Source: Qipengyuania soli (GTDB lineage Bacteria > Pseudomonadota > Alphaproteobacteria > Sphingomonadales > Sphingomonadaceae). Taken from it: DNA of 64,000 nucleotides. The position numbers and the translations under genes are program-made. The notes beneath the pieces were generated by a model. That model worked only from the letters and a program-made list of their open reading frames with translations. It searched no databases and had not been told where the DNA came from. Shown piece after piece: positions 1-64,000 of this stretch (its first letter is position 1; the number at the start of each line of letters is the position of its first letter). The DNA lies in assembly GCF_015529805.1 (NCBI RefSeq), contig NZ_CP064654.1, positions 1,860,001 to 1,924,000 on the forward strand, given 5' to 3'.

Positions 1-708
1 GACCGCGCGTTCTACGACATTGCGCAATTCACGCACGTTACCGGGCCAGTCATGTTTTTCCATCTGGTCCGCGACATGAGCGGCAAAACCCGGCCAGCCT
101 TCCCAACCCAACTCCGCCGCCATCCTGCGCCCGAAGTAATCGGCAAGCACTTCGACATCGCCTTCGCGAACGCGCAATGGCGGCAGGGTAATGACTTCGA
201 AGCTCAGCCGGTCGAGCAGGTCGGCACGAAATTCGCCTCGCGCGGCCTTGGCGGGCAGGTCTTCGTTTGTCGCCGCCACGATGCGGACATCGACCCGTAT
301 CGGCCTGCTCGACCCGATGCGCGTGACTTCGCCATATTCGACGGCACGCAACAAACGCTCCTGGGCCCCCATGGAGAGAGTGCCCAGTTCGTCGAGAAAC
401 AAAGTGCCCTTGTCGGCTTCCTCGAACCTACCGGCGCGCTGTCTGGTGGCACCGGTGAAGGCCCCCGCCTCATGCCCGAACAGCTCGGCCTCGATCAGTG
501 TTTCGGGCAACGCGGCGCAGTTCAATGTGACGAGCGGTTCGTCCCAACGGGTAGACAAGCGATGCAGGCGTTCAGCGATCAGTTCCTTGCCGGTGCCACG
601 CTCTCCGATAACCAGAACCGGGCGGCGCATCGGAGCCGCGCGACTGGCGCGCTCCACCGCGTCGAAGAACTCGGCCGACTGCCCGATAAACTGACCTTCC
701 CGATCCAT
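1..708 (-). CDS. pspF: PspF, sigma-54 enhancer-binding activator of the psp operon (partial)
   Basis: The reverse strand encodes 236 residues from ATG at 708 and runs off the left edge, so the C-terminal DNA-binding domain is missing. It begins almost directly with an AAA+ domain (MDREGQFIGQSAEF), with no receiver or other regulatory domain in front, which is typical of PspF. Visible motifs are Walker A GERGTGKE, the sigma-54-contacting GAFTGA loop, a Walker B-like TLFLDELG, and WPGNVREL near the edge. The family binds upstream of psp promoters, remodels sigma-54 RNA polymerase and is held inactive by PspA. The gene is divergent from the psp operon, about 100 nt from a strong sigma-54 promoter. 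The frame is clean where it is visible. Confidence 0.9.
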   Translation of the reverse strand, partial: MDREGQFIGQSAEFFDAVERASRAAPMRRPVLVIGERGTGKELIAERLHRLSTRWDEPLVTLNCAALPETLIEAELFGHEAGAFTGATRQRAGRFEEADKGTLFLDELGTLSMGAQERLLRAVEYGEVTRIGSSRPIRVDVRIVAATNEDLPAKAARGEFRADLLDRLSFEVITLPPLRVREGDVEVLADYFGRRMAAELGWEGWPGFAAHVADQMEKHDWPGNVRELRNVVERAV

Positions 709-809
709 GCCCAAGAGATAGTGAAAATTACCAAGGGTTGGCAATCGGAACCAATATGCTGTTTGTCGAATAATTTCAGGAGTGGCGGAATTGCGTTGTT
801 TTGCGAGTT

Positions 810-825
810 TGGCACGCCCTTTGCT
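810..825 (+). promoter_or_regulatory. sigma-54 promoter of the psp operon
   Basis: The sequence TGGCACG-N4-TTGCT matches the sigma-54 -24/-12 consensus. The GG (811-812) and GC (823-824) are spaced exactly as required. It lies between pspF and the first gene of the operon, about 64 nt before the start codon at 889. A short inverted repeat, GGTT (736-739) with AACC (749-752), sits 60-75 nt upstream and could be part of a PspF enhancer site; that part is inference. Confidence 0.88.
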
Positions 826-888
826 GAATATCCCACAACAGCAAATTCGCCCTCCGGTTCATCGGCGGGCATCAGGGAGGACCCCAAG

Positions 889-1041
889 ATGTACAACCGC
901 AGCTTCTTCCGCAGCCAGCTCGGACAAGCCGCAATTGCCAGCATCGCCGCGATGATCACTTTCGCGGTTCTGAGCTCGCAGATCGCCGTGACCGCGCCGA
1001 ACCCGGCGCTGGCCGCTTACGAACAGGTCGAGATCGCATGA
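889..1041 (+). CDS. 50-aa membrane or exported small protein heading the psp operon
   Basis: ATG at 889 follows a good ribosome site (AGGGAGG, 874-880). The 50-residue product has a basic N-terminus (MYNRSFFRSQ), one hydrophobic stretch at about residues 13-34 and an ALAA sequence that could be a signal-peptidase site, so it is either a single-pass membrane protein or a short secreted peptide. It is the first ORF after the sigma-54 promoter, and its stop overlaps the next possible start (ATGA, 1038-1041), which suggests translational coupling. The same frame stays open further upstream across antisense pspF, but only the part from 889 has a ribosome site and sits after the promoter. No family is recognised. 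Confidence 0.65.
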   Translation: MYNRSFFRSQLGQAAIASIAAMITFAVLSSQIAVTAPNPALAAYEQVEIA

Positions 1042-1244
1042 CCCTGCCTCCCGACCATGATCCCCTTGGGCCGGAGCGCCGCTCCCCCGACAGTCCCCGC
1101 GGCTTTGATGCCGATGGCGCTTCGGCCCGCCCCCGCTTGTCGCGGATCGAGGAAGAGGTAGAACGGTTGCGCCGCTCGCCGACTCCGACCCGCGACGGTG
1201 GGCGCAGCGCAGGATCGGACTTTTTCTCCAGTGGAGCACCTTTG

Positions 1245-1934
1245 ATGGGCATTTTCAGCCGTACCCGCGATATCATCGCCGCCAACTTCAACGACATGCT
1301 CGACAAGGCGGACGACCCCCAGAAGATGATCCGCATGATCATCCTCGAAATGGAGGAGACGCTGGTCGAGGTCCGCGCCAGTGCCGCTCGCACGATCGCC
1401 GACCAGAAGGAAATGCACCGCCACACGGTCAAGCTCGACAAGCTCCAGGCCGACTGGTCGGAGAAGGCCCAGCTGGCCCTTTCGAAGGACCGCGAGGACC
1501 TGGCCCGCGCCGCTCTGGTCGAGCGCAAGAAGGCTGCCGACATGTCGGAACAGCTGAAGCAGGAAATCGCCGTGCTCGACGATGCCCTGCGCGCCTATGA
1601 GCAGGACATCCAGAAGCTGCAGAACCGCCTGCGCGAAGCCCGCAGCCGCCAGACGGCGATCGCTGCCCGCCTCGAAAGCGCCGAGAACCGCGTCAAGCTG
1701 CGCAGCCTGATGACCAACGAGCGCGTGGACGAGGCGCTAAGCCGCTTCGACCAGCTCGAACGCCGCGTCGACTACGCCGAAGGCCGTGCCGACGCCCTCA
1801 AGATTGCCGATGGCAGTGGCCAGCCGAGCCTCGCGGACGAGATCGCCGCGCTCGAAGGCCAGGATGCGATCGACGACGAACTCGAACAGATGAAAAAGGC
1901 GCTCGGAATGGGCAGCGCCGACAAGGAGGACTGA
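1245..1934 (+). CDS. pspA: PspA, phage-shock membrane-stress effector
   Basis: PspA/IM30-family protein of 229 residues starting MGIFSRTRDIIAANFNDMLD, the usual amphipathic membrane-binding N-terminus. The rest is long alpha-helical coiled coil, ending with short acidic helices. PspA binds and inhibits PspF and, under stress, polymerises on the inner membrane to limit proton leakage. ATG at 1245 was chosen because family members start here and GGAG (1233-1236) precedes it. The frame is open a further 69 codons back to an ATG at 1038 that overlaps the previous stop; that part is Pro/Arg-rich and unlike PspA (see findings). It is followed 3 nt later by pspB. Confidence 0.93.
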   Translation: MGIFSRTRDIIAANFNDMLDKADDPQKMIRMIILEMEETLVEVRASAARTIADQKEMHRHTVKLDKLQADWSEKAQLALSKDREDLARAALVERKKAADMSEQLKQEIAVLDDALRAYEQDIQKLQNRLREARSRQTAIAARLESAENRVKLRSLMTNERVDEALSRFDQLERRVDYAEGRADALKIADGSGQPSLADEIAALEGQDAIDDELEQMKKALGMGSADKED

Positions 1935-1937
1935 CCC

Positions 1938-2246
1938 GTGAGCGATTTTCCGAGCGAAATCATTATCGTCCCGATACTCTTTATCGCGCTGCCGTGGCTC
2001 ATCATGCACTACGTCACCAAGTGGAAATCTGCAGCGACCATTACCACCGACGACGAAGTGCTGCTCGAGGAACTCTACAACCTCGCCAAGCGCCTCGATG
2101 ATCGCATGGACACGGTCGAGCGCCTGGTCGCCAGCGACAACCCCGAGTTCCGTCCGGCGCGCCTCGTCCATGACAGCGAAGCCGACAACCAGCAGCTGCG
2201 CGAACTTGAGCAGATGATGGCCGAGAAGAAAGGAGCCATGAAGTGA
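1938..2246 (+). CDS. pspB: PspB, inner-membrane stress sensor subunit
   Basis: A 102-residue protein with an N-terminal membrane helix (about residues 6-27) and a cytoplasmic coiled coil containing LAKRLDDRMDTVERLV, which parallels the PspB C-terminal pattern of an R-rich helix followed by L-E-x-I/L. PspB and PspC sense envelope damage and draw PspA away from PspF. The protein is longer than the roughly 75-aa enterobacterial PspB because of a C-terminal charged tail. Its stop overlaps the GTG start of pspC (GTGA, 2243-2246). The five to six genes after pspC look like diverged copies of this one. Confidence 0.88.
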   Translation: MSDFPSEIIIVPILFIALPWLIMHYVTKWKSAATITTDDEVLLEELYNLAKRLDDRMDTVERLVASDNPEFRPARLVHDSEADNQQLRELEQMMAEKKGAMK

Positions 2247-2620
2247 ACAGCCCCCGCACCACGCTTTATCGCGACAAGCAGAATGCAAAGCTCATGGGCG
2301 TTTGCTCGGGCATCGCCGACTACACCGGGGTCAATGTCTTCTGGATCCGTCTTGGGCTGATCGGCCTGACCTTCATGTCCGGCGGTTCGACCATTCCCTT
2401 CTACTTCCTGTCCGGCCTGTTGCTGAGCAAGAAGCCGCCGCACCTCTACGTCGACCATGACGAGAGCAAGTACTGGCAGCGCGTACGCCAGAATCCGAAG
2501 CGCACCGCCCGGGAAATCCGCGGCAAGATGAAGGACGTCGATCGCCGCCTGGCCGAAGTCGAAACCTTCTATGTCAGCAGCAATCCGCGACTGACCGCCG
2601 AAATCGAACGCCTGCGCTGA
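2243..2620 (+). CDS. pspC: PspC, stress-responsive inner-membrane protein
   Basis: A PspC-domain protein of 125 residues with GTG start at 2243 and the typical signature LMGVCSGIADYTGV at about residues 15-28, then a hydrophobic region (about 34-61). It acts with PspB at the inner membrane as sensor/effector. Its C-terminal extension, DVDRRLAEVETFYVSSNPRL followed by AEIERLR, resembles the shared motif of the downstream small proteins, especially the E-I-E-x-L-R ending. Translation is probably coupled to pspB through the overlapping GTGA. Confidence 0.92.
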   Translation: MNSPRTTLYRDKQNAKLMGVCSGIADYTGVNVFWIRLGLIGLTFMSGGSTIPFYFLSGLLLSKKPPHLYVDHDESKYWQRVRQNPKRTAREIRGKMKDVDRRLAEVETFYVSSNPRLTAEIERLR

Positions 2621-2654
2621 GCGACATCGCACAGCGCCTGGGGAGGACTGAGAA

Positions 2655-2954
2655 ATGGGTGAACTGATACCGATCGTGGCACTGATGATCCCGATCGTCG
2701 CGATCTGGGCCAAGCACCAGCAAAAAATCGCCGAGATGAACGTCAACAGCACGGCCGAAGCCACTGCCGAAAAGGCAGCGCAATATTCGAGCCGTGTCAG
2801 CGAACTCGAAGACCGCGTCCGTGTCCTCGAACGCATCGTGACCGACCGCGGTTATGACATCGCCACGCAGATCGAGGCCCTGCGCGACCAGCGCCGGGTG
2901 GACGAACAGGACGCCGGCGTGCCGCTTTCCATGTCGCGCCGGGAAAACGTGTGA
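2655..2954 (+). CDS. PspB-like small membrane/coiled-coil protein, copy 1
   Basis: A 99-residue protein with a membrane helix at residues 4-20 (IPIVALMIPIVAIW), then a coiled coil ending in the shared motif LERIVTDRGYDIATQIEALR. The helix-plus-coil plan and the motif match PspB, so it is read as a diverged PspB paralogue. GGGAGGA (2641-2647) precedes ATG 2655. The stop overlaps the next gene (TGATG at 2952-2956). It probably acts at the inner membrane with the PspABC system, which is inference from position and shape. Confidence 0.75.
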   Translation: MGELIPIVALMIPIVAIWAKHQQKIAEMNVNSTAEATAEKAAQYSSRVSELEDRVRVLERIVTDRGYDIATQIEALRDQRRVDEQDAGVPLSMSRRENV

Positions 2955-3301
2955 TGGACTTCGGCGGACCCTTTTTCGTCCTTTCCATCATCGCGATCAG
3001 CACCTTCGGCTGGCTTGCGAACAATTGGATCCGAGCGCGTCACGGCTATTCGCTGGAAGACGAGTGGGGCGGCAAGACCGAGCGCAAGGACAGCGACGAG
3101 GCCAGGCAACTTCGTGCGGAGAACGGCGAATTGCGTGCCCTGCTGGGCAAGGTCGACAAGCGCATGCAGGTGCTCGAACGCATCGTCACCGACAAGGGCT
3201 ACTCGGTTGCGGCCGAGATCGAGGCCCTGCGCGACGAGCGCAGAAATGCCGACAGTGACGCGGGCGTACCGCTGGATGTCGCGCGCAAGGAGAAGGTGTG
3301 A
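2954..3301 (+). CDS. PspB-like small membrane/coiled-coil protein, copy 2
   Basis: A 115-residue protein with an N-terminal membrane helix (FFVLSIIAISTFGWLANNWI), then a charged linker and a coiled coil with VLERIVTDKGYSVAAEIEAL. It is the closest relative of copy 1: both end with DAGVPL followed by a basic tail, which points to tandem duplication. ATG 2954 overlaps the previous stop; a GTG one codon earlier is also possible. The last bases overlap the next start. Confidence 0.75.
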   Translation: MDFGGPFFVLSIIAISTFGWLANNWIRARHGYSLEDEWGGKTERKDSDEARQLRAENGELRALLGKVDKRMQVLERIVTDKGYSVAAEIEALRDERRNADSDAGVPLDVARKEKV

Positions 3302-3621
3302 TGGATCTCGCCACCCTCGAAATCCTTGCCCCGATGTTCGTCGGAGGAAGCCTGATTATGTCGGCGGCCTGGGTGGCCAACACCTGGATCCGCGTGAAGA
3401 ACGGCTACCCCCTGGAGAACAGCTGGGGGAAAGCGATCTATCCCAAGACCACCGAGTCCGAGGAGCGCGTCCGCCTGCTGACCCAGGAAAATGCCCAGCT
3501 GCGAGCGGAACTCGGATCGCTCAAGGACCGGCTCGGCAATGTCGAACGCATTGTCACCGACAGCGGCTACCAGCTGACCCACGAAATCGATCGCCTGCGC
3601 GAACGTGAGGGAGTGAACTGA
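3301..3621 (+). CDS. PspB-like small membrane/coiled-coil protein, copy 3
   Basis: A 106-residue protein with a hydrophobic segment (about residues 7-28), then W-I-R-V-K-N-G-Y-P-L-E, closely matching WIRARHGYSLE of copy 2, and a coiled coil ending VERIVTDSGYQLTHEIDRLR. The shared order of helix, NGYxLE linker and ERIVTD motif shows common origin with copies 1 and 2. It begins at ATG 3301, overlapping the stop of copy 2, and ends in TGATG with copy 4. Confidence 0.75.
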   Translation: MDLATLEILAPMFVGGSLIMSAAWVANTWIRVKNGYPLENSWGKAIYPKTTESEERVRLLTQENAQLRAELGSLKDRLGNVERIVTDSGYQLTHEIDRLREREGVN

Positions 3622-3935
3622 TGGACCCCGACCTCCAGCTCATTTTCAGCTTTATCATCGTCATTACGGCCATGTCTTTCGGACTCGGTTACGTGATCAT
3701 GAAGCGCGAACATGCGCACAAGGAGCGCAAGCTCGAACTCGAAGTGCGCAAGGAAGAGGCCAAGGCAGCCCAGTCGCTGCAAGCCAATGCAGACTATCGC
3801 AAGTTCGAGGAACGACTGCGCGTGCTCGAACGCATCGCGACCGACGGCAATCACATGCTGGCCTCGCAGATCGAGGAGCTGCGCTCGCTCGACGCAATCG
3901 AGGACCGCAACGGCGGACGGGAGAAGGCACTGTGA
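3621..3935 (+). CDS. PspB-like small membrane/coiled-coil protein, copy 4
   Basis: A 104-residue protein with an N-terminal membrane helix (FSFIIVITAMSFGLGYVIM), then a strongly charged, Glu/Lys-rich helix and the motif RVLERIATDGNHMLASQIEE. Here IVTD has become IATD, and this version is shared with copy 5. It is joined to copy 3 by TGATG and to copy 5 by GTGA. No enzymatic motif is seen; a structural or sensor role in the psp complex is inference. Confidence 0.72.
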   Translation: MDPDLQLIFSFIIVITAMSFGLGYVIMKREHAHKERKLELEVRKEEAKAAQSLQANADYRKFEERLRVLERIATDGNHMLASQIEELRSLDAIEDRNGGREKAL

Positions 3936-4207
3936 GCTTCTGGACGGCGGTGGTCATCATGGTGGCGATCATCTCGTTCACCGAGATGGTAAAATCGCGC
4001 CATCGTTCGCGCGCCGGGATCACCCGCGACCACTTGGGAAGCGAGACGATCGGCAGCAACTACGAGGCCCAGCGTGAGATCGAGGACCTGCGCGAACGCA
4101 TCAAGGTGCTCGAACGGATCGCGACGGAAGGCAACACGCTCGACGCACGCGAAACACAAAGGATTTCGGCCGAGATCGAGGCCCTGCGCGACAAGCAGGC
4201 GGATTGA
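3932..4207 (+). CDS. PspB-like small membrane/coiled-coil protein, copy 5
   Basis: GTG start at 3932 (overlapping the previous stop) gives 91 residues: a short membrane helix (about 3-19) followed by a basic patch and a coiled coil with RIKVLERIATEGNTLDARET and an ISAEIEALRD ending. Relative to copies 1-3 it has an insertion between the LERIATEG and EIEALR parts, so the motif is split but recognisable. Confidence 0.7.
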   Translation: MSFWTAVVIMVAIISFTEMVKSRHRSRAGITRDHLGSETIGSNYEAQREIEDLRERIKVLERIATEGNTLDARETQRISAEIEALRDKQAD

Positions 4208-4239
4208 GGCTCGAAGAGGTTCAAGGAGGACATGAGGAA

Positions 4240-4476
4240 ATGTTCGAACCAGTTTTCATCATCGCCGCAGCTTCGCTGATCGGCCTGGTCGTGGTGGCGG
4301 GCGCCCTGCTCCGCGCATGGGCAGGCTGGCTGGAACTCAAGCGCAGCGAACTCGATCGTGATGGCACCCCCGCCCGTGAAGAGGGCTCGCCCATGGGCGC
4401 AGCACGTATCGAGATCGCGGACCTGAAGGAACGCATCCGCAAGCTCGAAGCAATCGCCAGCGGGGTCGACCTGTGA
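4240..4476 (+). CDS. PspB-like small membrane/coiled-coil protein, copy 6 (short)
   Basis: ATG 4240 is preceded by a strong ribosome site (AAGGAGGA, 4223-4230) and gives 78 residues. The frame is open back to 4204, but that part lacks a site and is not membrane-like. The protein has an N-terminal membrane helix (FIIAAASLIGLVVVAGALL) and ends with DLKERIRKLEAIASG, a truncated form of the shared coiled-coil motif that lacks the EIEALR end. It overlaps the next GTG (GTGA, 4473-4476). Confidence 0.7.
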   Translation: MFEPVFIIAAASLIGLVVVAGALLRAWAGWLELKRSELDRDGTPAREEGSPMGAARIEIADLKERIRKLEAIASGVDL

Positions 4477-4649
4477 GCGCCGCGCGAACCGACGCTGCGC
4501 GGGCGGGCATCGGGCTCGGCAGCGCGATCGCAGTCGCCATCAGCTGGAGCCTGCATCAGTCGATCATCTGGGCCATCATCCAGGGCTTCTTCGGCTGGTT
4601 CTACGTTATCTACTACGCCTTCACCCGCCCCGGCGGCCTGTCGGGCTGA
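4473..4649 (+). CDS. 58-aa hydrophobic small protein at the end of the psp operon
   Basis: GTG at 4473 overlaps the stop of copy 6 in the same GTGA arrangement used elsewhere in the operon. The product has a short polar N-terminus (MSAARTDAAR) and then about 40 mostly hydrophobic residues, GIGLGSAIAVAISWS and IIWAIIQGFFGWFYVIYYAF, enough for one or two membrane passes. It lacks the coiled-coil motif of its neighbours. No family is recognised; the operon position suggests an accessory membrane component. Confidence 0.6.
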   Translation: MSAARTDAARAGIGLGSAIAVAISWSLHQSIIWAIIQGFFGWFYVIYYAFTRPGGLSG

Positions 4650-4697
4650 CGCTTGCCCGATTTACCTTGCTCCGCGCGGGCGCTAGAGGCGGCGCCC

Positions 4698-5105
4698 ATG
4701 CGCAGCCTTTCCGACATTGTTGAAGAATACGACTTTCTCGACGGCGATGAACGCTATCGCCTGTTGATCGAACTCGGACGCGAGCTCGAAGAGATGCCCG
4801 ACGCGCTCAAGACCGATGCCACGCTGGTGCGCGGATGCAGCGCGGCGGTCTGGGTCTATCCGACCGGCGATGCCGGGAAGCTTCATTTCCTTGCCGACAG
4901 CAATGCCGCGATCACCAAGGGCATCGTCGCGCTGGTCATTGCCGCGGTCCAGGATCGCCCCGCAGCCGAAGTGGCCGATCTGGATATCACTGGCGCGCTC
5001 GAACCGTTCGACCTCAAGAACCAGCTGTCCAGCAACCGGACGCAAGGTGTCCCGAACATGATTGCGCTGGTCAAGGAACACGCCGCACGGATTGCGGCCG
5101 GCTAG
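4698..5105 (+). CDS. sufE: SufE, sulfur-acceptor protein for Fe-S cluster assembly
   Basis: A 135-residue SufE-family protein, close to the usual 138 aa. It takes persulfide from the SufS cysteine desulfurase onto a conserved Cys, here C47 in LVRGCSAAVWV. The N-terminal part, IVEEYDFLDGDERYRLLIEL, and the C-terminal LSSNRTQGVPNM are family-typical. ATG 4698 is chosen over an upstream in-frame TTG because homologues start here. A ybaN-like gene starts 1 nt after its stop. The sufBCD-S genes are not in this window. Confidence 0.92.
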   Translation: MRSLSDIVEEYDFLDGDERYRLLIELGRELEEMPDALKTDATLVRGCSAAVWVYPTGDAGKLHFLADSNAAITKGIVALVIAAVQDRPAAEVADLDITGALEPFDLKNQLSSNRTQGVPNMIALVKEHAARIAAG

Positions 5106-5106
5106 G

Positions 5107-5457
5107 ATGAAGCGCCCGATCTATAGCGCATTGGGCATCATCAGCGTCGGGCTTGGCGCGATCGGCGCTTTCCTGCCCATCATGCCGACCGTCCCGTTCC
5201 TGCTCCTGGCGGTCTACTTCTTCGCTCGCAGTAATCCCGAGTGGGAACAGAAAATCCTCGACCACCCGCACTGGGGGCCGCAGGTTCTCGACTGGCGCGA
5301 ACGCCGCGCGATCAGCCGCAGGGCCAAGACCATGGCCATCGGGGCGATGACAACCGGCGTGGTCTTCACCTGGTACACGCTGGGCGCTCCCTGGTATTAT
5401 ATCTCGCTGGCGGTGCTCGTGATCTGCGGCAGCTGGATCGCTACGCGCAACGAGTAG
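5107..5457 (+). CDS. YbaN-family (DUF454) inner-membrane protein
   Basis: A 116-residue DUF454/YbaN-type protein with the typical N-terminal hairpin GIISVGLGAIGAFLPIMPTV and PFLLLAVYFFARSNPE, then a loop and two more membrane helices at about residues 77-112. The family is widespread; its biochemical role is not established. It starts 1 nt after the sufE stop, so the two are probably co-transcribed. ATG 5107 is the natural start, as the extra codons upstream belong to the sufE region. Confidence 0.85.
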   Translation: MKRPIYSALGIISVGLGAIGAFLPIMPTVPFLLLAVYFFARSNPEWEQKILDHPHWGPQVLDWRERRAISRRAKTMAIGAMTTGVVFTWYTLGAPWYYISLAVLVICGSWIATRNE

Positions 5458-5470
5458 TCCCAAATAGGGC

Positions 5471-6601
5471 TCAGGGATGCGGCGCCTCGGTGTAGTGCCG
5501 CCGCAACCAGTCCTCGCCATAGTCATTGCGTGGATCGCGCACGATCGCGTGGACATGGTTGGAAGGCGAACCGTCCGGCTGGCCTTCGCGGGTATACTCG
5601 ATCAGAATCGAGGGGCCGGCGATGCGGTACATGAACCGCTTGCTGCGGTCGTCAGGCGAACCCCACCAAGCAAGACGGAGGTTGGCAGGGCCATCGGCAC
5701 GGACCGCCGCCAGCTGGGCCTTGGCAGCATCGTTATTGGCGAAACCCACGAAGTCCGCGATCAGCTCTATCAGGCGCTCGCGCTGGTTCGGCGTCATGCG
5801 GTCCGCTGACAGACCCAGCGGGGCCCGGGGTGCATCCTTGGCACCCTTGCCGGTAAAAATGTCGCCGGTAACTTCGGGACCTGCCAGTGCCGCGGCGCGC
5901 TGGTCGGGATTCAACGAGGCAAACAGCGCGAACCCGTCGACCATTTCGTGATCGAGCACACGCCAGCCTGCATAGGGTCCGCTCTGAACTATCTGCGGGT
6001 TCGAACCGAGGAAGAGCGGCGTGAATGCGATGCGACCGTCGACCACGGTGAAGTTGGCAGCGAAATGGTGTCCATTGATCATCCACCCCCAACGCGCCGA
6101 CGCCGGTTCGCCGAAAAACCTTAGCCAGTAATTGCCGGAACCGCGCGATTGCATCACCGCTTCCGCCTGGGCGCGCCGGTCCTCCGGCACTTGGCCGCTC
6201 GCGAGCCGATCGCTCTCGATCCCCCGAAGCAAATCGTCGATCCACATGATCGTGGTCGCCTCGGCGTAACCCTGCCCGCTCATGGCAGCCGCCATCAGGT
6301 CGTGGAATGCGATCCTCTGGCGGTCGTCGAGTGCGGACAGCGGAAGGCCGGTGCGCGGATACATTGCGGAGGGAAGATTGCTCCAGTCGGTGCGCGCTGC
6401 CTCGTCGTCCAGTGTGGTCACGAGCAGCTTGCGCTGGTCATCGTCGAGAGTGGCGAGAAACGCGGTGGCTGCATCGCCCATGGCATGATGCGCGGTGTGT
6501 TGTACCATCTTGTCGTCGGTCGGGCCGGGATGCGCGAGCGCGCATGTGGCACCAAATCCCGCCACGCCCAACGCCAATACAAGTTTGCATGATGAGGTCA
6601 C
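5471..6601 (-). CDS. Secreted DUF3500-family protein
   Basis: A 376-residue protein with GTG start at 6601, preceded by a strong ribosome site (GGGGGAGGGA on the minus strand). It has a signal peptide (MTSSCKLVLALGVAGFGATC...LAHP) and a DUF3500-type body with DDDQRKLL, NGHHFAANFTVV and NHVHAIVRDP. Several conserved His residues suggest metal or ligand binding, but the family function is unknown. It ends 13 nt from the convergent ybaN-like gene. It appears monocistronic. Confidence 0.78.
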   Translation of the reverse strand: MTSSCKLVLALGVAGFGATCALAHPGPTDDKMVQHTAHHAMGDAATAFLATLDDDQRKLLVTTLDDEAARTDWSNLPSAMYPRTGLPLSALDDRQRIAFHDLMAAAMSGQGYAEATTIMWIDDLLRGIESDRLASGQVPEDRRAQAEAVMQSRGSGNYWLRFFGEPASARWGWMINGHHFAANFTVVDGRIAFTPLFLGSNPQIVQSGPYAGWRVLDHEMVDGFALFASLNPDQRAAALAGPEVTGDIFTGKGAKDAPRAPLGLSADRMTPNQRERLIELIADFVGFANNDAAKAQLAAVRADGPANLRLAWWGSPDDRSKRFMYRIAGPSILIEYTREGQPDGSPSNHVHAIVRDPRNDYGEDWLRRHYTEAPHP

Positions 6602-6640
6602 TGCCGTCCCTCCCCCAAGGAGACGCGACCTTCGCGAGGG

Positions 6641-7159
6641 CTAGATCATCCCGCTTTCGCGCACAACGGCAATCCCTGCCTCGCGCTGGCGCTTGAGTTC
6701 AGCCTTCAGCTTGGCCGGGTCACGGGCGAAGACGAAGCCGAAGCTCACCCCGCCTTCCTTGCCGATGGTCGCATGGTGGAGCTTGTGCGCCTGGACCAGC
6801 CGCTTGGCGTAGCCCTTCTTCGGGACCCAGCGGAAATAGCGCTGGTGGACCAGCCCGTCGTGAACGAGCGTGTAGATGATGCCGTAGAAGAGTATCCCGA
6901 GGCCGATCCACGTGCCTGGCCACCACGCGTCGGCACCCATGATCATCGGGCTGCCGACGGCGAACATGGAGATGCTCATCGCTGCACCGACGATCGCATA
7001 GAGGTCGTTCTTCTCCAGCAGCCTGTCGTGCGGCTCGTGATGGTCGCGGTGCCAACCCCAGCCGAAGCCGTGCATGATGTACTTGTGCGAGCCCCACGCG
7101 ACCCATTCCATCGCGAAGACGGTGGCAATGACGATGATGGCGGGCAGAACGGCGTCCAT
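6641..7159 (-). CDS. crtZ: CrtZ, beta-carotene 3-hydroxylase
   Basis: A 172-residue di-iron membrane hydroxylase of the fatty-acid-hydroxylase/CrtZ type. His clusters HKYIMH (25-30), HRDHH (37-41), HDGLVH and HKLHH are the metal ligands. CrtZ adds 3-hydroxyl groups to the beta-ionone rings of carotenoids (beta-carotene to zeaxanthin), in line with the yellow-orange xanthophylls of Sphingomonadales. Hydrophobic helices sit between the clusters. The gene is 18 nt downstream of the thioesterase gene on the same strand. The rest of the crt cluster is not here. Confidence 0.92.
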   Translation of the reverse strand: MDAVLPAIIVIATVFAMEWVAWGSHKYIMHGFGWGWHRDHHEPHDRLLEKNDLYAIVGAAMSISMFAVGSPMIMGADAWWPGTWIGLGILFYGIIYTLVHDGLVHQRYFRWVPKKGYAKRLVQAHKLHHATIGKEGGVSFGFVFARDPAKLKAELKRQREAGIAVVRESGMI

Positions 7160-7177
7160 GACGCAACCGGATATAGG

Positions 7178-7579
7178 CTATTCGCGGCCGGGGAAAAAGA
7201 ACCGAGCCACTTCCTCACTGATCCGTGCCGGACGCAGCGTCTCGGCATCTATGCAGCACCAGCGCGACTTGACCTCGGCCAGCACCTCGCCACTGCGCTC
7301 GATCACGGTCGAATAAAACGCGCTAGCACCCTGGATCTTTTCGAGCACCGTGTTGGCGATCACATCGTCATCGAGGAAGGCCGGGCGGCGATAGGTGATC
7401 TCGTGCTTGATCGCGACCCAGGCGCGCTCTGCGACAGCCTGTGGCGGGGCGAGCTTGCGCCAATGTGCCAGCACCGCGTCCTGCACCCAGTTCAGGTAGC
7501 GCGCGTTGTTCACGTGCCCCATGAAATCGATGTCGGAGGGAATCACTTTGATCGGAAAGGCGAAAGGCTTTGCTGACAT
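7178..7579 (-). CDS. Acyl-CoA thioesterase (4HBT hotdog family)
   Basis: A 133-residue single hotdog domain with the 4-hydroxybenzoyl-CoA thioesterase pattern [15 protein letters not shown] at residues 17-31. The Asp in this motif is the expected catalytic residue. Such proteins (YbgC/FadM type) hydrolyse acyl-CoA thioesters; the substrate here is not known. ATG 7579 is divergent from leuC, and it is probably co-transcribed with crtZ. Confidence 0.88.
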
Positions 7580-7668
7580 TCATGTCAATAAAGCAGAGAA
7601 AGGTTAAGTTTGGAAGACTCTGGATTTGCCTTTTTGCGCGAGTGCAAATCGTGGCCCAACCTGCCCGC

Positions 7669-9126
<1,458 letters not shown>

Positions 9127-9133
9127 GGGTCGC

Positions 9134-9292
9134 ATGACCAAGAAACTCACCGGCAAGGCCGCCATCGCGGGCGCCATCGGTTCCGCCGCTGTCGCCGCCG
9201 CACTGCTCTACGCGAACAAGCGCAAGGAAAAGAAGAAGGGACCGACCCAGCCCGGGCCGATACCCTCGGGGGAAAATCCCGAAACCGACTGA
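9134..9292 (+). CDS. 52-aa small hypothetical protein between leuC and the MBL gene
   Basis: ATG 9134, preceded by GAGGG, gives 52 residues: a basic start MTKKLTGKAA, a short Ala-rich hydrophobic helix (about 10-26), a Lys-rich stretch NKRKEKKKG and a Pro-rich tail. It looks like a single-pass membrane protein with a basic cytoplasmic tail. No family is recognised. It starts 7 nt after leuC, so it is in the same operon. Confidence 0.6.
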   Translation: MTKKLTGKAAIAGAIGSAAVAAALLYANKRKEKKKGPTQPGPIPSGENPETD

Positions 9293-9318
9293 GACCGCAT
9301 GCCGCAGGGGAGAAACGC

Positions 9319-10155
9319 ATGAGAAAATCGAGCGTGATCGCAGCCGGCTTGCTGGCCTGCACCGCCCTGCCCGCTTCGGCCAAGGACGCGCCCGATATCG
9401 AGATGTGGCGGCTCGACTGCGGGAAGCTCGAAATCAGCGACATCGGGCCCTTTTCCGATACCCATCTCTACGATGGCGAAGCGCGCATGCTGACCGACAG
9501 CTGCTACGTTATTCGCAATGGCAGGCGCTACCTCCTGTGGGACACCGGCTATCCCGCCGCGCTCAAGGGCAAGAGCGAGACGGCCTATGTCTTCACCGCC
9601 AGTCTTGCCGCGACCATCCCGGACCAGCTGGCCCAGATCGGACTGAAGCCCGAAGACATCAACTTCGTCGCGGTCAGCCACTACCATGACGACCATATCG
9701 GCCAGGTTCGCAATTTTTCCGGTGCTGAACTTTTGATCGGCGCGGCCGATGCCGAGGCGATCACTTCGGGCAAGATGGACGCGACACGCGCACAATTCGC
9801 CCCATTCCTCGGCGAAGGAGCGACAGGCAAGGTCCGGCGGATCGTGGCCGATCATGACGTCTTCGGCGACGGGTCGGTGACCATCGTCGCGATGCCCGGC
9901 CACACTCCGGGCCACAAGTCGCTGGTGGTGAAGCTGCCCCGGTCGGGGCCGGTCATGCTGACCGGCGACCTCTACCATTTCGAAGAGCAGATCACGAACC
10001 GCGGCGTACCGCAGTTCAATACCGACCGCGCCGATACGCTCGCATCGTTCGAGCGCTTCAACCAGATGGCCGACAATCTCGATGCCACGATCGTCATCCA
10101 GCACGATCCGCGGCACCTCGTCCGCCTGCCAGAATTCCCGGAGTCAGCGAAGTAA
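9319..10155 (+). CDS. Exported MBL-fold hydrolase, lactonase-like
   Basis: A 278-residue protein with a signal peptide (residues 1-21, LPASA|KD) and a metallo-beta-lactamase fold. Metal ligands are H121/H123/D125/H126 in [10 protein letters not shown]195 in GHTPGH, D217 in LTGDLYH and a late His in QHDPRH. This pattern fits the N-acyl homoserine lactonase-like subgroup, but the substrate cannot be fixed from sequence. Its last base overlaps the leuD ATG, so it sits inside the leuC-leuD operon although it is not a leucine gene. Confidence 0.8.
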
Positions 10156-10766
10156 TGAAACCCGTCTCGACCGTCGAAGGCCGCGCCATTCCGCTCGGCC
10201 TCAAGAACATCGACACCGACGTGATCATCCCCGCGCACTGGCTCAAGACGGTCAGCCGTGAGGGGCTCGGCAAGGGCGCGTTCGAGAGCATCCGTCAGAC
10301 ACCCGGCAATCCCTTCGACGTGGAGGATTTCGCCGGTGCCCCCATCCTCATCGCGGGCGACAATTTCGGCTGCGGATCGAGCCGCGAACACGCCGCATGG
10401 GCCATGCTCGACCTTGGGATCACCGCAGTGATCGCGCCGAGCTTTTCGGACATCTTTTCGGGCAACGCCTTCAAGAACGGCATCCTCACGGTTGCCCTTC
10501 CGCAGGAACAGGTCGACCGCCTGCTTGAAGTTGCACAGGATCAACCGATCAGCATCGATCTCGAGAACCAGGTCGTCACCACGCCCTTCCAGGACCGGTT
10601 CACCTTCGAGATCGACCCGTTCCGCAAGCGGTGCCTGATCGAAGGCCTCGACGAGATCGGCCTGACGCTTGCCAGCGAGGGCGCAATCACGACACACGAA
10701 GAGACGCGCGGCCAGGCCCTGCCCTGGCTCGACAACCCCCAGAAGAGTGAGAGAGAAGCAGCATGA
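10155..10766 (+). CDS. leuD: LeuD, 3-isopropylmalate dehydratase small subunit
   Basis: A 203-residue aconitase swivel-domain subunit and partner of LeuC. Typical motifs are [16 protein letters not shown] at the N-terminus and [13 protein letters not shown] for substrate binding. Its ATG overlaps the last base of the preceding MBL-gene stop, and its own stop overlaps the start of the quinone-reductase gene (ATGA, 10763-10766), so leuC-orf-MBL-leuD-qor form one translationally coupled operon. Confidence 0.96.
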
Positions 10767-11761
10767 AGGCAGTCCTGTCGAAGGAAACCGGTGGTCCTGA
10801 AACCCTCGTTGTCGAGGACATTGCCGAGCCCACCCCCGGCAAGGGCGAGGTGCTGATCAAGGTCGCCGCCTGCGCGATCAACTTCCCCGACACGCTGATC
10901 ATCCGCGACATGTACCAGTTCAAGCCGCCGCGCCCCTTCGCGCCGGGTGGCGAGATCTCGGGCACGATCGAGGCGCTGGGCGAAGGCGTGACCGGCTGGC
11001 AGGTCGGCGACAAGGTCATGTGCGGCGTCGGCAATGGCGGCTTGCAGGAGAAGGTTGCGGTCGCCGCGGCGCGCCTGTTCAAGGTACCTGAAGGCGTCGA
11101 CCTGGTGAAAGCCAGCGCGCTGCTGATGACCTACGGCACAAACATCCATGGCCTCAAGGACCGCGGCGACATCAAGGAAGGCGACACCGTCCTGGTGCTC
11201 GGCGCAGCGGGCGGTGTTGGTCTCTCGGCGGTCGAGCTGGCCAAGGCCTGGGGATGCCGCGTGGTTGCCGCCGTCTCGACCGAGGAAAAGGGCGAAGTTG
11301 CAAAACAGCACGGCGCGGACGCAGTCGTGATCTACCCGCGCGCGCCGTTCGACAAGGATACGTCGAAGGATCTCGCCAACGCCTTCAAGGAGGCTGTCGG
11401 CCCCAATGGCGCTGACATCGTCTATGACATCGTCGGCGGCGACTATTCCGAACCCGCCCTGCGCGCAATCGCGTGGGAGGGACGCTTCCTGGTGGTCGGT
11501 TTCCCCGCCGGCATAGCGAAGATGCCGCTCAACCTCACCCTGCTGAAGAGTTGCGACATTCGCGGCGTCTTCTGGGGCGCGTTCACGGCCCGCGAGCCCG
11601 AGCGCAACCAGAAGAACATCGAGGAACTGTTCGACCTGTGGAAGGCCGGCAAGATCGACCCGCTCGTCAGCGAAACCTATCCGATCGAGCGCGCGCACGA
11701 AGCCATCGCCAAGCTCGAAAACCGCGGGGCGATCGGGAAACTCGTCGTGGTGATGGAATAA
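10763..11761 (+). CDS. NADPH:quinone oxidoreductase-type MDR enzyme
   Basis: A 332-residue zinc-independent medium-chain reductase of the quinone oxidoreductase group. It has an N-terminal GroES-like domain and a Rossmann domain with [17 protein letters not shown] at about residues 150-166. No catalytic or structural zinc cysteines are visible. Such enzymes reduce quinones or enoyl-type substrates with NADPH. It is translationally coupled to leuD. Confidence 0.85.
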
Positions 11762-11854
11762 GGCCCTTGCGGCGGTGAACGAACAAGCGCCCTTGCGGGC
11801 TTGGGGGGCCGCGCCTATTCCGGCCCCCGACATTCCCATCCCGAGAGGACAATC

Positions 11855-12181
11855 ATGACCGATTTCAAGGATCGCGAGCGCGGCGAGGAAGCCAAGTTCG
11901 CCTTCGACGAGGAAAACGCCTTCAAGATCGCCGCACGCCGCAATCGCCTGGTCGGCGAATGGGCCGCGAGCCTGATGGGTCTCACCGAAGAAGAGACCGA
12001 CGCCTACAAGAAGGCTGTCGTCCAGGCCGATTTCGAGGAAGCCGGTGACGAGGATGTCATCCGCAAGCTCCTAGGCGACCTGACCGCTGCCGACTGCGAT
12101 GTCAGCGAGGAAGATATTCGCTCCAAACTGGAAGAGTGCGCCGTCGAGGCCCGCCGCCAGTTCATGACGGACCAGCGCTGA
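11855..12181 (+). CDS. ATPase inhibitor subunit zeta (DUF1476)
   Basis: A 108-residue DUF1476 protein starting MTDFKDRERGEEAKFAFDEE, the signature of the alphaproteobacterial zeta subunit that blocks ATP hydrolysis by F1Fo-ATPase. The N-terminal segment is the inhibitory part and the rest is a helical bundle. GAGAGGA before ATG 11855 supports the start. It is followed 4 nt later by bolA, then grxD. Confidence 0.9.
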   Translation: MTDFKDRERGEEAKFAFDEENAFKIAARRNRLVGEWAASLMGLTEEETDAYKKAVVQADFEEAGDEDVIRKLLGDLTAADCDVSEEDIRSKLEECAVEARRQFMTDQR

Positions 12182-12185
12182 ACCC

Positions 12186-12419
12186 ATGCCGATGGCCGCA
12201 GCCGATATCGTCGCGCTGATCGAAACTGCGCTTCCCGGCGCGGTGGTCGAGATGCGCGACCTTGCGGGCGACAACGACCATTGGGCAGCCAAGGTCACCG
12301 CGCCGCAATTCGCGGGCAAGAGCCGCGTCCAGCAGCACAAGCTGGTCTATGACGCGCTGGGCGGGCGCATGGGCGGCGAACTGCACGCCTTGCAACTGAC
12401 CACCCAAGCCCCCACCTGA
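12186..12419 (+). CDS. BolA-family protein
   Basis: A 77-residue BolA-like protein with the family helix [15 protein letters not shown] and a conserved His that in BolA proteins helps bind a [2Fe-2S] cluster with a monothiol glutaredoxin. The grxD gene follows 40 nt later, a pairing widely conserved in alphaproteobacteria and consistent with a BolA-Grx iron-signalling or trafficking pair. Confidence 0.92.
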
Positions 12420-12459
12420 TCTCTCGCAACGCAATTTCTTGACGAAGGACGGACCTCCT

Positions 12460-12792
12460 ATGTCCGATACTAACCAGCGCATCGCCGATATCGTCGGCAG
12501 CAACGACGTGGTCCTGTTCATGAAGGGCACTCCGCTTTTCCCGCAGTGCGGCTTTTCCAGTCGGGCCGTGGCAATCCTCGACCACTGCGGCGTCGCCTAT
12601 GACAGCGTCGATGTCCTGCAGGACATGGAAATCCGCCAGGGCATCAAGAGCTTTTCCGACTGGCCGACCATTCCCCAGCTCTACATCAAGGGCGAATTCG
12701 TCGGCGGCAGCGACATCATGATGGAAATGTTCGAAGCCGGCGAACTCCAGCAGATGATGGCCGACAAGCAGGTTGCAAAGGCCGAAGGCTGA
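12460..12792 (+). CDS. grxD: Monothiol glutaredoxin Grx4-type
   Basis: A 110-residue CGFS monothiol glutaredoxin. The active site PQCGFSSRA has Cys30, and [20 protein letters not shown] is the glutathione-binding part. It binds and transfers [2Fe-2S] clusters, often together with BolA, which is encoded just upstream. ATG 12460 ([10 protein letters not shown]) is chosen over a TTG seven codons earlier, as it matches the usual N-terminus. A strong terminator follows at 12816. Confidence 0.95.
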
Positions 12793-12815
12793 CGCCGCGC
12801 CAAAACTGAAACGGG

Positions 12816-12856
12816 AAAGGCCCGCCTGGTGGGACAACCAGGCGGGCCTTTTTTGT
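12816..12856 (+). terminator. Rho-independent terminator after grxD
   Basis: A 15-bp perfect stem, AAAGGCCCGCCTGGT (12816-12830) with its complement at 12837-12851 and a 6-nt loop, runs directly into a T6 tract (12849-12854). It closes the bolA/grxD transcription unit. The remaining 220 bases before the NUDIX gene show no convincing ORF or RNA gene. Confidence 0.92.
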
Positions 12857-13076
12857 ACTCAAAGGGGCGCTGCCAAAACCAGGGACAGGCGCGCCCCGAG
12901 GAAGACTTCTTAGGGACACCGGCTATTATGCAGGCGCCGTGCCAAACTCTGCGAAGCACGGGTTAGTGGGCGATACAGTGGTTAACGCCCGCTTCACGCC
13001 AAAGCTTCATGTAAAAAATCCCGACATGCCTCCGGTTTGCCTTGGCAAGCCGCCGCCCTCGGGTAACAAGTGAAGG

Positions 13077-13859
13077 ATGAGCGACACCGTCAACACCTCG
13101 CCCGATGGCATTCCAGCCGCCACTGTCGTCATCTTTCGCAAGGGCGAGGTGGATGGGCCGCCGGAAATCCTCATGACCATCCGCTCGCGCAACATGGTCT
13201 TCGCCGGCGGCATGGCGGTCTTCCCCGGCGGCCGTGTCGATCCGGCCGATTTCGAGCTCGGCGCCATGATCGGCGGGCCGCTCGATCCCGACGAGGCCGC
13301 GCACCAGGTTGCGGTGGTGCGCGAGACGCTAGAGGAGACCGGGCTGGCCATCGGGCTCAAGGGCGACATCGATGCCGCCAAGGCACGCGCCGCTCGCGAG
13401 TTCCTGCAACAGACCGGCCAGCTTGCTCCCGTCCTCGAACATTTCGGCTGGGAACTCGATCTCGACCAGCTCACGCCTTTCGCCCGCTGGTTTCCCAAGA
13501 ACGAGCGCATTCCACGCGTCTACGATACCCGCTTTTACCTCGCCGATCTGGGCACCGGGGCGGTCGAGATCGAAGCCGATTTGTCGGAGAACACCCATCT
13601 CTTCTGGACGACCGCGCAGGGTGCACTCGACGCCGCCGAACGGGAGGAGATCAAGGTCATCTTCCCGACCCGCCGCAACCTCGAGCGACTGGCGCTCTTC
13701 GGGAGCTTCGAGGAAGCGAGGGCACAGGCCGAGGCGATTCCTGTGCGTACCATCACGCCCTTCATCGGAGAGACCGACGGGAAATCTTGGCTGCATATCG
13801 GCGAGGAGCATGGCTATCCCGTCACCGGCGAACCGCTGGAGTCGGTAGCGCGGGGCTGA
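13077..13859 (+). CDS. NUDIX hydrolase, NUDT19/NUDT7-like architecture
   Basis: A 260-residue protein with FPGGRVDPAD at residues 49-58 and a NUDIX helix RETLEETGL at 82-90. The two halves of the NUDIX box are separated by an insertion, as in the larger NUDT19-like proteins, so this is not a small MutT type. These enzymes cleave nucleoside-diphosphate-X compounds such as CoA, but the substrate cannot be assigned here. AAGG precedes ATG 13077. Confidence 0.82.
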   Translation: MSDTVNTSPDGIPAATVVIFRKGEVDGPPEILMTIRSRNMVFAGGMAVFPGGRVDPADFELGAMIGGPLDPDEAAHQVAVVRETLEETGLAIGLKGDIDAAKARAAREFLQQTGQLAPVLEHFGWELDLDQLTPFARWFPKNERIPRVYDTRFYLADLGTGAVEIEADLSENTHLFWTTAQGALDAAEREEIKVIFPTRRNLERLALFGSFEEARAQAEAIPVRTITPFIGETDGKSWLHIGEEHGYPVTGEPLESVARG

Positions 13860-13881
13860 CTTTCCGCGCGCTTGGGGGAAG

Positions 13882-13958
13882 TGGCGCGCCCGGCAGGACT
13901 CGAACCTGCAACTCCAAGCTTAGAAGGCTCGTGCTCTATCCAGTTGAACTACGGGCGC
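13882..13958 (-). tRNA. tRNA-Arg (anticodon UCU)
   Basis: The minus strand folds as a full tRNA: acceptor stem GCGCCCG/CGGGCGC, D arm GTTC...GAGC, anticodon stem CGAGC/GCTTG with loop CTTCTAA (anticodon TCT, reading AGA), T arm GCAGG-TTCGAGT-CCTGC, discriminator G and an encoded CCA at 13882-13884. It lies between the NUDIX gene and yhhQ. No integrase gene or repeated tRNA 3' end was noticed nearby. Confidence 0.95.
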
Positions 13959-14019
13959 GCGCTGCGGCTGCCATAACGCCGCTTTCGCGCGGGGCCAATC
14001 GGCTCTAATCACCTTTGCC

Positions 14020-14760
14020 ATGGAAAACAGCCCCACACCCCGCCCCGCCTCGGAAGCTCCGCGGTTCCGTTATTACGACCTCGTCATGGCGGCATTCGTC
14101 ACGATCCTGCTGCTGTCGAACCTCATCGGGGCATCCAAGCCGAGCTACGTGAACCTGCCGGGCATCGGTGAATGGTCGTTCGGCGCGGGCGTATTGTTCT
14201 TCCCGGTGAGCTACATCATCGGCGACGTGCTGACCGAGGTTTACGGCTATGCCCGCGCGCGACGGGTGATCTGGGCCGGTTTCGCGGCACTCGCCTTCAT
14301 GGCCTTCATGGCGTGGGTGGTGGTCAAGCTGCCGCCGGCAGCGGGGTGGCCGGGGCAGGAGTCTTACGAGTTCGTGTTCGGCAACAGCTGGCGCATCGTG
14401 CTTGCCTCGATGACCGCCTTCTGGGTCGGCGAGTTCGCCAACAGCTTCGTGCTCGCCAAGATGAAGGTGTGGAGCCAGGGGCGCCACCTGTGGATGCGCA
14501 CCATCGGTTCGACGATCGTGGGCCAGGGTCTGGACAGCCTGATCTTCTATCCGCTCGCCTTCTATGGGCTGGCCGGCTGGCCGATCGAGCAGCTGTGGCA
14601 GGTCGTCCTGTCGCAATGGGTCATCAAGACCGCATGGGAAGCGCTGCTGACGCCGGTTACCTATGCCGTGGTCGGGGGACTGAAGAAGGCGGAAGGCGTG
14701 GAGGTGTTCGATACCGACACCGACTTCTCGCCCTTCGCCAGCACCGACACGCGCGACTGA
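14020..14760 (+). CDS. yhhQ: Queuosine-precursor transporter (YhhQ family)
   Basis: A 246-residue integral membrane protein with about six helices. Signature stretches include LLLSNLIGASKP, FPVSYIIGDVLTEVYGYARA and IGSTIVGQGLDSLIFYPLAF. YhhQ-family proteins import queuosine precursors such as preQ0 for tRNA modification. The protein is slightly longer than the Escherichia coli one. It converges on a TonB receptor gene, with a hairpin between them. Confidence 0.9.
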   Translation: MENSPTPRPASEAPRFRYYDLVMAAFVTILLLSNLIGASKPSYVNLPGIGEWSFGAGVLFFPVSYIIGDVLTEVYGYARARRVIWAGFAALAFMAFMAWVVVKLPPAAGWPGQESYEFVFGNSWRIVLASMTAFWVGEFANSFVLAKMKVWSQGRHLWMRTIGSTIVGQGLDSLIFYPLAFYGLAGWPIEQLWQVVLSQWVIKTAWEALLTPVTYAVVGGLKKAEGVEVFDTDTDFSPFASTDTRD

Positions 14761-14784
14761 CTCTCTCTCACGTATCGAGGACAT

Positions 14785-14816
14785 AGAAAAAGGGGCGACC
14801 CGCAGGCCGCCCCTCC
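14785..14816 (-). terminator. Terminator between yhhQ and the TonB receptor
   Basis: A hairpin with stem AGGGGCG (14791-14797) and CGCCCCT (14808-14814). On the minus strand it is followed by TTTTTCT, so it works best for the TonB receptor gene that ends at 14838. Confidence 0.75.
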
Positions 14817-14837
14817 TCCCCCTTTGTCCGGGTCAGA

Positions 14838-17735
14838 TTAGAACTTCGCACCCACCGCGATGCCGTAGCGACGCGGGTCGAGAGTGAAGACGTTGGTGAA
14901 CAGGCCCGACGATGCGTCGGTAACGTAAAGACCGGTTACCGAGTCATCGTTGAAGATGTTCTGGACGAAGCCGCGGACGAACCAGCGGTCATCCGAGCCG
15001 TTCAGCTGGATCGAGGCGTTCGCCTGGAAGAACGGTTCGATGCGGTTGACGCGGCCGTTGAAGACGTTGCCATACTGCTCGCCGGTGAAGGCGACGTCCA
15101 CGCGCGGTACCAGGGTCATGCCATTATCGAAGTGTGCCGTGTACTGGACGCCGGCCGAAGCCTTCATCTCCGGAGCCTGCGGCAGCTTGTTGCCCTTCAG
15201 GTTCACTTCGACACCCGGGCTCAGCACCTGGATGCCGCCGAAGGCCGCACCGATTGCTGCAGCCTGTGCGGTCAGCACGTTGCAGATGCTGAAGGCCCCG
15301 GCAGACGCGATGTTGCCGTCCGCAGCGAACTCTTCGACACCCTGGAGGCCAAGTGCCGGGTTAACGGCATTGACGAAGGCATCCGGACCACCCGGAGCAC
15401 CACCGGTGACTGCGCAGAGTGCGCCGTTGGTGATGTCCTTGATGATCACTGCATTTGCATCGCCGCCACCCGGATCACGCGGGTCCGAGAAGTACTGATC
15501 CCCTGCAACCTCGGCGTTGAGGTAGCTGAAGTTCATGTTGACCAGCCAGTCCGGCGAAGGCGCCATGATGCTTTCGAGCTCGATACCCCAGACCTTGGCA
15601 TCGATCTGGTCGTTGACCGAGGTACGGGCGATGATGCGGCTCAACTGGAGACCGGTGTAGTCGTAGTAGAAAGCAGTAGCGTTGAGCTGGAAAGCGCCGT
15701 TGGCAAAGGTATTCTTGATACCGATTTCGTAGGCATTGATGCTTTCCGGACCGAAGCTTTCGCTAACGGCAAACACCGGCGACAGCGGCGGGTTGATACC
15801 GCCCGACTTGTAGCCACGCGAGTACGACGCATAGATGAGGCTGTCCGGCGAGATCTTCCAGTCGATCACGAAGCGACCAGTGATTTCGTCGAAGCCGACA
15901 TTGCGCGACTGCAGGAGCTGGTTACCCGCAAGACCCGGGTCGGCGTCGAAGCTGCCGACATACGGCGAATCGAACGGATCGCCATTGTTGCTGTACGGAT
16001 TGAGGAAGGAGGCAAGCGTAGTGCGTGCATCCAGGCTCTTCTTGTCGTTGTTGTAACGCAGACCAGCAGTGATCTTGATGCTGTCCGACAGATCGAAGTA
16101 GGCCTCGCCGAAGATGCCGTAGCTCTTCAGCTCGAAGCTCTTGGTGTTGTTGCGGTAGTACGACGTCGCGAGGTAGCTCGGCGGAAGACCGCCGCCCAGC
16201 GAAGTGAACGAACCAAGGACACCGGTGATGTAGTCAATCGCGAAAGCATTGACATAATAGTCGGTGTCATAGGCCTTGGCGTTGGCGTAAATGCCGCCGA
16301 GGAGGAAGTTGAACGGCCCGTCGAAATCCGACGAAATGATCGCTTCCACCGACCACGAGTTGCCATGGGACGACGAGCGGTCAAACTGCGTTCCGCTTGG
16401 CGTACAAATCCTGGCCCCTTCGAAAGCACCCAAACCATCGTCACGCGTATCCGATACGCACAGGTTGGAGCCGTCAAACAAGCCATCCACGATTGGCTGG
16501 AAATAGGACGCCACCGTCGGTCCGACAGCCAGGGGGTTGGCAAAGGTGTTCAGCGTAGCGAAGGCCGTTGCTGCCTGCGGGATTTCCCCGACACCGTTAT
16601 TATAGTCCTGCCGCGAGTTGACGGAGGTTTCCTGGTAAACACCGGTAAGGCCGAGTTTGATGGAGCCGAGGCCCTGTTCGAGATGCGCCTGAACCTGCAA
16701 TTCATCCGCGAAATATTCCGGCGTGAACTGCGTATTGACCTGGCGATAGCTGGCCGGTTCGACGAAATTCGCATAAGCATCCGGGCCATACAGGCTGTTG
16801 AGGCCGAAGCTGCCCGGAATGCCGTTGATTGCCAGGAATTCCGATGAACCCAACGTACCGGTAAAGGTCGAGTTCGAGTTGGTCTTGTCGAAGTCGCGCC
16901 GGTTGTTGAGACAGCCGAGAATGCCGGTTTCGTCGCGTTGGCACAGCTGCTTCTGGATGCGCATGCGATTGTCGTCTTCACGGAAATAATATCCCATGAG
17001 ATCGAAAGTCGTGTCCGGACCCGGTTCGAAACGCAGCGAGCCGCGCACAGCATACATCTCGCGACCGTCGATATCTTCGTTGTTGAACAGGTTGGTCGTG
17101 TAGCCGTCACGCTTCAGGTAGAAGCCGGCGACCCGGGCAGCGATGGTATCGCCGACAGGAACGTTGACCATCCCCTTGGCCTTGATGCCGTTGTAGTTGC
17201 CGTATTCGAACTCGCCGGAAGCGCCGAATTCGCCGAGTTCAGGCTTGTGGGTGACGACGTTGACAACGCCCGAGGTTGCGTTGCGGCCGAACAGGGTGCC
17301 CTGGGGACCGCGCAGAACTTCGACGCGTTCAAGGTCGAAATACTCGGTTTCGAACAGGCGCGTGCCGAACAGAGGGGAGCCATTTGCGTGGATAGCGGTC
17401 GCGCTATCGCAGGAGGTACCGACGCAAAGGTCGCCGATGCCGCGGATAGTGAAGGAGGAGCTGGTGAAGTTGCTCTTCGTGAACGAGACGTTCGGCAGGG
17501 TCAGCTGAAGGTCGCTGGCGTTTTCGATCTGCTGCGCTTCGAGAGCGGCAGAATCGAACGCGCTAACGGCGATCGGAACTTCCTGCAGGCTCTGGTTCTG
17601 ACGCTGAGCGGTAACGATGATGACGTTTTGATTGACGGTGGGCGTCTCTTCGTCGCCACCGGTATCCTGAGCATAAGCAGGGAACGACATTGCGCTCGCG
17701 CAAATCCCCGCAAGCAAGGTAGCCCTCACTCTCAT
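14838..17735 (-). CDS. TonB-dependent outer-membrane receptor
   Basis: A 965-residue receptor. ATG 17735 is preceded by a strong ribosome site (GAGGAGAGGG on the minus strand); an in-frame ATG at 17753 is less likely. A signal peptide (about residues 1-22, FPAYA|QD) is followed by a TonB-box-like IIVTAQRQNQSLQEVP. The plug contains RVEVLRGPQGTLFGRNATSG, and the barrel ends with an aromatic C-terminus (AVGAKF). The type is common in Sphingomonadales for uptake of lipophilic or oligomeric nutrients; the ligand is unknown. It stands alone, downstream of and parallel to virB11 with 200 nt between. That gap holds a small inverted repeat (CATAC-N4-GTATG, 17788-17801), a possible regulator site. Confidence 0.93.
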   Translation of the reverse strand: MRVRATLLAGICASAMSFPAYAQDTGGDEETPTVNQNVIIVTAQRQNQSLQEVPIAVSAFDSAALEAQQIENASDLQLTLPNVSFTKSNFTSSSFTIRGIGDLCVGTSCDSATAIHANGSPLFGTRLFETEYFDLERVEVLRGPQGTLFGRNATSGVVNVVTHKPELGEFGASGEFEYGNYNGIKAKGMVNVPVGDTIAARVAGFYLKRDGYTTNLFNNEDIDGREMYAVRGSLRFEPGPDTTFDLMGYYFREDDNRMRIQKQLCQRDETGILGCLNNRRDFDKTNSNSTFTGTLGSSEFLAINGIPGSFGLNSLYGPDAYANFVEPASYRQVNTQFTPEYFADELQVQAHLEQGLGSIKLGLTGVYQETSVNSRQDYNNGVGEIPQAATAFATLNTFANPLAVGPTVASYFQPIVDGLFDGSNLCVSDTRDDGLGAFEGARICTPSGTQFDRSSSHGNSWSVEAIISSDFDGPFNFLLGGIYANAKAYDTDYYVNAFAIDYITGVLGSFTSLGGGLPPSYLATSYYRNNTKSFELKSYGIFGEAYFDLSDSIKITAGLRYNNDKKSLDARTTLASFLNPYSNNGDPFDSPYVGSFDADPGLAGNQLLQSRNVGFDEITGRFVIDWKISPDSLIYASYSRGYKSGGINPPLSPVFAVSESFGPESINAYEIGIKNTFANGAFQLNATAFYYDYTGLQLSRIIARTSVNDQIDAKVWGIELESIMAPSPDWLVNMNFSYLNAEVAGDQYFSDPRDPGGGDANAVIIKDITNGALCAVTGGAPGGPDAFVNAVNPALGLQGVEEFAADGNIASAGAFSICNVLTAQAAAIGAAFGGIQVLSPGVEVNLKGNKLPQAPEMKASAGVQYTAHFDNGMTLVPRVDVAFTGEQYGNVFNGRVNRIEPFFQANASIQLNGSDDRWFVRGFVQNIFNDDSVTGLYVTDASSGLFTNVFTLDPRRYGIAVGAKF

Positions 17736-17935
17736 AAACCCTCTCCTCTCCACTGGCCGTCTGTGCAGCCTAGGGGACGAAAGCTATCATACATTCGTAT
17801 GCACGCAAGTGTGTGCGCAGGATAATTGCGCGAAACCCCTACAGTTTTTTGCGAGTGTTATCCAAAGTCCCCACTTGGGAACCTTCCTGACGTTACGGCA
17901 TGGCTGCACGCAGCCCCGGGAACGGGGACAGCGGT

Positions 17936-18961
17936 TCAGACCAAGGAACTGCTCAACGCAATCTGGGAAATGCCGCGTTTGCCGTTTCCGTCGCGCCCCA
18001 ACTGCACAAGAACGTCGATGACGCTTGCCGCATAAGCGATTGTATCGCTGCGGGTGAGGCCGATTCCGGTCTGCATGACCATGAGCGAAAGCTGCTCGAG
18101 CGCGCCGCGCAGGCTGTTGGCGTGGATGGTCGAAAAACTGCCCGGGTGGCCGGTATTGATGGCGCGCAGGAAGCTGACGCTTTCCGCGCCGCGCAGCTCG
18201 CCCAGCACGATACGATCGGGCCGCAGGCGCAGGGCCGCCTGGAGCAGTTCGTTGGCCGTGACCTTGGCCTCGCCCAGCTCGCCTTTCACCGCGACCAGGC
18301 CGACGCCGTTTTCGCCCGGCAGCTTCAGCTCCGGCGTATCCTCGACCAGCACGACGCGCTCGTGCCGCGGGATCTCTCCCAGCATGGCATTGAGGAAGGT
18401 GGTCTTGCCGGTGCTGGTACCGCCGGAAACGAGGATGGTGCGGCGCTGGCGGATCGCCTCGCGCAGGAAAGCGACAGGCTGGGCCTGCGGATCGGGCATG
18501 TCGCCCTGTTGCAGCGGGGCCAGCGGGCCGGTGTCATAGGCGTCGAGCGGCAGGTCGAGACGGCGATGGCGGCGGATTGCCATGGCCCAGTGCTTGCGCG
18601 CGGCAGGCGGTCCGCAGAACTGGACGCGCGCGCCGTCGGGCAGCGTGGCGCCGAGCAGCGGGTGTTCGCGGTTGATACCCTGGTGGCTGACCCGGGCGAC
18701 CTGTTCGGCGAGGCGCTGGACCAGCCGGTCGTCGATCTCGGGCCGCAGGACCTTCTGCATTCCCGGATGTGCCGCATCCTCGACCCATACCTCACCCGGC
18801 CGGTTGACCAGGATTTCGGTGACCGTGTCGCGCTCCAGCCATTCGCGGAAAGGCGCGAGATAGGCGTCGAGATAAACGCTACGCTCCCCATGGAGGTCGA
18901 CCGGCGGCGCGTCGTCGTCCGGATGCTCGTCCGGGAGGAAGGGATGGATATCTGCGCTCAC
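17936..18961 (-). CDS. virB11: VirB11-family secretion ATPase
   Basis: A 341-residue hexameric traffic ATPase. GTG 18961 is chosen because GAGGCG precedes it and the long upstream frame overlaps virB10. Motifs are Walker A SGGTSTGKTT (about residues 179-188), VVLVEDTPEL, an Asp box-like region and STIHANS. It would sit at the cytoplasmic base of the type IV secretion channel with VirB4. It is last in the virB order and 14 nt after virB10. Confidence 0.92.
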   Translation of the reverse strand: MSADIHPFLPDEHPDDDAPPVDLHGERSVYLDAYLAPFREWLERDTVTEILVNRPGEVWVEDAAHPGMQKVLRPEIDDRLVQRLAEQVARVSHQGINREHPLLGATLPDGARVQFCGPPAARKHWAMAIRRHRRLDLPLDAYDTGPLAPLQQGDMPDPQAQPVAFLREAIRQRRTILVSGGTSTGKTTFLNAMLGEIPRHERVVLVEDTPELKLPGENGVGLVAVKGELGEAKVTANELLQAALRLRPDRIVLGELRGAESVSFLRAINTGHPGSFSTIHANSLRGALEQLSLMVMQTGIGLTRSDTIAYAASVIDVLVQLGRDGNGKRGISQIALSSSLV

Positions 18962-18974
18962 GCGGTGTCGCGCC

Positions 18975-20102
18975 TCAGCTGACCGAGGAGAAGTCGAGAT
19001 CGCGCGCGGTGAAGATGCGGATCGGCTCACCCTGGCGGACGCGCACGGTCGGGCTGCGTTGCCCGTCCTGCTGTGCCGCAGTCGAGGCCGCCGACTGGCT
19101 CGCGCCGCCGACAAGAACGCCGCCCGCCCCGCCGCTGATGACGGAACCGAGACCGCCGACAACCGACAGCAACATGGCCGAACCGAAGCGCTTGAAGAAG
19201 CCGGCACCCGAAACCTTGCCTTCGAGGCCGGTCGTGCCGTCGAACCCGATAGCGGGCGAGGCAAGGTTCACCGACGCGCCATCCGGGCGGATCAGGCGGG
19301 TCCAGATGACATAGGCGCGGCGCTGGCCGTTCTGCATGCCCGACTGGTACTGGCCGATCAGGCGGCTCGAACGCGGGACGAGCACCTTGGTCCCGTCGAA
19401 GCTGCGCACGTCCTGGCTCACTACTGCGCGGACGAAGCCCGGTACATTGGTGTCGATCGCGGTTTCGAGGATCGCGGGAATCAGCGTGCCCTGCGTGACT
19501 GTGGTCGAGGGATTGACCATGGCGCGGGCCTGCGCGGGCGCGCCGCCCACTCCGCCGACGCGGCTGGCGAAGTCGCTGGCCGAATTGCCGGTCGCAGCCG
19601 CTGCCTCACCGCCCGCAGCGGGCTGGGCCAGGGCAACGGTCGCAGGACCATTGGTGGAATCGAAGACGACCGTCGGGCTCGCATAGCGATTGGCCATCGG
19701 CTGCGGCTGCGCGGCATAGATAGCCTGCGGAGCCGGGTCCGGGAGCACGGCCGGCGGCGCCTGCGGAGCCGGAACCTGGCCGACCTGGGTGATCGCCTCT
19801 GCGGGGACCATGGGGACGGTTTCGACCGGCTGCTGGACCTGCTGACCGCCAACACCCTGCGGCGGGGCGACACGGGCGGCATTCATGCTCCACAGCGTCA
19901 CTGCGCCAAGGCCGGCCACGATCGCGATGCCCGCGACGAGGCCCATGGCATCCGACTTGCCGCCGGGACGCGCGACCGCCGGGAAGGCGTTGCGCTGGGC
20001 AAGGTCGATCACCTCGGCATCGGCCTCGTCACGCGGGTCGATATCGTTGGCGACGTGGGTCTGGCCCGACTTCTTTTCGGGCAGGCGCATGGCGAGACGC
20101 AT
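18975..20102 (-). CDS. virB10: VirB10/TrbI-family channel protein
   Basis: A 375-residue protein with a short cytoplasmic N-terminus, one membrane helix (GLVAGIAIVAGLGAVTLWSM, about 54-73), a Pro-rich periplasmic linker and a C-terminal TrbI/VirB10 barrel domain with LIPAILETAIDT, VPRSSRLIGQY and a late glycine-rich antenna-like stretch. VirB10 links the inner and outer membranes in the core complex. Its ATG overlaps the stop of virB9 (TGATG). Confidence 0.92.
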   Translation of the reverse strand: MRLAMRLPEKKSGQTHVANDIDPRDEADAEVIDLAQRNAFPAVARPGGKSDAMGLVAGIAIVAGLGAVTLWSMNAARVAPPQGVGGQQVQQPVETVPMVPAEAITQVGQVPAPQAPPAVLPDPAPQAIYAAQPQPMANRYASPTVVFDSTNGPATVALAQPAAGGEAAAATGNSASDFASRVGGVGGAPAQARAMVNPSTTVTQGTLIPAILETAIDTNVPGFVRAVVSQDVRSFDGTKVLVPRSSRLIGQYQSGMQNGQRRAYVIWTRLIRPDGASVNLASPAIGFDGTTGLEGKVSGAGFFKRFGSAMLLSVVGGLGSVISGGAGGVLVGGASQSAASTAAQQDGQRSPTVRVRQGEPIRIFTARDLDFSSVS

Positions 20103-20881
20103 CAGTTACCTCCTCGTGAGGCGAGCGCGGCAGACCCGCGCGATTGGGACGGCGCGGCAGCTCGCTCCGGCCCGGTGTTGACGAGCAGTGCGCGATCCTT
20201 GCCGGAACGCAGCACGATGGTCCGCGGCACGCCATCGACCACGATGGTATCGCCGCGCACGGTGAAGTTGACAGGTCCTTCGACGCCGTCGGAATTGGTG
20301 ACGAGAATCGCGGGCACCTCCTTGCCTTCCGGCCAAGTCAGGAAGGTCGCGGTGCCGTCGTCGAAGGTATTTTCCGGCAGGAGGCCGGGATCGCCAGAGG
20401 CATTCCAGGCAAAGTTGAGGTCCGACGGGTCGACCGTCATGATCTGCTGGGCAGGTGCGTCGGGCTGGCTTGCCGGCGCATTGGCCGCGAGCTGTTCCTT
20501 GGGCTTTTCGGGCTCCGGCGGATAGTTGAAGCGCAGCACGTAGAGCGGCTTCGCGGTCGGGCTGGCGATCAGGTCGAACAGGTAGGTGTGCTTGTTGGTG
20601 ATCACCGTCATGTTGGTCGCAGCACGTGCTTCCAGCGGCTTCACGAACAGGATGTTGGCGCGCTTGTTCGGCGTCACCTGCCATGCCTGGCTGTCACCGA
20701 TGGCGACGTTCTCGATCGCCTCGTCCTCGCCGAACACGATCGAGGCCTGCACGGCCACTTTTCCGTCGACGCGCACGATGCGCATGTCGTCGTACATCAC
20801 CTCGACGAGGCGGGGGTCCTTGGCGAGGGCCGGCGTCGCCAGCAGCCCAAGGGCGAGCGCGGGTATGATCGCGCGGTTCAT
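20102..20881 (-). CDS. virB9: VirB9/TrbG-family core protein
   Basis: A 259-residue periplasmic protein with a signal peptide (ALGLLATPALA|KD), an N-terminal beta domain and a C-terminal TrbG/VirB9 domain containing TFLTWPEGKEVPAILV. It forms the outer-membrane core ring with VirB10; the usual lipoprotein partner VirB7 is not encoded here. A Pro/Ala linker separates the domains. It overlaps virB6 upstream by one base and virB10 downstream, so there is no room for virB8 or virB7. Confidence 0.92.
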   Translation of the reverse strand: MNRAIIPALALGLLATPALAKDPRLVEVMYDDMRIVRVDGKVAVQASIVFGEDEAIENVAIGDSQAWQVTPNKRANILFVKPLEARAATNMTVITNKHTYLFDLIASPTAKPLYVLRFNYPPEPEKPKEQLAANAPASQPDAPAQQIMTVDPSDLNFAWNASGDPGLLPENTFDDGTATFLTWPEGKEVPAILVTNSDGVEGPVNFTVRGDTIVVDGVPRTIVLRSGKDRALLVNTGPERAAAPSQSRGSAALASRGGN

Positions 20882-22050
20882 CAGCGTTTCTCCACAGTAC
20901 GGTCGAGGGCCTTGGGCGGGGCGGGCTTGAAGCGGCTGCCGATCCCCATTGCCCGCGACGGGCCCGAATTGAGCGGTGTCACCTGACCGCTGCCTGAAGC
21001 GGTGGCGAAAACCTTGGTGGTGCGCGTCGTCGAACCGCCCGCGCCGTCATTGGCGGCGGCGGCGGTCGGGACGGCGGATACGTCGATCCGGCGTGCGGCG
21101 GAACTGGCCTGGTTGGCGACCTGGGCCTGGGCCAGCGCGGCGGAAGGGGCCGCGGCGGCCACGGCCGGGGCCGAAGAGCCGGACTTCTCTTCCTTGCTCG
21201 ATGTGAGGCCGAAGACGGTCCAGCCCGACACCATGGCACCGGCAACCTTGAGCACCAGCACCATCAGCGCGACATGCACCGCGCCGACCATGAAGAAGCC
21301 CATCGCCGCCTGCGGGTTCACCTGCCCCGGCGTGGCGGTCAGCTGGCCGAGGATCGGCACGGCCAATTCGAGCATCACGCTGCCGCCGAGTACCGCGAAA
21401 AGCGGCGCCAGAGCACACATGACGAGCCCCTTCACCCAGCCGGTGAACAGGCCGCGCGTGCCATTGAACAGCGCCATCACCACGAAGATTGGACCCAGCG
21501 CGACCAGCACGCCCAGCGCGATCTTGGTCGTTACCAGCAGGCCGACGGTGCCGAGCATGAACAGCATGGCACCGAGCCACATCATCCCTTCGGGCGAGAA
21601 GGCGGAGAACTCCTCGTTCCCCCCGCTCGCCTCCTGGATCGCGAGGAAGACGACGTCGATCTTCTGCGCGAAGACCTGCGTCGCGCTGCCGCGCGTTCCG
21701 GTGAGGATGCCCGCGAGGTAGTCGGGCGTGCCGATGGCAAGGTTCCACACGAAGCTCTGGTAGGCGAGCCAGCTGGTCGCGAACATCAGTACGATGCCCA
21801 GTGTCGCCATGCGCGGCACCAGCGAGCGGACGCCGACATTTGTGCGGCCGGTCAGCAGCGCGAAGCCGAACATTGCGACATAGAGCGTGAGGACGATGGT
21901 CAGTACCGTGCCGAGCTGACCGCCGGGCGCGAACAGGCGACCGAAGGCGGCGGCCGAAGCCTCGCCCGCGACGCAGTCGACGCCCTTCAGTGCGGCGGCG
22001 ATGCCGTTACCGACCTCCTGGGCCGCCTGCTGGCAGTTGGCGCTGGTCAT
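20881..22050 (-). CDS. virB6: VirB6/TrbL-family inner-membrane channel protein
   Basis: ATG 22050 (MTSANCQQAAQEVGNG) overlaps the virB4 stop (ATGA) and gives 389 residues. Several long hydrophobic helices lie between about residues 40 and 280, for example VLTIVLTLYVAMFGFALL and VGLLVTTKIALGVLVALGPI, followed by a polar, Ala-rich cytoplasmic or periplasmic tail. VirB6 forms part of the inner-membrane passage for the substrate. Confidence 0.88.
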   Translation of the reverse strand: MTSANCQQAAQEVGNGIAAALKGVDCVAGEASAAAFGRLFAPGGQLGTVLTIVLTLYVAMFGFALLTGRTNVGVRSLVPRMATLGIVLMFATSWLAYQSFVWNLAIGTPDYLAGILTGTRGSATQVFAQKIDVVFLAIQEASGGNEEFSAFSPEGMMWLGAMLFMLGTVGLLVTTKIALGVLVALGPIFVVMALFNGTRGLFTGWVKGLVMCALAPLFAVLGGSVMLELAVPILGQLTATPGQVNPQAAMGFFMVGAVHVALMVLVLKVAGAMVSGWTVFGLTSSKEEKSGSSAPAVAAAAPSAALAQAQVANQASSAARRIDVSAVPTAAAANDGAGGSTTRTTKVFATASGSGQVTPLNSGPSRAMGIGSRFKPAPPKALDRTVEKR

Positions 22051-24476
22051 TCTGCGGCAAGGCCGAGGGTCTCGACCCCCGCCTCCTCGATGTCGTTCGC
22101 CCCGCCCGGCCATGCGGTGCCGGTAAGCGCGGGGAACCAGTCGGCAGGCGCGTCGCCCAGCGCATCTCGCAGCAGGTCGAGGCGGCGCACGGTGCTCTCA
22201 CGACCCGACAGCAGCGTCAGGACCTCGGGCGCACCCGAGAGATCGAGGCGCACCACGACGCTCGCATCGGGCTGGCGGACGAGGAAGCAGCGGCTGTGCG
22301 CAGGCAGCGTGCGGATGAGCGCGAGTTCGTGCTCGGTCAGGCCGAAACCGTCGCAATAATCCTCAGGGCGCGCGCGGGAGTTGGGCATGAAGACCATGGT
22401 CGCCGTCTGCTCGACCAGCGCGGTGGAGATGCGGCTTTCCAGCGCGTCGCGGGCGCTCTGCGTGGCGAACCCGACCAGTGCATTGCGCTTTCTCAGCGTC
22501 TTGAGCCAGTCGCGGATGCGGGCGGCGAAGACCTCGTCGTCCAGCGCCTTCCAGCCTTCGTCGATCAGGATCATCGTCGGCTTGCCGTCGAGACGCTCCT
22601 CGATGCGGTGGAAGAGGTACATCATCGTCGGCGTGCGCAGGCGCGGGTTCTCGAGCAGCGCGGTCATGTCGAAGCCGAGCACGCGCGCGGTCAGGTCGAG
22701 CCGGTCCTCGGCATTGTCGAACATCCACGCATGCTCGCCCTCGCCGATCCACGCGCCGAGGCGGTCGGACAAATCGCCCGGCTGCGGGCGACGGGTGCCG
22801 GAAAGGAGCTCGCGGAAATTGCGCAGGCGGCGCAGCGACGGGTCGTTGGCATAGGCCGCGTCGACAGCACCCGCGATGGTCTGCTCTTCCTCCGGACCAT
22901 TGGCCTTGAGCAGCACGCCCAGCCAGTCGCGCAGGAAGGCGCGGTTGGTCGGGGTGTCGGGCAGCGCGAGCGGGTTGAAGCCGGTCGGCTCGCCCGCGCG
23001 GATGCTGTCATAGCGCCCGCCGATGCCGCGCACGAACAGCTCGGCGCCGCGATCCTTGTCGAACAGGATGGTGCGGGGGCTGAACTTCTGTGCCTGAGCG
23101 GCGAGGAAGTTCATCACCACGGTCTTGCCCGAGCCCGAGGGCCCGATGACCGAGAAATTGCCCAGGTCGCCGTGGTGGAAGTTGAAGAAGAACGGGGTCG
23201 CGCTGGTGGTTTCCAGCAGCGTCACCGCCTCGCCCCAATGGTTGCCCTGCGCTTGGCCGAGCGCAAAGCCGTGGAGTGAACCGAAGCTCGCCATGTTGGC
23301 GCTGGAAATCAGCGCGCGGCGGACGAGGTAGCCCTCGTTGCCGGGGAACTGGCCCCAGAAGGCGGGTTCGAGATTGGTGTCCTCGCGTACCGCGATCGCG
23401 CCGGTATCGGCGAGCGCGGCGGCGCAGGCGGCCATGGCATCGTCAAGCCGACCGAGGTCCCGTTCCTTGACCATGACGGTCAGGTGATGGTCGCCGAAAC
23501 CGACCGCCCCGTTACCCAGCGCATCGCGCGCGGCCATCATGTCGGCACGCTCGGCAGCAGCTTCCTCGTCCGCGGACTTGAGGCGGCGAATGGCGAGGTC
23601 CATCCGCTCGCGCGCGGTCTGGCGCTCGGTCGGGGCGTAGCTTTCGCTCACCACCATTTCGAACGGCAGGCGCAGCAGGCTGTCGAGCAGGCCGGGCGAG
23701 GTTGCTTCGGGATAATCCTTGAGGCCGAGGATGGCGGCGAAATCGGGCGAGCCCGAACCGCGCAGCTCGATCGCGTCGAGGCCGAAGCTGACCCGGCGAT
23801 AGGGCAGCATGTGGCCCACATCGACATCGTCGGCGGGCTTCCTGACCGGACGCATCTCGCCATTATAGAGCGCCGAGAGCAGTTCGAGCATTTCCGAATT
23901 GGTATTGCCCTGCGGCCCGACGTAGTCGGTCAGCGGCGTGGCGCCATAGGCCTGCAGCGCGGCGACCAGCCCTTGCGAGGCGGCGCGCAGCGAGCGCAAG
24001 TCCTTGGGATCGGCCTCCAGCTGCGGGCGGCCCTTCTTCTTCCAGCCCTTGCTGACACGCTCGACCAGGCCCGCCTTGCCGCGTGCGGGTCGACGGATCA
24101 GGGTAATGAACTGGTCGTTGACGAAGAGCTGGCCAGAGCCCAGCCGCTCGCGCCAGCGCGCGTCGATGTGGCGGCTGATGGGATCGGGGAACTGCGATTC
24201 CAGCTCAACCGAAACGCGGCGGCGGATGACGTGATGGTAGAGCACGAAACGCGCGTCGAGCGTGGAGCGCAGCACCACCTCGCGCGTCGCAGCGTGGGCG
24301 TTCAGCGCCTCGCTGTCCTCGGTCTCAAACAGCAGGCCGGGGACCTGGATCGCGGTCATCACCGACCCGTCGCGCAGCAGCAGCGTGCTCTCGTCGATCA
24401 GGCGCGCATAGGGCAGCCGGTCGCCCGCGCGCGCTTCCTTCGCGCTCCAGGCCGCTGCTCCCTTCCACTTGCTCAT
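22047..24476 (-). CDS. virB4: VirB4-family secretion ATPase
   Basis: An 809-residue VirB4/CagE ATPase of normal length. It has an N-terminal membrane-associated domain (YARLIDESTLLLRDGSVM), Walker A VIGPSGSGKTVVMNF in the middle, Walker B TMILIDEGWKALDD and the later FATQSARDAL. It powers pilus assembly and substrate transfer. It directly follows virB3 and overlaps virB6, so virB5 is absent from its usual place. Confidence 0.95.
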   Translation of the reverse strand: MSKWKGAAAWSAKEARAGDRLPYARLIDESTLLLRDGSVMTAIQVPGLLFETEDSEALNAHAATREVVLRSTLDARFVLYHHVIRRRVSVELESQFPDPISRHIDARWRERLGSGQLFVNDQFITLIRRPARGKAGLVERVSKGWKKKGRPQLEADPKDLRSLRAASQGLVAALQAYGATPLTDYVGPQGNTNSEMLELLSALYNGEMRPVRKPADDVDVGHMLPYRRVSFGLDAIELRGSGSPDFAAILGLKDYPEATSPGLLDSLLRLPFEMVVSESYAPTERQTARERMDLAIRRLKSADEEAAAERADMMAARDALGNGAVGFGDHHLTVMVKERDLGRLDDAMAACAAALADTGAIAVREDTNLEPAFWGQFPGNEGYLVRRALISSANMASFGSLHGFALGQAQGNHWGEAVTLLETTSATPFFFNFHHGDLGNFSVIGPSGSGKTVVMNFLAAQAQKFSPRTILFDKDRGAELFVRGIGGRYDSIRAGEPTGFNPLALPDTPTNRAFLRDWLGVLLKANGPEEEQTIAGAVDAAYANDPSLRRLRNFRELLSGTRRPQPGDLSDRLGAWIGEGEHAWMFDNAEDRLDLTARVLGFDMTALLENPRLRTPTMMYLFHRIEERLDGKPTMILIDEGWKALDDEVFAARIRDWLKTLRKRNALVGFATQSARDALESRISTALVEQTATMVFMPNSRARPEDYCDGFGLTEHELALIRTLPAHSRCFLVRQPDASVVVRLDLSGAPEVLTLLSGRESTVRRLDLLRDALGDAPADWFPALTGTAWPGGANDIEEAGVETLGLAAE

Positions 24477-24494
24477 TACAAAGACCCTTCCCGC

Positions 24495-24779
24495 TCAGGC
24501 TGCATAGGAATTGCACCCCCAGCGCTTGTAGTTCGCGACGCGCGGGCACTTCGAAACCTTGGTGATCCAAAGGTCGAAGATGCGCGGTTCGCGCAGGCAG
24601 GCGAAATAGCCGATGCCATGCATGACCACTGCAGCCAGCAAGGCGAGCCAGCTGCCGGTGATCAGGAATATCTCGGTCGTCACCATCCCGTTGATGATGA
24701 AATAGTTATATGTCACCCCCGCGAACATCTGCGGGCGGGTGAGCGCACGGTGGACGGGATGGCGGACGAGGTTCGTCAT
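24495..24779 (-). CDS. virB3: VirB3-family inner-membrane protein
   Basis: A 94-residue protein of the VirB3 type: a short N-terminal part (HPVHRALTRPQMFAGV) and two hydrophobic stretches (YNYFIINGMVTTEIFLITGS and LALLAAVVMHGIGYFACL), then the conserved-looking DLWITKVSKCPR region. It works with VirB4 in pilus biogenesis. It is one codon after virB2 and 18 nt before virB4. Confidence 0.9.
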   Translation of the reverse strand: MTNLVRHPVHRALTRPQMFAGVTYNYFIINGMVTTEIFLITGSWLALLAAVVMHGIGYFACLREPRIFDLWITKVSKCPRVANYKRWGCNSYAA

Positions 24780-24781
24780 GG

Positions 24782-25084
24782 TCAGCCCGCCGCGACGCCC
24801 TGGATGCCGGCGACGATCGAGGCTGCACCGAACAGGATGAAGACGCCGATGATCACGGTCGCGCCGAAGCGCCAGTTGAGGCGGCCGGTCAGCATCATGA
24901 AGCCGACGGCGGCGACCGCCATCACTGCAACCGCGGTGGCGACATTGCCCAGCAGCGTGCCCTGCAACCAGCCGAGCGCGGCGACGATCGGGCCCGAACC
25001 GGCGGGATCGGCTGCCTGCGCGAAAGCGGCAGACGGGGTTGCAAGCAGGGCCATCACGGCCGGAATCGAAATCGAACGCTTCAA
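24782..25084 (-). CDS. virB2: VirB2/TrbC-family pilin
   Basis: A 100-residue major pilin. The start is TTG 25084, supported by GGGAG nine bases upstream and by the Lys-Arg signal peptide it provides (MKRSISIPAVMALLATPSAAFAQ). After cleavage, two hydrophobic helices (about 42-67 and 74-95) separated by a basic loop match the TrbC/VirB2 plan. It lies between virB1 and virB3. Confidence 0.88.
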   Translation of the reverse strand: MKRSISIPAVMALLATPSAAFAQAADPAGSGPIVAALGWLQGTLLGNVATAVAVMAVAAVGFMMLTGRLNWRFGATVIIGVFILFGAASIVAGIQGVAAG

Positions 25085-25090
25085 GTGAAT

Positions 25091-25720
25091 TTACTCCCGT
25101 GAGTGGTCGGCAAGGCGGCCCATGATCGAGGCCACGTAAAGCTGTGTTTCGCGGATGCGCGGAATGCCGCCGGCCTTTTCGACGCGGCCGGGTCCGGCAT
25201 TATAGGCGGCAAGCGCCTTTTCGAGATCGCCGTCGAACCTGTCGAGCTGTTCGCGCAAATAGCGCGCCCCACCCTCCAGGTTGGCGAAAGGATCGTCTGC
25301 ATTGACGCCAAGGTCGCGCGCCGTGCCCGGCATGAGCTGGGCAAGTCCGCGTGCGCCCACCGGCGAGACGGCCGAAGCGCGCCAGCGGCTCTCCTGCCAG
25401 ACCAACGCCTCGATCAGTGTCGGGCTGAGGTCGAAGCGGGCAGAAAGTTCGGCGACCTTGGCCTGGTAGGCTGCGGGAACCATGCGCGACTGAATCGCCG
25501 GATCGGCAACCGCGAAATCGGGGACGAAGACGTCTGCCGGTACCTCGCCAAAGGTCTCGGATTCGATAGCTGTCATGTCGACGTGCGTCGTCGCGGGGCT
25601 CCCGCCGGCTATCCAGCGTGCTCCGTCAGCATCTATCTCCATGACATCCGCCTTTGCAGGAAAGGCGGCCAGCGTTGCACAGGACAGACCCATAGCGAAC
25701 GCCAAGCGTGCGAGAATCAT
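25091..25720 (-). CDS. virB1: VirB1-like lytic transglycosylase
   Basis: A 209-residue exported SLT-domain enzyme: signal peptide at residues 1-24, a linker, then VWQESRW with catalytic Glu110, GARGLAQLMPGTA and LAAYNAGPGRV. It would cut local peptidoglycan to let the secretion apparatus through. It is first in the virB order (B1-B2-B3-B4-B6-B9-B10-B11), with only 6 nt before virB2. Confidence 0.9.
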   Translation of the reverse strand: MILARLAFAMGLSCATLAAFPAKADVMEIDADGARWIAGGSPATTHVDMTAIESETFGEVPADVFVPDFAVADPAIQSRMVPAAYQAKVAELSARFDLSPTLIEALVWQESRWRASAVSPVGARGLAQLMPGTARDLGVNADDPFANLEGGARYLREQLDRFDGDLEKALAAYNAGPGRVEKAGGIPRIRETQLYVASIMGRLADHSRE

Positions 25721-25823
25721 TGCACCCTCCGTCCGGTCCCGTTGGCCATACTACATGACAAGCGAGTGACAGGAAGCTGAATATGCCGGAAATCCGCATT
25801 TACGGGGAATCCGGGCGCATACG

Positions 25824-25856
25824 AAAAAGCCCGCGTTTCCAGATAGAAACGCAGGC
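25824..25856 (-). terminator. Terminator after the small TPR gene
   Basis: On the minus strand a stem GCCTGCGTTTC / GAAACGCGGGC (complement at 25829-25839 and 25846-25856, 6-nt loop, one mismatch) is followed by TTTTT (25824-25828). It separates the small TPR gene from the virB operon. Confidence 0.85.
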
Positions 25857-25886
25857 CATCGGTGAACCCTCGGCAAATAATCAGGT

Positions 25887-26270
25887 TTAGCGCATGGAGA
25901 GCGCGTAATAGGTGGCGAAGTCACCGCTATCGAGCATGGCCAGCGCGCGGCGGGCCAGATGGCGCGAATCCCTAAATTCGCCGTTGGCGGTTTCGAGTTC
26001 CACGCTGTTGCTGGCCGTCGCAGCCGCCTCGAAATCGGCTCGAGCTTCATCGTAGCGACCCAGCCGGGCGAGCGCGATGCCGTGGTTGATGAGGCGGGCA
26101 GGATCGTCCTGGGCCAGTTCCTTGCAATTCTCGATCGCATCGACAGCCTCATGGTCGCGGCCTGCGACGAGCTGCTCGAAACCGACGTCATAGGTTGTTT
26201 CCGGAGCGACGACTGCGTCGACCGGACCCTGTGCCATCAGTGCCATCGCCAGTGTTGCAACGATTGCCAT
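25887..26270 (-). CDS. Small exported TPR-repeat protein
   Basis: ATG 26270, preceded by GGGAGAG, gives 127 residues; the longer open frame upstream crosses the promoter region and is not membrane- or TPR-like. The N-terminus, MAIVATLAMALMAQGPVDAV, looks like a signal peptide, and residues about 29-85 form TPR-like helices (LINHGIALARLGRYDEARAD). It may bind another envelope protein. It is divergent from the lipoprotein/TonB pair and shares a control region with it that contains a duplicated motif. Confidence 0.7.
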   Translation of the reverse strand: MAIVATLAMALMAQGPVDAVVAPETTYDVGFEQLVAGRDHEAVDAIENCKELAQDDPARLINHGIALARLGRYDEARADFEAAATASNSVELETANGEFRDSRHLARRALAMLDSGDFATYYALSMR

Positions 26271-26320
26271 CAGAACTCTCCCTTTGTTCGTTGAGGAGAG
26301 GAATATCGGTCGCCACCAGC

Positions 26321-26340
26321 AACTGCAACAAAACCGTAAC
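26321..26340. promoter_or_regulatory. Pho-box-like element, copy 1
   Basis: Twenty bases reading AACTGCAACAAAACCGTAAC, 17/20 identical to a second copy exactly 100 bp away. CTGCAAC and CCGTAAC are two 7-mers 4 bases apart (11-bp period), the layout of a Pho box (CTGTMAY repeats). It lies between divergent genes. PhoB binding is inference. Confidence 0.4.
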
Positions 26341-26420
26341 ATTGTCATATTTCTGAAACGTGGAGCTTCGTCGAACGGGCCAAGCGGGCATTTTTGCAGC
26401 TTGCCGGGGAATCCTGTTGA

Positions 26421-26460
26421 AACTGCAACATAACGGTCACGAACCGACAAAAACTGTCAC
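26421..26460. promoter_or_regulatory. Pho-box-like element, copy 2 with extra half-site
   Basis: AACTGCAACATAACGGTCAC (26421-26440) repeats copy 1, followed by CTGTCAC at 26454-26460. TCACGAAC occurs twice, 20 bp apart. The element is about 80 nt before the GTG start of the lipoprotein gene, consistent with an activator site for an OmpR/PhoB-type regulator. Confidence 0.42.
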
Positions 26461-26539
26461 GAACGGAGCCTAGCGGGCGAGTCGCGATCAACGAATTCGC
26501 GCTTCCGATTCACCCGGTTTTTTGAGGGGACCGTTACCC

Positions 26540-28108
26540 GTGACCAATCTTCATCGTTCGCTCGTTCTAGGCTGCAGCGCACTGGCCCTTGCCAGCTGTG
26601 GCGCCGACGAAATCGTTTCGCCGGGTACCGGCGGCAACATCACCATCAACAACCCGCCGGCCACGCCAACCCCCACGCCGACCCCGACGCCGACTTCGGC
26701 CCTGGTGACCCCGGCAGCCGGTTGCCCGACCATCTCGGACCCGCAGGGCCTGACCGATGGTGGCACCATTTCCGGTCCGACCGGCGAATACCGCATCTGC
26801 ACCATGCCCGCGCGCTTCAACGCCAGCTCGACCCTGCCCTACATCAAGGGCGTACTCTATCGCATGAACGGCCGCGTCGACGTGGGCACCGATGGTGGCC
26901 CTACCGCCACTGCGGCCGACACCAAGGTCAAGCTGACGATCGAGCCGGGCGCAATCATCTACGCCTCGGGTTCGAGCTTCCTCAACGTCAACCGCGGCAA
27001 CACGATCGCGGCCAATGGCACTGCCAGCCGTCCGATCATCTTCACCAGCCGCGACAACGTGCAGGGTCTCAACACCAGCAACTCGTCGGGCCAGTGGGGC
27101 GGCGTCGTCCTCTCGGGCCGCGCTCCGGTCACCGATTGTATCGCCCCGGGCGCGACGCCGGGCACCACGGCCTGCGAACGCCAGGTCGAAGGCGCGGCGC
27201 AGCCGGCCCTGTTCGGCGGCGCGACGGCGAACGACAACTCGGGCAGCATGTCCTATGTCCAGATCCGCTACTCGGGCTTCGTCCTTTCGGGCGACAGCGA
27301 GCTCCAGTCGCTGACCACCGGCGGCGTCGGATCGGGCACCACCCTGCACCACATCATGAGCTACAACAGCTCGGATGACGGCGTCGAATTCTTCGGCGGC
27401 CAGTTCAACGTTGCCAACCTCATCGTGGTCGGCGCGGAAGACGACGGTCTCGACACCGACACCGGCGTGAAGACCAACATGCAGTTCGTCCTCGTGGTCC
27501 AGCGTCCGAACACCGGCGACACGATGATCGAGGCAGACTCGACCAACGCCCTCGAAGAAAACACGCCGCGCCAGAACACGCGCATCTCGAACGCGACCTT
27601 CATCGCCAACAGCGGCGTGAAGGACCAGGCGATCCGCCTGCGCGGTTCGACCGACTATCGCATCATGAACTCGATCATTGTCGACAAGTCGGGTTCGACC
27701 CCGTGCCTGCGCGTCGATGGCACCAACACGCTGAGCCGTGCGGCCGATGCCGGCCTCGACGAGGCTGGACCGGTCCAGTTCGACAGCTTCGTGATGGATT
27801 GCGCGACCGACTTCCGCGACAGCTCGGGCGGCGTCACCGCCGCGGCGATCCAGACCCGCTATGAAGCCGGCACCAACAACAATGCCAACTTCACCAACAC
27901 GCTGACCATGACCTACCTCAACGGCGCCAACGAAACCGCCGTTCCGGTGTTCGATCCCACCTCGCTCTCCAGCTTCTTCGTGCTCCCGACCTCGATCGGT
28001 GCCGTCTACGCCGGCAACGCGACCTGGGTCGAAGGTTGGACCTGCAACTCGCCCACCGCCGGCTTCGGCTCGGTGACCGAGTGCACCACCCTGCCGGTCT
28101 ACTCCTGA
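26540..28108 (+). CDS. Outer-membrane-type lipoprotein with beta-helix-like repeats
   Basis: GTG 26540, with GAGGGGA (26524-26530) upstream, gives 522 residues. The lipobox LASC places the lipidated Cys at residue 20. A short (PT)n linker at about 37-51 follows, then a long Gly/Asn/Ser-rich domain with beta-helix-like segments (LTIEPGAIIYAS, RPIIFTSRD, GQWGGVVLSGRAP, NSSDDGVEFFGG, AEDDGLDTDTG). It has no obvious catalytic set. Proteins of this shape occur beside TonB receptors in Caulobacter/Sphingomonas relatives; a surface ligand-binding partner of the next gene is inferred. A strong hairpin separates the two genes. Confidence 0.75.
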   Translation: MTNLHRSLVLGCSALALASCGADEIVSPGTGGNITINNPPATPTPTPTPTPTSALVTPAAGCPTISDPQGLTDGGTISGPTGEYRICTMPARFNASSTLPYIKGVLYRMNGRVDVGTDGGPTATAADTKVKLTIEPGAIIYASGSSFLNVNRGNTIAANGTASRPIIFTSRDNVQGLNTSNSSGQWGGVVLSGRAPVTDCIAPGATPGTTACERQVEGAAQPALFGGATANDNSGSMSYVQIRYSGFVLSGDSELQSLTTGGVGSGTTLHHIMSYNSSDDGVEFFGGQFNVANLIVVGAEDDGLDTDTGVKTNMQFVLVVQRPNTGDTMIEADSTNALEENTPRQNTRISNATFIANSGVKDQAIRLRGSTDYRIMNSIIVDKSGSTPCLRVDGTNTLSRAADAGLDEAGPVQFDSFVMDCATDFRDSSGGVTAAAIQTRYEAGTNNNANFTNTLTMTYLNGANETAVPVFDPTSLSSFFVLPTSIGAVYAGNATWVEGWTCNSPTAGFGSVTECTTLPVYS

Positions 28109-28118
28109 CCTGCGTGAA

Positions 28119-28155
28119 GGCTGCGGGGCGCGCTCCACGGACGCGTCCCGCAGCC
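28119..28155 (+). terminator. Strong intercistronic hairpin (weak terminator or attenuator)
   Basis: A 14-bp stem, GGCTGCGGGGCGCG (28119-28132) with CGCGTCCCGCAGCC (28142-28155) and a 9-nt loop. It is followed only by TCATTCCATTTT, not a clean T tract. It may reduce read-through from the lipoprotein gene into the receptor gene or protect the upstream mRNA. Confidence 0.55.
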
Positions 28156-28226
28156 TCATTCCATTTTAAGCGGGCCTAGCGCCCGACCCGAGTTTCACAG
28201 ACCTGATCATGAGGGGGTCTTTCGAC

Positions 28227-30977
28227 ATGTCGACCGGCAAGCGGCTCTCCGCGCTGCTCCTGTTCACCACCGCGCTTTGCGCTCCCGGCATCGCCTTTGC
28301 ACAGGACGCCGCACCCGACACCGGCGCCGAGGGCGTTCCGCCCGAGGAAGACGCCGCGACCGACGCCGCGCTTGCGGACCAGGCCGAAGGTGTCGAGGAC
28401 ACCGCGCAGGACGAGGAAGCCTACGAGCAGCCTGAAGTCTCGGTCCCGGGCGGCGCCATCGTCGTCACCGGCCGCCGCCGGCAGGACATCACCCGCGCCT
28501 CGACGCAGGTCGTCTCGGTACTCGACACCGCCGCCATCGCGCGGACCGGTGAAGGCGACATCGCCGGCGCGCTGACCCGCGTCACCGGCCTGTCCACCGT
28601 CGGCAACGGCCTCGTCTACGTCCGCGGTCTCGGCGATCGCTACTCGCTGGCGCTGCTCAACGGCCTGCCGCTACCCTCGCCCGAGCCGCTCAGCCGCGTG
28701 GTCCCGCTCGACATCTTCCCGACCAGCATCGTGGCCTCGAGCCTCGTGCAGAAGACCTATTCGGCGAACTTCCCGGGCGAGTTCGGCGGCGGCGTGATCA
28801 ACCTCACGACCCGCGCGGTGCCCGACGAAGCCTTCGTCAAGATCAGCGCCGGCATCAGCGGCGACGGCGAGACGACCTTCGGCCCCGGCTACACCTATTT
28901 CGGTTCGGACTACGACTGGTTCGGTTTCGACGACGGCAGCCGTGACGTGCGCCCTGCCCTCCAGAGCTTCCTCGACAGCGGCCTCAACATCGAGGACCCC
29001 GATGTCGACAAGCAGGCGATCCTCAAGGAACTGGGCGATCCCAACCTCGTCCTGTTGCAGAAGATCAGCGACCTGCCGGTCAACATCTCCGGCGGCATTA
29101 CCGCCGGCACCGCGTTCGACGTGTTCGGCGACGGCCGCCTTGGGGTCATCGCCACCGCCTCGATCAGCAACAAGTGGCGCAACCGCTACATCACGCAGCA
29201 GACCGCCGCGAGCACCGACCTGTCGCTCGACACCGATGCGCGCGATTTCGTCACCGACAACCGCGTGCTGGTCAACGCCATGCTCGGCTTCGGTCTCGAG
29301 GTCGGCGAGCACCGCTTCCGCCTGACCAACCTCTACATCCGCGACTCGCTCAAGCAGGCCTCGCTCGAACAGAGCGAGGACTTCCAGAACGGCGATACCG
29401 ACCTGACGCAGAACACCGCATGGTACGAGCGCCAGCTGATCGACACGCAGTTCACCGGCGAAATGAAGTTCGGAGACATCTCGGTCGACCTGCGCGGCGG
29501 CTATGCCCAGACGCAGCGCGAGGCGCCTTACGAGTGGACCTTCCGCTACTCGCGCTCGAACAATGCCGCCGATCCCTATGGCGACCTGTTCCTCAATACG
29601 CTCGATCCGCAGCGCGGCGGCGCGATCGTCGCCTTCTCGGACCTGACCGAAGACCTCTATTACGGCGGTCTTGACCTCAGCTACCAGGCGACCGACTGGC
29701 TCGGCGTCACGGTCGGCGGTGCCTATACCGACACCAGCCGCCTTTCCGAACGTCGCGAGTTCGATATTCGCGCAACCGGTGCATATCCCGACGTCTTCGG
29801 TGCTTTCCGTCCCGATGCACTCCTCGGCGGTGCACTGATCGACCTTGGCTTCGATCCTTCAGCACAGCAGGCCGCCGGCCTCGGACCGTTCAGCTACACG
29901 ATCTTCGACACCACGGGTTCCGACCCCGCGTTCGAGGCGGGGCTGGAGATCAAGGCCGGTTACGTGAAGGCGCAGGTCGCGCCGATCGAAGGGCTCTCGC
30001 TCGACGTCGGTGTGCGTTACGAGGACGCGACGCAGGAAGTCGTCCCGCTCGGCCTCGACGGCAACCCCAGCGGTTCGTCGAACAACACGCTGCTGGCCAA
30101 CGACTACTGGCTGCCCGCGGCGACCCTCACCTGGGAAATCGCCGACAGCCTGCAGGCGCGTTTCAACGCATCGAAGACCATCGCCCGTCCGCAGTTCCGC
30201 GAGCTGATCTTCCAGACCTACTACGATCCGGAAACCAACCGCCGCTTCAACGGCAACCCGCTGCTGGTAGACAGCCGCCTGACCAACTACGAGGCACGCC
30301 TCGAATACTACTGGGGTTCGGGCAGCCGCGTCAGCCTTGCCGGGTTCTACAAGGACATCAGCAAGCCGATCGAGGTCTTCTCGAGCTTCTCGGACAACGA
30401 GCAGGTCTCGGGCTTTGCCAACGCCCCTGCTGCACAGCTCTACGGCACCGAGTTCGAGATGCAGTGGAACAAGGACCTGTTCGACCTTGGCGACTGGTGG
30501 GAGAGCAAGCGCTTCGTTGCCGTGCTCAACTACACCTACACCCAGTCGAAGCTGAAGGTGACGGCGAACGACACTGCTTTCGTCTTCCCCTCGGCCCCGC
30601 AGCCGGCGACGAACTACTTCCGCGACGGCGTGCCGCTCACGGGACAGTCGGACCACCTGGTCAACGTCCAGCTGGGCATCGAGGATCTCGACAAGGTCAG
30701 CCAGGCAACCTTCCTCGTCAGCTATGCGAGCAAGCGCGTGACCAGTCGCGGCACCTCGGGCCTGCCCGACATCCTCGAGGATCCGGGCCTGCGCCTCGAC
30801 TTCGTCTACCGCCAGGGCGTCGAACTTTTCGGGACCGATGTGGAACTGAAGTTCGAAGCCCGCAACCTCACCGGTCGCGACCACTTCGAATACCAGGACA
30901 ACGGCGACAACCGGATCGAGATCAACAGCTACGACGTCGGCCGTAGCGTCAGCGCATCGGTTTCGATCGAGTTCTGA
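28227..30977 (+). CDS. TonB-dependent receptor paired with the beta-helix lipoprotein
   Basis: A 916-residue receptor. ATG 28227 is favoured over ATG 28209 because GAGGGGG (28211-28217) sits at the right distance. It has a signal peptide (CAPGIAFAQ|D), an acidic Glu/Asp/Ala-rich linker (about 26-70), the TonB-box-like AIVVTGRRRQD, a plug with VRGLGDRYSLALLNGLPLPS and YSANFPGEFGGGVINLTTR, and a barrel ending VSASVSIEF. The plug style matches receptors of the Caulobacter/Xanthomonas oligomer-uptake type. Ligand unknown. Confidence 0.92.
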   Translation: MSTGKRLSALLLFTTALCAPGIAFAQDAAPDTGAEGVPPEEDAATDAALADQAEGVEDTAQDEEAYEQPEVSVPGGAIVVTGRRRQDITRASTQVVSVLDTAAIARTGEGDIAGALTRVTGLSTVGNGLVYVRGLGDRYSLALLNGLPLPSPEPLSRVVPLDIFPTSIVASSLVQKTYSANFPGEFGGGVINLTTRAVPDEAFVKISAGISGDGETTFGPGYTYFGSDYDWFGFDDGSRDVRPALQSFLDSGLNIEDPDVDKQAILKELGDPNLVLLQKISDLPVNISGGITAGTAFDVFGDGRLGVIATASISNKWRNRYITQQTAASTDLSLDTDARDFVTDNRVLVNAMLGFGLEVGEHRFRLTNLYIRDSLKQASLEQSEDFQNGDTDLTQNTAWYERQLIDTQFTGEMKFGDISVDLRGGYAQTQREAPYEWTFRYSRSNNAADPYGDLFLNTLDPQRGGAIVAFSDLTEDLYYGGLDLSYQATDWLGVTVGGAYTDTSRLSERREFDIRATGAYPDVFGAFRPDALLGGALIDLGFDPSAQQAAGLGPFSYTIFDTTGSDPAFEAGLEIKAGYVKAQVAPIEGLSLDVGVRYEDATQEVVPLGLDGNPSGSSNNTLLANDYWLPAATLTWEIADSLQARFNASKTIARPQFRELIFQTYYDPETNRRFNGNPLLVDSRLTNYEARLEYYWGSGSRVSLAGFYKDISKPIEVFSSFSDNEQVSGFANAPAAQLYGTEFEMQWNKDLFDLGDWWESKRFVAVLNYTYTQSKLKVTANDTAFVFPSAPQPATNYFRDGVPLTGQSDHLVNVQLGIEDLDKVSQATFLVSYASKRVTSRGTSGLPDILEDPGLRLDFVYRQGVELFGTDVELKFEARNLTGRDHFEYQDNGDNRIEINSYDVGRSVSASVSIEF

Positions 30978-30997
30978 TCCCGTCAGGCTTCATGAGA

Positions 30998-31025
30998 GAA
31001 GGGCCGTCCGCAAGGGCGGCCCTTC
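30998..31025 (+). terminator. Hairpin terminator after the TonB receptor
   Basis: Near-perfect stem GAAGGGCCGTCC (30998-31009) with GGGCGGCCCTTC (31014-31025) and a GCAA tetraloop. The T tract is weak, but the position right after the stop codon supports a terminator. Confidence 0.7.
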
Positions 31026-31159
31026 GTTGTTACGCTTTTCCTAGCACGTAATCCTGCTGTTTGATTCGCCCCAAACCAGCTGCGGAAGAATCTGGATTCG
31101 AACGCCACCGCATGGTAGGATTTCGGTCTGGTCGCCTCCTGCGTTGAGGGAGACTCGCG

Positions 31160-32941
31160 ATGCCGCACACCTCCAGACTTTTCGCCGTCTTGCTTGCCAC
31201 TCTTGCCTCTGGCGGAGCGTCGGCGACAATTGCGGAGACCGCACTATCACGGGAGGCTTTCGCCGCCCTCGATCCCACCGCGCCCGGCAGGAACGCCTGC
31301 AGGGCTGGAAACGGATCCAGTGAGGTTCTCGATGCGCGGCTTCGCCTGGCCCAATCGCTGGCCGAAGAGCGTGGTTTTGGCACCGCATCGATAGGATTGT
31401 ATTCGGGGATCGGCCGCTCGGATTTTCCCGCATCGAAGATGGACCCACAGGCTCGGCGCTATTTCGATCAGGGTCTCGCCTTTGCTTACGGCTTCAATCA
31501 CGAAGCCGCCATCCGTTCGTTCAAACGTGCCCAGGAACTGGATCCGGATTGCGCGGAATGCTGGTGGGGCGAAGCCATGGCAAACGGTCCCAATATCAAT
31601 GCCGCTATGAGCGACGCGCAAAACTCCTCCGCCCTCGCCGCACTCGCCAGGGCTCAGCAACTGTCTGCCGCCTCCAACGACTTCACGAAGGCTCTGATTG
31701 AGGCGCAGGCGGTGCGATATTCGGCGGCCCCCGATGCCGATCGCGGCGCACTCGACCGGGGGTATGCGCAAGCCATGCTGCGGATTGCTGCAAATTACCC
31801 CGAAAGCGACGACCTCGCCGTACTTGCTGCGGAAGCGGCGATGAATACCAGCCCTTGGAACTACTGGAGCGACGAAGGCCAGCCCGTCCAGTTCATCGCC
31901 GAAGCGGTCGGACTGATCGAAAAGGTCATGGCACGCAATCCGAAGCATCCCCAGGCATCGCATCTGTACATCCACCTGCTTGAACTGCCACAGCCGGCCA
32001 AGGCGGAGGCAGCTGCAGATAGATTGCGGGCGAACAGTCCGACAGCACTCGGTCACCTGGTGCACATGCCGGCCCACATCTATTACCGCCTCGGCCGATA
32101 CCAGGATTCAATAGAGGCCAACATCAAGGCAGCCGCAGCGGACGAAGCTTACCTTCGCGAAGTCGGCGACGATGGCCTCGTGCGCTTCGGATACTATCCA
32201 CACAACGTGCACTTCTTGCTGACCTCGGCCCAGGCCATGGGTGACGTTCCGACGGTCGTGAACCAGACCGCAAAGCTTCAAAGCATTCTCGACGTCGAGA
32301 CAGGGCGAGAGCTCTATTGGGTCCAGGCGATCTACGCCGCCCCATATTTCGCCTTTGCGCAATATTCCTCGCCGGAAGCGGTGATCGCTCTCACGCGCAA
32401 GCCGCATCCACTCGAATACGTCGAGGCCATGCGCCATTATGCTCGTGCAATTGCTATCGCGCTCAAGCCCGGGCTCGGCGATTTCACTGCAGAGCTCGAT
32501 GCCATGCAGCAACTGGCGCGATCAGACAGCGCGAAGACGATGGAAGCAAACGGCTTTCCCGCTCCCCTGATCATCGACCTCGCGATGGAAGTGGCGAAAG
32601 GGCGAAAGGCACTCGCACAATCGCAATTCGAACAAGCGATCGCGCATTTCTCCAAGGCTCGAGAAATGCAGAAGCAAATCCCCTATAATGAGCCTCCGTT
32701 CTGGTATTATCCGGTCGATCAGTCGCTCGGCGCAGCATTCTACAAGGCGGGCCGCTTTGCCGAAGCGAAGAGCGCCTTCCGTGCTGCGCTCTTCGACGCC
32801 CCCAACAGCGCCCTGGCTCTCTATGGCCTTGCCCAGACCGAAGGAAAACTTCGAAACCGTCTGGAACAGATGGCGGCAGAACGGGCCTTCAGATCAGTGT
32901 GGCGAGGCGATACCGACTGGCCGGATCTAGGTCGGATTTGA
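31160..32941 (+). CDS. Secreted TPR-repeat protein of unknown function
   Basis: A 593-residue protein with a signal peptide (LASGGASA). TPR-like units are visible around ARRYFDQGLAFAYGFNHEAA, LGRYQDSIEANIKAAAAD, ALAQSQFEQAIAHFSKAREM and YKAGRFAEAKSAFRAALFD. A conserved-looking centre (HLVHMPAHIYYRLGRY) contains several His. Its base composition is a little less GC-biased than its neighbours. It is likely a periplasmic scaffold or binding protein; a specific role cannot be assigned. It has no operon partners. Confidence 0.7.
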   Translation: MPHTSRLFAVLLATLASGGASATIAETALSREAFAALDPTAPGRNACRAGNGSSEVLDARLRLAQSLAEERGFGTASIGLYSGIGRSDFPASKMDPQARRYFDQGLAFAYGFNHEAAIRSFKRAQELDPDCAECWWGEAMANGPNINAAMSDAQNSSALAALARAQQLSAASNDFTKALIEAQAVRYSAAPDADRGALDRGYAQAMLRIAANYPESDDLAVLAAEAAMNTSPWNYWSDEGQPVQFIAEAVGLIEKVMARNPKHPQASHLYIHLLELPQPAKAEAAADRLRANSPTALGHLVHMPAHIYYRLGRYQDSIEANIKAAAADEAYLREVGDDGLVRFGYYPHNVHFLLTSAQAMGDVPTVVNQTAKLQSILDVETGRELYWVQAIYAAPYFAFAQYSSPEAVIALTRKPHPLEYVEAMRHYARAIAIALKPGLGDFTAELDAMQQLARSDSAKTMEANGFPAPLIIDLAMEVAKGRKALAQSQFEQAIAHFSKAREMQKQIPYNEPPFWYYPVDQSLGAAFYKAGRFAEAKSAFRAALFDAPNSALALYGLAQTEGKLRNRLEQMAAERAFRSVWRGDTDWPDLGRI

Positions 32942-33026
32942 CCAATCGAGGCGGGTCCCTTCCCCCCTCTGACGCCGGGCCTCAATGGCAGGGGCCACCA
33001 GGTTCTGACGAATCAACTCGCGCTCC

Positions 33027-33701
33027 TCAATGCGAGTCGTAGACGTATCCCAGCGACCGCACCGTGCGCACGCGGTCGCCCGCGCCCATCGCCCTTAGCG
33101 CCCTGCGCAGGCGGCCGATCCACACGTCGACCGTGCGCTCGTCGATCGGCGGTTCCTGCTTGCCGAGGGCGGCGATGAGGTCGGCGCGGGTCAGGACGCG
33201 GTCGGGGTTCTGGGCAAAGAAGCGCAGCAGGCGGAATTCGTTGGGCCTCAAATCAAGCGCCCGCCCCGCCCAGCGCGCCTGGAGCGCGGCGGCGTCGATG
33301 GTGAGTTCGCCCAGTTCGAGGATTTCCGAAACGCTTGTCTGCGCCCCGCCCCATTGCAGCGCCATCACGCGGTCGAGCACGGCGGTGCGGTCGATGGGGC
33401 CGAGGATGTAGTCGTCCGCCCCGGCCTTCAATGCCCGCCGCTTGTCCTCGGCATCGTCCTCGTCGAGCACGATGGTGATATGCGCCTCGGCAGTGCGCTT
33501 GTCGGCACGCAGGCGGCGACACATCTCGAGGCCGGAGAGGTCCTCCATCACCCAGTCGACGAAGGCGCAGACGGGCCCTTCGACCAGCCGGTGCGGGCCG
33601 TCGGGGTAGAGCCGCGCAAAGGCATAGCGCGTCTCGCCATGCATGAAGTCGGTGATTTCTTCACCGAGGCGGTCAGTCAGGAAAATGTTTATGGCTTGCA
33701 C
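33027..33701 (-). CDS. OmpR/PhoB-family DNA-binding regulator with a degenerate receiver
   Basis: GTG 33701 gives 224 residues: a receiver domain (1-115) and an OmpR-type winged helix (about 132-222; LRPNEFRLLRFFAQNPDRVL and RTVRSLGYVYD). The phosphate-accepting Asp is kept (D49 in AFVDWVMEDLSG), but the switch Thr is replaced (VLDEDD), the invariant Lys is Gly (YILGPID, G101) and the N-terminal acidic pair is incomplete (LTDR). It may work without classical phosphorylation. No histidine kinase gene is adjacent. An 11-bp tandem repeat lies just upstream. Confidence 0.82.
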   Translation of the reverse strand: MQAINIFLTDRLGEEITDFMHGETRYAFARLYPDGPHRLVEGPVCAFVDWVMEDLSGLEMCRRLRADKRTAEAHITIVLDEDDAEDKRRALKAGADDYILGPIDRTAVLDRVMALQWGGAQTSVSEILELGELTIDAAALQARWAGRALDLRPNEFRLLRFFAQNPDRVLTRADLIAALGKQEPPIDERTVDVWIGRLRRALRAMGAGDRVRTVRSLGYVYDSH

Positions 33702-33745
33702 GCGGTTCGTATCCCACCCTGTCGGGTGAGCGATGGCGCAGTCAT

Positions 33746-33767
33746 GTGACTCGTTTGTGACCCGTTT
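33746..33767. promoter_or_regulatory. Tandem 11-bp direct repeat upstream of the OmpR-family gene
   Basis: GTGACTCGTTT (33746-33756) and GTGACCCGTTT (33757-33767) are head-to-tail with one mismatch. An 11-bp period is typical for binding of OmpR/PhoB-type winged-helix dimers. It is 45 nt upstream of GTG 33701, so autoregulation is plausible (inference). Confidence 0.5.
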
Positions 33768-33805
33768 GCCCGGATTGTAACACTCGGGCCGAATTGGGCG
33801 ATTTT

Positions 33806-34828
33806 CTATTCGTGGACGCGGCTGAGCGTCCAGTTGCGCGGGGCTGTCGAGGCGATGCCTACCGGGTTCTTCGGCACGTAGGGCGCCTCGAGCCTCGCGA
33901 CTTCCTCGTCCGTCAGGCCGAGGTCCATGGCAGCGACGGCGGCAGCGATGTGCCCTTCCTTGGTCGCGCCGATGATCGGGGCGGTGATGCCCTTGGCGAA
34001 ATGCCACGCCAGCCCCACCGTCGCGCGCGATACCCCGCGTTCCGCAGCGATCGCACCGACCGCATCGATGATGGCGCGATCGGCATCTTCCTGCTGGCGG
34101 TAGAGCAGCTTGCCGAAGCCGTCGGTCTCACTGCGCACCGTCGTCTCATCCCAGGCGCGGGCGAGCTTGCCGCGGGCGAGCGGGCTCCACGGGATGAGGC
34201 CCACGCCCTGGTCATGGCAGAGCGGGATCATCTCGCGCTCTTCCTCGCGATAGAGCAGGTTGACGTGGTTCTGCATCGAAATGAAGCGGGTCCAGCCGTT
34301 GGCGCGCGCGACCTCCTGTGCCTTCGCGAACTGCCAGGCGGCCATCGACGAAGCGCCGATGTATCGCGCCTTGCCCGCCTTCACGATGTCGTGCAGCGCC
34401 TCCATCGTTTCCTCGATCGGCGTCGCATCGTCCCAGCGGTGGATCTGGAACAGGTCGACGTAGTCCATCTCCAGCCGAGCAAGGCTGTCGTCGATCGCCT
34501 GGAACAGGCTCTTGCGCGAATTGCCGCCGGTGTTCGGCGCCTGCCGCCAGGGGAGGAAGGCCTTGGTCGCGAGCACGATCTCGTCGCGCCTGGCGAACTC
34601 GGGAAGGAGCTTGCCCATGACCTCTTCGGACGCGCCCATCGAATACATATTGGCGGTGTCGAAGAAGTTGATCCCGGCCTCGACCGCCTCGCGGATGAAG
34701 GGACGCGACTGTGATTCGTCGAGCACCCAGTCGCCGTGCCAGCCGCGGGTGGTGTCGCCATAGCTCATGCAGCCGAGGCACAGGCGCGAGACCTTGAGGC
34801 CGCTGGGGCCGAGATTGACGTATTCCAT
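33806..34828 (-). CDS. Aldo/keto reductase
   Basis: A 340-residue AKR with the catalytic pattern FFDTANMYSMGASEEVMG (Asp and Tyr), the Lys in LATKAF and the His in LFQIHRWDDATP, plus the C-terminal NADPH-binding PIIGATKEGHI. It reduces aldehydes or ketones; the substrate is unknown. It is last in a four-gene minus-strand operon after the SDR gene. Confidence 0.88.
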   Translation of the reverse strand: MEYVNLGPSGLKVSRLCLGCMSYGDTTRGWHGDWVLDESQSRPFIREAVEAGINFFDTANMYSMGASEEVMGKLLPEFARRDEIVLATKAFLPWRQAPNTGGNSRKSLFQAIDDSLARLEMDYVDLFQIHRWDDATPIEETMEALHDIVKAGKARYIGASSMAAWQFAKAQEVARANGWTRFISMQNHVNLLYREEEREMIPLCHDQGVGLIPWSPLARGKLARAWDETTVRSETDGFGKLLYRQQEDADRAIIDAVGAIAAERGVSRATVGLAWHFAKGITAPIIGATKEGHIAAAVAAMDLGLTDEEVARLEAPYVPKNPVGIASTAPRNWTLSRVHE

Positions 34829-34853
34829 ATCGTTTCTCCTCAGGCCGGAGCGC

Positions 34854-35591
34854 TCAAGACAACGTCATGCCGCCATCGACGCGGATGGTCTGGCCGACGA
34901 CGTAATCCGCCAGCGGCGAAGCGAGGAACAGCGCCGCGCCCGCCATGTCCGCCGGCGTGCCCATGCGCCCCGCCGGGATGCGCGCCACGGCACCGGCGGC
35001 ACGCTGCTCGTTCTCGGTCGTGACTTTGGTGAGCTTGGTCGGGACGAGGCCCGGGGCGATCCCGTTGACGCGGATGCCCTCGCCCGCCCACGCCTGCGCA
35101 AGGCTGCCCACCAGACTGACTGCCCCCGCCTTGCTCGCGGCATAGGCGGGGTTGCCGATCATCGCATGATAGGCCCCGACCGAACTCACGATGATCAGCG
35201 AACCGCCATTCTCGGCCAGCTTGGGGCGCACGGCACGCGAACAATCCATCAGCGAGTTGAGGTTGACCTCCATCACCGCGTCCCAACCGGCCCGTTCGAA
35301 TTCCTCGCGGCGGTAGCGGACGGTGCCCTGGCACAGCACGACCACATCCAGGGTTTCGGGCAGGGCGAGCTTTTCGAATGCGCCAGGCTGCGAAACGTCC
35401 ACACTATGGAAGACAAGGTCTACAAGATCGCTACCTTCATCTACACTGTAGTCGTTCGCTGAAGCGCGCGTTCCGGTGACGTGAACCTTGGCGCCGTGTT
35501 GGCGAAAGCCGTGGGCAATCCCATTGCCGATGCCGCTCGTGCCCCCGACAACGAGGACGGTCTTGCCGGAATAGTCGAGCGGATCGGACAA
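34854..35591 (-). CDS. Short-chain dehydrogenase/reductase (TTG start)
   Basis: A 245-residue SDR. The start is TTG 35591, fixed by GAGGAG eight bases upstream and by the family N-terminus (LDYSGKTVLVVGGTSGIGNG). Motifs are GGTSGIG for cofactor binding, the catalytic Ser in VSSVGAY and YAASK (Tyr-Lys). The long frame upstream overlaps the acyl-CoA dehydrogenase gene and is not SDR sequence. It ends 11 nt from that gene, in one operon with it. Confidence 0.88.
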   Translation of the reverse strand: MSDPLDYSGKTVLVVGGTSGIGNGIAHGFRQHGAKVHVTGTRASANDYSVDEGSDLVDLVFHSVDVSQPGAFEKLALPETLDVVVLCQGTVRYRREEFERAGWDAVMEVNLNSLMDCSRAVRPKLAENGGSLIIVSSVGAYHAMIGNPAYAASKAGAVSLVGSLAQAWAGEGIRVNGIAPGLVPTKLTKVTTENEQRAAGAVARIPAGRMGTPADMAGAALFLASPLADYVVGQTIRVDGGMTLS

Positions 35592-35602
35592 TCGGTTTCT
35601 CC

Positions 35603-36745
35603 TCAGATCGAGCGGCTGATCACTTCCTTCATGATCTCGTTCGTACCGCCGAAGATGCGCGTCACGCGCGCGTCGCGCCACAGGCGGGCGATGGCGTATT
35701 CGTTCATGTAGCCCGCCCCGCCATGCAGCTGCAGCGCCTTGTCGCACGCCTCCCACTGGAGGTCGGTGTGCCACAGCTTCGCCGCGCTCGCCTCGTCGGT
35801 GGTGAGCTCGCCTGCGAGGTGCTTCTTGATCGCCCAGTCGAGGTGCGCCCAACCGACCTGGAGCTTCGCCTTGAGATCGGCGAGGACGAACTTGGTGTTC
35901 TGGAATTCGAACACCGTCTTGCCGAACGCCTTGCGGTCCTTGGTGAACTTCACCGCCTCGTCGAAGGCGCGCTGCGCGGCGGCCTGCGCGCCCACGGCGA
36001 TGCCGAGGCGTTCCTGAGGCAGTTCCTCCATCAGGTGGATGAAGCCCCGTCCTTCACCGCCGAGGATGTTGGTCATAGGGACGCGGCACTCGTTGAAGAA
36101 CAGCTCCGAGGTATCGGCCGAATGCTGTCCGATCTTGTCGAGGTTGCGTCCGCGCTCGAAGCCGGGCGTGTCGGCATCGACCAGCACCAGCGTCGTGCCC
36201 TTGGCGCCCTGTGTCGGGTCGGTCTTGGCAACGACGATGATGACGTCGGCGTTCTGGCCATTTGTTATGTAGGTCTTCGAGCCGTTCACCACCAAGTGGT
36301 TGCCGTCCTTGACCGCCGTGGTGCGGATGCCCTGCAAGTCGCTGCCCGCGCCCGGCTCGGTCATAGCGATGGCCGAGATGACGTCTCCCGAGACCATGCC
36401 CGGAAGATACTTTGCGCGCTGCTCGTCGGTGCCGAGACGCTCGATGTAGTTGGCGGTGATGTCGTTCTGCAGCGTGAAGCCGGCCGAACTGCCGAGGTAG
36501 GAGAGCTCCTCGCACAGGACGCAGTTGAAGCCGAAATCGAGGCCAAGGCCGCCGTTCTCTTCCTTGACGGTGGGGCACAGCATCCCCGCCTCGCCCAATG
36601 CCTTCCACGCCGAGCGCGGCACGATACCATCGGCCTCGTGCTGGTCGAGATAGGGCGTCATGTGTTCGGCGAAGACCTTGCGCACGGTGTCGCGGAAGGC
36701 CTCGTGATCCTCGTTGTAGGCGAAGCGCTGGCTGGTATCGAGCAT
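35603..36745 (-). CDS. Acyl-CoA dehydrogenase (long-chain-like)
   Basis: A 380-residue flavoprotein with AMTEPGAGSDLQGIRT, the FAD-binding FTKDRKAFGKTVFEFQNTKF and the C-terminal FGGTNEIMKEV. The last motif has Gly where medium-chain enzymes carry the catalytic Glu; the alternative Glu of the long-chain type is present in ELPQERL. It oxidises an acyl-CoA to the 2-enoyl-CoA. It lies between the nitronate monooxygenase and SDR genes with gaps of 14 and 11 nt. Confidence 0.9.
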   Translation of the reverse strand: MLDTSQRFAYNEDHEAFRDTVRKVFAEHMTPYLDQHEADGIVPRSAWKALGEAGMLCPTVKEENGGLGLDFGFNCVLCEELSYLGSSAGFTLQNDITANYIERLGTDEQRAKYLPGMVSGDVISAIAMTEPGAGSDLQGIRTTAVKDGNHLVVNGSKTYITNGQNADVIIVVAKTDPTQGAKGTTLVLVDADTPGFERGRNLDKIGQHSADTSELFFNECRVPMTNILGGEGRGFIHLMEELPQERLGIAVGAQAAAQRAFDEAVKFTKDRKAFGKTVFEFQNTKFVLADLKAKLQVGWAHLDWAIKKHLAGELTTDEASAAKLWHTDLQWEACDKALQLHGGAGYMNEYAIARLWRDARVTRIFGGTNEIMKEVISRSI

Positions 36746-36759
36746 GGTCAGGTCAGTCC

Positions 36760-37734
36760 TCAGTTCAGGAGACCGGTGAGGCGACCGCGGATGATTTCCT
36801 CGGCTTCGCTCATGATCCGGTCGATCAGTTCCTTGCAGGTGGGAATGTCATGGATGAGGCCGGCAACCATCCCGCAGGACCAGGCGCCTGCGTCCATGTC
36901 GCCTTCCATCATGATGCGGGGATAGACGCCCGCGACCTCCTCGATGATATCCTCGAACTTGAGGTTGGGGCCGAGGGCTCGTTCCTTCTCGAGCAGGCGT
37001 TCGACCGCGGCATTGGTCATGACGCGCTCGGTATTGCGCAGCGGGCGCATGACGAGGCGGGTGTCGAGCTCGGAAGCGGCGACGATCGCCTTCTTCACGT
37101 TCTCGTGCACCGGCGCTTCCTTGGTGGCGATGAAGCGTGTGCCCATGTTCATACCGTCCGCACCCATGGCGAGGCTGGCGACGAGGCTGCGGGCATCGGC
37201 CATGCCGCCACTGGCGACGAAGGGAATTTCGAGCTCATCCGCTGCGCGGGGCAGCAGGATCATGTTCGGGATGTCGTCCTCGCCCGGATGGCCGCCACAT
37301 TCGAATCCGTCCACGCTGACGGCATCGCAGCCGATCGACTGCGCCTTCAGCGAGTGGCGGACGCTGGTGCACTTGTGGATCACCTTGACCCCTGCATCCT
37401 TGAAATAGGGCAGCACCTGCGCCGGGTTGTTGCCCGCCGTCTCGACCGCCTTGACCCCGCTTTCGATGATCACGCGAACGAGGCCCGGATAGTCGGGCGC
37501 ATTGACCGTCGGCAGGAAGGTCAGGTTCACGCCGAAGGGCTTGTCGGTCATGTCCTTGCAACGCGCGATCTCGTTCGCGAGCTTTTCGGGCGTGCCCTGC
37601 GTAAGGCCGGTGATGATGCCGAGGCCGCCGGCATTGGACACTGCCGCCGCCATTTCCGCAAAGCCGACGAAATGCATGCCGCCCTGGATGATGGGATGCT
37701 CGATGCCGAACAGTTCGGTGATGCGGGTCTTCAT
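36760..37734 (-). CDS. Nitronate monooxygenase-family flavoprotein
   Basis: ATG 37734, preceded by GGGAGAGAGG, gives 324 residues; upstream codons belong to the flavin-reductase antisense. It is an FMN TIM barrel with IIQGGMHFVG, VDGFECGGHPG (the active-site His region) and VASGGMADARS. The family covers nitronate monooxygenases and related enoyl-reductase-like proteins; the true substrate is uncertain. It is first of the NMO-ACAD-SDR-AKR operon and 58 nt downstream of the flavin reductase gene. Confidence 0.82.
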   Translation of the reverse strand: MKTRITELFGIEHPIIQGGMHFVGFAEMAAAVSNAGGLGIITGLTQGTPEKLANEIARCKDMTDKPFGVNLTFLPTVNAPDYPGLVRVIIESGVKAVETAGNNPAQVLPYFKDAGVKVIHKCTSVRHSLKAQSIGCDAVSVDGFECGGHPGEDDIPNMILLPRAADELEIPFVASGGMADARSLVASLAMGADGMNMGTRFIATKEAPVHENVKKAIVAASELDTRLVMRPLRNTERVMTNAAVERLLEKERALGPNLKFEDIIEEVAGVYPRIMMEGDMDAGAWSCGMVAGLIHDIPTCKELIDRIMSEAEEIIRGRLTGLLN

Positions 37735-37792
37735 GGCAGCCTCTCTCCCTTGGTTGCGTTTCGCAACGGGTATCGAGAGGCTTGAAGAGAGT

Positions 37793-38383
37793 CTAGCGCT
37801 TCGCGACCTGTTCGAGCGCGGCGAGCAGCTCGGCGCCGCTCGCCGTAAGGGAAAGCCTGCCATCGATCCGTTCGGCAAGGCCTTCGCGTTCCAGATCTTC
37901 GCCGGTTGGCGCTCGCATAACGCGGCCATAGCGTCCGCCATGGTAGATCAGCGGTTCGGCGTCCCGGCGGTCGAAATCGACCACCTCGCCAAGAAATATG
38001 GCGTGGTCCCCGCCCTCGTATTCGAAGCGCGCGCGGCAGCCAAAGCGCGCGGCATAGCCCTCAATCAGCGGAGCCCCCTCTGCACCATCGGCAACGTCGA
38101 GACCTTCGAACTTGTCGGCGCCCGCCCGCGCGAAACGGTCGGACATCGCCTGCTGGTCTGCAGCCAGCACATGGACTGCCCAGCTCTCGGCATCTCGGAA
38201 GACCGGCAGGGTCCCGGACTTGAGCGACAAGCTCCACAGAACCATCGGCGGATCGAGGCTGACCGAATTGAAGCTGTTGGCCGTAAGTCCGAACGGTTTT
38301 CCTTCCGCATCGCGCGCGGTCACGATCGTCACGCCGGTGACGAAACTGCCTAGGGCATCGCGAAAGGAGGTGGCATCGAACAC
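37793..38383 (-). CDS. Flavin reductase, probable partner of the halogenase
   Basis: A 196-residue flavin-reductase-family protein with GTG start at 38383. The N-terminal FMN-binding part has FVTGVTIVTARD, GLTANSFNSVSLDPP and SGTLPVFR, and DHAIFLGEVVDF is typical. It has a C-terminal extension of about 40 residues. It supplies reduced flavin with NAD(P)H. It starts 39 nt after the flavin-dependent halogenase gene on the same strand, which needs FADH2. Confidence 0.88.
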   Translation of the reverse strand: MFDATSFRDALGSFVTGVTIVTARDAEGKPFGLTANSFNSVSLDPPMVLWSLSLKSGTLPVFRDAESWAVHVLAADQQAMSDRFARAGADKFEGLDVADGAEGAPLIEGYAARFGCRARFEYEGGDHAIFLGEVVDFDRRDAEPLIYHGGRYGRVMRAPTGEDLEREGLAERIDGRLSLTASGAELLAALEQVAKR

Positions 38384-38422
38384 TGCCGCCTCGCTAGGTG
38401 AGCAGGACTACTGCGGCAAGGG

Positions 38423-39931
38423 TCAAGCAGCGGCTGGCGCGGGGCAATAGCGCGAAACGTATTGCCCGTGGCCCGGCATCCGATCGACCAGCCAGCGGAT
38501 GGACTTTTCCATCTCGTCCATTTCCTTGGCAACGCCGTTGGCGACACCTTCCGCCATCGGACTGTTGCCGCCCATGGAAATGCCCTGCCCCATCATCACC
38601 GCCGCCCAGCTGGTGGTGGTGAACAGCTCGTCCTCTTCGCGGAAGATCTGCCCGTTCGACTTGAAGACCTCGATCTTCTCGGTGAGCGTATCGGGTACAG
38701 CCATGGTGCGGCAGTAGTTCCAGAACTCGGAGTCGTCGCGCCTCGTCGCCTTGTAGTGGAGGATCAGGAAGTCGCGGATCCTCTCGTATTCCTTGGTGGC
38801 GAGGCGGTTGTAGGTGCTCCTCTGCGCCTCCGTTATGCCTTCAAGCGAAAGGATCGCGATCAGCTTGTTCACCCCGGTGTTGATGAGGTGGATGGAAGTC
38901 GATTCCAGCGGCTCCATGAAACCCGAGGCAAGGCCGAGCGCAACCACGTTCCGGTTCCAGAACTTCTTCCGCCGTCCCGTCACGAAGCGGAGGAAATTGG
39001 GGTCGGCCGTCGGCTTTCCGGCCAGGTTCCGGACCAGTATGTCGTGCGCCTCGTCGGCCTCCATGTACTGGCTGCAATAGACGTGGCCGTTGCCGTTACG
39101 ATGCTGCAGCGGAACCTGCCACTGCCAGCCGGCCGAGTGCGCAGTTGCCTTGGTGAAGGGCGGCGGCGGTGATCCATCGTCGCGATTGCAGGGCAGCGCC
39201 ACTGCGCGGTCGCACGGCAGGTAATGCGTCCAGTCCTCGTAACCCGTCTCGAGGGCCTGTTCGATAAGGACGCCGCGAAAGCCGGTGCAGTCGATGAAGA
39301 GATCGCCCTCGACCGTTTCTCCGCTGTGGAGCGTGAGGCCGGTGACGTCGCCGCTCTCGGGATCGAGCGCGACATCCTGCACCTTGCCTTCCTTACGCAC
39401 CACACCGCGCATCTCGGCATATTTGCGCAGGAAGCGCGCATAGGCGGTGGCGTCGATGTGGTAGGCGTAATTCATTGGTGGCAGGTCGTCGCGATTGTAG
39501 TCCTCGGTCCGCGAGAACTTGCCGAAATAGGCCGCCATGGTTTCGAGATTGAAGGCCTGCAGCGGTCGCCTATCGCCGCGCTGGCGCATCGTGTGCCAGA
39601 CCTGGTGGAAGTTGATGCCGCCCAGTTCGTATCCGTAATTGCCGAAAGGGTGGAGATAGCTCTCGCCGACCTGGCCCCAATTTGAAAACTGGATTCCCAG
39701 TTTGAAGGTCGCCTGGGTGGCCGCCATCATCTCCCGTTCGTCGATCTCGAGCGCGCGCTGGAATTCGACGAAAGGCGGAATAGTCGCCTCGCCGACGCCG
39801 ACCGTCCCGATTTCTTCCGATTCGACGAGCTTGATATCGACATTGCGCCCGTCCCGGATCCGCGACAAAGCTGCGGCCGCCATCCATCCGGCAGTCCCTC
39901 CGCCGAGTATGACAATACGTTCAATAGTCAT
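38423..39931 (-). CDS. Flavin-dependent tryptophan-halogenase-family protein
   Basis: ATG 39931 with GGAGAG upstream gives 502 residues. It has the FAD-binding GGGTAGW (10-16), the catalytic Lys77 in TFKLGIQF, the family hallmark WxWxIP as WQWQVP (269-274) and the active-site Glu343 in EPLESTS. All key halogenase residues are kept, so an active FADH2-dependent halogenase is plausible. Related enzymes sit next to TonB receptors in Xanthomonas and others and may act on indole-type compounds; the substrate here is unknown. It is divergent from a TonB receptor with two LacI-type operators between. Confidence 0.88.
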   Translation of the reverse strand: MTIERIVILGGGTAGWMAAAALSRIRDGRNVDIKLVESEEIGTVGVGEATIPPFVEFQRALEIDEREMMAATQATFKLGIQFSNWGQVGESYLHPFGNYGYELGGINFHQVWHTMRQRGDRRPLQAFNLETMAAYFGKFSRTEDYNRDDLPPMNYAYHIDATAYARFLRKYAEMRGVVRKEGKVQDVALDPESGDVTGLTLHSGETVEGDLFIDCTGFRGVLIEQALETGYEDWTHYLPCDRAVALPCNRDDGSPPPPFTKATAHSAGWQWQVPLQHRNGNGHVYCSQYMEADEAHDILVRNLAGKPTADPNFLRFVTGRRKKFWNRNVVALGLASGFMEPLESTSIHLINTGVNKLIAILSLEGITEAQRSTYNRLATKEYERIRDFLILHYKATRRDDSEFWNYCRTMAVPDTLTEKIEVFKSNGQIFREEDELFTTTSWAAVMMGQGISMGGNSPMAEGVANGVAKEMDEMEKSIRWLVDRMPGHGQYVSRYCPAPAAA

Positions 39932-39960
39932 GCATCTCTCCATGGCACCAATCGCCATAT

Positions 39961-39976
39961 GTTGCCAGTCGGCAAC
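39961..39976. promoter_or_regulatory. Inverted repeat in the halogenase leader
   Basis: A perfect palindrome, GTTGCC-AGTC-GGCAAC, lies 30 nt upstream of the halogenase start codon, between it and the LacI-type operators. It could be a small hairpin or another regulator site. Its function is unknown. Confidence 0.35.
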
Positions 39977-39981
39977 GGTCG

Positions 39982-39997
39982 TTGTGAACGTTCATAT
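39982..39997. promoter_or_regulatory. LacI-type operator O1 (halogenase/TonB intergenic)
   Basis: TTGTGAACGTTCATAT contains the perfect palindrome TGAACGTTCA and matches the consensus TTGTGAACGTTCACAA, derived from the three sites here, at 13/16. Its centre is 22 bp (two helical turns) from the second site. Confidence 0.65.
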
Positions 39998-40003
39998 TCG
40001 GTC

Positions 40004-40019
40004 TTGTGAACGCTCACAA
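40004..40019. promoter_or_regulatory. LacI-type operator O2 overlapping the TonB-receptor promoter
   Basis: TTGTGAACGCTCACAA is a 16-bp near-perfect palindrome. It overlaps a possible -35 (TTGTGA, 40004-40009) that is 17 bp from TATGTA (40027-40032). Repressor binding here would block the receptor promoter. Confidence 0.68.
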
Positions 40020-40087
40020 CCCTCGGTATGTAACAATCAAGGCACAGGATTCGTCCTGATGTTGCGTCTTGGGACCAGGGAGGAAAC

Positions 40088-43000
40088 ATGTCTCGGAAAG
40101 CTCTTGGAGTTGCCGCGCGCTCGCGCCGCATCGCCGCACTCACCACTGCATCGGGCCTCGCGCTCGTCGCGGCCCAGCCCGCGTTTGCCCAACAGGCGGA
40201 CGATACGGACGAGGAAACCACGACCGAGGCGCCGGCTGATGGCAATGTGATCGTCGTCAGCGGCTATCGCCAGTCGCTGCTGACAGCGCAGAGCATCAAG
40301 GAAAAGGCAGATACGGTCGTCGACGTCATCACGGCAGAAGACATCGGCGCTCTTCCCGACCGCTCGGTCGCCGAGACGCTGCAGCGCGTTCCGGGCGTCA
40401 ACATCGGTCGCTTCGAGAAGACGTCCGACCCGACGCGTTTCTCGGTCGAAGGCACGGGCGTGATCATCCGCGGCCTTCCCTACACCCGTTCCGAACTCAA
40501 CGGTCGCGACATTTTCTCCGCAAACGGCGGCCGCGTCCTGAGCTTCGAAGACGTCTCGCCCGAACTGGTCGGCCGCGTCGAGGTCTACAAGAACAGCACG
40601 GCGGATATGATCGAAGGTCATATCGCGGGCATGGTGAACCTCGTCACCCGCAAGCCGCTAGACAACCCCGGCTTCCATGTCGCCGGCTCGGTCGAAGCCA
40701 ACTATGGCGACCTGCGCGAAAAGTGGTCGCCGACCTTCAACATCCTCGGTTCGGACACGTTCGAGACCGGCGCCGGTACCTTCGGCCTCCAGTTCAGCTA
40801 CTCGAACTCGAAGCTCAAGAGCCGCACCGACGCTACGCAGGTGATCGATTCCTGCTATCGCCCGGCCGACCTCAGCGGCGGTTGCTATCGCGTCTATCCG
40901 ATCAACTCGGGCGGCTTCAACGACGAGCCCAACTTCACGCCGGACGAGTTCCCGCCGGCAAACTCGGTTCTGGTCCCGCAGTACGCGGGCGTCCGCTCGA
41001 CCACGCTCGACCGCGATCGCGAGGCATTCTCGGGCGTCGCCCAGTTCGAAACGCTGGACGGCGGTCTGAAGATGACCCTCGAATACCTGCGTTCGAAGAC
41101 GAGCTTTTTCACCGAAGAATTCGCTCTGATCGGCCGCATCGACGACGGCGTGTCCACCAACAATCCGCGTCCCGGTACCGAGTACCAGTTCGACAGCAAC
41201 GGCCACTTCCAGAGCGGCATCCTGACCCAGAACGTCGGCAACGCCTATGCAACGCCGTTCGGTCTCGGCGGCATCCCGATGGATTCGCTGCGCTTCCTGC
41301 GTGACACCGATTCGGTCACCCAGGACATCTCGCTCGACACGGAAATGGAATTCACCGACCGCTTCCGCGGCAAGGTCGAGATGCAGTACGTCAACTCGAA
41401 GCTCAACCGCGACTCCGTCTTCGGCGCGATGAGCACCTGGGCCGACATCGGCATCGACCTGACCGGCGATACGCCGGAGGTCCAGTTCCTCGCTCCGGTC
41501 GGCGCGCCCGCTGACTACTTCTCGAGCGGGTACTACACCTACTACTGGTTCGGCCTCGACAGCCGCGAGAAGAACAATGGCGAATTGTTCAGCCTCGCGG
41601 GCGATTTCGAATACGACGTCAGCGACGACGGCTTCTTCCGCAAGGCGACCTTCGGTGCCCGCTGGGCGGCCCGCGACCGCGTCAACCGCAACACCAACTT
41701 CAGCACCTGGGGCAACCTTTCAGCTCCTTGGGCCGGTCGCGGTGGATGCTTGCCCTGGGGTGAAGGCCCGGGCTGCTTCTCGGGCCCCGGTCCCTATGTG
41801 CCCGACTGGTCGGGCTTCACTCCGGGCCGCTTCTACACCGGTCTGCCTGGCCAGGAATTCGCCATCGCCGGCGGCGCGTTCACCGACGAGTTCCCGAACT
41901 ATTCGCAGCTGCGTTCGCCGTTCGGCGACAACTTCCAGCGCGGCCAGGCGGCGACCCCGATCCAGGATGGTGCAGCATACTTCTACGGCGGCGACGACTT
42001 CCTGCAGGATTACCTCGATGGCGTGACAGACCAGGAGTGGGAGCAGATCACCAACTTCGCCCTGTCGCCCGAGCGTTTCAACCTGGGTGTCAATGGCCGG
42101 TCTCGCACGCTGCTCGACGGCACGACCGTCCAGTGCGATCCGTTCTGCCCGGCCGAAATCTCCGACGTGACCGAAATCACTTCGGCGGCCTATGCCCGTC
42201 TCGACTACGGTCTCGACATGGACAACGGCTGGTCGATCGCGGGTAACATCGGCCTGCGTTATGTCCGGACCAAGGTCGGCAACAACTCGCTGCTCGCCTT
42301 CCCCGACCCCGGCCAGTTCGACTCGATCGCGAACGGCGGCAACGGCGACGGCGTCGTGCAGGTATCGGAAATCGATGCCCTGTGTGCATCGCCGCTCCCG
42401 CCGGGACAGCAGCGCCTGTATTGCGGCCTCACCGGGGCACGTCAGGCGGAGTTCGCTTCGCTGCACACGGGCGAACTGATCCGCGACACCCGCGACATCA
42501 AGTTCGACCACTGGCTCCCGGCCTTCAACATCCGTCTCGACACCGGCAAGGGCCTGGTGCTCCGCGGCGCCGTGTCGAAGGGGATCTCGCGTCCGGACCT
42601 GAACCTCTTCAACGCCGGTGGCGTGCTGGGCTTCAGTGGTCGCGTGGATAGCGGCCCGCTGCTTTCCGTCTCGACCGGTAACCGCGGCCTGCGACCGATC
42701 GAGTCGTGGAACTACGATGTGAGCGCGGAATGGTATTTCTCCGCCGTCGGCTCGCTTACCGCAGCCTTCTTCGTCAAGGACATCACCGGGATCATCCAGA
42801 CGGGTACCGGCCTGGTGAACTACACCTCGCCGAGCGGTCTGTCGCAGGACGTGATCATCTCGGGTCCGGCGAACGACCTGTCGGGCACGCTTAAGGGTGT
42901 CGAGCTGGCCTACCAGCAGACCTACGACTTCCTGCCGGGCCTGCTAAGCGGTCTGGGCGCACAGTTGTCGTATACCTATGTCGATGCTTCGGACTTCATC

Positions 43001-43426
43001 ACTCCGAACATCTCCAGCATCGGTTCGCCTTCGGTGAACTCGAGCGGTGGCCCGCTGAACGGCGGTGCCTTCGTGGGAGAAACGCCGAACTCGGGTACTT
43101 CGAAGCACACCGTCAACGCGACTGTGTTCTATGAAAAGGGTCCGATCTCGGCTCGCGCCGCCTACAACTGGCGCAGTGCCTTCCTAGTGACGCCGCGCGA
43201 CGACCTCTTCCCGTTCTCGCCGACTTTCCAGGAAGCCGGCGGCCAGCTGGATGCCTCGCTGTTCTATAGCGTCAACGAGAACATCAAGCTCGGCGTCCAG
43301 GGCGTGAACCTGCTCGACGAGGTGACCAAGCTGTCGACCCTGGTCGATTACAATGGCACCAGGGTGCTCAGCGCGGCGTTCCGCAACGACCGTCGCTATA
43401 CCTTCATCGCACGCTTCTCCTTCTAA
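40088..43426 (+). CDS. TonB-dependent receptor of the sugar/halogenase locus
   Basis: A 1112-residue receptor. GGGAGGAAAC precedes ATG 40088. It has a signal peptide (AAQPAFAQ|Q), the TonB-box-like NVIVVSGYRQSL and a plug with AETLQRVPGVNIGR, IIRGLPYTRSELNGRDIF and NSTADMIEGHIAGMVNLVTR; this IEGGIGG-like style is typical of the Caulobacter/Xanthomonas carbohydrate receptors. The barrel ends YTFIARFSF. LacI-type operators upstream and the GH3/MFS genes downstream suggest oligosaccharide uptake. Confidence 0.93.
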   Translation: MSRKALGVAARSRRIAALTTASGLALVAAQPAFAQQADDTDEETTTEAPADGNVIVVSGYRQSLLTAQSIKEKADTVVDVITAEDIGALPDRSVAETLQRVPGVNIGRFEKTSDPTRFSVEGTGVIIRGLPYTRSELNGRDIFSANGGRVLSFEDVSPELVGRVEVYKNSTADMIEGHIAGMVNLVTRKPLDNPGFHVAGSVEANYGDLREKWSPTFNILGSDTFETGAGTFGLQFSYSNSKLKSRTDATQVIDSCYRPADLSGGCYRVYPINSGGFNDEPNFTPDEFPPANSVLVPQYAGVRSTTLDRDREAFSGVAQFETLDGGLKMTLEYLRSKTSFFTEEFALIGRIDDGVSTNNPRPGTEYQFDSNGHFQSGILTQNVGNAYATPFGLGGIPMDSLRFLRDTDSVTQDISLDTEMEFTDRFRGKVEMQYVNSKLNRDSVFGAMSTWADIGIDLTGDTPEVQFLAPVGAPADYFSSGYYTYYWFGLDSREKNNGELFSLAGDFEYDVSDDGFFRKATFGARWAARDRVNRNTNFSTWGNLSAPWAGRGGCLPWGEGPGCFSGPGPYVPDWSGFTPGRFYTGLPGQEFAIAGGAFTDEFPNYSQLRSPFGDNFQRGQAATPIQDGAAYFYGGDDFLQDYLDGVTDQEWEQITNFALSPERFNLGVNGRSRTLLDGTTVQCDPFCPAEISDVTEITSAAYARLDYGLDMDNGWSIAGNIGLRYVRTKVGNNSLLAFPDPGQFDSIANGGNGDGVVQVSEIDALCASPLPPGQQRLYCGLTGARQAEFASLHTGELIRDTRDIKFDHWLPAFNIRLDTGKGLVLRGAVSKGISRPDLNLFNAGGVLGFSGRVDSGPLLSVSTGNRGLRPIESWNYDVSAEWYFSAVGSLTAAFFVKDITGIIQTGTGLVNYTSPSGLSQDVIISGPANDLSGTLKGVELAYQQTYDFLPGLLSGLGAQLSYTYVDASDFITPNISSIGSPSVNSSGGPLNGGAFVGETPNSGTSKHTVNATVFYEKGPISARAAYNWRSAFLVTPRDDLFPFSPTFQEAGGQLDASLFYSVNENIKLGVQGVNLLDEVTKLSTLVDYNGTRVLSAAFRNDRRYTFIARFSF

Positions 43427-43454
43427 AGAGAACTGCGAGAAGGATCGGAAAAAT

Positions 43455-43487
43455 GCGGGCCCCGTCATCTTGGCGGGGCCCGCTTTT
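43455..43487 (+). terminator. Terminator after the TonB receptor
   Basis: A 10-bp perfect stem, GCGGGCCCCG (43455-43464) with CGGGGCCCGC (43474-43483), followed by TTTT. It separates the receptor from the lacI-type gene. Confidence 0.88.
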
Positions 43488-43620
43488 CATTGGAACGACT
43501 GGCCTCGACAGTTCCGGTCCTTGGTGGTGCCGCGTTGATTTCGCTTTGCCCCTTGGCCAAGATGTGTATCTCGCAACTGCGAAATAAGGGCCGACACTCG
43601 GCTAGGGGGGTTTGATTTCG

Positions 43621-44673
43621 ATGGCACGGCGTCGCCAGGCGGTCACCATCAAGCACGTAGCAGCCGATGCAGGCGTGTCCCTGCAGACGGTAAGCCGCGT
43701 CATCAACAACGAACCCAACGTCCGCCCCGAGATGAAGGAGCGGGTGCAGGCCAGCATCGACAAGCTTGGCTATGTCCCGTCGATCGCCGCCCAACGGATG
43801 AGCGGGTCGCGATCATACCTAATCCTCGCCATCAATGACCGCGAGCGCACCATCGCCGACTGGCAATCTCGTCAGGGAACCGACTGGGTCGACCAGATGC
43901 TGCTGGGCGGAATGCTGACCTGTGCCGAGCGCGGCTATCGCATGTTGGTGGAGTTGATCGACACCCATTCCGACCATGTCGAACGCGAGCTCGGCGCAGC
44001 CATCGCAGCGCTTCAACCAGACGGGGTGATCGTTACTCCGCCCCACTCGGAGAACCCGCTCATCACCGGCTTGCTCGCGAAGAAGCACATCCCCTTCGCG
44101 CGGATCGGCTCGAAGGAACCGGGACACGGAATAGCCCTGACCATGGGTGACGAACACCTGGCAAAACTCGCGACCGAGCACCTCGCCGGTCTCGGTCACA
44201 GGCGTATCGGGTTCATCGCTGGATCCGAGGAATACAGCCTCGCGGATTGGCGTATCGACGGTTGGCGCGAAGCGATGGAGAATGCCGGACTGGAACACGA
44301 AGGACTCTGCCAGCGGGGCGACTTCGGGTTCGAGAGCGGGGTTCGCGCGGCCCGTGCACTCCTGGACCTGCCCGATCCGCCGACAGCCATTATCGCCAGC
44401 AGCGACCAGATGACCTTGGCGGCGCTCGAGGTTGCCAAGGAACGCGGCTTGACCGTTCCCGACGACCTATCGCTGATCAGCTTCGACAACACGCCGCTTG
44501 TCCGCTTCACCAGCCCGCCCCTGACCGCACTCGACCAGCCCATCGCGGCCACCGCTGCACGCGCAGTGGAGCTGTTGATCGACGAAGGTCGGGACTATGT
44601 TTCGGACACTCCGGTCGTCATCGAAGGCGACCTTGTCATCCGCGGATCGACTGCTGCGCCGAAACGCAGGTAG
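43621..44673 (+). CDS. LacI-family transcriptional repressor
   Basis: A 350-residue regulator with an N-terminal LacI helix-turn-helix (TIKHVAADAGVSLQTVSRVI, about residues 9-28), hinge AAQRMSGSRS and a periplasmic-binding-like sugar domain (GVIVTPPHSENPL, HLAGLGHRRIGFIAG, ALEVAKERGLTVPDDLSLIS). ATG 43621 is taken; an in-frame TTG three codons earlier is possible. It lies between the receptor and GH3 genes and is the obvious candidate for the operators at 39982, 40004 and 44758. Confidence 0.93.
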   Translation: MARRRQAVTIKHVAADAGVSLQTVSRVINNEPNVRPEMKERVQASIDKLGYVPSIAAQRMSGSRSYLILAINDRERTIADWQSRQGTDWVDQMLLGGMLTCAERGYRMLVELIDTHSDHVERELGAAIAALQPDGVIVTPPHSENPLITGLLAKKHIPFARIGSKEPGHGIALTMGDEHLAKLATEHLAGLGHRRIGFIAGSEEYSLADWRIDGWREAMENAGLEHEGLCQRGDFGFESGVRAARALLDLPDPPTAIIASSDQMTLAALEVAKERGLTVPDDLSLISFDNTPLVRFTSPPLTALDQPIAATAARAVELLIDEGRDYVSDTPVVIEGDLVIRGSTAAPKRR

Positions 44674-44757
44674 ATCCCGGCGGTCTTCCGTCCCAAATCG
44701 CTGAGCAATCAGGCAATCTCGCCGCTTGACCTCGGCGCTTTCGCATGTCACCTCTCT

Positions 44758-44773
44758 TTGAGAACGTTCCCAA
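44758..44773. promoter_or_regulatory. LacI-type operator O3 upstream of the GH3 gene
   Basis: TTGAGAACGTTCCCAA is a 16-bp palindrome with one mismatched pair and the same AACGTTC core and outer TTG/CAA as O1 and O2. It is 31 nt before the GH3 start codon, where a repressor would block transcription. Confidence 0.65.
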
Positions 44774-44804
44774 CGATGAATCGGGAACGCGGAGGGGAAG
44801 TGTG

Positions 44805-47255
44805 ATGAAGGTTTGGCTGTTGGCATCTGCGGCAGGTCTGGCAGTGGCCGGATGCAGTCCGGGTCCGACCACCATTGCGAGTGCCCCTCCCCCTGCGGAA
44901 AACCACACTCCGGTCGCCTATGCGGCCAATTGGCCAGAGGCGCACAGTCCCGCCGCGATTACAGACGCAGCTACCGAAGCGGCCATCGACGCGTTGATCG
45001 CGAAGATGACGCTGGCACAGAAGGTCGGACAGGTCATCCAGGCCGACATCTCCGCGATTCAGCCGGACGATTTGCGGAAATACCCGCTTGGTTCGATACT
45101 CGCGGGCGGCAACAGCGGCCCGAACGGCAATGATCGGGCTTCGGCTGCGGAATGGGACGCGCTGGTCCGCGCCTTTCGCAAGGTTTCGATGGAGCCGCGT
45201 ACGGACGGCGTGGCGATCCCGATCCTGTTCGGCGTCGACGCAGTCCATGGTCACAACAATATTCCCGGCGCGACGGTCTTCCCCCACAATGTCGGCCTTG
45301 GTGCCACGCACGATCCCGAACTGATCGGCCGCATCGGTGCGGTAACCGCTGCCGAAATCGCCGGTTCTGGCATCGAATGGACATTCGCTCCCACCCTCGC
45401 CGTGCCGCAGGACGGGCGCTGGGGGCGTGCCTATGAGGGCTACAGCTCGGATCCGGCCATCGTCGCAGCATACAGTGCGGAGATGGTCCGCAACCTCCAG
45501 GGACCGCTGGTCGCGGGCAAGCCGCTGGCTGACGACAAGGTTGCCGCGACAGCCAAGCACTTCCTCGCCGACGGGGGGACCGAAAAGGGCCAGGACCAGG
45601 GCGATGCGCGGATTTCCGAGGCCGAACTCGTCCGCATCCACAATGCCGGCTATCCGCCGGCGATCGATGCCGGCACGTTGACGGTCATGGCCAGCTTCTC
45701 GAGCTGGAACGGTGCCAAGCACCACGGCAACAAGTCCCTGCTGACCGACGCGCTCAAGGGCCGGATGGGGTTTGAGGGCCTCGTCGTGGGTGACTGGAAC
45801 GCGCACGGCCAGGTACCGGGCTGCGAGCCGACCGACTGCCCGCAGGCGCTCGAAGCCGGTCTCGATCTCTACATGGCGCCCGACAGCTGGAAGGGCCTGT
45901 ATGAGAACACGCTCAAGCGCGCCGAGGCGGGCGAGATCCCGAAGGATCGGCTCGAGGACGCCATCCGCCGCATCCTGCGCGTCAAGTTCAAGCTCGGCCT
46001 GATGGACGGCCAGCCCGACACCCGTGGCAACCTGTCGGTCATCGGTTCGCCTGCGCACCTCGCCGTTGCCCGTGAAGCAGTGGCAAAATCGCTGGTCCTG
46101 CTGAAGAACGAAGGTTCTGCGCTTCCGGTCAAGCCAGGCGCCAAGGTACTGGTTACCGGCCCTGGTGCCGATGACATGGCCATGCAGTCGGGTGGCTGGA
46201 CCATCGGATGGCAGGGCACCGACGTCACCAAGGCGGATTTCCCTAACGGACAAACCATCTGGGAAGGCCTTTCGCAGGCGGTCAGGGACGTTGGCGGACA
46301 AGCTGCGCTGTCGAAGGACGGGAGCTTTTCGCAAAAGCCGGACGTCGCCATCGTCGTCTTCGGCGAGACTCCCTATGCCGAATTTCAGGGCGATCGCCCG
46401 CATCTCGACTTCACCGGCGAAGGCCTCGCCACGATCGAGGCGCTGAAGGCCAAGGGTATTCCGGTGGTCTCGGTCTTTCTCTCCGGGCGCCCCCTGTTCG
46501 TCGGCCCGGAGATGGACGCTTCAGACGCTTTCGTCGCCGCATGGCTGCCCGGATCGCAGGCCGGTAGCGGCATCGCCGAGGTGCTCGTCGCAGGGTCGAA
46601 CGGCCGCACCAAGCGCGATTTCACCGGCACGCTGTCCTTTGCCTGGCCCGCCGGATGCGAGCCCGGCGCAGAAACACTTTTCCCGCTCGGCTTCGGCGGC
46701 TCCTACACCGCCAAGCCCACCGTCCCCGCGCTTGCCACCACATGCTCTCTCTCCGGTGGTTCTCGCGGGGACGGTTTCGCTGTCTACGACCGCGGGTTGC
46801 AGTCGGGCATCTGGGCATTCACGGGCGATACGGGCCTCGTGAACCTTGTCGGGTCGGGACCGGGTTTCAAGGCGACAGCCTTCGACATCGCGGCCCAGGA
46901 AGACGCCCGCCGCCTGACCTGGACGGCTCCGGCATCGCTGCAACTGCGTTGGGATGCACAGGAATTGCCCCAGACCGCCGCACTCAAGATGCGCGTATCG
47001 GTCGCGAAGGCACCTGCTGCCGCAATTACGCTGAAGGCGCTGGGCGACAAAGCCAAGGGCCCGCTCGACCTCACCCCGACGATGAAGCTGGTCGAGGGCA
47101 AGGGTATGCGCGATATCGAAATTCCGCTGGCCTGCATCGCCGACGGCGCGGTAACCGGGGTCGAAATCGCCAGCGCAGGCGCATTCGTATTCGAACTGGA
47201 AACGATCGCCGTCGTGCCGCAGGCTGCGCAAATGGACTGCACCGGACCGTTCTAA
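44805..47255 (+). CDS. GH3 beta-glucosidase/exo-glucanase, lipoprotein
   Basis: An 816-residue glycoside hydrolase family 3 enzyme. GGAGGGGAAG precedes ATG 44805. The lipobox VAGC puts a lipidated Cys at residue 17, so it is likely anchored in an envelope membrane facing the periplasm. GH3 motifs are LFGVDAVHGHNN, ATAKHFLADGG (Lys-His, 251-252) and the nucleophile Asp330 in GLVVGDWN. An alpha/beta second domain and a C-terminal beta domain follow, as in exo-1,3/1,4-beta-glucosidases. It probably releases glucose from imported beta-glucans and is followed by a sugar transporter. Confidence 0.92.
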   Translation: MKVWLLASAAGLAVAGCSPGPTTIASAPPPAENHTPVAYAANWPEAHSPAAITDAATEAAIDALIAKMTLAQKVGQVIQADISAIQPDDLRKYPLGSILAGGNSGPNGNDRASAAEWDALVRAFRKVSMEPRTDGVAIPILFGVDAVHGHNNIPGATVFPHNVGLGATHDPELIGRIGAVTAAEIAGSGIEWTFAPTLAVPQDGRWGRAYEGYSSDPAIVAAYSAEMVRNLQGPLVAGKPLADDKVAATAKHFLADGGTEKGQDQGDARISEAELVRIHNAGYPPAIDAGTLTVMASFSSWNGAKHHGNKSLLTDALKGRMGFEGLVVGDWNAHGQVPGCEPTDCPQALEAGLDLYMAPDSWKGLYENTLKRAEAGEIPKDRLEDAIRRILRVKFKLGLMDGQPDTRGNLSVIGSPAHLAVAREAVAKSLVLLKNEGSALPVKPGAKVLVTGPGADDMAMQSGGWTIGWQGTDVTKADFPNGQTIWEGLSQAVRDVGGQAALSKDGSFSQKPDVAIVVFGETPYAEFQGDRPHLDFTGEGLATIEALKAKGIPVVSVFLSGRPLFVGPEMDASDAFVAAWLPGSQAGSGIAEVLVAGSNGRTKRDFTGTLSFAWPAGCEPGAETLFPLGFGGSYTAKPTVPALATTCSLSGGSRGDGFAVYDRGLQSGIWAFTGDTGLVNLVGSGPGFKATAFDIAAQEDARRLTWTAPASLQLRWDAQELPQTAALKMRVSVAKAPAAAITLKALGDKAKGPLDLTPTMKLVEGKGMRDIEIPLACIADGAVTGVEIASAGAFVFELETIAVVPQAAQMDCTGPF

Positions 47256-47279
47256 TGCCGGGCTTGGGAGGATAATAAC

Positions 47280-48572
47280 ATGGCAATTGCACCCGGTGTC
47301 GCAACCAGCACCGATTCCAACCCGGTCGAGGACGAGGGCACGCAGATCAACGCGCCCGGCCTCAACTATTTCGTCTTCGCGCTGTTTTTCATCTTCGGCG
47401 GCATCACCTCGCTCAACGACGTGATCCTGCCCAAGTTGAAGGAGCTCTTCACGCTCAACTACACGCAGGCGATGCTCATCCAGTTCTGCTTCTTCACCGC
47501 CTATCTGGTGATTGGCATTCCAGGCGCACAGCTGGTCAAGCGGATCGGCTACATGCGCGGTGCCGTGGTCGGCTTGCTGACCATGATGGCGGGCTGCCTG
47601 CTGTTCATTCCGGCAAGCCAGACCGCTACCTACGGTCTGTTCCTGTTCGCGCTCTTTGTGCTCGCGAGCGGTGTTGTCGTGGTACAGGTCGTCACCAACC
47701 CGCTGATCAGCCTGCTCGGACCGCAGAAGACGGTGCACAGCCGCCTGACCTTCGCGCAGGCGTTCAACAGCCTCGGCACAACCATCTTCCCGCGCGTCGG
47801 CTCGACCCTGATCCTCGGCGGACTCGCTGGCGTGACTGCGGCCGAGCTCTCGGGCGCCGAGCTCGATGCCTATCGCACCGCTGAAAGCCAGGCGATCGTC
47901 AACACCTACATCGGCCTCGCCATTGCGCTCGCGGTGATCGCTGCAGTGGTCTGGAGCTTCCGCAATCGCCTGCAGGGCGAAAAGCATGAGCAGAGCTCGC
48001 TCTCCGGCGGCTTCGCCCTGCTGAAGCGTCCGCGCTTCGGTTACGGCGCACTTTGCATCTTCCTCTACGTCGGTGCGGAAGTCGCCATTGGCTCGCTCAT
48101 CGTGAACTACCTCATGCAGGAAGGGGTGATGGGCCTCGAAGAGCAAGCCGCGGGCAAGATGATCGCCTACTACTGGGGCGGCGCACTCGTCGGGCGCCTC
48201 ATCGGTTCGGGCCTGCTGCGAGTCTTCAGCCCCGGCCTGATCCTTGCGACGGTGGCGGCTGGCGCAATCACGCTCCTCGCCATTTCGACCAACACCACCG
48301 GCGCGACTTCGGGCTACAGCCTGTTGGCGATCGGCCTGATGAACTCGATCATGTTCCCGACCATCTTCTCGCTCGCCTGCGAGAAGCTGGGAACCAAGGC
48401 TGCCGACGGTTCGGGCATCATCAACATCGCCATCTTCGGTGGTGCAGTGATTCCGCTGTTCACCGGCATGCTGGCCGATGCCAGCGGCAGCCTGGCCACG
48501 GCCATGATCCTGCCGGCCATCTGCTATGCCATCATCGCAGGTTTCGGTATCTTCGCCCGCAATCCCGCTTAA
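47280..48572 (+). CDS. Sugar MFS transporter (FucP/GluP-like)
   Basis: A 430-residue 12-helix transporter of the fucose/glucose:H+ symporter group: FFIFGGITSLNDVILPKL in the first helix, then AYLVIGIPGAQLVKRIGYMRG and the later GALVGRLIGSGLL. It would move the sugar released by the GH3 enzyme across the inner membrane. GGGAGGA lies before ATG 47280, 24 nt after the GH3 stop, so the two are in one operon. Confidence 0.9.
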   Translation: MAIAPGVATSTDSNPVEDEGTQINAPGLNYFVFALFFIFGGITSLNDVILPKLKELFTLNYTQAMLIQFCFFTAYLVIGIPGAQLVKRIGYMRGAVVGLLTMMAGCLLFIPASQTATYGLFLFALFVLASGVVVVQVVTNPLISLLGPQKTVHSRLTFAQAFNSLGTTIFPRVGSTLILGGLAGVTAAELSGAELDAYRTAESQAIVNTYIGLAIALAVIAAVVWSFRNRLQGEKHEQSSLSGGFALLKRPRFGYGALCIFLYVGAEVAIGSLIVNYLMQEGVMGLEEQAAGKMIAYYWGGALVGRLIGSGLLRVFSPGLILATVAAGAITLLAISTNTTGATSGYSLLAIGLMNSIMFPTIFSLACEKLGTKAADGSGIINIAIFGGAVIPLFTGMLADASGSLATAMILPAICYAIIAGFGIFARNPA

Positions 48573-48654
48573 TTCCAGGCTGGCGAAAATTCGGGGGTTC
48601 GCAAGGCGGCTTCGGCCTGCCATGCGGACCCCCGATGCTTTTGCGGGACTCACG

Positions 48655-49389
48655 ATGACCGACGCCGAACTCGCTGCGCAACTGGCAGAGGTGGCAGGCC
48701 GCATCCTCATCGAGGTGCGTGCCAGCGGGATGTTCCACGGCAAGGCGCTGGGCCGGGCAGGCGACCAGACGGCCAACGAGTTCCTCTGCCATGCCCTGCG
48801 CGAACAGCGCCCCGAGGACGGTCTGCTCTCGGAAGAGAGCAAGGACACCGAGGAGCGCCTGTCGTGCAGTCGCGTGTGGATTGTCGATCCGGTCGACGGC
48901 ACGAGGGAGTATGGTGAGGAACGGACCGACTGGGCGGTCCATGTCGCGCTCTGCGTCGATGGCAAGCCCGAGGTCGGTGCCGTCGCACTGCCGGGCCTCG
49001 ATTGCGTCCTGCGCAGCGACGTATCAGGCAAACTGCCCCCGGCTGCCGAACACCCGCGAATGGTAGTCAGCCGCACACGTCCAGCCAAGGAAGCGCTCGC
49101 GGTCGCAGAGGCAATCGGAGGCCAGATCGTCGAGATGGGCTCGGCCGGGGCCAAGGCGATGGCGGTCGTCCGGGGTGAGGCCGAGATCTACCTCCACACC
49201 GGTGGCCAGTACGAATGGGACAGCGCTGCGCCGGTTGCCGTCGCCCTCGCCCACGGTCTCCACGCCAGCCGCGTCGATGGCAGCCCGCTGGTCTACAACC
49301 AGGCCGACACCTACATGCCGGACCTGCTCATCTGCCGTCCGGAATGGGCCGAGCGAGTCCTTGCCGAGGTGGCCAAACTGGACGCTTGA
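48655..49389 (+). CDS. CysQ-like 3'(2'),5'-bisphosphate nucleotidase
   Basis: A 244-residue inositol-monophosphatase-fold protein. Motifs are LLSEESKD, WIVDPVDGTREY (metal-binding Asp-Pro-x-Asp-Gly-Thr) and QYEWDSAAPVAVA near the C-terminus, typical of CysQ/BPNT enzymes that remove 3'-phosphate from PAP. The start is uncertain: ATG 48655 (MTDAEL) is favoured; ATG 48622 would add 11 residues. It is 82 nt after the sugar transporter and may be transcribed with it. Confidence 0.85.
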   Translation: MTDAELAAQLAEVAGRILIEVRASGMFHGKALGRAGDQTANEFLCHALREQRPEDGLLSEESKDTEERLSCSRVWIVDPVDGTREYGEERTDWAVHVALCVDGKPEVGAVALPGLDCVLRSDVSGKLPPAAEHPRMVVSRTRPAKEALAVAEAIGGQIVEMGSAGAKAMAVVRGEAEIYLHTGGQYEWDSAAPVAVALAHGLHASRVDGSPLVYNQADTYMPDLLICRPEWAERVLAEVAKLDA

Positions 49390-49480
49390 GGACGCTTCCG
49401 AAGCGGCCCTTCCCTAGCGTATTTCAGTCCCTCCAAAAATTGCGGTATGGGAGTCGCCGCAAAGAGGAGAGACCTGAGCC

Positions 49481-50692
49481 ATGGCCACCCAGCTCGAAGC
49501 CGAAACCCGGAGCGACAATGATGCATTCCGCGAGGAAGTGCGCCAGTTCATCGCCGACAATTTCCCCGCCGAACTGAAGGGCAAGGCGAACGCGCTTGCC
49601 GGTGTCGACGGCCCCACCGACGAAAATGCCGCCCAGAAGGCGTGGCGCGAAGCGATGGGTGCCAAGGGCTGGGGCACGCCCACCTGGCCCAAGGAATATG
49701 GCGGTGGCGGCCTCGACAAGAAGCAGGCGCGTATCATCGACGAGGAGCTCGCGCGTGCGGGTGCCTACAACCCCATCGGCGGCATGGGCGTGATGATGTT
49801 CGGCCCGACCCTGCTCGAATACGGCAACGAGGCGCAGAAGCGCGAGCATATCCCGCCGATCTGTCGTGGCGAGATACGCTGGTGCCAAGGCTACTCTGAG
49901 CCCAATGCCGGGTCCGACCTCGCAAACCTGCAGACCTTCGCCGAGGACAAGGGCGATCACTATCTCGTCAACGGCCAGAAAACCTGGACCAGCGGCGGCC
50001 AGTGGGCGGACAAGTGCTTCGCGATCGTCCGCACCGACAAGAGCGACAAGCACCACGGCATCAGCTTCATGCTGATCGACATGGACTCGCCGGGCGTGGA
50101 AGTCCGTCCGATCCAGATGATCAGCGGCATGAGCCCGTTCTGCGAGACCTTCTTCACCGACGTGAAGGTGCCGAAGGAGAACCTCGTCGGCGAGGAAGGA
50201 CAGGGCTGGACCATCGGCAAGCGCCTGCTCCAGCACGAACGAACGAATATCTCTGGCGGCGGCCGCCTTGCCGGAATGATGGGTGCGAGCCTTGGCGATA
50301 TCGCCAAGAAGTATTGCGCCACCGACGGCGACGGCGAACTCGAGGACAAGGTGTTGCGCGACAAGATCGCCGACTTCGAAATCCGCTGGAACAGCTTCCT
50401 GCTCACCGCGCGCCGCGCGATGGAAGAAAGCAAGGCCGCCGGCGGCGTGTCCGAGATCAGCTCGGTGCTGAAGAAGATCGGCACCAAGATGAGCCAGGAA
50501 CGCAGCGAACTGCTGATCGACATCCGCGGCCTTCAGGGCCTTGGATGGGAAGGCGATGGCTTCTCGACCGGCGAGCTCGAAACGGTCCGCGCCTGGCTCT
50601 TCGGCAAGGCAACGACGATCTACGGCGGCTCGACCGAAATCCAGAACAACATCATCGCCAAGCGCGTGCTCGGCATGCTCGACCACCAGTAA
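49481..50692 (+). CDS. Acyl-CoA dehydrogenase, catalytic-Glu subunit of a pair
   Basis: A 403-residue ACAD with a good ribosome site (AGAGGAGAGA). It keeps the substrate/FAD motif YSEPNAGSDLANLQT and a catalytic Glu253 in QHERTN (the long-chain/isovaleryl position). The Arg-x-Gln-Phe FAD-clamp normally seen later is missing, and the C-terminus is YGGSTEIQNNIIAKRV. The next gene, another ACAD, has the opposite pattern, so the two likely form a heteromer. The substrate is unknown. Confidence 0.88.
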   Translation: MATQLEAETRSDNDAFREEVRQFIADNFPAELKGKANALAGVDGPTDENAAQKAWREAMGAKGWGTPTWPKEYGGGGLDKKQARIIDEELARAGAYNPIGGMGVMMFGPTLLEYGNEAQKREHIPPICRGEIRWCQGYSEPNAGSDLANLQTFAEDKGDHYLVNGQKTWTSGGQWADKCFAIVRTDKSDKHHGISFMLIDMDSPGVEVRPIQMISGMSPFCETFFTDVKVPKENLVGEEGQGWTIGKRLLQHERTNISGGGRLAGMMGASLGDIAKKYCATDGDGELEDKVLRDKIADFEIRWNSFLLTARRAMEESKAAGGVSEISSVLKKIGTKMSQERSELLIDIRGLQGLGWEGDGFSTGELETVRAWLFGKATTIYGGSTEIQNNIIAKRVLGMLDHQ

Positions 50693-50710
50693 AAGAGGGA
50701 AGCACGGACA

Positions 50711-51781
50711 ATGGCAGTTCTCAACGAAGAACAGGAAATGCTGCGCGACATGGCGCGCGAATGGGCCGTCAACGAAAGCCCGGTTACCGAATTCCGCAAG
50801 GTCCGCGCCAGTGGCGCCCCGGAAGCCTTCGATCGCAACGCATGGTCGACGATGGGCCAGATGGGCTGGACCGGGGTGATCATCCCCGAAGAGCACGGCG
50901 GTTCGGACTTCGGCTTCATGTCGGCCGGCCTCGTGATCGAGGAACTCGGCAAGACGTTGACCGCCAGCCCGCTGCTGATGAGCACCATCGCGGCGACCGC
51001 AATCGTATTGGGCGGCAGTGACGAGCAGAAGGCCAAGTGGCTTCCGAAGCTGGCCAGCGGCGAGGCCATCGCAACGCTCGCTGTCGACGAGGGCGCTTCG
51101 CATGATCCAGCGAAGATCGAGACTTCGGTTTCGGGCGGCAAGATCAGCGGCACCAAGGCTTTCGTGCATGAAGCCCACGGCGCCGACCTCTTCGTGGTCG
51201 CGGCGAAGGACGGGCTCTACCTTGTCGAAAAGGGCGATGGCGTTTCGCTGACCACGCGCAAGCTGACCGACCAGCGCAGCCACGCCGACGTGACCTTCGA
51301 CGGTGCGACGGCCGACAAGCTCACTGGAGGTGGCGACAGCCTGCTCGACGACGTCCTTGATCGCGCTCGCATACTCACTGCAGCGGAAATGCTCGGCATG
51401 GCACAGCAGGTTTTCGACGTGACGCTCGACTACCTGAAGCAGCGCGTCCAGTTCAACCAGGTGCTCGCCAGCTTCCAGGCGCTGCAGCACCGCATGGCCG
51501 ACCTCTTCGCCGACCTTGCGCAGATGCGCAGCGCGGTCGAGGCAGGGCTGCAGGCAGTCGACAGCGGCTTCGGCGTGGCACGCGCGGCGACCATCGCCAA
51601 GGCCGAGGCCAACCGGGTCCTGCACACCATGAGCAACCAGGGCATCCAGCTGCACGGCGGCATCGGCATGACCGACGAATACGACGTCGGCTTCTATCTG
51701 AAGCGCGCTCGCGTGCTCGAGGCGAGCTTCGGATCGACCGGCTGGCTCAAGCACCGCTTCGCGAAACTGGGCGGCTATTGA
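50711..51781 (+). CDS. Acyl-CoA dehydrogenase, FAD-clamp subunit of a pair
   Basis: A 356-residue ACAD, 18 nt after its partner. It keeps LKQRVQFNQVLASFQALQHR (the Arg-x-Gln-Phe FAD contact, R245) and GIQLHGGIGMTDEY, but has Asp217-Arg (VLDRAR) where a catalytic Glu is expected and no Glu in the C-terminal FGST segment. Alone it would be inactive; with the preceding protein it fits the alpha2beta2 ACADs known from actinobacterial steroid side-chain oxidation. This pairing is inference from motifs and gene order. Confidence 0.86.
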   Translation: MAVLNEEQEMLRDMAREWAVNESPVTEFRKVRASGAPEAFDRNAWSTMGQMGWTGVIIPEEHGGSDFGFMSAGLVIEELGKTLTASPLLMSTIAATAIVLGGSDEQKAKWLPKLASGEAIATLAVDEGASHDPAKIETSVSGGKISGTKAFVHEAHGADLFVVAAKDGLYLVEKGDGVSLTTRKLTDQRSHADVTFDGATADKLTGGGDSLLDDVLDRARILTAAEMLGMAQQVFDVTLDYLKQRVQFNQVLASFQALQHRMADLFADLAQMRSAVEAGLQAVDSGFGVARAATIAKAEANRVLHTMSNQGIQLHGGIGMTDEYDVGFYLKRARVLEASFGSTGWLKHRFAKLGGY

Positions 51782-53082
51782 GCGACGCGCTCGCCCCCGC
51801 GGGCGAGGAACTTGAGGCGCTCCCCGGTGGCGATGCCGCCTGGGAGCGCCATCATCGTTACGTGGAGAAGCACCTCAGGCGGAACTATTCCGCCACGCTG
51901 ACGCATGGCGTCTTCGGCATGACGGGCTTCCGCCTGATCTACGCTCCCACGATCATACCTGCCTATCTCTATCTTTTGACCGGAAGCCCCGCAGCGGTTG
52001 GGCTGGGAACTGCCCTGCTCCAACTTGGCGGAACGATTTCGCCGATCCTGTCGGGCGCGCGGGTGGAGAGCCGCAGCCGCATCCTGCCCTATGCCATCGG
52101 GGTGGGTTCGCTCATGCGCGTGATGATCCTCGTGCTGGCGATTGCCGCCTGGACGCTCCAGGGCACGGCGCTGCTGGCCGTCACCCTGCTTTCATTCCTG
52201 TTGCTCGGCTTCTTCTCGGGCGCACAGCGCGTGGCCTTCCAGATGCTCATGGCGAAGGTTATCCCGATCGCACGGCGCGGCCGCCTGCAGGGAATCCGCA
52301 ACATGATCGGCGGGCTGATCGCCGCAGGTCTCGCCTGGCTTGCCGGACACTATTTCATCGAGCAGCGCTGGCTCGGCAACGGATACGCGACCACCTTCCT
52401 GCTCGCCTTCCTGCTGACTTCGGTCGGGCTGGTCGCGTTGAAGTTCGGCATTCGCGAACCCGATGCTCCTCGCCTGCGCCCGGTAATGCCCTTGCGCGAA
52501 AGGCTGGGCCAGTTCGGGGAACTTCTCACACACAAGGGCTTTCGCGGCTTCCTCGTCGCACATGCCCTCGCCGCCATCGCGCGGGTCGGACTGCCGTTCT
52601 GGACGCTCTATGTCGGCGACCGCCTCGGCCTCAGCGGTGCGCTGATCGGATCGCTTTCGCTGGCTTTCCTGGCTGCGGACACCCTCTCGAACCTTGCCTG
52701 GGGCGCGCTGGGCGACCGCTATGGCTTCCGCATCGTCTACGTAGGAGCGTTGATTGCAAGTATTACCGGCATGATGCTGCTGGTGCTGGGCGACGGCTGG
52801 ATCCTCCATGGGGCATTTGTCATGCTCGGCTTCGGTTTCTCCGGCTGGATGATGGCGGCGATAACCCTAGTGCTCGAGTTCGGTGAGCACGAAGACGTGC
52901 CGATGCGCCTCGCCCTGCTCACCACGGTCGAAGGGGGCGTTTCGTCAATCGGGCCGGTCCTTGCCGGCCTCGCGATCGCGGCGATGGGCTATGCCCCGCT
53001 GATCGTGGCCGCCTCGGCATCGCTCATCGCGTCACTGGCAATCATGCTGCTGCGAGTGAAGGAGCCGCGCGAGCTAGCGTGA
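51778..53082 (+). CDS. MFS transporter (TTG start)
   Basis: A 434-residue protein with about 12 hydrophobic helices of the major facilitator type (AGLAWLAGHYFIEQRWLG, AADTLSNLAWGALGDRYGFR). TTG 51778 overlaps the stop of the preceding gene (TTGA), which points to coupled translation; the first in-frame ATG is too far inside. The substrate is unknown but is probably related to the acyl-CoA pathway. It ends 9 nt inside the convergent TetR gene. Confidence 0.82.
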   Translation: MSDALAPAGEELEALPGGDAAWERHHRYVEKHLRRNYSATLTHGVFGMTGFRLIYAPTIIPAYLYLLTGSPAAVGLGTALLQLGGTISPILSGARVESRSRILPYAIGVGSLMRVMILVLAIAAWTLQGTALLAVTLLSFLLLGFFSGAQRVAFQMLMAKVIPIARRGRLQGIRNMIGGLIAAGLAWLAGHYFIEQRWLGNGYATTFLLAFLLTSVGLVALKFGIREPDAPRLRPVMPLRERLGQFGELLTHKGFRGFLVAHALAAIARVGLPFWTLYVGDRLGLSGALIGSLSLAFLAADTLSNLAWGALGDRYGFRIVYVGALIASITGMMLLVLGDGWILHGAFVMLGFGFSGWMMAAITLVLEFGEHEDVPMRLALLTTVEGGVSSIGPVLAGLAIAAMGYAPLIVAASASLIASLAIMLLRVKEPRELA

Positions 53083-54300
53083 AGGCGCGAGCATCCCTTC
53101 CGACAAAGCCGACAAGTATGTCCTGATCGCGACTTCGGGTTCACCGAAACGTTCTGCCCAGTGCCGCGCCTCGTACGCCGAGTTCACCGTCGACATGATC
53201 ACCTGACCTGCCACCAATGGATCGATTGGCCTGACCGAACCGTCGGCGATGCCGTCGATGAGCATACCGGCAAAGCGGCGTGCCAGCCGGTTCGAGCGGG
53301 TCACCACATCTACTTTGTGATCTGCGTCGAGCGCCTGCAGCGCGGTTGTCCGTAACAACGGTGTAGGGTCGAAGAACTGCAGGTCGACCAGCTCGGCCAG
53401 CACGCTCGAAAGTCTGGTCCAGTAATCGGTTCCGATACCCAGACCCCCGATCTGGACGGCGGACATGCGATCGTAGCTCTTCTGGAAGCAGGCGAGGACC
53501 AGATCATCCTTGGCATCGTGATGGTGGTAAAAGCTGCCTTTCGTCACGTTAAGGCTTTCGGCGATGCGATTGACCGACGCGCCGCGATAGCCGAGCTTGT
53601 TGATCATCACGGTCGCTGCCCGCAGGAAGGCTTCGTTCTGGCCGGCATCGGCATCGTCGTGCGTGCGCCAGTTCCCGATCAGTCGCTGCGGTTCGAACCT
53701 GCCTCTTTCGGCAGGAAGGCCGTTTGCAAGCACGTCGAAGAGGCGCGCCTCAATCCTCGCAAAATCGAGGACCGAGTAGCGCAGCGACCAGATCGGCCAC
53801 CACATTACGGCTTCCAGCAGTATGTGCGCGCGTGCAGAGAAAAGGGCGCGCTCGTCGCTGTCGCGCCATGCGCCGAAAAAACGGCGGACGATGTCCACCA
53901 CGCGCAGGTAATGCGCCATCAGCGGTTCCTGCACATCTGCATCGAGCGTGCGGATTTCCGACAGCGCGGTCGTTAGGCCCCTCTCGCCCGCCCGAATGCG
54001 CTTTCGCAAGGCGACGTGCGAGGCGATGAAATGCTTTAGGCGCGATGACGGGTCCGCTTGCGCCAGCGCGTCGTTCGCCATCTGCTCCATTAATGAAAGC
54101 GTCTGTTCGTAAACAGCAACGACCAATCCTTCCTTGCGCGGGAAGTAATAGGTGACGCTGGTGGCATTCAGACCGATGGCCTTGGCAACTTCCGCAAGTG
54201 TGGTTGCTTGCACCCCCACTTCGTTGATCTGCACCGCGGCCGCATGAATTATCGCCTCGCGTTTTTCACCGAACTTGCGGGTTGCTGCGGGTTTGCTCAT
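53074..54300 (-). CDS. Tandem double TetR-family regulator
   Basis: A 408-residue protein made of two complete TetR units in one chain. The first HTH is at residues 33-60 (TTLAEVAKAIGLNATSVTYY), the second at 241-268 (ASVNRIAESLNVTKGSFYHH). Each is followed by an all-helical ligand domain of about 150 residues. Ordinary TetR proteins are about 200 aa and form dimers, so this may be a covalent pseudo-dimer. Its ATG overlaps the acyl-CoA synthetase stop (ATGA), so the regulator is co-transcribed with that gene. Confidence 0.88.
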   Translation of the reverse strand: MSKPAATRKFGEKREAIIHAAAVQINEVGVQATTLAEVAKAIGLNATSVTYYFPRKEGLVVAVYEQTLSLMEQMANDALAQADPSSRLKHFIASHVALRKRIRAGERGLTTALSEIRTLDADVQEPLMAHYLRVVDIVRRFFGAWRDSDERALFSARAHILLEAVMWWPIWSLRYSVLDFARIEARLFDVLANGLPAERGRFEPQRLIGNWRTHDDADAGQNEAFLRAATVMINKLGYRGASVNRIAESLNVTKGSFYHHHDAKDDLVLACFQKSYDRMSAVQIGGLGIGTDYWTRLSSVLAELVDLQFFDPTPLLRTTALQALDADHKVDVVTRSNRLARRFAGMLIDGIADGSVRPIDPLVAGQVIMSTVNSAYEARHWAERFGEPEVAIRTYLSALSEGMLAPSR

Positions 54301-56036
54301 GCGAAGAGGGACCCCAGATCCTTCTTGAGGATCTTGCCGTTCGCGTTTCGCGGAAGCGTGTCCTCGACGAAGGCGATTTTCACCGGCACCTTGAACCGGG
54401 CCAACCGGTCGGCGACCCAGGCGCGCAGTTCCTCCTCGCTTGCCGAGGTACCTGGTGCGAGGTGAACGACAGCCGCCGGTTCCTCTCCCAAAGTCGGATG
54501 GGGTATGCCGATAAGCGCCGCATCGGTGACGGCCGGGTGATCGTAGAGCACATTCTCGACCTCGGAGGAGTAGATGTTCTCACCCCCGCGGATGATCATG
54601 TCCTTGGCCCGGTCGACGATGTAACAGAAGCCCTCCTCGTCCAGGCGCGCGAGGTCGCCGGTGCGGACCCAGCCGTCGATGAATGTCTCGGCCGTCGCTT
54701 CGGGACGGTTCCAGTATCCCTTCACGATCATGGGGCCTCGCGCCCAGAGTTCGCCCACTTCGCCGACGGGCATTTCGGTCGTGCCGTCCTCGGACATGAT
54801 CTTGAGGTCGGCCACGGCGACCGGCGGGCCGCAACTCGTCGGGCGATTGAAATAGTCCTCGGAATTGTTTCCGGTGACCGTCGCCATGGTCTCGGTCATA
54901 CCCCAACCATTGCCGGGCAGCGCGCCGAAGGTCTCGTATATCTTGCGTACCAGTTCGGGGGCCGAAGGCGCGCCGCCGTAGGATATCGCCTCGAGGCTAG
55001 AGAGGTCGTAATTTTTGCGTTCGGGATGTTCGATCAACTGCCAGGCGATCGTCGGAACCCCGCCGGTCGAGTTGATCTTCTCGCGCTCGATGAGCTGGAA
55101 TGCCTTAACCGGGTCCCACTTGTGCATGAAAACCATGGTGTGCCCGGCTGCGATCGAGCCCATCAGGCCAGCCGAGCATGCGGTGACGTGGAACAGGGGG
55201 ATAACCGTCAGCCCCACTCTCTGGACCGGTGCGGGCGGTTCCTCGCCGCGGCGCAGTGCGGCCACCGCAATGCTCCAGCCGCTGGAGAGGATATTGGTGG
55301 CGAGGTTGCGATGGGTTCCCAGCGCTCCCTTGGGCTGCCCGGTTGTGCCGCTGGTGTAGAAGATCGTGACCTCGTCGTCGGGCGCGACTTCGACATCCGG
55401 CAGCTCTGCCTCGGTCAATGCAGAGTAGTCGTTGGGCCTGCCGATGACGTCCTCGAGCCGCTCCGTCCCCTCGGGAGCCGCTGTGGCGCGGGATACGAAG
55501 ATGGTTTCGAGGTCCGGAAACTCGCTTTCATGCGGGGCGATACGCTCCCATCGCTCTTCATCGCAGACAAGGAGCTTCGCGCCCGAATTTGCCAGGCCAA
55601 AAGCGAGCTCCGGCCCGGTCCACCAGGCATTCAGGGGCACGCAGATCGCCCCGATCACCGCAGCGGCAAAGAAAGCCACGGGCCATTCGGGAAGGTTGCG
55701 CATGGCAAGTGCAACCCGGTCGCCCTTCGCCACACCCCGGGACTGGAATTCGGCGGCGAGCCTGGCGACAGCGCGGAACCACGCGTCGTAGGTTACGCGT
55801 TCATCCTCGTAGATCGTGAACAGTCTCTCGCCATGCGCCCGGCCCGCCATGGCGATGACGCGCAGATTGGCAGGGGCATTCTTCCATACGCGCGTTGGCA
55901 CGCCGCGAATGTCGATCGTTTCCATTTCGAAGCGTGCGCCGGGGGCGGTTAGCCGGGCATGGCATTCATCGCGGGTCATGGCCGGCCAGCCTTCGGGCGG
56001 CGTCCAGCCGATCGCGCGTGCGAGGTCGTTCATCAA
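54297..56036 (-). CDS. Acyl-CoA synthetase (AMP-binding class I)
   Basis: A 579-residue adenylate-forming enzyme. Motifs are FYTSGTTGQPKGALGTHRN (P-loop-like A3), NGWGMTETMATVTG (A5), VRTGDLARLDEEG (A7), RAKDMIIRGGENIYSSEVE (A8) and PRNANGKILKKDL with the catalytic Lys near the end. It activates a carboxylic acid to the acyl-CoA; the acid cannot be named. It is divergent from the serine hydrolase gene and co-directional with the TetR gene. Confidence 0.92.
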   Translation of the reverse strand: MMNDLARAIGWTPPEGWPAMTRDECHARLTAPGARFEMETIDIRGVPTRVWKNAPANLRVIAMAGRAHGERLFTIYEDERVTYDAWFRAVARLAAEFQSRGVAKGDRVALAMRNLPEWPVAFFAAAVIGAICVPLNAWWTGPELAFGLANSGAKLLVCDEERWERIAPHESEFPDLETIFVSRATAAPEGTERLEDVIGRPNDYSALTEAELPDVEVAPDDEVTIFYTSGTTGQPKGALGTHRNLATNILSSGWSIAVAALRRGEEPPAPVQRVGLTVIPLFHVTACSAGLMGSIAAGHTMVFMHKWDPVKAFQLIEREKINSTGGVPTIAWQLIEHPERKNYDLSSLEAISYGGAPSAPELVRKIYETFGALPGNGWGMTETMATVTGNNSEDYFNRPTSCGPPVAVADLKIMSEDGTTEMPVGEVGELWARGPMIVKGYWNRPEATAETFIDGWVRTGDLARLDEEGFCYIVDRAKDMIIRGGENIYSSEVENVLYDHPAVTDAALIGIPHPTLGEEPAAVVHLAPGTSASEEELRAWVADRLARFKVPVKIAFVEDTLPRNANGKILKKDLGSLFA

Positions 56037-56211
56037 TAATCCTCTTTGGCCGCCGTCTGCGCGGCGACTCCCTCTCCAATGCTCGGTCTAACCTTCAACC
56101 GGCATTCTGCGCAAGCGGGCTTCGAAGGTAAGGTATGAGGGTGGCAAGAACAGATGAAATCGCTATTCGTGCAAAACCGAAGCATAGGTATGCGCGGCGA
56201 GGGAGATACTG

Positions 56212-57447
56212 ATGTTCGAGCTGGCAGGTGCGGAAACGCTGGGATTCGACGGTGCACGACTGGCGCGAATCCCCGAATTCCTGGCCAGCACCTATATCGA
56301 ATCGGGTCGCCTGCCCAATGCCCAGCTGGTCGTGGCGCGCAATGGAGTTCCGGTGCACTACACCCGCCTTGGTACCATGGGCGACGACAAGCGCGAACTT
56401 CGCGATGACGCGCTGTTCCGCATCGCGAGCATGACCAAACCGATTACTTCGGTCGCCTTCATGCAGTTGGTCGAACAGTGCAAGGTGGCCCTGGAAGAGC
56501 CGGTGACGCGCGTGTTTCCTGAATTCGCCGACCTCAAGATCTATGCTGGTGGCGGCGGCTCCATCCCCTTCGCTCCGGGTGCGCCGGCCCACCCGATCCG
56601 CTTCGTCGACCTCCTGACCCACATGTCGGGCCTCACCTACGGACTGCAGAACCGCAACAACATCGATGCGGTCTACCGCGAGCTCAATTTCGACTTCGCC
56701 CGCGATCACCTCGAGAGCGACGGCTTCATCGACAAGCTGTCGAAGCTGCCGCTCGAGTTCGCCCCCGGACAGGGATGGAACTACTCGGTTTCGACCGACG
56801 TGCTGGGCATTGCTGTCGAGCGCATCAGCGGGATGCGCCTGGGCGAGTATTTCGAAAAGAACATCTTCGCACCACTTGGCATGAACGACACGCGCTTCGG
56901 TGTGAATTCGGACGACATCGAGCGTCTCGTCGATGCCTATGCCTATCGCCCGGGCCAGTCGCCTCGCATGATCAGCGCGGGCGCGACCAGCAAGCTGGTC
57001 AATCCCGCAACTTTCGACAGCGGCGGTGGCGGCCTCATCGGCACGATCGCCGACTATCACCGCTTCTCGGCCATGCTCCTGAACGGTGGCGAGCTCGACG
57101 GCGCACGAATTCTCAGCCCCAAGACCGTGCGCCTGATGCGCACCAACCACCTGCCGAACAATGCCGACCTTACGCAGATGTCTAGCAGCTTGTTCTCCGA
57201 AGCGAACAATGCGGGGACCGGCTTCGGACTCGGTTTCGCCATGGTGATCGATCCGGCGAAGACGCTGATGCCGTCCAGCATGGGCGAGTTCTACTGGGGC
57301 GGTGCCTATTCGACCGCCTTCTTCGTCGATCCGGTCGAGCGGATCACCATGGTCTTCATGACGCAGGTCTACCCCTCGTCCACCTATCCCATCCGCCGTC
57401 AGCTCAAGACGCTGATCTATTCCGCCCTCACCGACAGCTACGCCTGA
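56212..57447 (+). CDS. Beta-lactamase-family serine hydrolase (esterase-like)
   Basis: A 411-residue class C/EstB-type hydrolase. The SxxK nucleophile is SMTK at about 76-79, and [11 protein letters not shown] supplies the Tyr; [11 protein letters not shown] and [15 protein letters not shown] are family-typical. No signal peptide is seen, so it is probably cytoplasmic. Such enzymes often act as esterases rather than beta-lactamases. It starts a plus-strand operon with the FadB-like gene 10 nt later and may de-esterify the pathway substrate. Confidence 0.86.
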
Positions 57448-57457
57448 GGAGAACGCC

Positions 57458-59491
57458 ATGACCTCGCCCATCCGCACCGAACGCCACGACGATGTGCTTG
57501 TCGTCATTTCCGACAATCCCCCGGTCAACGCGCTGGGCCAAGCGGTGCGCGCCGGGCTCAAGGATGCCATCGGCGAGGCACTCGCCAACGACAGTATCAA
57601 GGCCGTCGTCATCCGCTGCGACGGGCAGACGTTTTTTGCAGGCGCCGACATCACCGAATTCGGCAAGCCGCCGGTCGGACCGAACCTTCCCGAAGCGCTC
57701 GACGCAATGGAAGCCAGCGACAAGCCGGTGGTCGCTGCGATTCACGGCACCGCGCTTGGCGGCGGGTGCGAGGTTGCCCTAGCCTGCCATTACCGCGTCG
57801 CAGTGCCGTCGGCGAAAATGGGGCTGCCGGAAGTCAAGCTCGGACTGATCCCCGGTGCTGCCGGAACCCAGCGCCTGCCGCGGCTAGTCGGCGCCGAGGC
57901 AGCACTGCCAATGGTCGTCGGCGGCAATCCCATCTCGGCGAAGAAGGCCAAGGAGATCGGCCTGCTCGACAAAATAGTTGGGGAAGGCTCGCTGGAATCC
58001 GACGCGATTGCCTTCGCGCGCTCGAAGATCGGCCAGCCGGTCCCGCGCGCCTCGGAAGGTACGGCCAATGAAGACGGTGTCCGCGACCCCGACCTGTTCG
58101 ACCGCTTCCGCGCCTCGCAGGCCCGCCAGATCCGTGGCTTCGACGCACCCAATGCCGCGATCGAGGCGGTCAAGGCGGCGGGGCAGCTGCCCTACGCCGA
58201 CGGGGTAAAGAAGGAACGCGAGCTGTTCATGAAGCTCATGACCGGCACGCAGAGCGCGGCAATGCGGCATTATTTCTTCGCCGAGCGCGCCGCCAACAAG
58301 ATTGACGATGTGCCAAGAGACACGCCGCTGATCCCGATTAGGAAGGTCGGCGTCATCGGGGCCGGCACTATGGGTGGCGGCATCTCGATGAATTTCCTTT
58401 CCGCAGGCATCCCGGTGACGATCCTCGAAATGGCCCAGGATGCGCTTGAGCGCGGCACCGGGACAATGCGCAGGAACTATGAGAACACCGCCAAGCGCGG
58501 GCGCATGACCACCGAACAGGTCGAAAACGCCATGAGCCTCCTGACATCGACGCTTTCCTACGACGATCTTGCCGATTGCGACCTCGTGATCGAGGCGGTC
58601 TACGAGAACATGGACGTCAAGAAGCAGGTCTTCGCCAAGCTCGATGAAGTGGTGAAGCAGGGCGCCATCCTGGCGTCGAACACCAGCTACCTCGACGTCG
58701 ACGAAATCGCCACCGCAACCAAGCGGCCGGGCTACGTGCTCGGCATGCACTTCTTCTCGCCCGCCAATGTCATGAAGCTGCTGGAGGTCGTGCGCGGCAA
58801 AGAAACCCGGCACGATGTGCTCGCGACGGTGATGAAGCTTGCCAAGACCATCGGCAAGGTCGCCGCCGTGTCGGGCGTCTGCCCCGGGTTCATCGGCAAC
58901 CGCATGCTGTCGAAGCGCCAGGAACAGGCCAATGCGCTGATCATGGAAGGCGCCAACTACTGGGACGTCGACGACGTGCTGCTGGAATTCGGCTTTCCCA
59001 TGGGCCCGTTCCAGATGGGCGATCTCGCCGGCATCGATATCGGTTGGCATCGTGATCCGACCAAGGTCACCACGATCCGCGAGGCACTGTGCGCGGCGGG
59101 CCGCTTCGGCCAGAAGAACGGCAAGGGGTTCTACGACTATGACGAGGCCCGCAACCGGACCCCGTCGGACGAGGTGAAAGCAATCATCGCCGACTTCGCC
59201 ACCAAGGAAGGCAAGGAACAGCGCGAAATCAGCAAAGACGAAATCCGCGAGCGCCTGCTCTACCCCATGGTCAACGAGGGCGCGAAAATCCTCGAGGAAG
59301 GCATGGCCCAGCGTTCCAGCGACATCGATGTCGTGTGGATCAACGGCTACGGCTGGCCCCTTTACACGGGCGGCCCGATGCACTGGGCCGAGACCATCGG
59401 TCTCGATACAGTCGTCGCCGGTCTGGAAAAGTACGGCCTGCCGGTCAGCGACTATCTGAAGAGCCGCGCCGAAGGGGGAGGGAAGTTCTAG
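57458..59491 (+). CDS. FadB-like bifunctional enoyl-CoA hydratase/3-hydroxyacyl-CoA dehydrogenase
   Basis: A 677-residue fusion. The N-terminal crotonase domain has [14 protein letters not shown] and [20 protein letters not shown]; the C-terminal 3-hydroxyacyl-CoA dehydrogenase has [17 protein letters not shown] at about 297, [12 protein letters not shown] and [17 protein letters not shown]. It carries out the hydration and oxidation steps of beta-oxidation. No thiolase gene is seen in the window. GAGGAG precedes ATG 57458. Confidence 0.93.
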
Positions 59492-59569
59492 ACCTTGCCG
59501 AAAGTGCGACATTTTCGAAACGACGGTACGGCATTCGACGTCTTGAAGCGTACATTTATCCGTTAACCC

Positions 59570-59598
59570 TTGACATAAAACAAGGACACCAGTTCAAT
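59570..59598 (+). promoter_or_regulatory. Possible sigma-70-type promoter of the last TonB receptor
   Basis: TTGACA (59570-59575) is followed after 17 nt by TTCAAT (59593-59598). It lies in the 161-nt gap before the receptor gene, about 55 nt from its start codon. Confidence 0.45.
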
Positions 59599-59652
59599 TT
59601 CGATGACAGGGTATGTGCTCAAAAGGGCCAACCCGGAGGAGAGGAGATACTG

Positions 59653-62601
59653 ATGAGGAAGTTTGGATTGCGTCACACCTGCGCCATCGGTGCGCTGGCC
59701 GTTTCCACACTGCTGGCATCGCCGGCCTTCGCGCAGGACCAGGGCGGGGAAGACGAGGATACCGCAGCCGCCGAAGACCGCATCGTCGTCACCGGCTCCT
59801 ATATCCGCGGCACACCCGAAGACGCTGCTCTTCCGGTTGACGTGCTTTCCAACGAAGAGCTCCAGAACAAGGGCATCTCCTCGCCGCTCGAACTGATCAA
59901 GGAACTGCCGTCGGTCGGGTCGGTCCTCGGCGATACCAACCAGTTCTCGACCGCTGCCCAGGGTTTCCAGGGCAATGGCTCGATCAACCTCCGCGGTCTC
60001 GGCGCAACGCGCACCCTCGTCCTCGTCAACGGCAAGCGTACGATCCAGGCTCCGGGCGACGGTTTCAGCGACACGAACTTCATTCCGATGTTCGCCCTGC
60101 AGCAGGTCGAAATCCTGAAGGACGGCGCAGCAGCCACCTATGGCTCCGACGCAATCGCCGGTGTTGCCAACTTCATCACCCGCAAGAACTTCGACGGCGT
60201 CGAAGTGGCGGGCGACTGGACCTTCATCGACGGGTCGGACGGCAACTACAACATCAGCGCGCTGGTCGGTAAGAACTTCGGCGACGTGAACCTGCTGGTT
60301 GGTGCCGGTTGGCAGCACCGGTCCGAACTCGCGACCACGGCTCGCTCCTATACCAGCCAGCCATATGACCAGAACGCGTCCGGCTATTCGGCTCTTGCCA
60401 CACCCGGCCTGTTCGCCGTGACGTATATCGGCAATACCGGCGTCAACACGATCCTCTCGCAGGACAAGGGCTGTAACGAGCTCGGCGGCTACAACACTCC
60501 GCCGGTCTGTCGCTTCACCTACATTCCCTTCGACAACATCACCGAGGACGAGGACCGCTACCAGGTCTACGCGCAGGCCGATGCCGACCTGTCCGACAAG
60601 GCTCGCTGGCACGCCAGCGCGCTCTGGGCAAAGACCGATCTCGAGAGCCTGAACTATTCGCCAGCCTTCCCGCCGACGCAGGGTCCGAACGGTTCCGGTT
60701 TCGTCAGCGCCTTCACCACCTCGGTCAATAACCCGGCGGTGGCGGCATTCCTGACGCAGCAGGGCCTGCCGCAGTCGGGCGGAGCCAACGGCACGCTCTT
60801 CCGGGTCACCAACGTCTACTACCGCCCGTTCGGCTTCATCGGCAATCCGCGCGATGAAGAACGCGGTGCGGGCCAGGGCCTTGCGAAGAACAACGCATGG
60901 CGCATCAACACTGGGTTCGAGTTCGATATCGGCGACAACCTGGTGCTCGATCTCGACGGTACCTACTGGCGTTCGGCTCGTACGGCCTATGCCCCGGGCA
61001 TCATCGGTTCGCGCCTGCAGGCCGCACTCAACGGTTTCGGCGGTGCAGATTGTACCGGCACCACCGCAGGGGCCAACGGATGCCAGTGGTTCAACCCGTT
61101 CGTCCTTGCCGGACCTTCGAACCCGTCGCTGGATATCGCCAACCCCTACTACCAGCCGGGTTTCGAGAACGATCCGGATCTGGTCGCATGGCTGCAGGTT
61201 CCGAACGGCACCTTCCAGCGTGAAGAACAGTGGATTGCCGATGCGGTCCTTTCGGGCGGCACGGGCTTCGAACTGCCCGGCGGCGAAGTCGCCTTCGCTG
61301 TCGGTGCCCAGTACCGTAAGAACAACTTCATCAGCCGTCCGCTCGACGATACGTCGAACCTCGACATCAACCCCTGCTTCCGTGAAGGCGACACGAGCTG
61401 TGTCGGTACGCCGACCGAGGGCGTGGGTCCGTTCATCTTCCTCGGCGGCACCCGCCCGACTAAGCTGGACCAGAGCGTCTACGCACTCTTCACCGAGTTG
61501 CAGCTGCCCATTCTCGACAATCTCGAGCTGACTGCAGCCATCCGCTACGAAGATTACGGCGATCCGATCGGCTCGACGATCAATCCGAAGGCGGCTGTCC
61601 GCTTTGAGGCAACCGACTGGCTGACGCTGCGCGGCTCCATCGGCACCACCTTCCGCGGCCCTCTGGCCAGCAACGTCGATCCGAACTTCGTGACGGCGCT
61701 GCAGGGACTGACCGCGACCGGCGGCAACTACAAGTCGGTCGACATCTACGGCAATCCCGACCTCAAGCCGGAGACCGCGCTTACCTATAACCTCGGCTTT
61801 ATCGTCAACACCGGTGGGCTGACCTTCAGCGCCGACTTCTGGACCTATGACTTCAAGGACCAGATCGTCATTACCCCGGCCGATGCCATTGCCAGCTACG
61901 TGGGCAACAACCAGACGAGCGGTACCGCCGCGGTCGATTGTTCGAGCGAACTGGTCGACCTGATCACCTTCTCGGGCAATGCCTGTACCCAGGGCACGAC
62001 CACGGGGCTCGATATTGCCCGCGTTCGCACCCAGTACGTCAATGGTCCGGACGTGAAGGTCAGGGGTATCGACTTTGCCGCCAACTACGACATCGAAGCC
62101 GGCTTCGGCGTGATCTCGATCGGTGGCAACGCGACCTGGAACATCGAGTACAAGACCGACGACTTCTACGTGAACGACATCCTCGTCACGCCGGCGTATG
62201 ACGCCGTCGGTTTCGGCAACTACTTCCGTGATCCGGGCACCCTGCCCGAATGGCGCGCCAACGGTTACGTCAACCTCAACACCAGCGGCCTGAACCTGCG
62301 CTACTCGGTCAACTATATCGACAGCGTGTTCGACGAACGCTGCACGGCCGACCCCTGCTTCGCCATCTCCGGTGTTCCGGCTGGCAGCAACTACGGCAAG
62401 AACAGCGGCAGCTATACGCAGCATGACCTGGTGGCGAACTACACGCTCCCGATCACCTTCGCTGAAGTGCAGCTGACCGCAGCGGTCCTCAACATCTTCG
62501 ATGAAGAGCCGGCCCAGGCTTACCTGCCGCTCGGCTACAACCCCTTCATCGGTAACGGGATCGGACGCAACTATCGCATCGGCCTTCGCACGAAGTTCTG
62601 A
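59653..62601 (+). CDS. TonB-dependent receptor of the acyl-CoA locus
   Basis: A 982-residue receptor. GGAGGAGAGGAGA (59636-59648) precedes ATG 59653; the frame is open further upstream inside the FadB gene but that part is not receptor sequence. It has a signal peptide (LLASPAFAQ|D), TonB-box-like DRIVVTGSYIRG and a plug with INLRGLGATRTLVLVNGKRT and LKDGAAATYGSDAIAGVANF. The barrel ends NYRIGLRTKF. The plug is of the common Sphingomonas/Caulobacter VNGKR type. Co-location suggests it imports the substrate of the neighbouring enzymes. Confidence 0.93.
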   Translation: MRKFGLRHTCAIGALAVSTLLASPAFAQDQGGEDEDTAAAEDRIVVTGSYIRGTPEDAALPVDVLSNEELQNKGISSPLELIKELPSVGSVLGDTNQFSTAAQGFQGNGSINLRGLGATRTLVLVNGKRTIQAPGDGFSDTNFIPMFALQQVEILKDGAAATYGSDAIAGVANFITRKNFDGVEVAGDWTFIDGSDGNYNISALVGKNFGDVNLLVGAGWQHRSELATTARSYTSQPYDQNASGYSALATPGLFAVTYIGNTGVNTILSQDKGCNELGGYNTPPVCRFTYIPFDNITEDEDRYQVYAQADADLSDKARWHASALWAKTDLESLNYSPAFPPTQGPNGSGFVSAFTTSVNNPAVAAFLTQQGLPQSGGANGTLFRVTNVYYRPFGFIGNPRDEERGAGQGLAKNNAWRINTGFEFDIGDNLVLDLDGTYWRSARTAYAPGIIGSRLQAALNGFGGADCTGTTAGANGCQWFNPFVLAGPSNPSLDIANPYYQPGFENDPDLVAWLQVPNGTFQREEQWIADAVLSGGTGFELPGGEVAFAVGAQYRKNNFISRPLDDTSNLDINPCFREGDTSCVGTPTEGVGPFIFLGGTRPTKLDQSVYALFTELQLPILDNLELTAAIRYEDYGDPIGSTINPKAAVRFEATDWLTLRGSIGTTFRGPLASNVDPNFVTALQGLTATGGNYKSVDIYGNPDLKPETALTYNLGFIVNTGGLTFSADFWTYDFKDQIVITPADAIASYVGNNQTSGTAAVDCSSELVDLITFSGNACTQGTTTGLDIARVRTQYVNGPDVKVRGIDFAANYDIEAGFGVISIGGNATWNIEYKTDDFYVNDILVTPAYDAVGFGNYFRDPGTLPEWRANGYVNLNTSGLNLRYSVNYIDSVFDERCTADPCFAISGVPAGSNYGKNSGSYTQHDLVANYTLPITFAEVQLTAAVLNIFDEEPAQAYLPLGYNPFIGNGIGRNYRIGLRTKF

Positions 62602-62620
62602 TCGACGCGATCCAGGAAAG

Positions 62621-62657
62621 AAAGGGCCCGGAGTTCACGCTTCGGGCCCTTTTTCTT
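62621..62657 (+). terminator. Terminator after the TonB receptor
   Basis: Perfect stem AAAGGGCCCG (62621-62630) with CGGGCCCTTT (62643-62652), followed by a T-rich tract (62650-62657). It ends 24 nt before the SDR start, so the SDR depends on read-through or a promoter inside the hairpin region. Confidence 0.9.
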
Positions 62658-62680
62658 TGTCCCCCAACAGGAGAAGCACG

Positions 62681-63445
62681 ATGTCATCATTCGATCTCAC
62701 CGGCAAAATCGCCGTTGTCACCGGGTCGAGCCGCGGTATCGGCCGCGCAATCGCCGAAGGGCTCGCCGCACAGGGCGCGCGGGTCGTCATCTCGAGCCGC
62801 AAGCAGGACGCCTGCGAAGAAGTGGCCGCTGCAATCAATTCGGTTCATGGTGATGGCACTGCTGTCGCCATTGCTGCCAGTATCTCGGAGAAAGCCCAGC
62901 TCGAGGACCTTTTCGCACAGACCAAGGCAGCACTCGGGCCGGTCGATATCCTCGTCTGCAATGCTGCCAGCAATCCTTACTATGGTTCGATGGACGGAAT
63001 TGCCGACGAACAGTTCCGCAAGATCCTCGACAACAATGTCATCTCGAATCACTGGCTTATCCAGCTTGCCCTGCCCGACATGCGCTCCAAGGGAGACGGC
63101 GCGATCGTAGTGATCAGTTCGATCGGCGGGCTGCGCGCATCGACGACCATTGGGGCCTACTGCATATCGAAGGCGGCCGACTTCCAACTGGTTCGCAATT
63201 ACGCGGCAGAGAACGGGAAGCATGGCATCCGTGTCAACGGAATCGCCCCCGGCCTGGTGAAGACCGATTTCGCCAAGGCCCTGTGGGATAATCCGGAGGC
63301 CTTGGCGGCGACCGAGCGGGCGCTCGCGATGCGCCGGATCGGGGAACCCGATGATATTGCGGGCGCTGCGGTCTACCTTGCGTCGCCAGCAGCCCGCTGG
63401 ACTACCGGCCAGACCATCGTGGTCGACGGTGGAGCGACGATCTAG
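62681..63445 (+). CDS. Short-chain dehydrogenase/reductase
   Basis: A 254-residue SDR with ATG 62681 after CAGGAG. It has the cofactor motif VTGSSRGIG, the NAG-equivalent VCNAAS, the catalytic Ser in VISSIGG and YCISK (Tyr-Lys; Cys replaces the usual Ala after Tyr). The C-terminal TTGQTIVVDGG is standard. It probably oxidises a hydroxy-acyl or alcohol intermediate. Its stop overlaps the convergent carboxypeptidase stop. Confidence 0.9.
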   Translation: MSSFDLTGKIAVVTGSSRGIGRAIAEGLAAQGARVVISSRKQDACEEVAAAINSVHGDGTAVAIAASISEKAQLEDLFAQTKAALGPVDILVCNAASNPYYGSMDGIADEQFRKILDNNVISNHWLIQLALPDMRSKGDGAIVVISSIGGLRASTTIGAYCISKAADFQLVRNYAAENGKHGIRVNGIAPGLVKTDFAKALWDNPEALAATERALAMRRIGEPDDIAGAAVYLASPAARWTTGQTIVVDGGATI

Positions 63446-64000
63446 CGCGCGGCCGCGAGTTCCTCGAGAGCTGGAACAAGCCCTCGAGCAAGCTCTCTCG
63501 CCGCCTGGGACGTAGCAGTGCTGTCGGTCTCGTCGCCGACTTCATACGTGTAGGCCGGAATGTCGTAGGTCTCATGGAACCAGTTTTTCGATGTTCCAGA
63601 GCCCGGATTGGCGTTCCTCCGCTCGATGGTGAAGGGGTAGCCTGCGATGCTTTCCGTTCGTGACCCGAGCCATGCTGAGAGGAAACGCTCCTCTGCGGCA
63701 TCGGTCTCGTCCTCGCCCTGGACGTAGAACAGGTTTTCCCTGGTTGAATGAAAGTCGACCATCAGCACCGGGCTGCGGCCTTCGCCAAGCCCGTTCAGCA
63801 ATTCGCCGACCGAACGGGTTTCGGGCTGGGTAAAATCTCCCCAATCGCGATTGAGGTCACGCCCCCCCAGATTTGCCCGCCAATGCCCCCGCGCAACGCC
63901 ATCCGGATTGAGCAGTGGTATGACGATGAACTGGAGACGCGCTCCATCGATACTTCCGTTCGCGAAAAGACTGCCGATCTCCTCGACGAAGGCCTCCATT
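63442..64000 (-). CDS. M14-family zinc carboxypeptidase (partial)
   Basis: Reads in from the right edge, so the N-terminal half is missing; 185 residues are seen from an internal Met. LLNPDGVARGHWRANLGG and DLNRDW carry the substrate-binding Asn-Arg pair, DFHST the third zinc ligand and AYTYEVGDETD the catalytic Glu. The first zinc motif (HxxE) should lie to the right of the window. The family removes C-terminal residues from peptides; some act on peptidoglycan. Confidence 0.85.
   Translation of the reverse strand, partial: MEAFVEEIGSLFANGSIDGARLQFIVIPLLNPDGVARGHWRANLGGRDLNRDWGDFTQPETRSVGELLNGLGEGRSPVLMVDFHSTRENLFYVQGEDETDAAEERFLSAWLGSRTESIAGYPFTIERRNANPGSGTSKNWFHETYDIPAYTYEVGDETDSTATSQAARELARGLVPALEELAAAR

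Follow-up and report, generated by a model that had tools for sequence, protein, structure and literature searches.

In Caulobacter crescentus, ElpS (CC_0170) is a surface lipoprotein induced by low phosphate, with the lipobox LAGC at residues 17–20 and a receptor gene, CC_0171, adjoining its own; its surface display is independent of type II secretion, and Bacteroides homologues are counted in the family (PMC2996285). ElpS has been tied to phosphatase activity, not to transport, and its overproduction was accompanied by higher phosphatase activity (PMC2996285). Reported as data not shown are that, by RT-PCR, elpS is induced while cc0171 is constitutive, that deletion of cc0171 left ElpS production going, and that intracellular phosphate did not change detectably (PMC2996285). 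The family is thought to help bacteria gather phosphorus under scarcity. Flavobacterium johnsoniae makes low-phosphate-inducible lipoproteins with polygalacturonase-like models (FI, FII and FIII), which share 31–36% identity with the low-phosphate lipoprotein of Caulobacter (50–54% coverage); FI, the most abundant exoprotein at low phosphate (18.7% of the exoproteome), belongs to a low-phosphate gene cluster that also encodes a TonB transporter, and FII is encoded with phoBR (PMC8115612).

A surface lipoprotein beside a TonB transporter is also the arrangement of SusC/SusD and of PusC/PusD. In the BtuB/BtuG system of Bacteroides, the transporter forms a complex with a surface lipoprotein of non-SusD type: BtuG is a beta-propeller, and the ligand is vitamin B12.

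The window analysed here is a 64,000-nucleotide stretch of the Qipengyuania soli genome, in which a lipoprotein gene directly precedes a TonB-dependent receptor gene, as the initial annotation had it (Table 1). The lipoprotein shares with ElpS a lipobox at residues 17–20 (LASC, by reading), a size of about 50 kDa and a TonB receptor gene next to its own. The signal peptide and lipobox span residues 1–20, as expected of an ElpS-type signal-peptidase-II lipoprotein (lipobox near 17–20), and the cysteine opens a conserved block, CGADEIVSPG. Judged by the order and neighbours of its genes, by size and by where the lipobox lies, rather than by alignment to the ElpS sequence, the pair appears to belong to the ElpS family; neither this published family, nor its link to phosphate, nor the Pho-box-like promoter described below figured in the initial annotation. 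A Phenylobacterium locus has matches for lipoprotein, receptor, GspN/C-type protein, GspD and GspE in the published Caulobacter order, and its lipoprotein, a syntenic homologue, is 42% identical. Of the F. johnsoniae proteins, FI is a related lipoprotein and likewise lies near a TonB transporter; in two Bacteroidota homologues that we inspected, however, the receptor gene lies 5' of the lipoprotein gene, opposite to the order in the window.

Table 1. Features of the lipoprotein–receptor locus (window coordinates).
Feature	Position	Strand	Basis
Pho-box-like repeats CTGCAAC-4-CCGTAAC, then TTGTCAT-4-CTGAAAC	26323..26359	+	consensus score, conserved blocks
Second Pho-box-like stretch, CTGCAAC-4-CGGTCAC, with conserved AACTGTCAC	26423..26460	+	alignment, consensus score
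Ribosome-binding site GAGGGGA, conserved	26524..26530	+	alignment of genus upstream regions
Lipoprotein gene, apparently ElpS-type	26540..28108	+	GTG start, TGA stop, 522 aa
GC-rich hairpin, terminator-like	28118..28156	+	arms 28118-28132 / 28142-28156, 14/15 paired
Second small stem CGGGC/GCCCG, 5' of receptor gene	28171..28185	+	fold
GACC...GAGGGGGTC at receptor's ribosome-binding site, self-pairing possible	28200..28219	+	fold
TonB-dependent receptor gene, partner of the lipoprotein	28227..30977	+	Pfam, fold, linkage
Inverted repeat 3' of receptor gene, possible unit end	30998..31025	+	inverted-repeat search

The lipidated protein, its (PT)n stalk (TPTPTPTPTPT, residues 42–52) and its beta-helical fold, unlike that of SusD, had all been read from the sequence and hold up; the Gly/Asn-richness is mild (18.5% of the mature part), the commonest residue being threonine. 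An AlphaFold2 model built from 25 sequences (pLDDT 81.4, pTM 0.83) predicts a parallel beta-helix over approximately residues 57–465. The fold is clear only from re-alignment, because Foldseek returned no match at E<=0.001: re-aligned to 508 of the 510 top Foldseek chains, the model superimposes on parallel beta-helices (best Z 22.8, 277 residues, 3.2 Å). By sequence, the only match to a solved structure is at chance level (E 1.9). A circular permutation was noticed at two loci, L048 and L109.

The receptor carries Plug (PF07715) and TonB barrel (PF00593) domains, both over the Pfam cut-off; beyond these, its matches in Pfam and NCBIfam are confined to an outer-membrane barrel and further TonB-receptor models. 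Its longest open reading frame begins at 28209; we favour 28227, the start implied by the initial annotation, because relatives begin MSTGK and a GAGGGGG site lies at 28211–28217. The AlphaFold2 model (pLDDT 83.1) has the TonB-receptor fold, with BtuB/BtuG-type chains among its fold matches, and no solved structure matches by sequence at E<=1. The likeness to SusD/SusC that had been drawn survives as an analogy only. No SusD-family Pfam or NCBIfam model matches the lipoprotein at E<=1, the receptor does not match the SusC family with its carboxypeptidase-like N-terminal domain in either collection, and the lipoprotein model is a beta-helix; membership of SusCD was rejected.

The two genes travel together. 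The receptor gene directly follows the lipoprotein gene in 43 of 44 lipoprotein-bearing genomes, as it does at 79 of 80 named loci; the latter are the 80 best matches, so that more distant linkage is less tested. The single miss in each set is a contig end. Where relatives lack the lipoprotein, the receptor is also absent (17/17, one of these genomes being 75% complete). One lipoprotein copy on a Marinobacter plasmid has no annotated receptor nearby (among 7 of 21 plasmid records inspected). Judged by gene order and co-occurrence, lipoprotein and TonB receptor are a fixed two-gene unit, which bears out the proposed coupling. Of the two observations named at the outset as counting against it, genomic separation in relatives was not seen, given this linkage and joint absence, while independent expression has been published for elpS and cc0171 of Caulobacter (PMC2996285).

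Type II secretion genes follow the pair in Caulobacter, and a type II system lies beside it in all nine relatives from other families that have the pair. The Q. soli genome, in contrast, contains no GspD (the type II secretin) over the cut-off, and only 1 of 37 genus genomes does, on a contig other than that of its pair. Secretion by the type II route was accordingly rejected as the pair's function in the genus. On gene content, the genus keeps the pair without a type II secretion system, which is new here. Nor are type II genes a defining trait of ElpS, because the original description includes Bacteroides homologues and type-II-independent display. Given that the lipoprotein is so tightly paired with a single receptor, that both are absent together and that the pair persists where there is no type II system, surface transport seems a likelier function than secretion.

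Upstream of the lipoprotein gene, Pho-box-like blocks are conserved across an alignment of 34 genus upstream regions. Scored against a general Pho consensus, the window region reaches p 0.01, and 22 of 35 genus loci reach p<=0.05 (13 miss it), the scored loci being related to one another. Among named loci, 55 of 78 carry such sites, as against 23 of 413 control regions; lipoprotein starts were set by rule (some visibly too early, and 2 of 80 loci without a start dropped), controls were taken from mechanical ORF calls rather than curated genes, and 50 shuffles were used for controls versus 100 for loci. The remaining 23 of 78 miss p 0.05, and three of the named loci (L073, L078 and L107) show nothing. 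Upstream of the receptor gene such sites occur in 0 of 79 named pairs (4 of 76 when the gap alone is scored). In the neighbourhood, 9 of 80 named loci have a regulator at least 48% identical to PhoB within 8 kb, and all eight that were scanned are PhoB over the curated cut-off; PhoR and PstS accompany the pair at L125, L135 and on an Alteromonas plasmid; and ExbB-ExbD-TonB sets adjoin 4 of 80 named pairs and two plasmid pairs. The Q. soli genome itself encodes a PhoB that passes the cut-off, and a similar Pho-box-like site lies upstream of its PstS-type operon. We infer that PhoB controls the lipoprotein in this genome.

The reading that we favour, and think reasonably probable, is that the lipoprotein is under PhoB control, sits at the cell surface and captures a phosphorus compound on behalf of its receptor. 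At low phosphate, PhoB would turn on the lipoprotein promoter; the product would be carried to the cell surface and kept there by its lipid and Thr-Pro linker; the beta-helix would bind a phosphorus-containing compound and pass it to the dedicated receptor, which would import it with TonB energy. The hairpin would stop or thin transcription 3' of the lipoprotein gene, leaving the lipoprotein in excess of the receptor. Ligand, lipoprotein–receptor contact and hairpin effect are what we propose for this pair.

The 14-bp stem annotated between the genes is present and strong. The 141-nt stretch around it folds at z -3.4, equalled by 0 of 200 shuffles. A search of 26300–31200 for inverted repeats (12 nt or longer, arms no more than 60 nt apart) finds just this one and another that lies after the receptor gene. 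A simple scan for terminators passes over the hairpin, and the T-run that follows is weak (CATTCCATTTTAAG). Stems were counted per sequence because DNA alignment fails to line them up. One is found in 66 of 79 named pairs (L006 is counted as stemless because of the fold picked over 80 nt, although its hairpin can be seen) as against 34 of 103 control gaps drawn from mechanical ORF calls; by class, as assigned from record titles, the position holds in 54 of 60 alphaproteobacterial and 12 of 19 gammaproteobacterial pairs. Stems of at least 11 pairs are missing in 12 of 76 gaps, 3 of the 79 pairs having been dropped for gap length. The hairpin is conserved in position and not in sequence, which is new here, and resembles a leaky terminator. 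It is quite possible, if somewhat less so than the favoured reading, that the two genes are instead neighbours with separate promoters, the hairpin being a full terminator that sets no ratio. The induced elpS and constitutive cc0171 of Caulobacter are in line with a full terminator, and T after the stem averages 3.5 of 9 in the 79 named pairs, compared to 1.9 expected (control gaps with such stems are alike, at 3.4 of 9). The weak T-run in the window argues the other way, as does the limited room for a second promoter in so short a gap (median 94 nt, range 8–898; about 70 nt from stem to receptor start in the window).

It is also conceivable, but in our view unlikely, that the lipoprotein is not a binding cap at all but a surface enzyme, or the helper of one, releasing phosphate or sugars from polymers, with the receptor importing the product. 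Its beta-helix matches are mostly polysaccharide lyases, epimerases, hydrolases and tailspikes, and nine acidic residues (E254, D279, D280, E283, D301, D302, D305, E331 and D333) do not vary among 21 diverse members; the phosphatase activity that rises with ElpS overproduction (PMC2996285) would also fit. However, no enzyme family in Pfam or NCBIfam matches at E<=1, no one family is prominent among the beta-helix matches, NosD and adenovirus LH3 also have the fold, and sharing a fold proves no function. That the receptor imports a metal or other non-phosphorus ligand, the phosphate link being incidental, is improbable: its nearest solved structures include siderophore, citrate, haem, PQQ and B12 transporters, but the Pho-box-like sites, the nearby PhoB genes and the low-phosphate induction published for relatives all speak against it.

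The capture reading allows a broader, tentative suggestion, on which we place less weight: that TonB transporters with a lipoprotein cap may include another kind beside the SusD and BtuG types, its cap a phosphorus-dedicated parallel beta-helix with one to three beta-helix repeats, controlled by PhoB, in Proteobacteria and Bacteroidota. In Proteobacteria a hairpin fixed in place, not in sequence, would give more cap than channel, and the genus would represent a minimal version confined to the surface, with no type II release. Proteins of the ElpS type occur widely, and the pair offers a direct genetic way, in harmless marine and freshwater bacteria, into the question of how compounds of phosphorus get across the outer membrane.

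Judged by gene content and order, the lipoprotein gene and the TonB-dependent receptor gene behind it form one unit. Across 61 genomes (Qipengyuania soli, 36 others of its genus and 24 of its order) the lipoprotein is present in 44 (35 of 37 in the genus, 9 of 24 elsewhere in the order), and in 43 of these the receptor directly follows on the same strand; in the exception, G037, a contig break follows the lipoprotein, and the receptor match is found on a different contig. The receptor is absent (E<=1e-10) from all 17 genomes that have no lipoprotein, one of them 75% complete. From at least 588 confirmed stretches in named genomes the best 80 were kept, a favourable sample made up of the closest matches, the nearest from Qipengyuania and Erythrobacter; the receptor follows in 79 of these 80 loci, the last ending at a contig edge. 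The joint presence and joint absence of the two genes bear out the coupling proposed in the initial annotation, and the pair is real and very probably functional. Relatives of the lipoprotein also occur in 21 plasmid records; among seven inspected a receptor adjoins the gene in six, and the seventh, from Marinobacter, has no annotated receptor next to it. Two Bacteroidota homologues show the reverse order, receptor first.

The pair is of a known kind, the ElpS type of Caulobacter crescentus, homology to ElpS resting on synteny and description. In Phenylobacterium (L102), Xanthomonas, Kordiimonas, Sphingomonas and others the lipoprotein gene is followed by the receptor gene and then by type II secretion genes, the arrangement published for Caulobacter: CC_0170 (ElpS), CC_0171, gspC-N (PMC2996285). 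Matches to GspD, the type II secretin, adjoin 16 of the 80 named pairs (best 80 of at least 588), upstream in one. PMC2996285 describes ElpS as a surface-anchored lipoprotein that phosphate-starved cells produce; its lipobox is at 17-20, and the type II system is required for its release and dispensable for its surface display. The authors already remarked on co-occurrence with CC_0171 and on homologues in Shewanella and Bacteroides. Related low-phosphate lipoproteins of Flavobacterium, FI, FII and FIII, were described in 2020, FI accompanied by a TonB transporter and FII by phoBR (PMC8115612); according to a 2024 study, the PhoB regulon of Caulobacter includes the type II system as well as TonB receptors (PMC11208175). 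The pair had been likened to SusD/SusC; no SusC or SusD family in Pfam or NCBIfam matched either protein. As far as the literature searched shows, four points are new: the occurrence of the pair in the absence of type II secretion, the quantified closeness of the pairing, the statistics on Pho-box-like sites, and a hairpin conserved in position.

Features of the window and their coordinates
Feature	Position	Strand	Remarks
Genes resembling type IV secretion genes	20881-25720	-	upstream of the pair
Lipoprotein gene	26540-28108	+	522 residues
CGADEIVSPG stretch	26597-26626		residues 20-29, starting at the lipid cysteine
Hairpin arms	28118-28132 and 28142-28156		inverted-repeat pairing
GACC...GAGGGGGTC	28200-28219		this or a near form in most genus gaps
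TonB-dependent receptor gene	28227-30977	+	Plug and barrel domains above Pfam cut-offs
TPR protein gene	31160-32941	+	immediately past the receptor
Response regulator gene	33027-34007	-	best NCBIfam match PhoB, 141.9 bits, below the 296.2 cut-off; model start missing

The lipoprotein runs from a signal peptide through a LASC lipobox (17-20), CGADEIVSPG and a TP linker (42-52) to a globular part, and matches no Pfam or NCBIfam family at E<=1. Its AlphaFold2 model (25 sequences; pLDDT 81.4, pTM 0.83) had no Foldseek match at E<=0.001; re-aligning 508 of the top chains returned parallel beta-helices, among them tailspikes, alginate epimerases, lyases and NosD, the highest Z being 22.8 over 277 residues. 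The beta-helix first read from the sequence therefore holds as a prediction, and function cannot be read from this predicted fold. Relatives carry one, two or three domain copies; in L048 and L109 (Sphingomonas and Stakelama homologues) a segment matching the C-terminal part precedes the rest, as if by circular permutation or as a remnant of a double-domain form. Eight cysteines at residues 62-515, excluding those of the lipid site and signal peptide, are conserved in 25 aligned relatives (seven invariant, one nearly so), which suggests up to four disulfides. CGADEIVSPG, kept with small changes in Alphaproteobacteria and Xanthomonas, could be a surface-export signal; at least 53 of 78 lipoproteins have SPG within 14 residues, and the linker behind is variable. 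Many gammaproteobacteria carry CGGDIN. The genome encodes one Slam-type (SlipAM) protein.

The longest receptor frame opens at 28209; the start was set at 28227 because relatives begin with MSTGK there. Among the 50 matches listed for the receptor model (pLDDT 83.1) are many TonB receptors, at 10-14% identity, none of which stands out. ExbB-ExbD-TonB sets adjoin four of the 80 named pairs (L117, L127, L134, L135) and two plasmid pairs. In the named Erythrobacteraceae loci nothing past the receptor matches the TPR protein at 1e-8. The type IV-like genes presumably include a VirB4-sized ATPase and a lytic transglycosylase.

Upstream of the lipoprotein, alignment of 34 genus regions reveals the conserved blocks CTGCAAC-AAAA-CTGTAAC, TTGTCAT-ATTT-CTGAAAT, CTGCAAC-ATAA-CGGTCAC and AACTGTCAC, followed by the ribosome-binding site. 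Scored against dinucleotide shuffles with CTGTCATNNNNCTGTCAY, which we take to be the Pho-box consensus, a Pho-box-like site (p<=0.05) precedes the lipoprotein in 55 of 78 named loci (from the best 80 of at least 588), against 23 of 413 control upstream regions from the same loci, and in 22 of 35 genus regions. Such sites precede the receptor in none of 79 named pairs and lie within the gap alone in 4 of 76. PhoB is present above cut-off in Q. soli, where CTGTCAC-ATTA-GTGTAAT-CTGC-CGGTCAT (consensus p 0.02) stands upstream of a gene followed by a PstS-type gene. A regulator at least 48% identical to PhoB lies within 8 kb in 9 of the best 80 named loci; all eight scanned exceed the curated PhoB cut-off. 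Regulators 26-34% identical to PhoB, convergent and shortly past the receptor, occur in many named Erythrobacteraceae loci.

The gap is 118 nt in the window; across 79 named pairs it ranges from 8 to 898 nt around a median of 94 nt. The maximum, in L107 (Xanthomonas arboricola), is caused by an in-frame stop within the matched stretch, which suggests a broken copy. The 141 nt around the hairpin outfold all 200 shuffles (z -3.4). A stem of at least 11 pairs is predicted in the 80 nt past the lipoprotein stop for 66 of 79 named pairs (alpha 54/60, gamma 12/19), and control gaps have one in 34 of 103 cases (Fisher p 5e-12, relatedness not taken into account); whole-gap folding agrees (mean z -3.1 in 76 pairs, -1.3 in 30 controls). 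Within the genus 33 of 34 gaps have the stem, the 5' arms averaging 49% identity over their first 12 nt. Downstream of the stem T occupies 3.5 of nine positions (1.9 expected) in named pairs, as in an intrinsic terminator; the T-run in the window is weak. We prefer to regard the hairpin as a leaky terminator yielding more lipoprotein than receptor. Close behind comes complete termination, the receptor being transcribed from a promoter of its own, given the independent expression reported for the Caulobacter pair (PMC2996285). A structure formed by GACC...GAGGGGGTC could cover the ribosome-binding site of the receptor.

GspD is above cut-off in 15 of the 61 genomes: all nine genomes of other families with the pair (a few kb away or, in G037, on the receptor's contig), five without it, and one of the 37 in the genus (G009, on a separate contig from the pair). 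By gene content, then, the genus mostly retains the pair in the absence of the machinery by which Caulobacter releases ElpS. This retention, together with the joint absences, suggests that the conserved role of the pair is at the cell surface.
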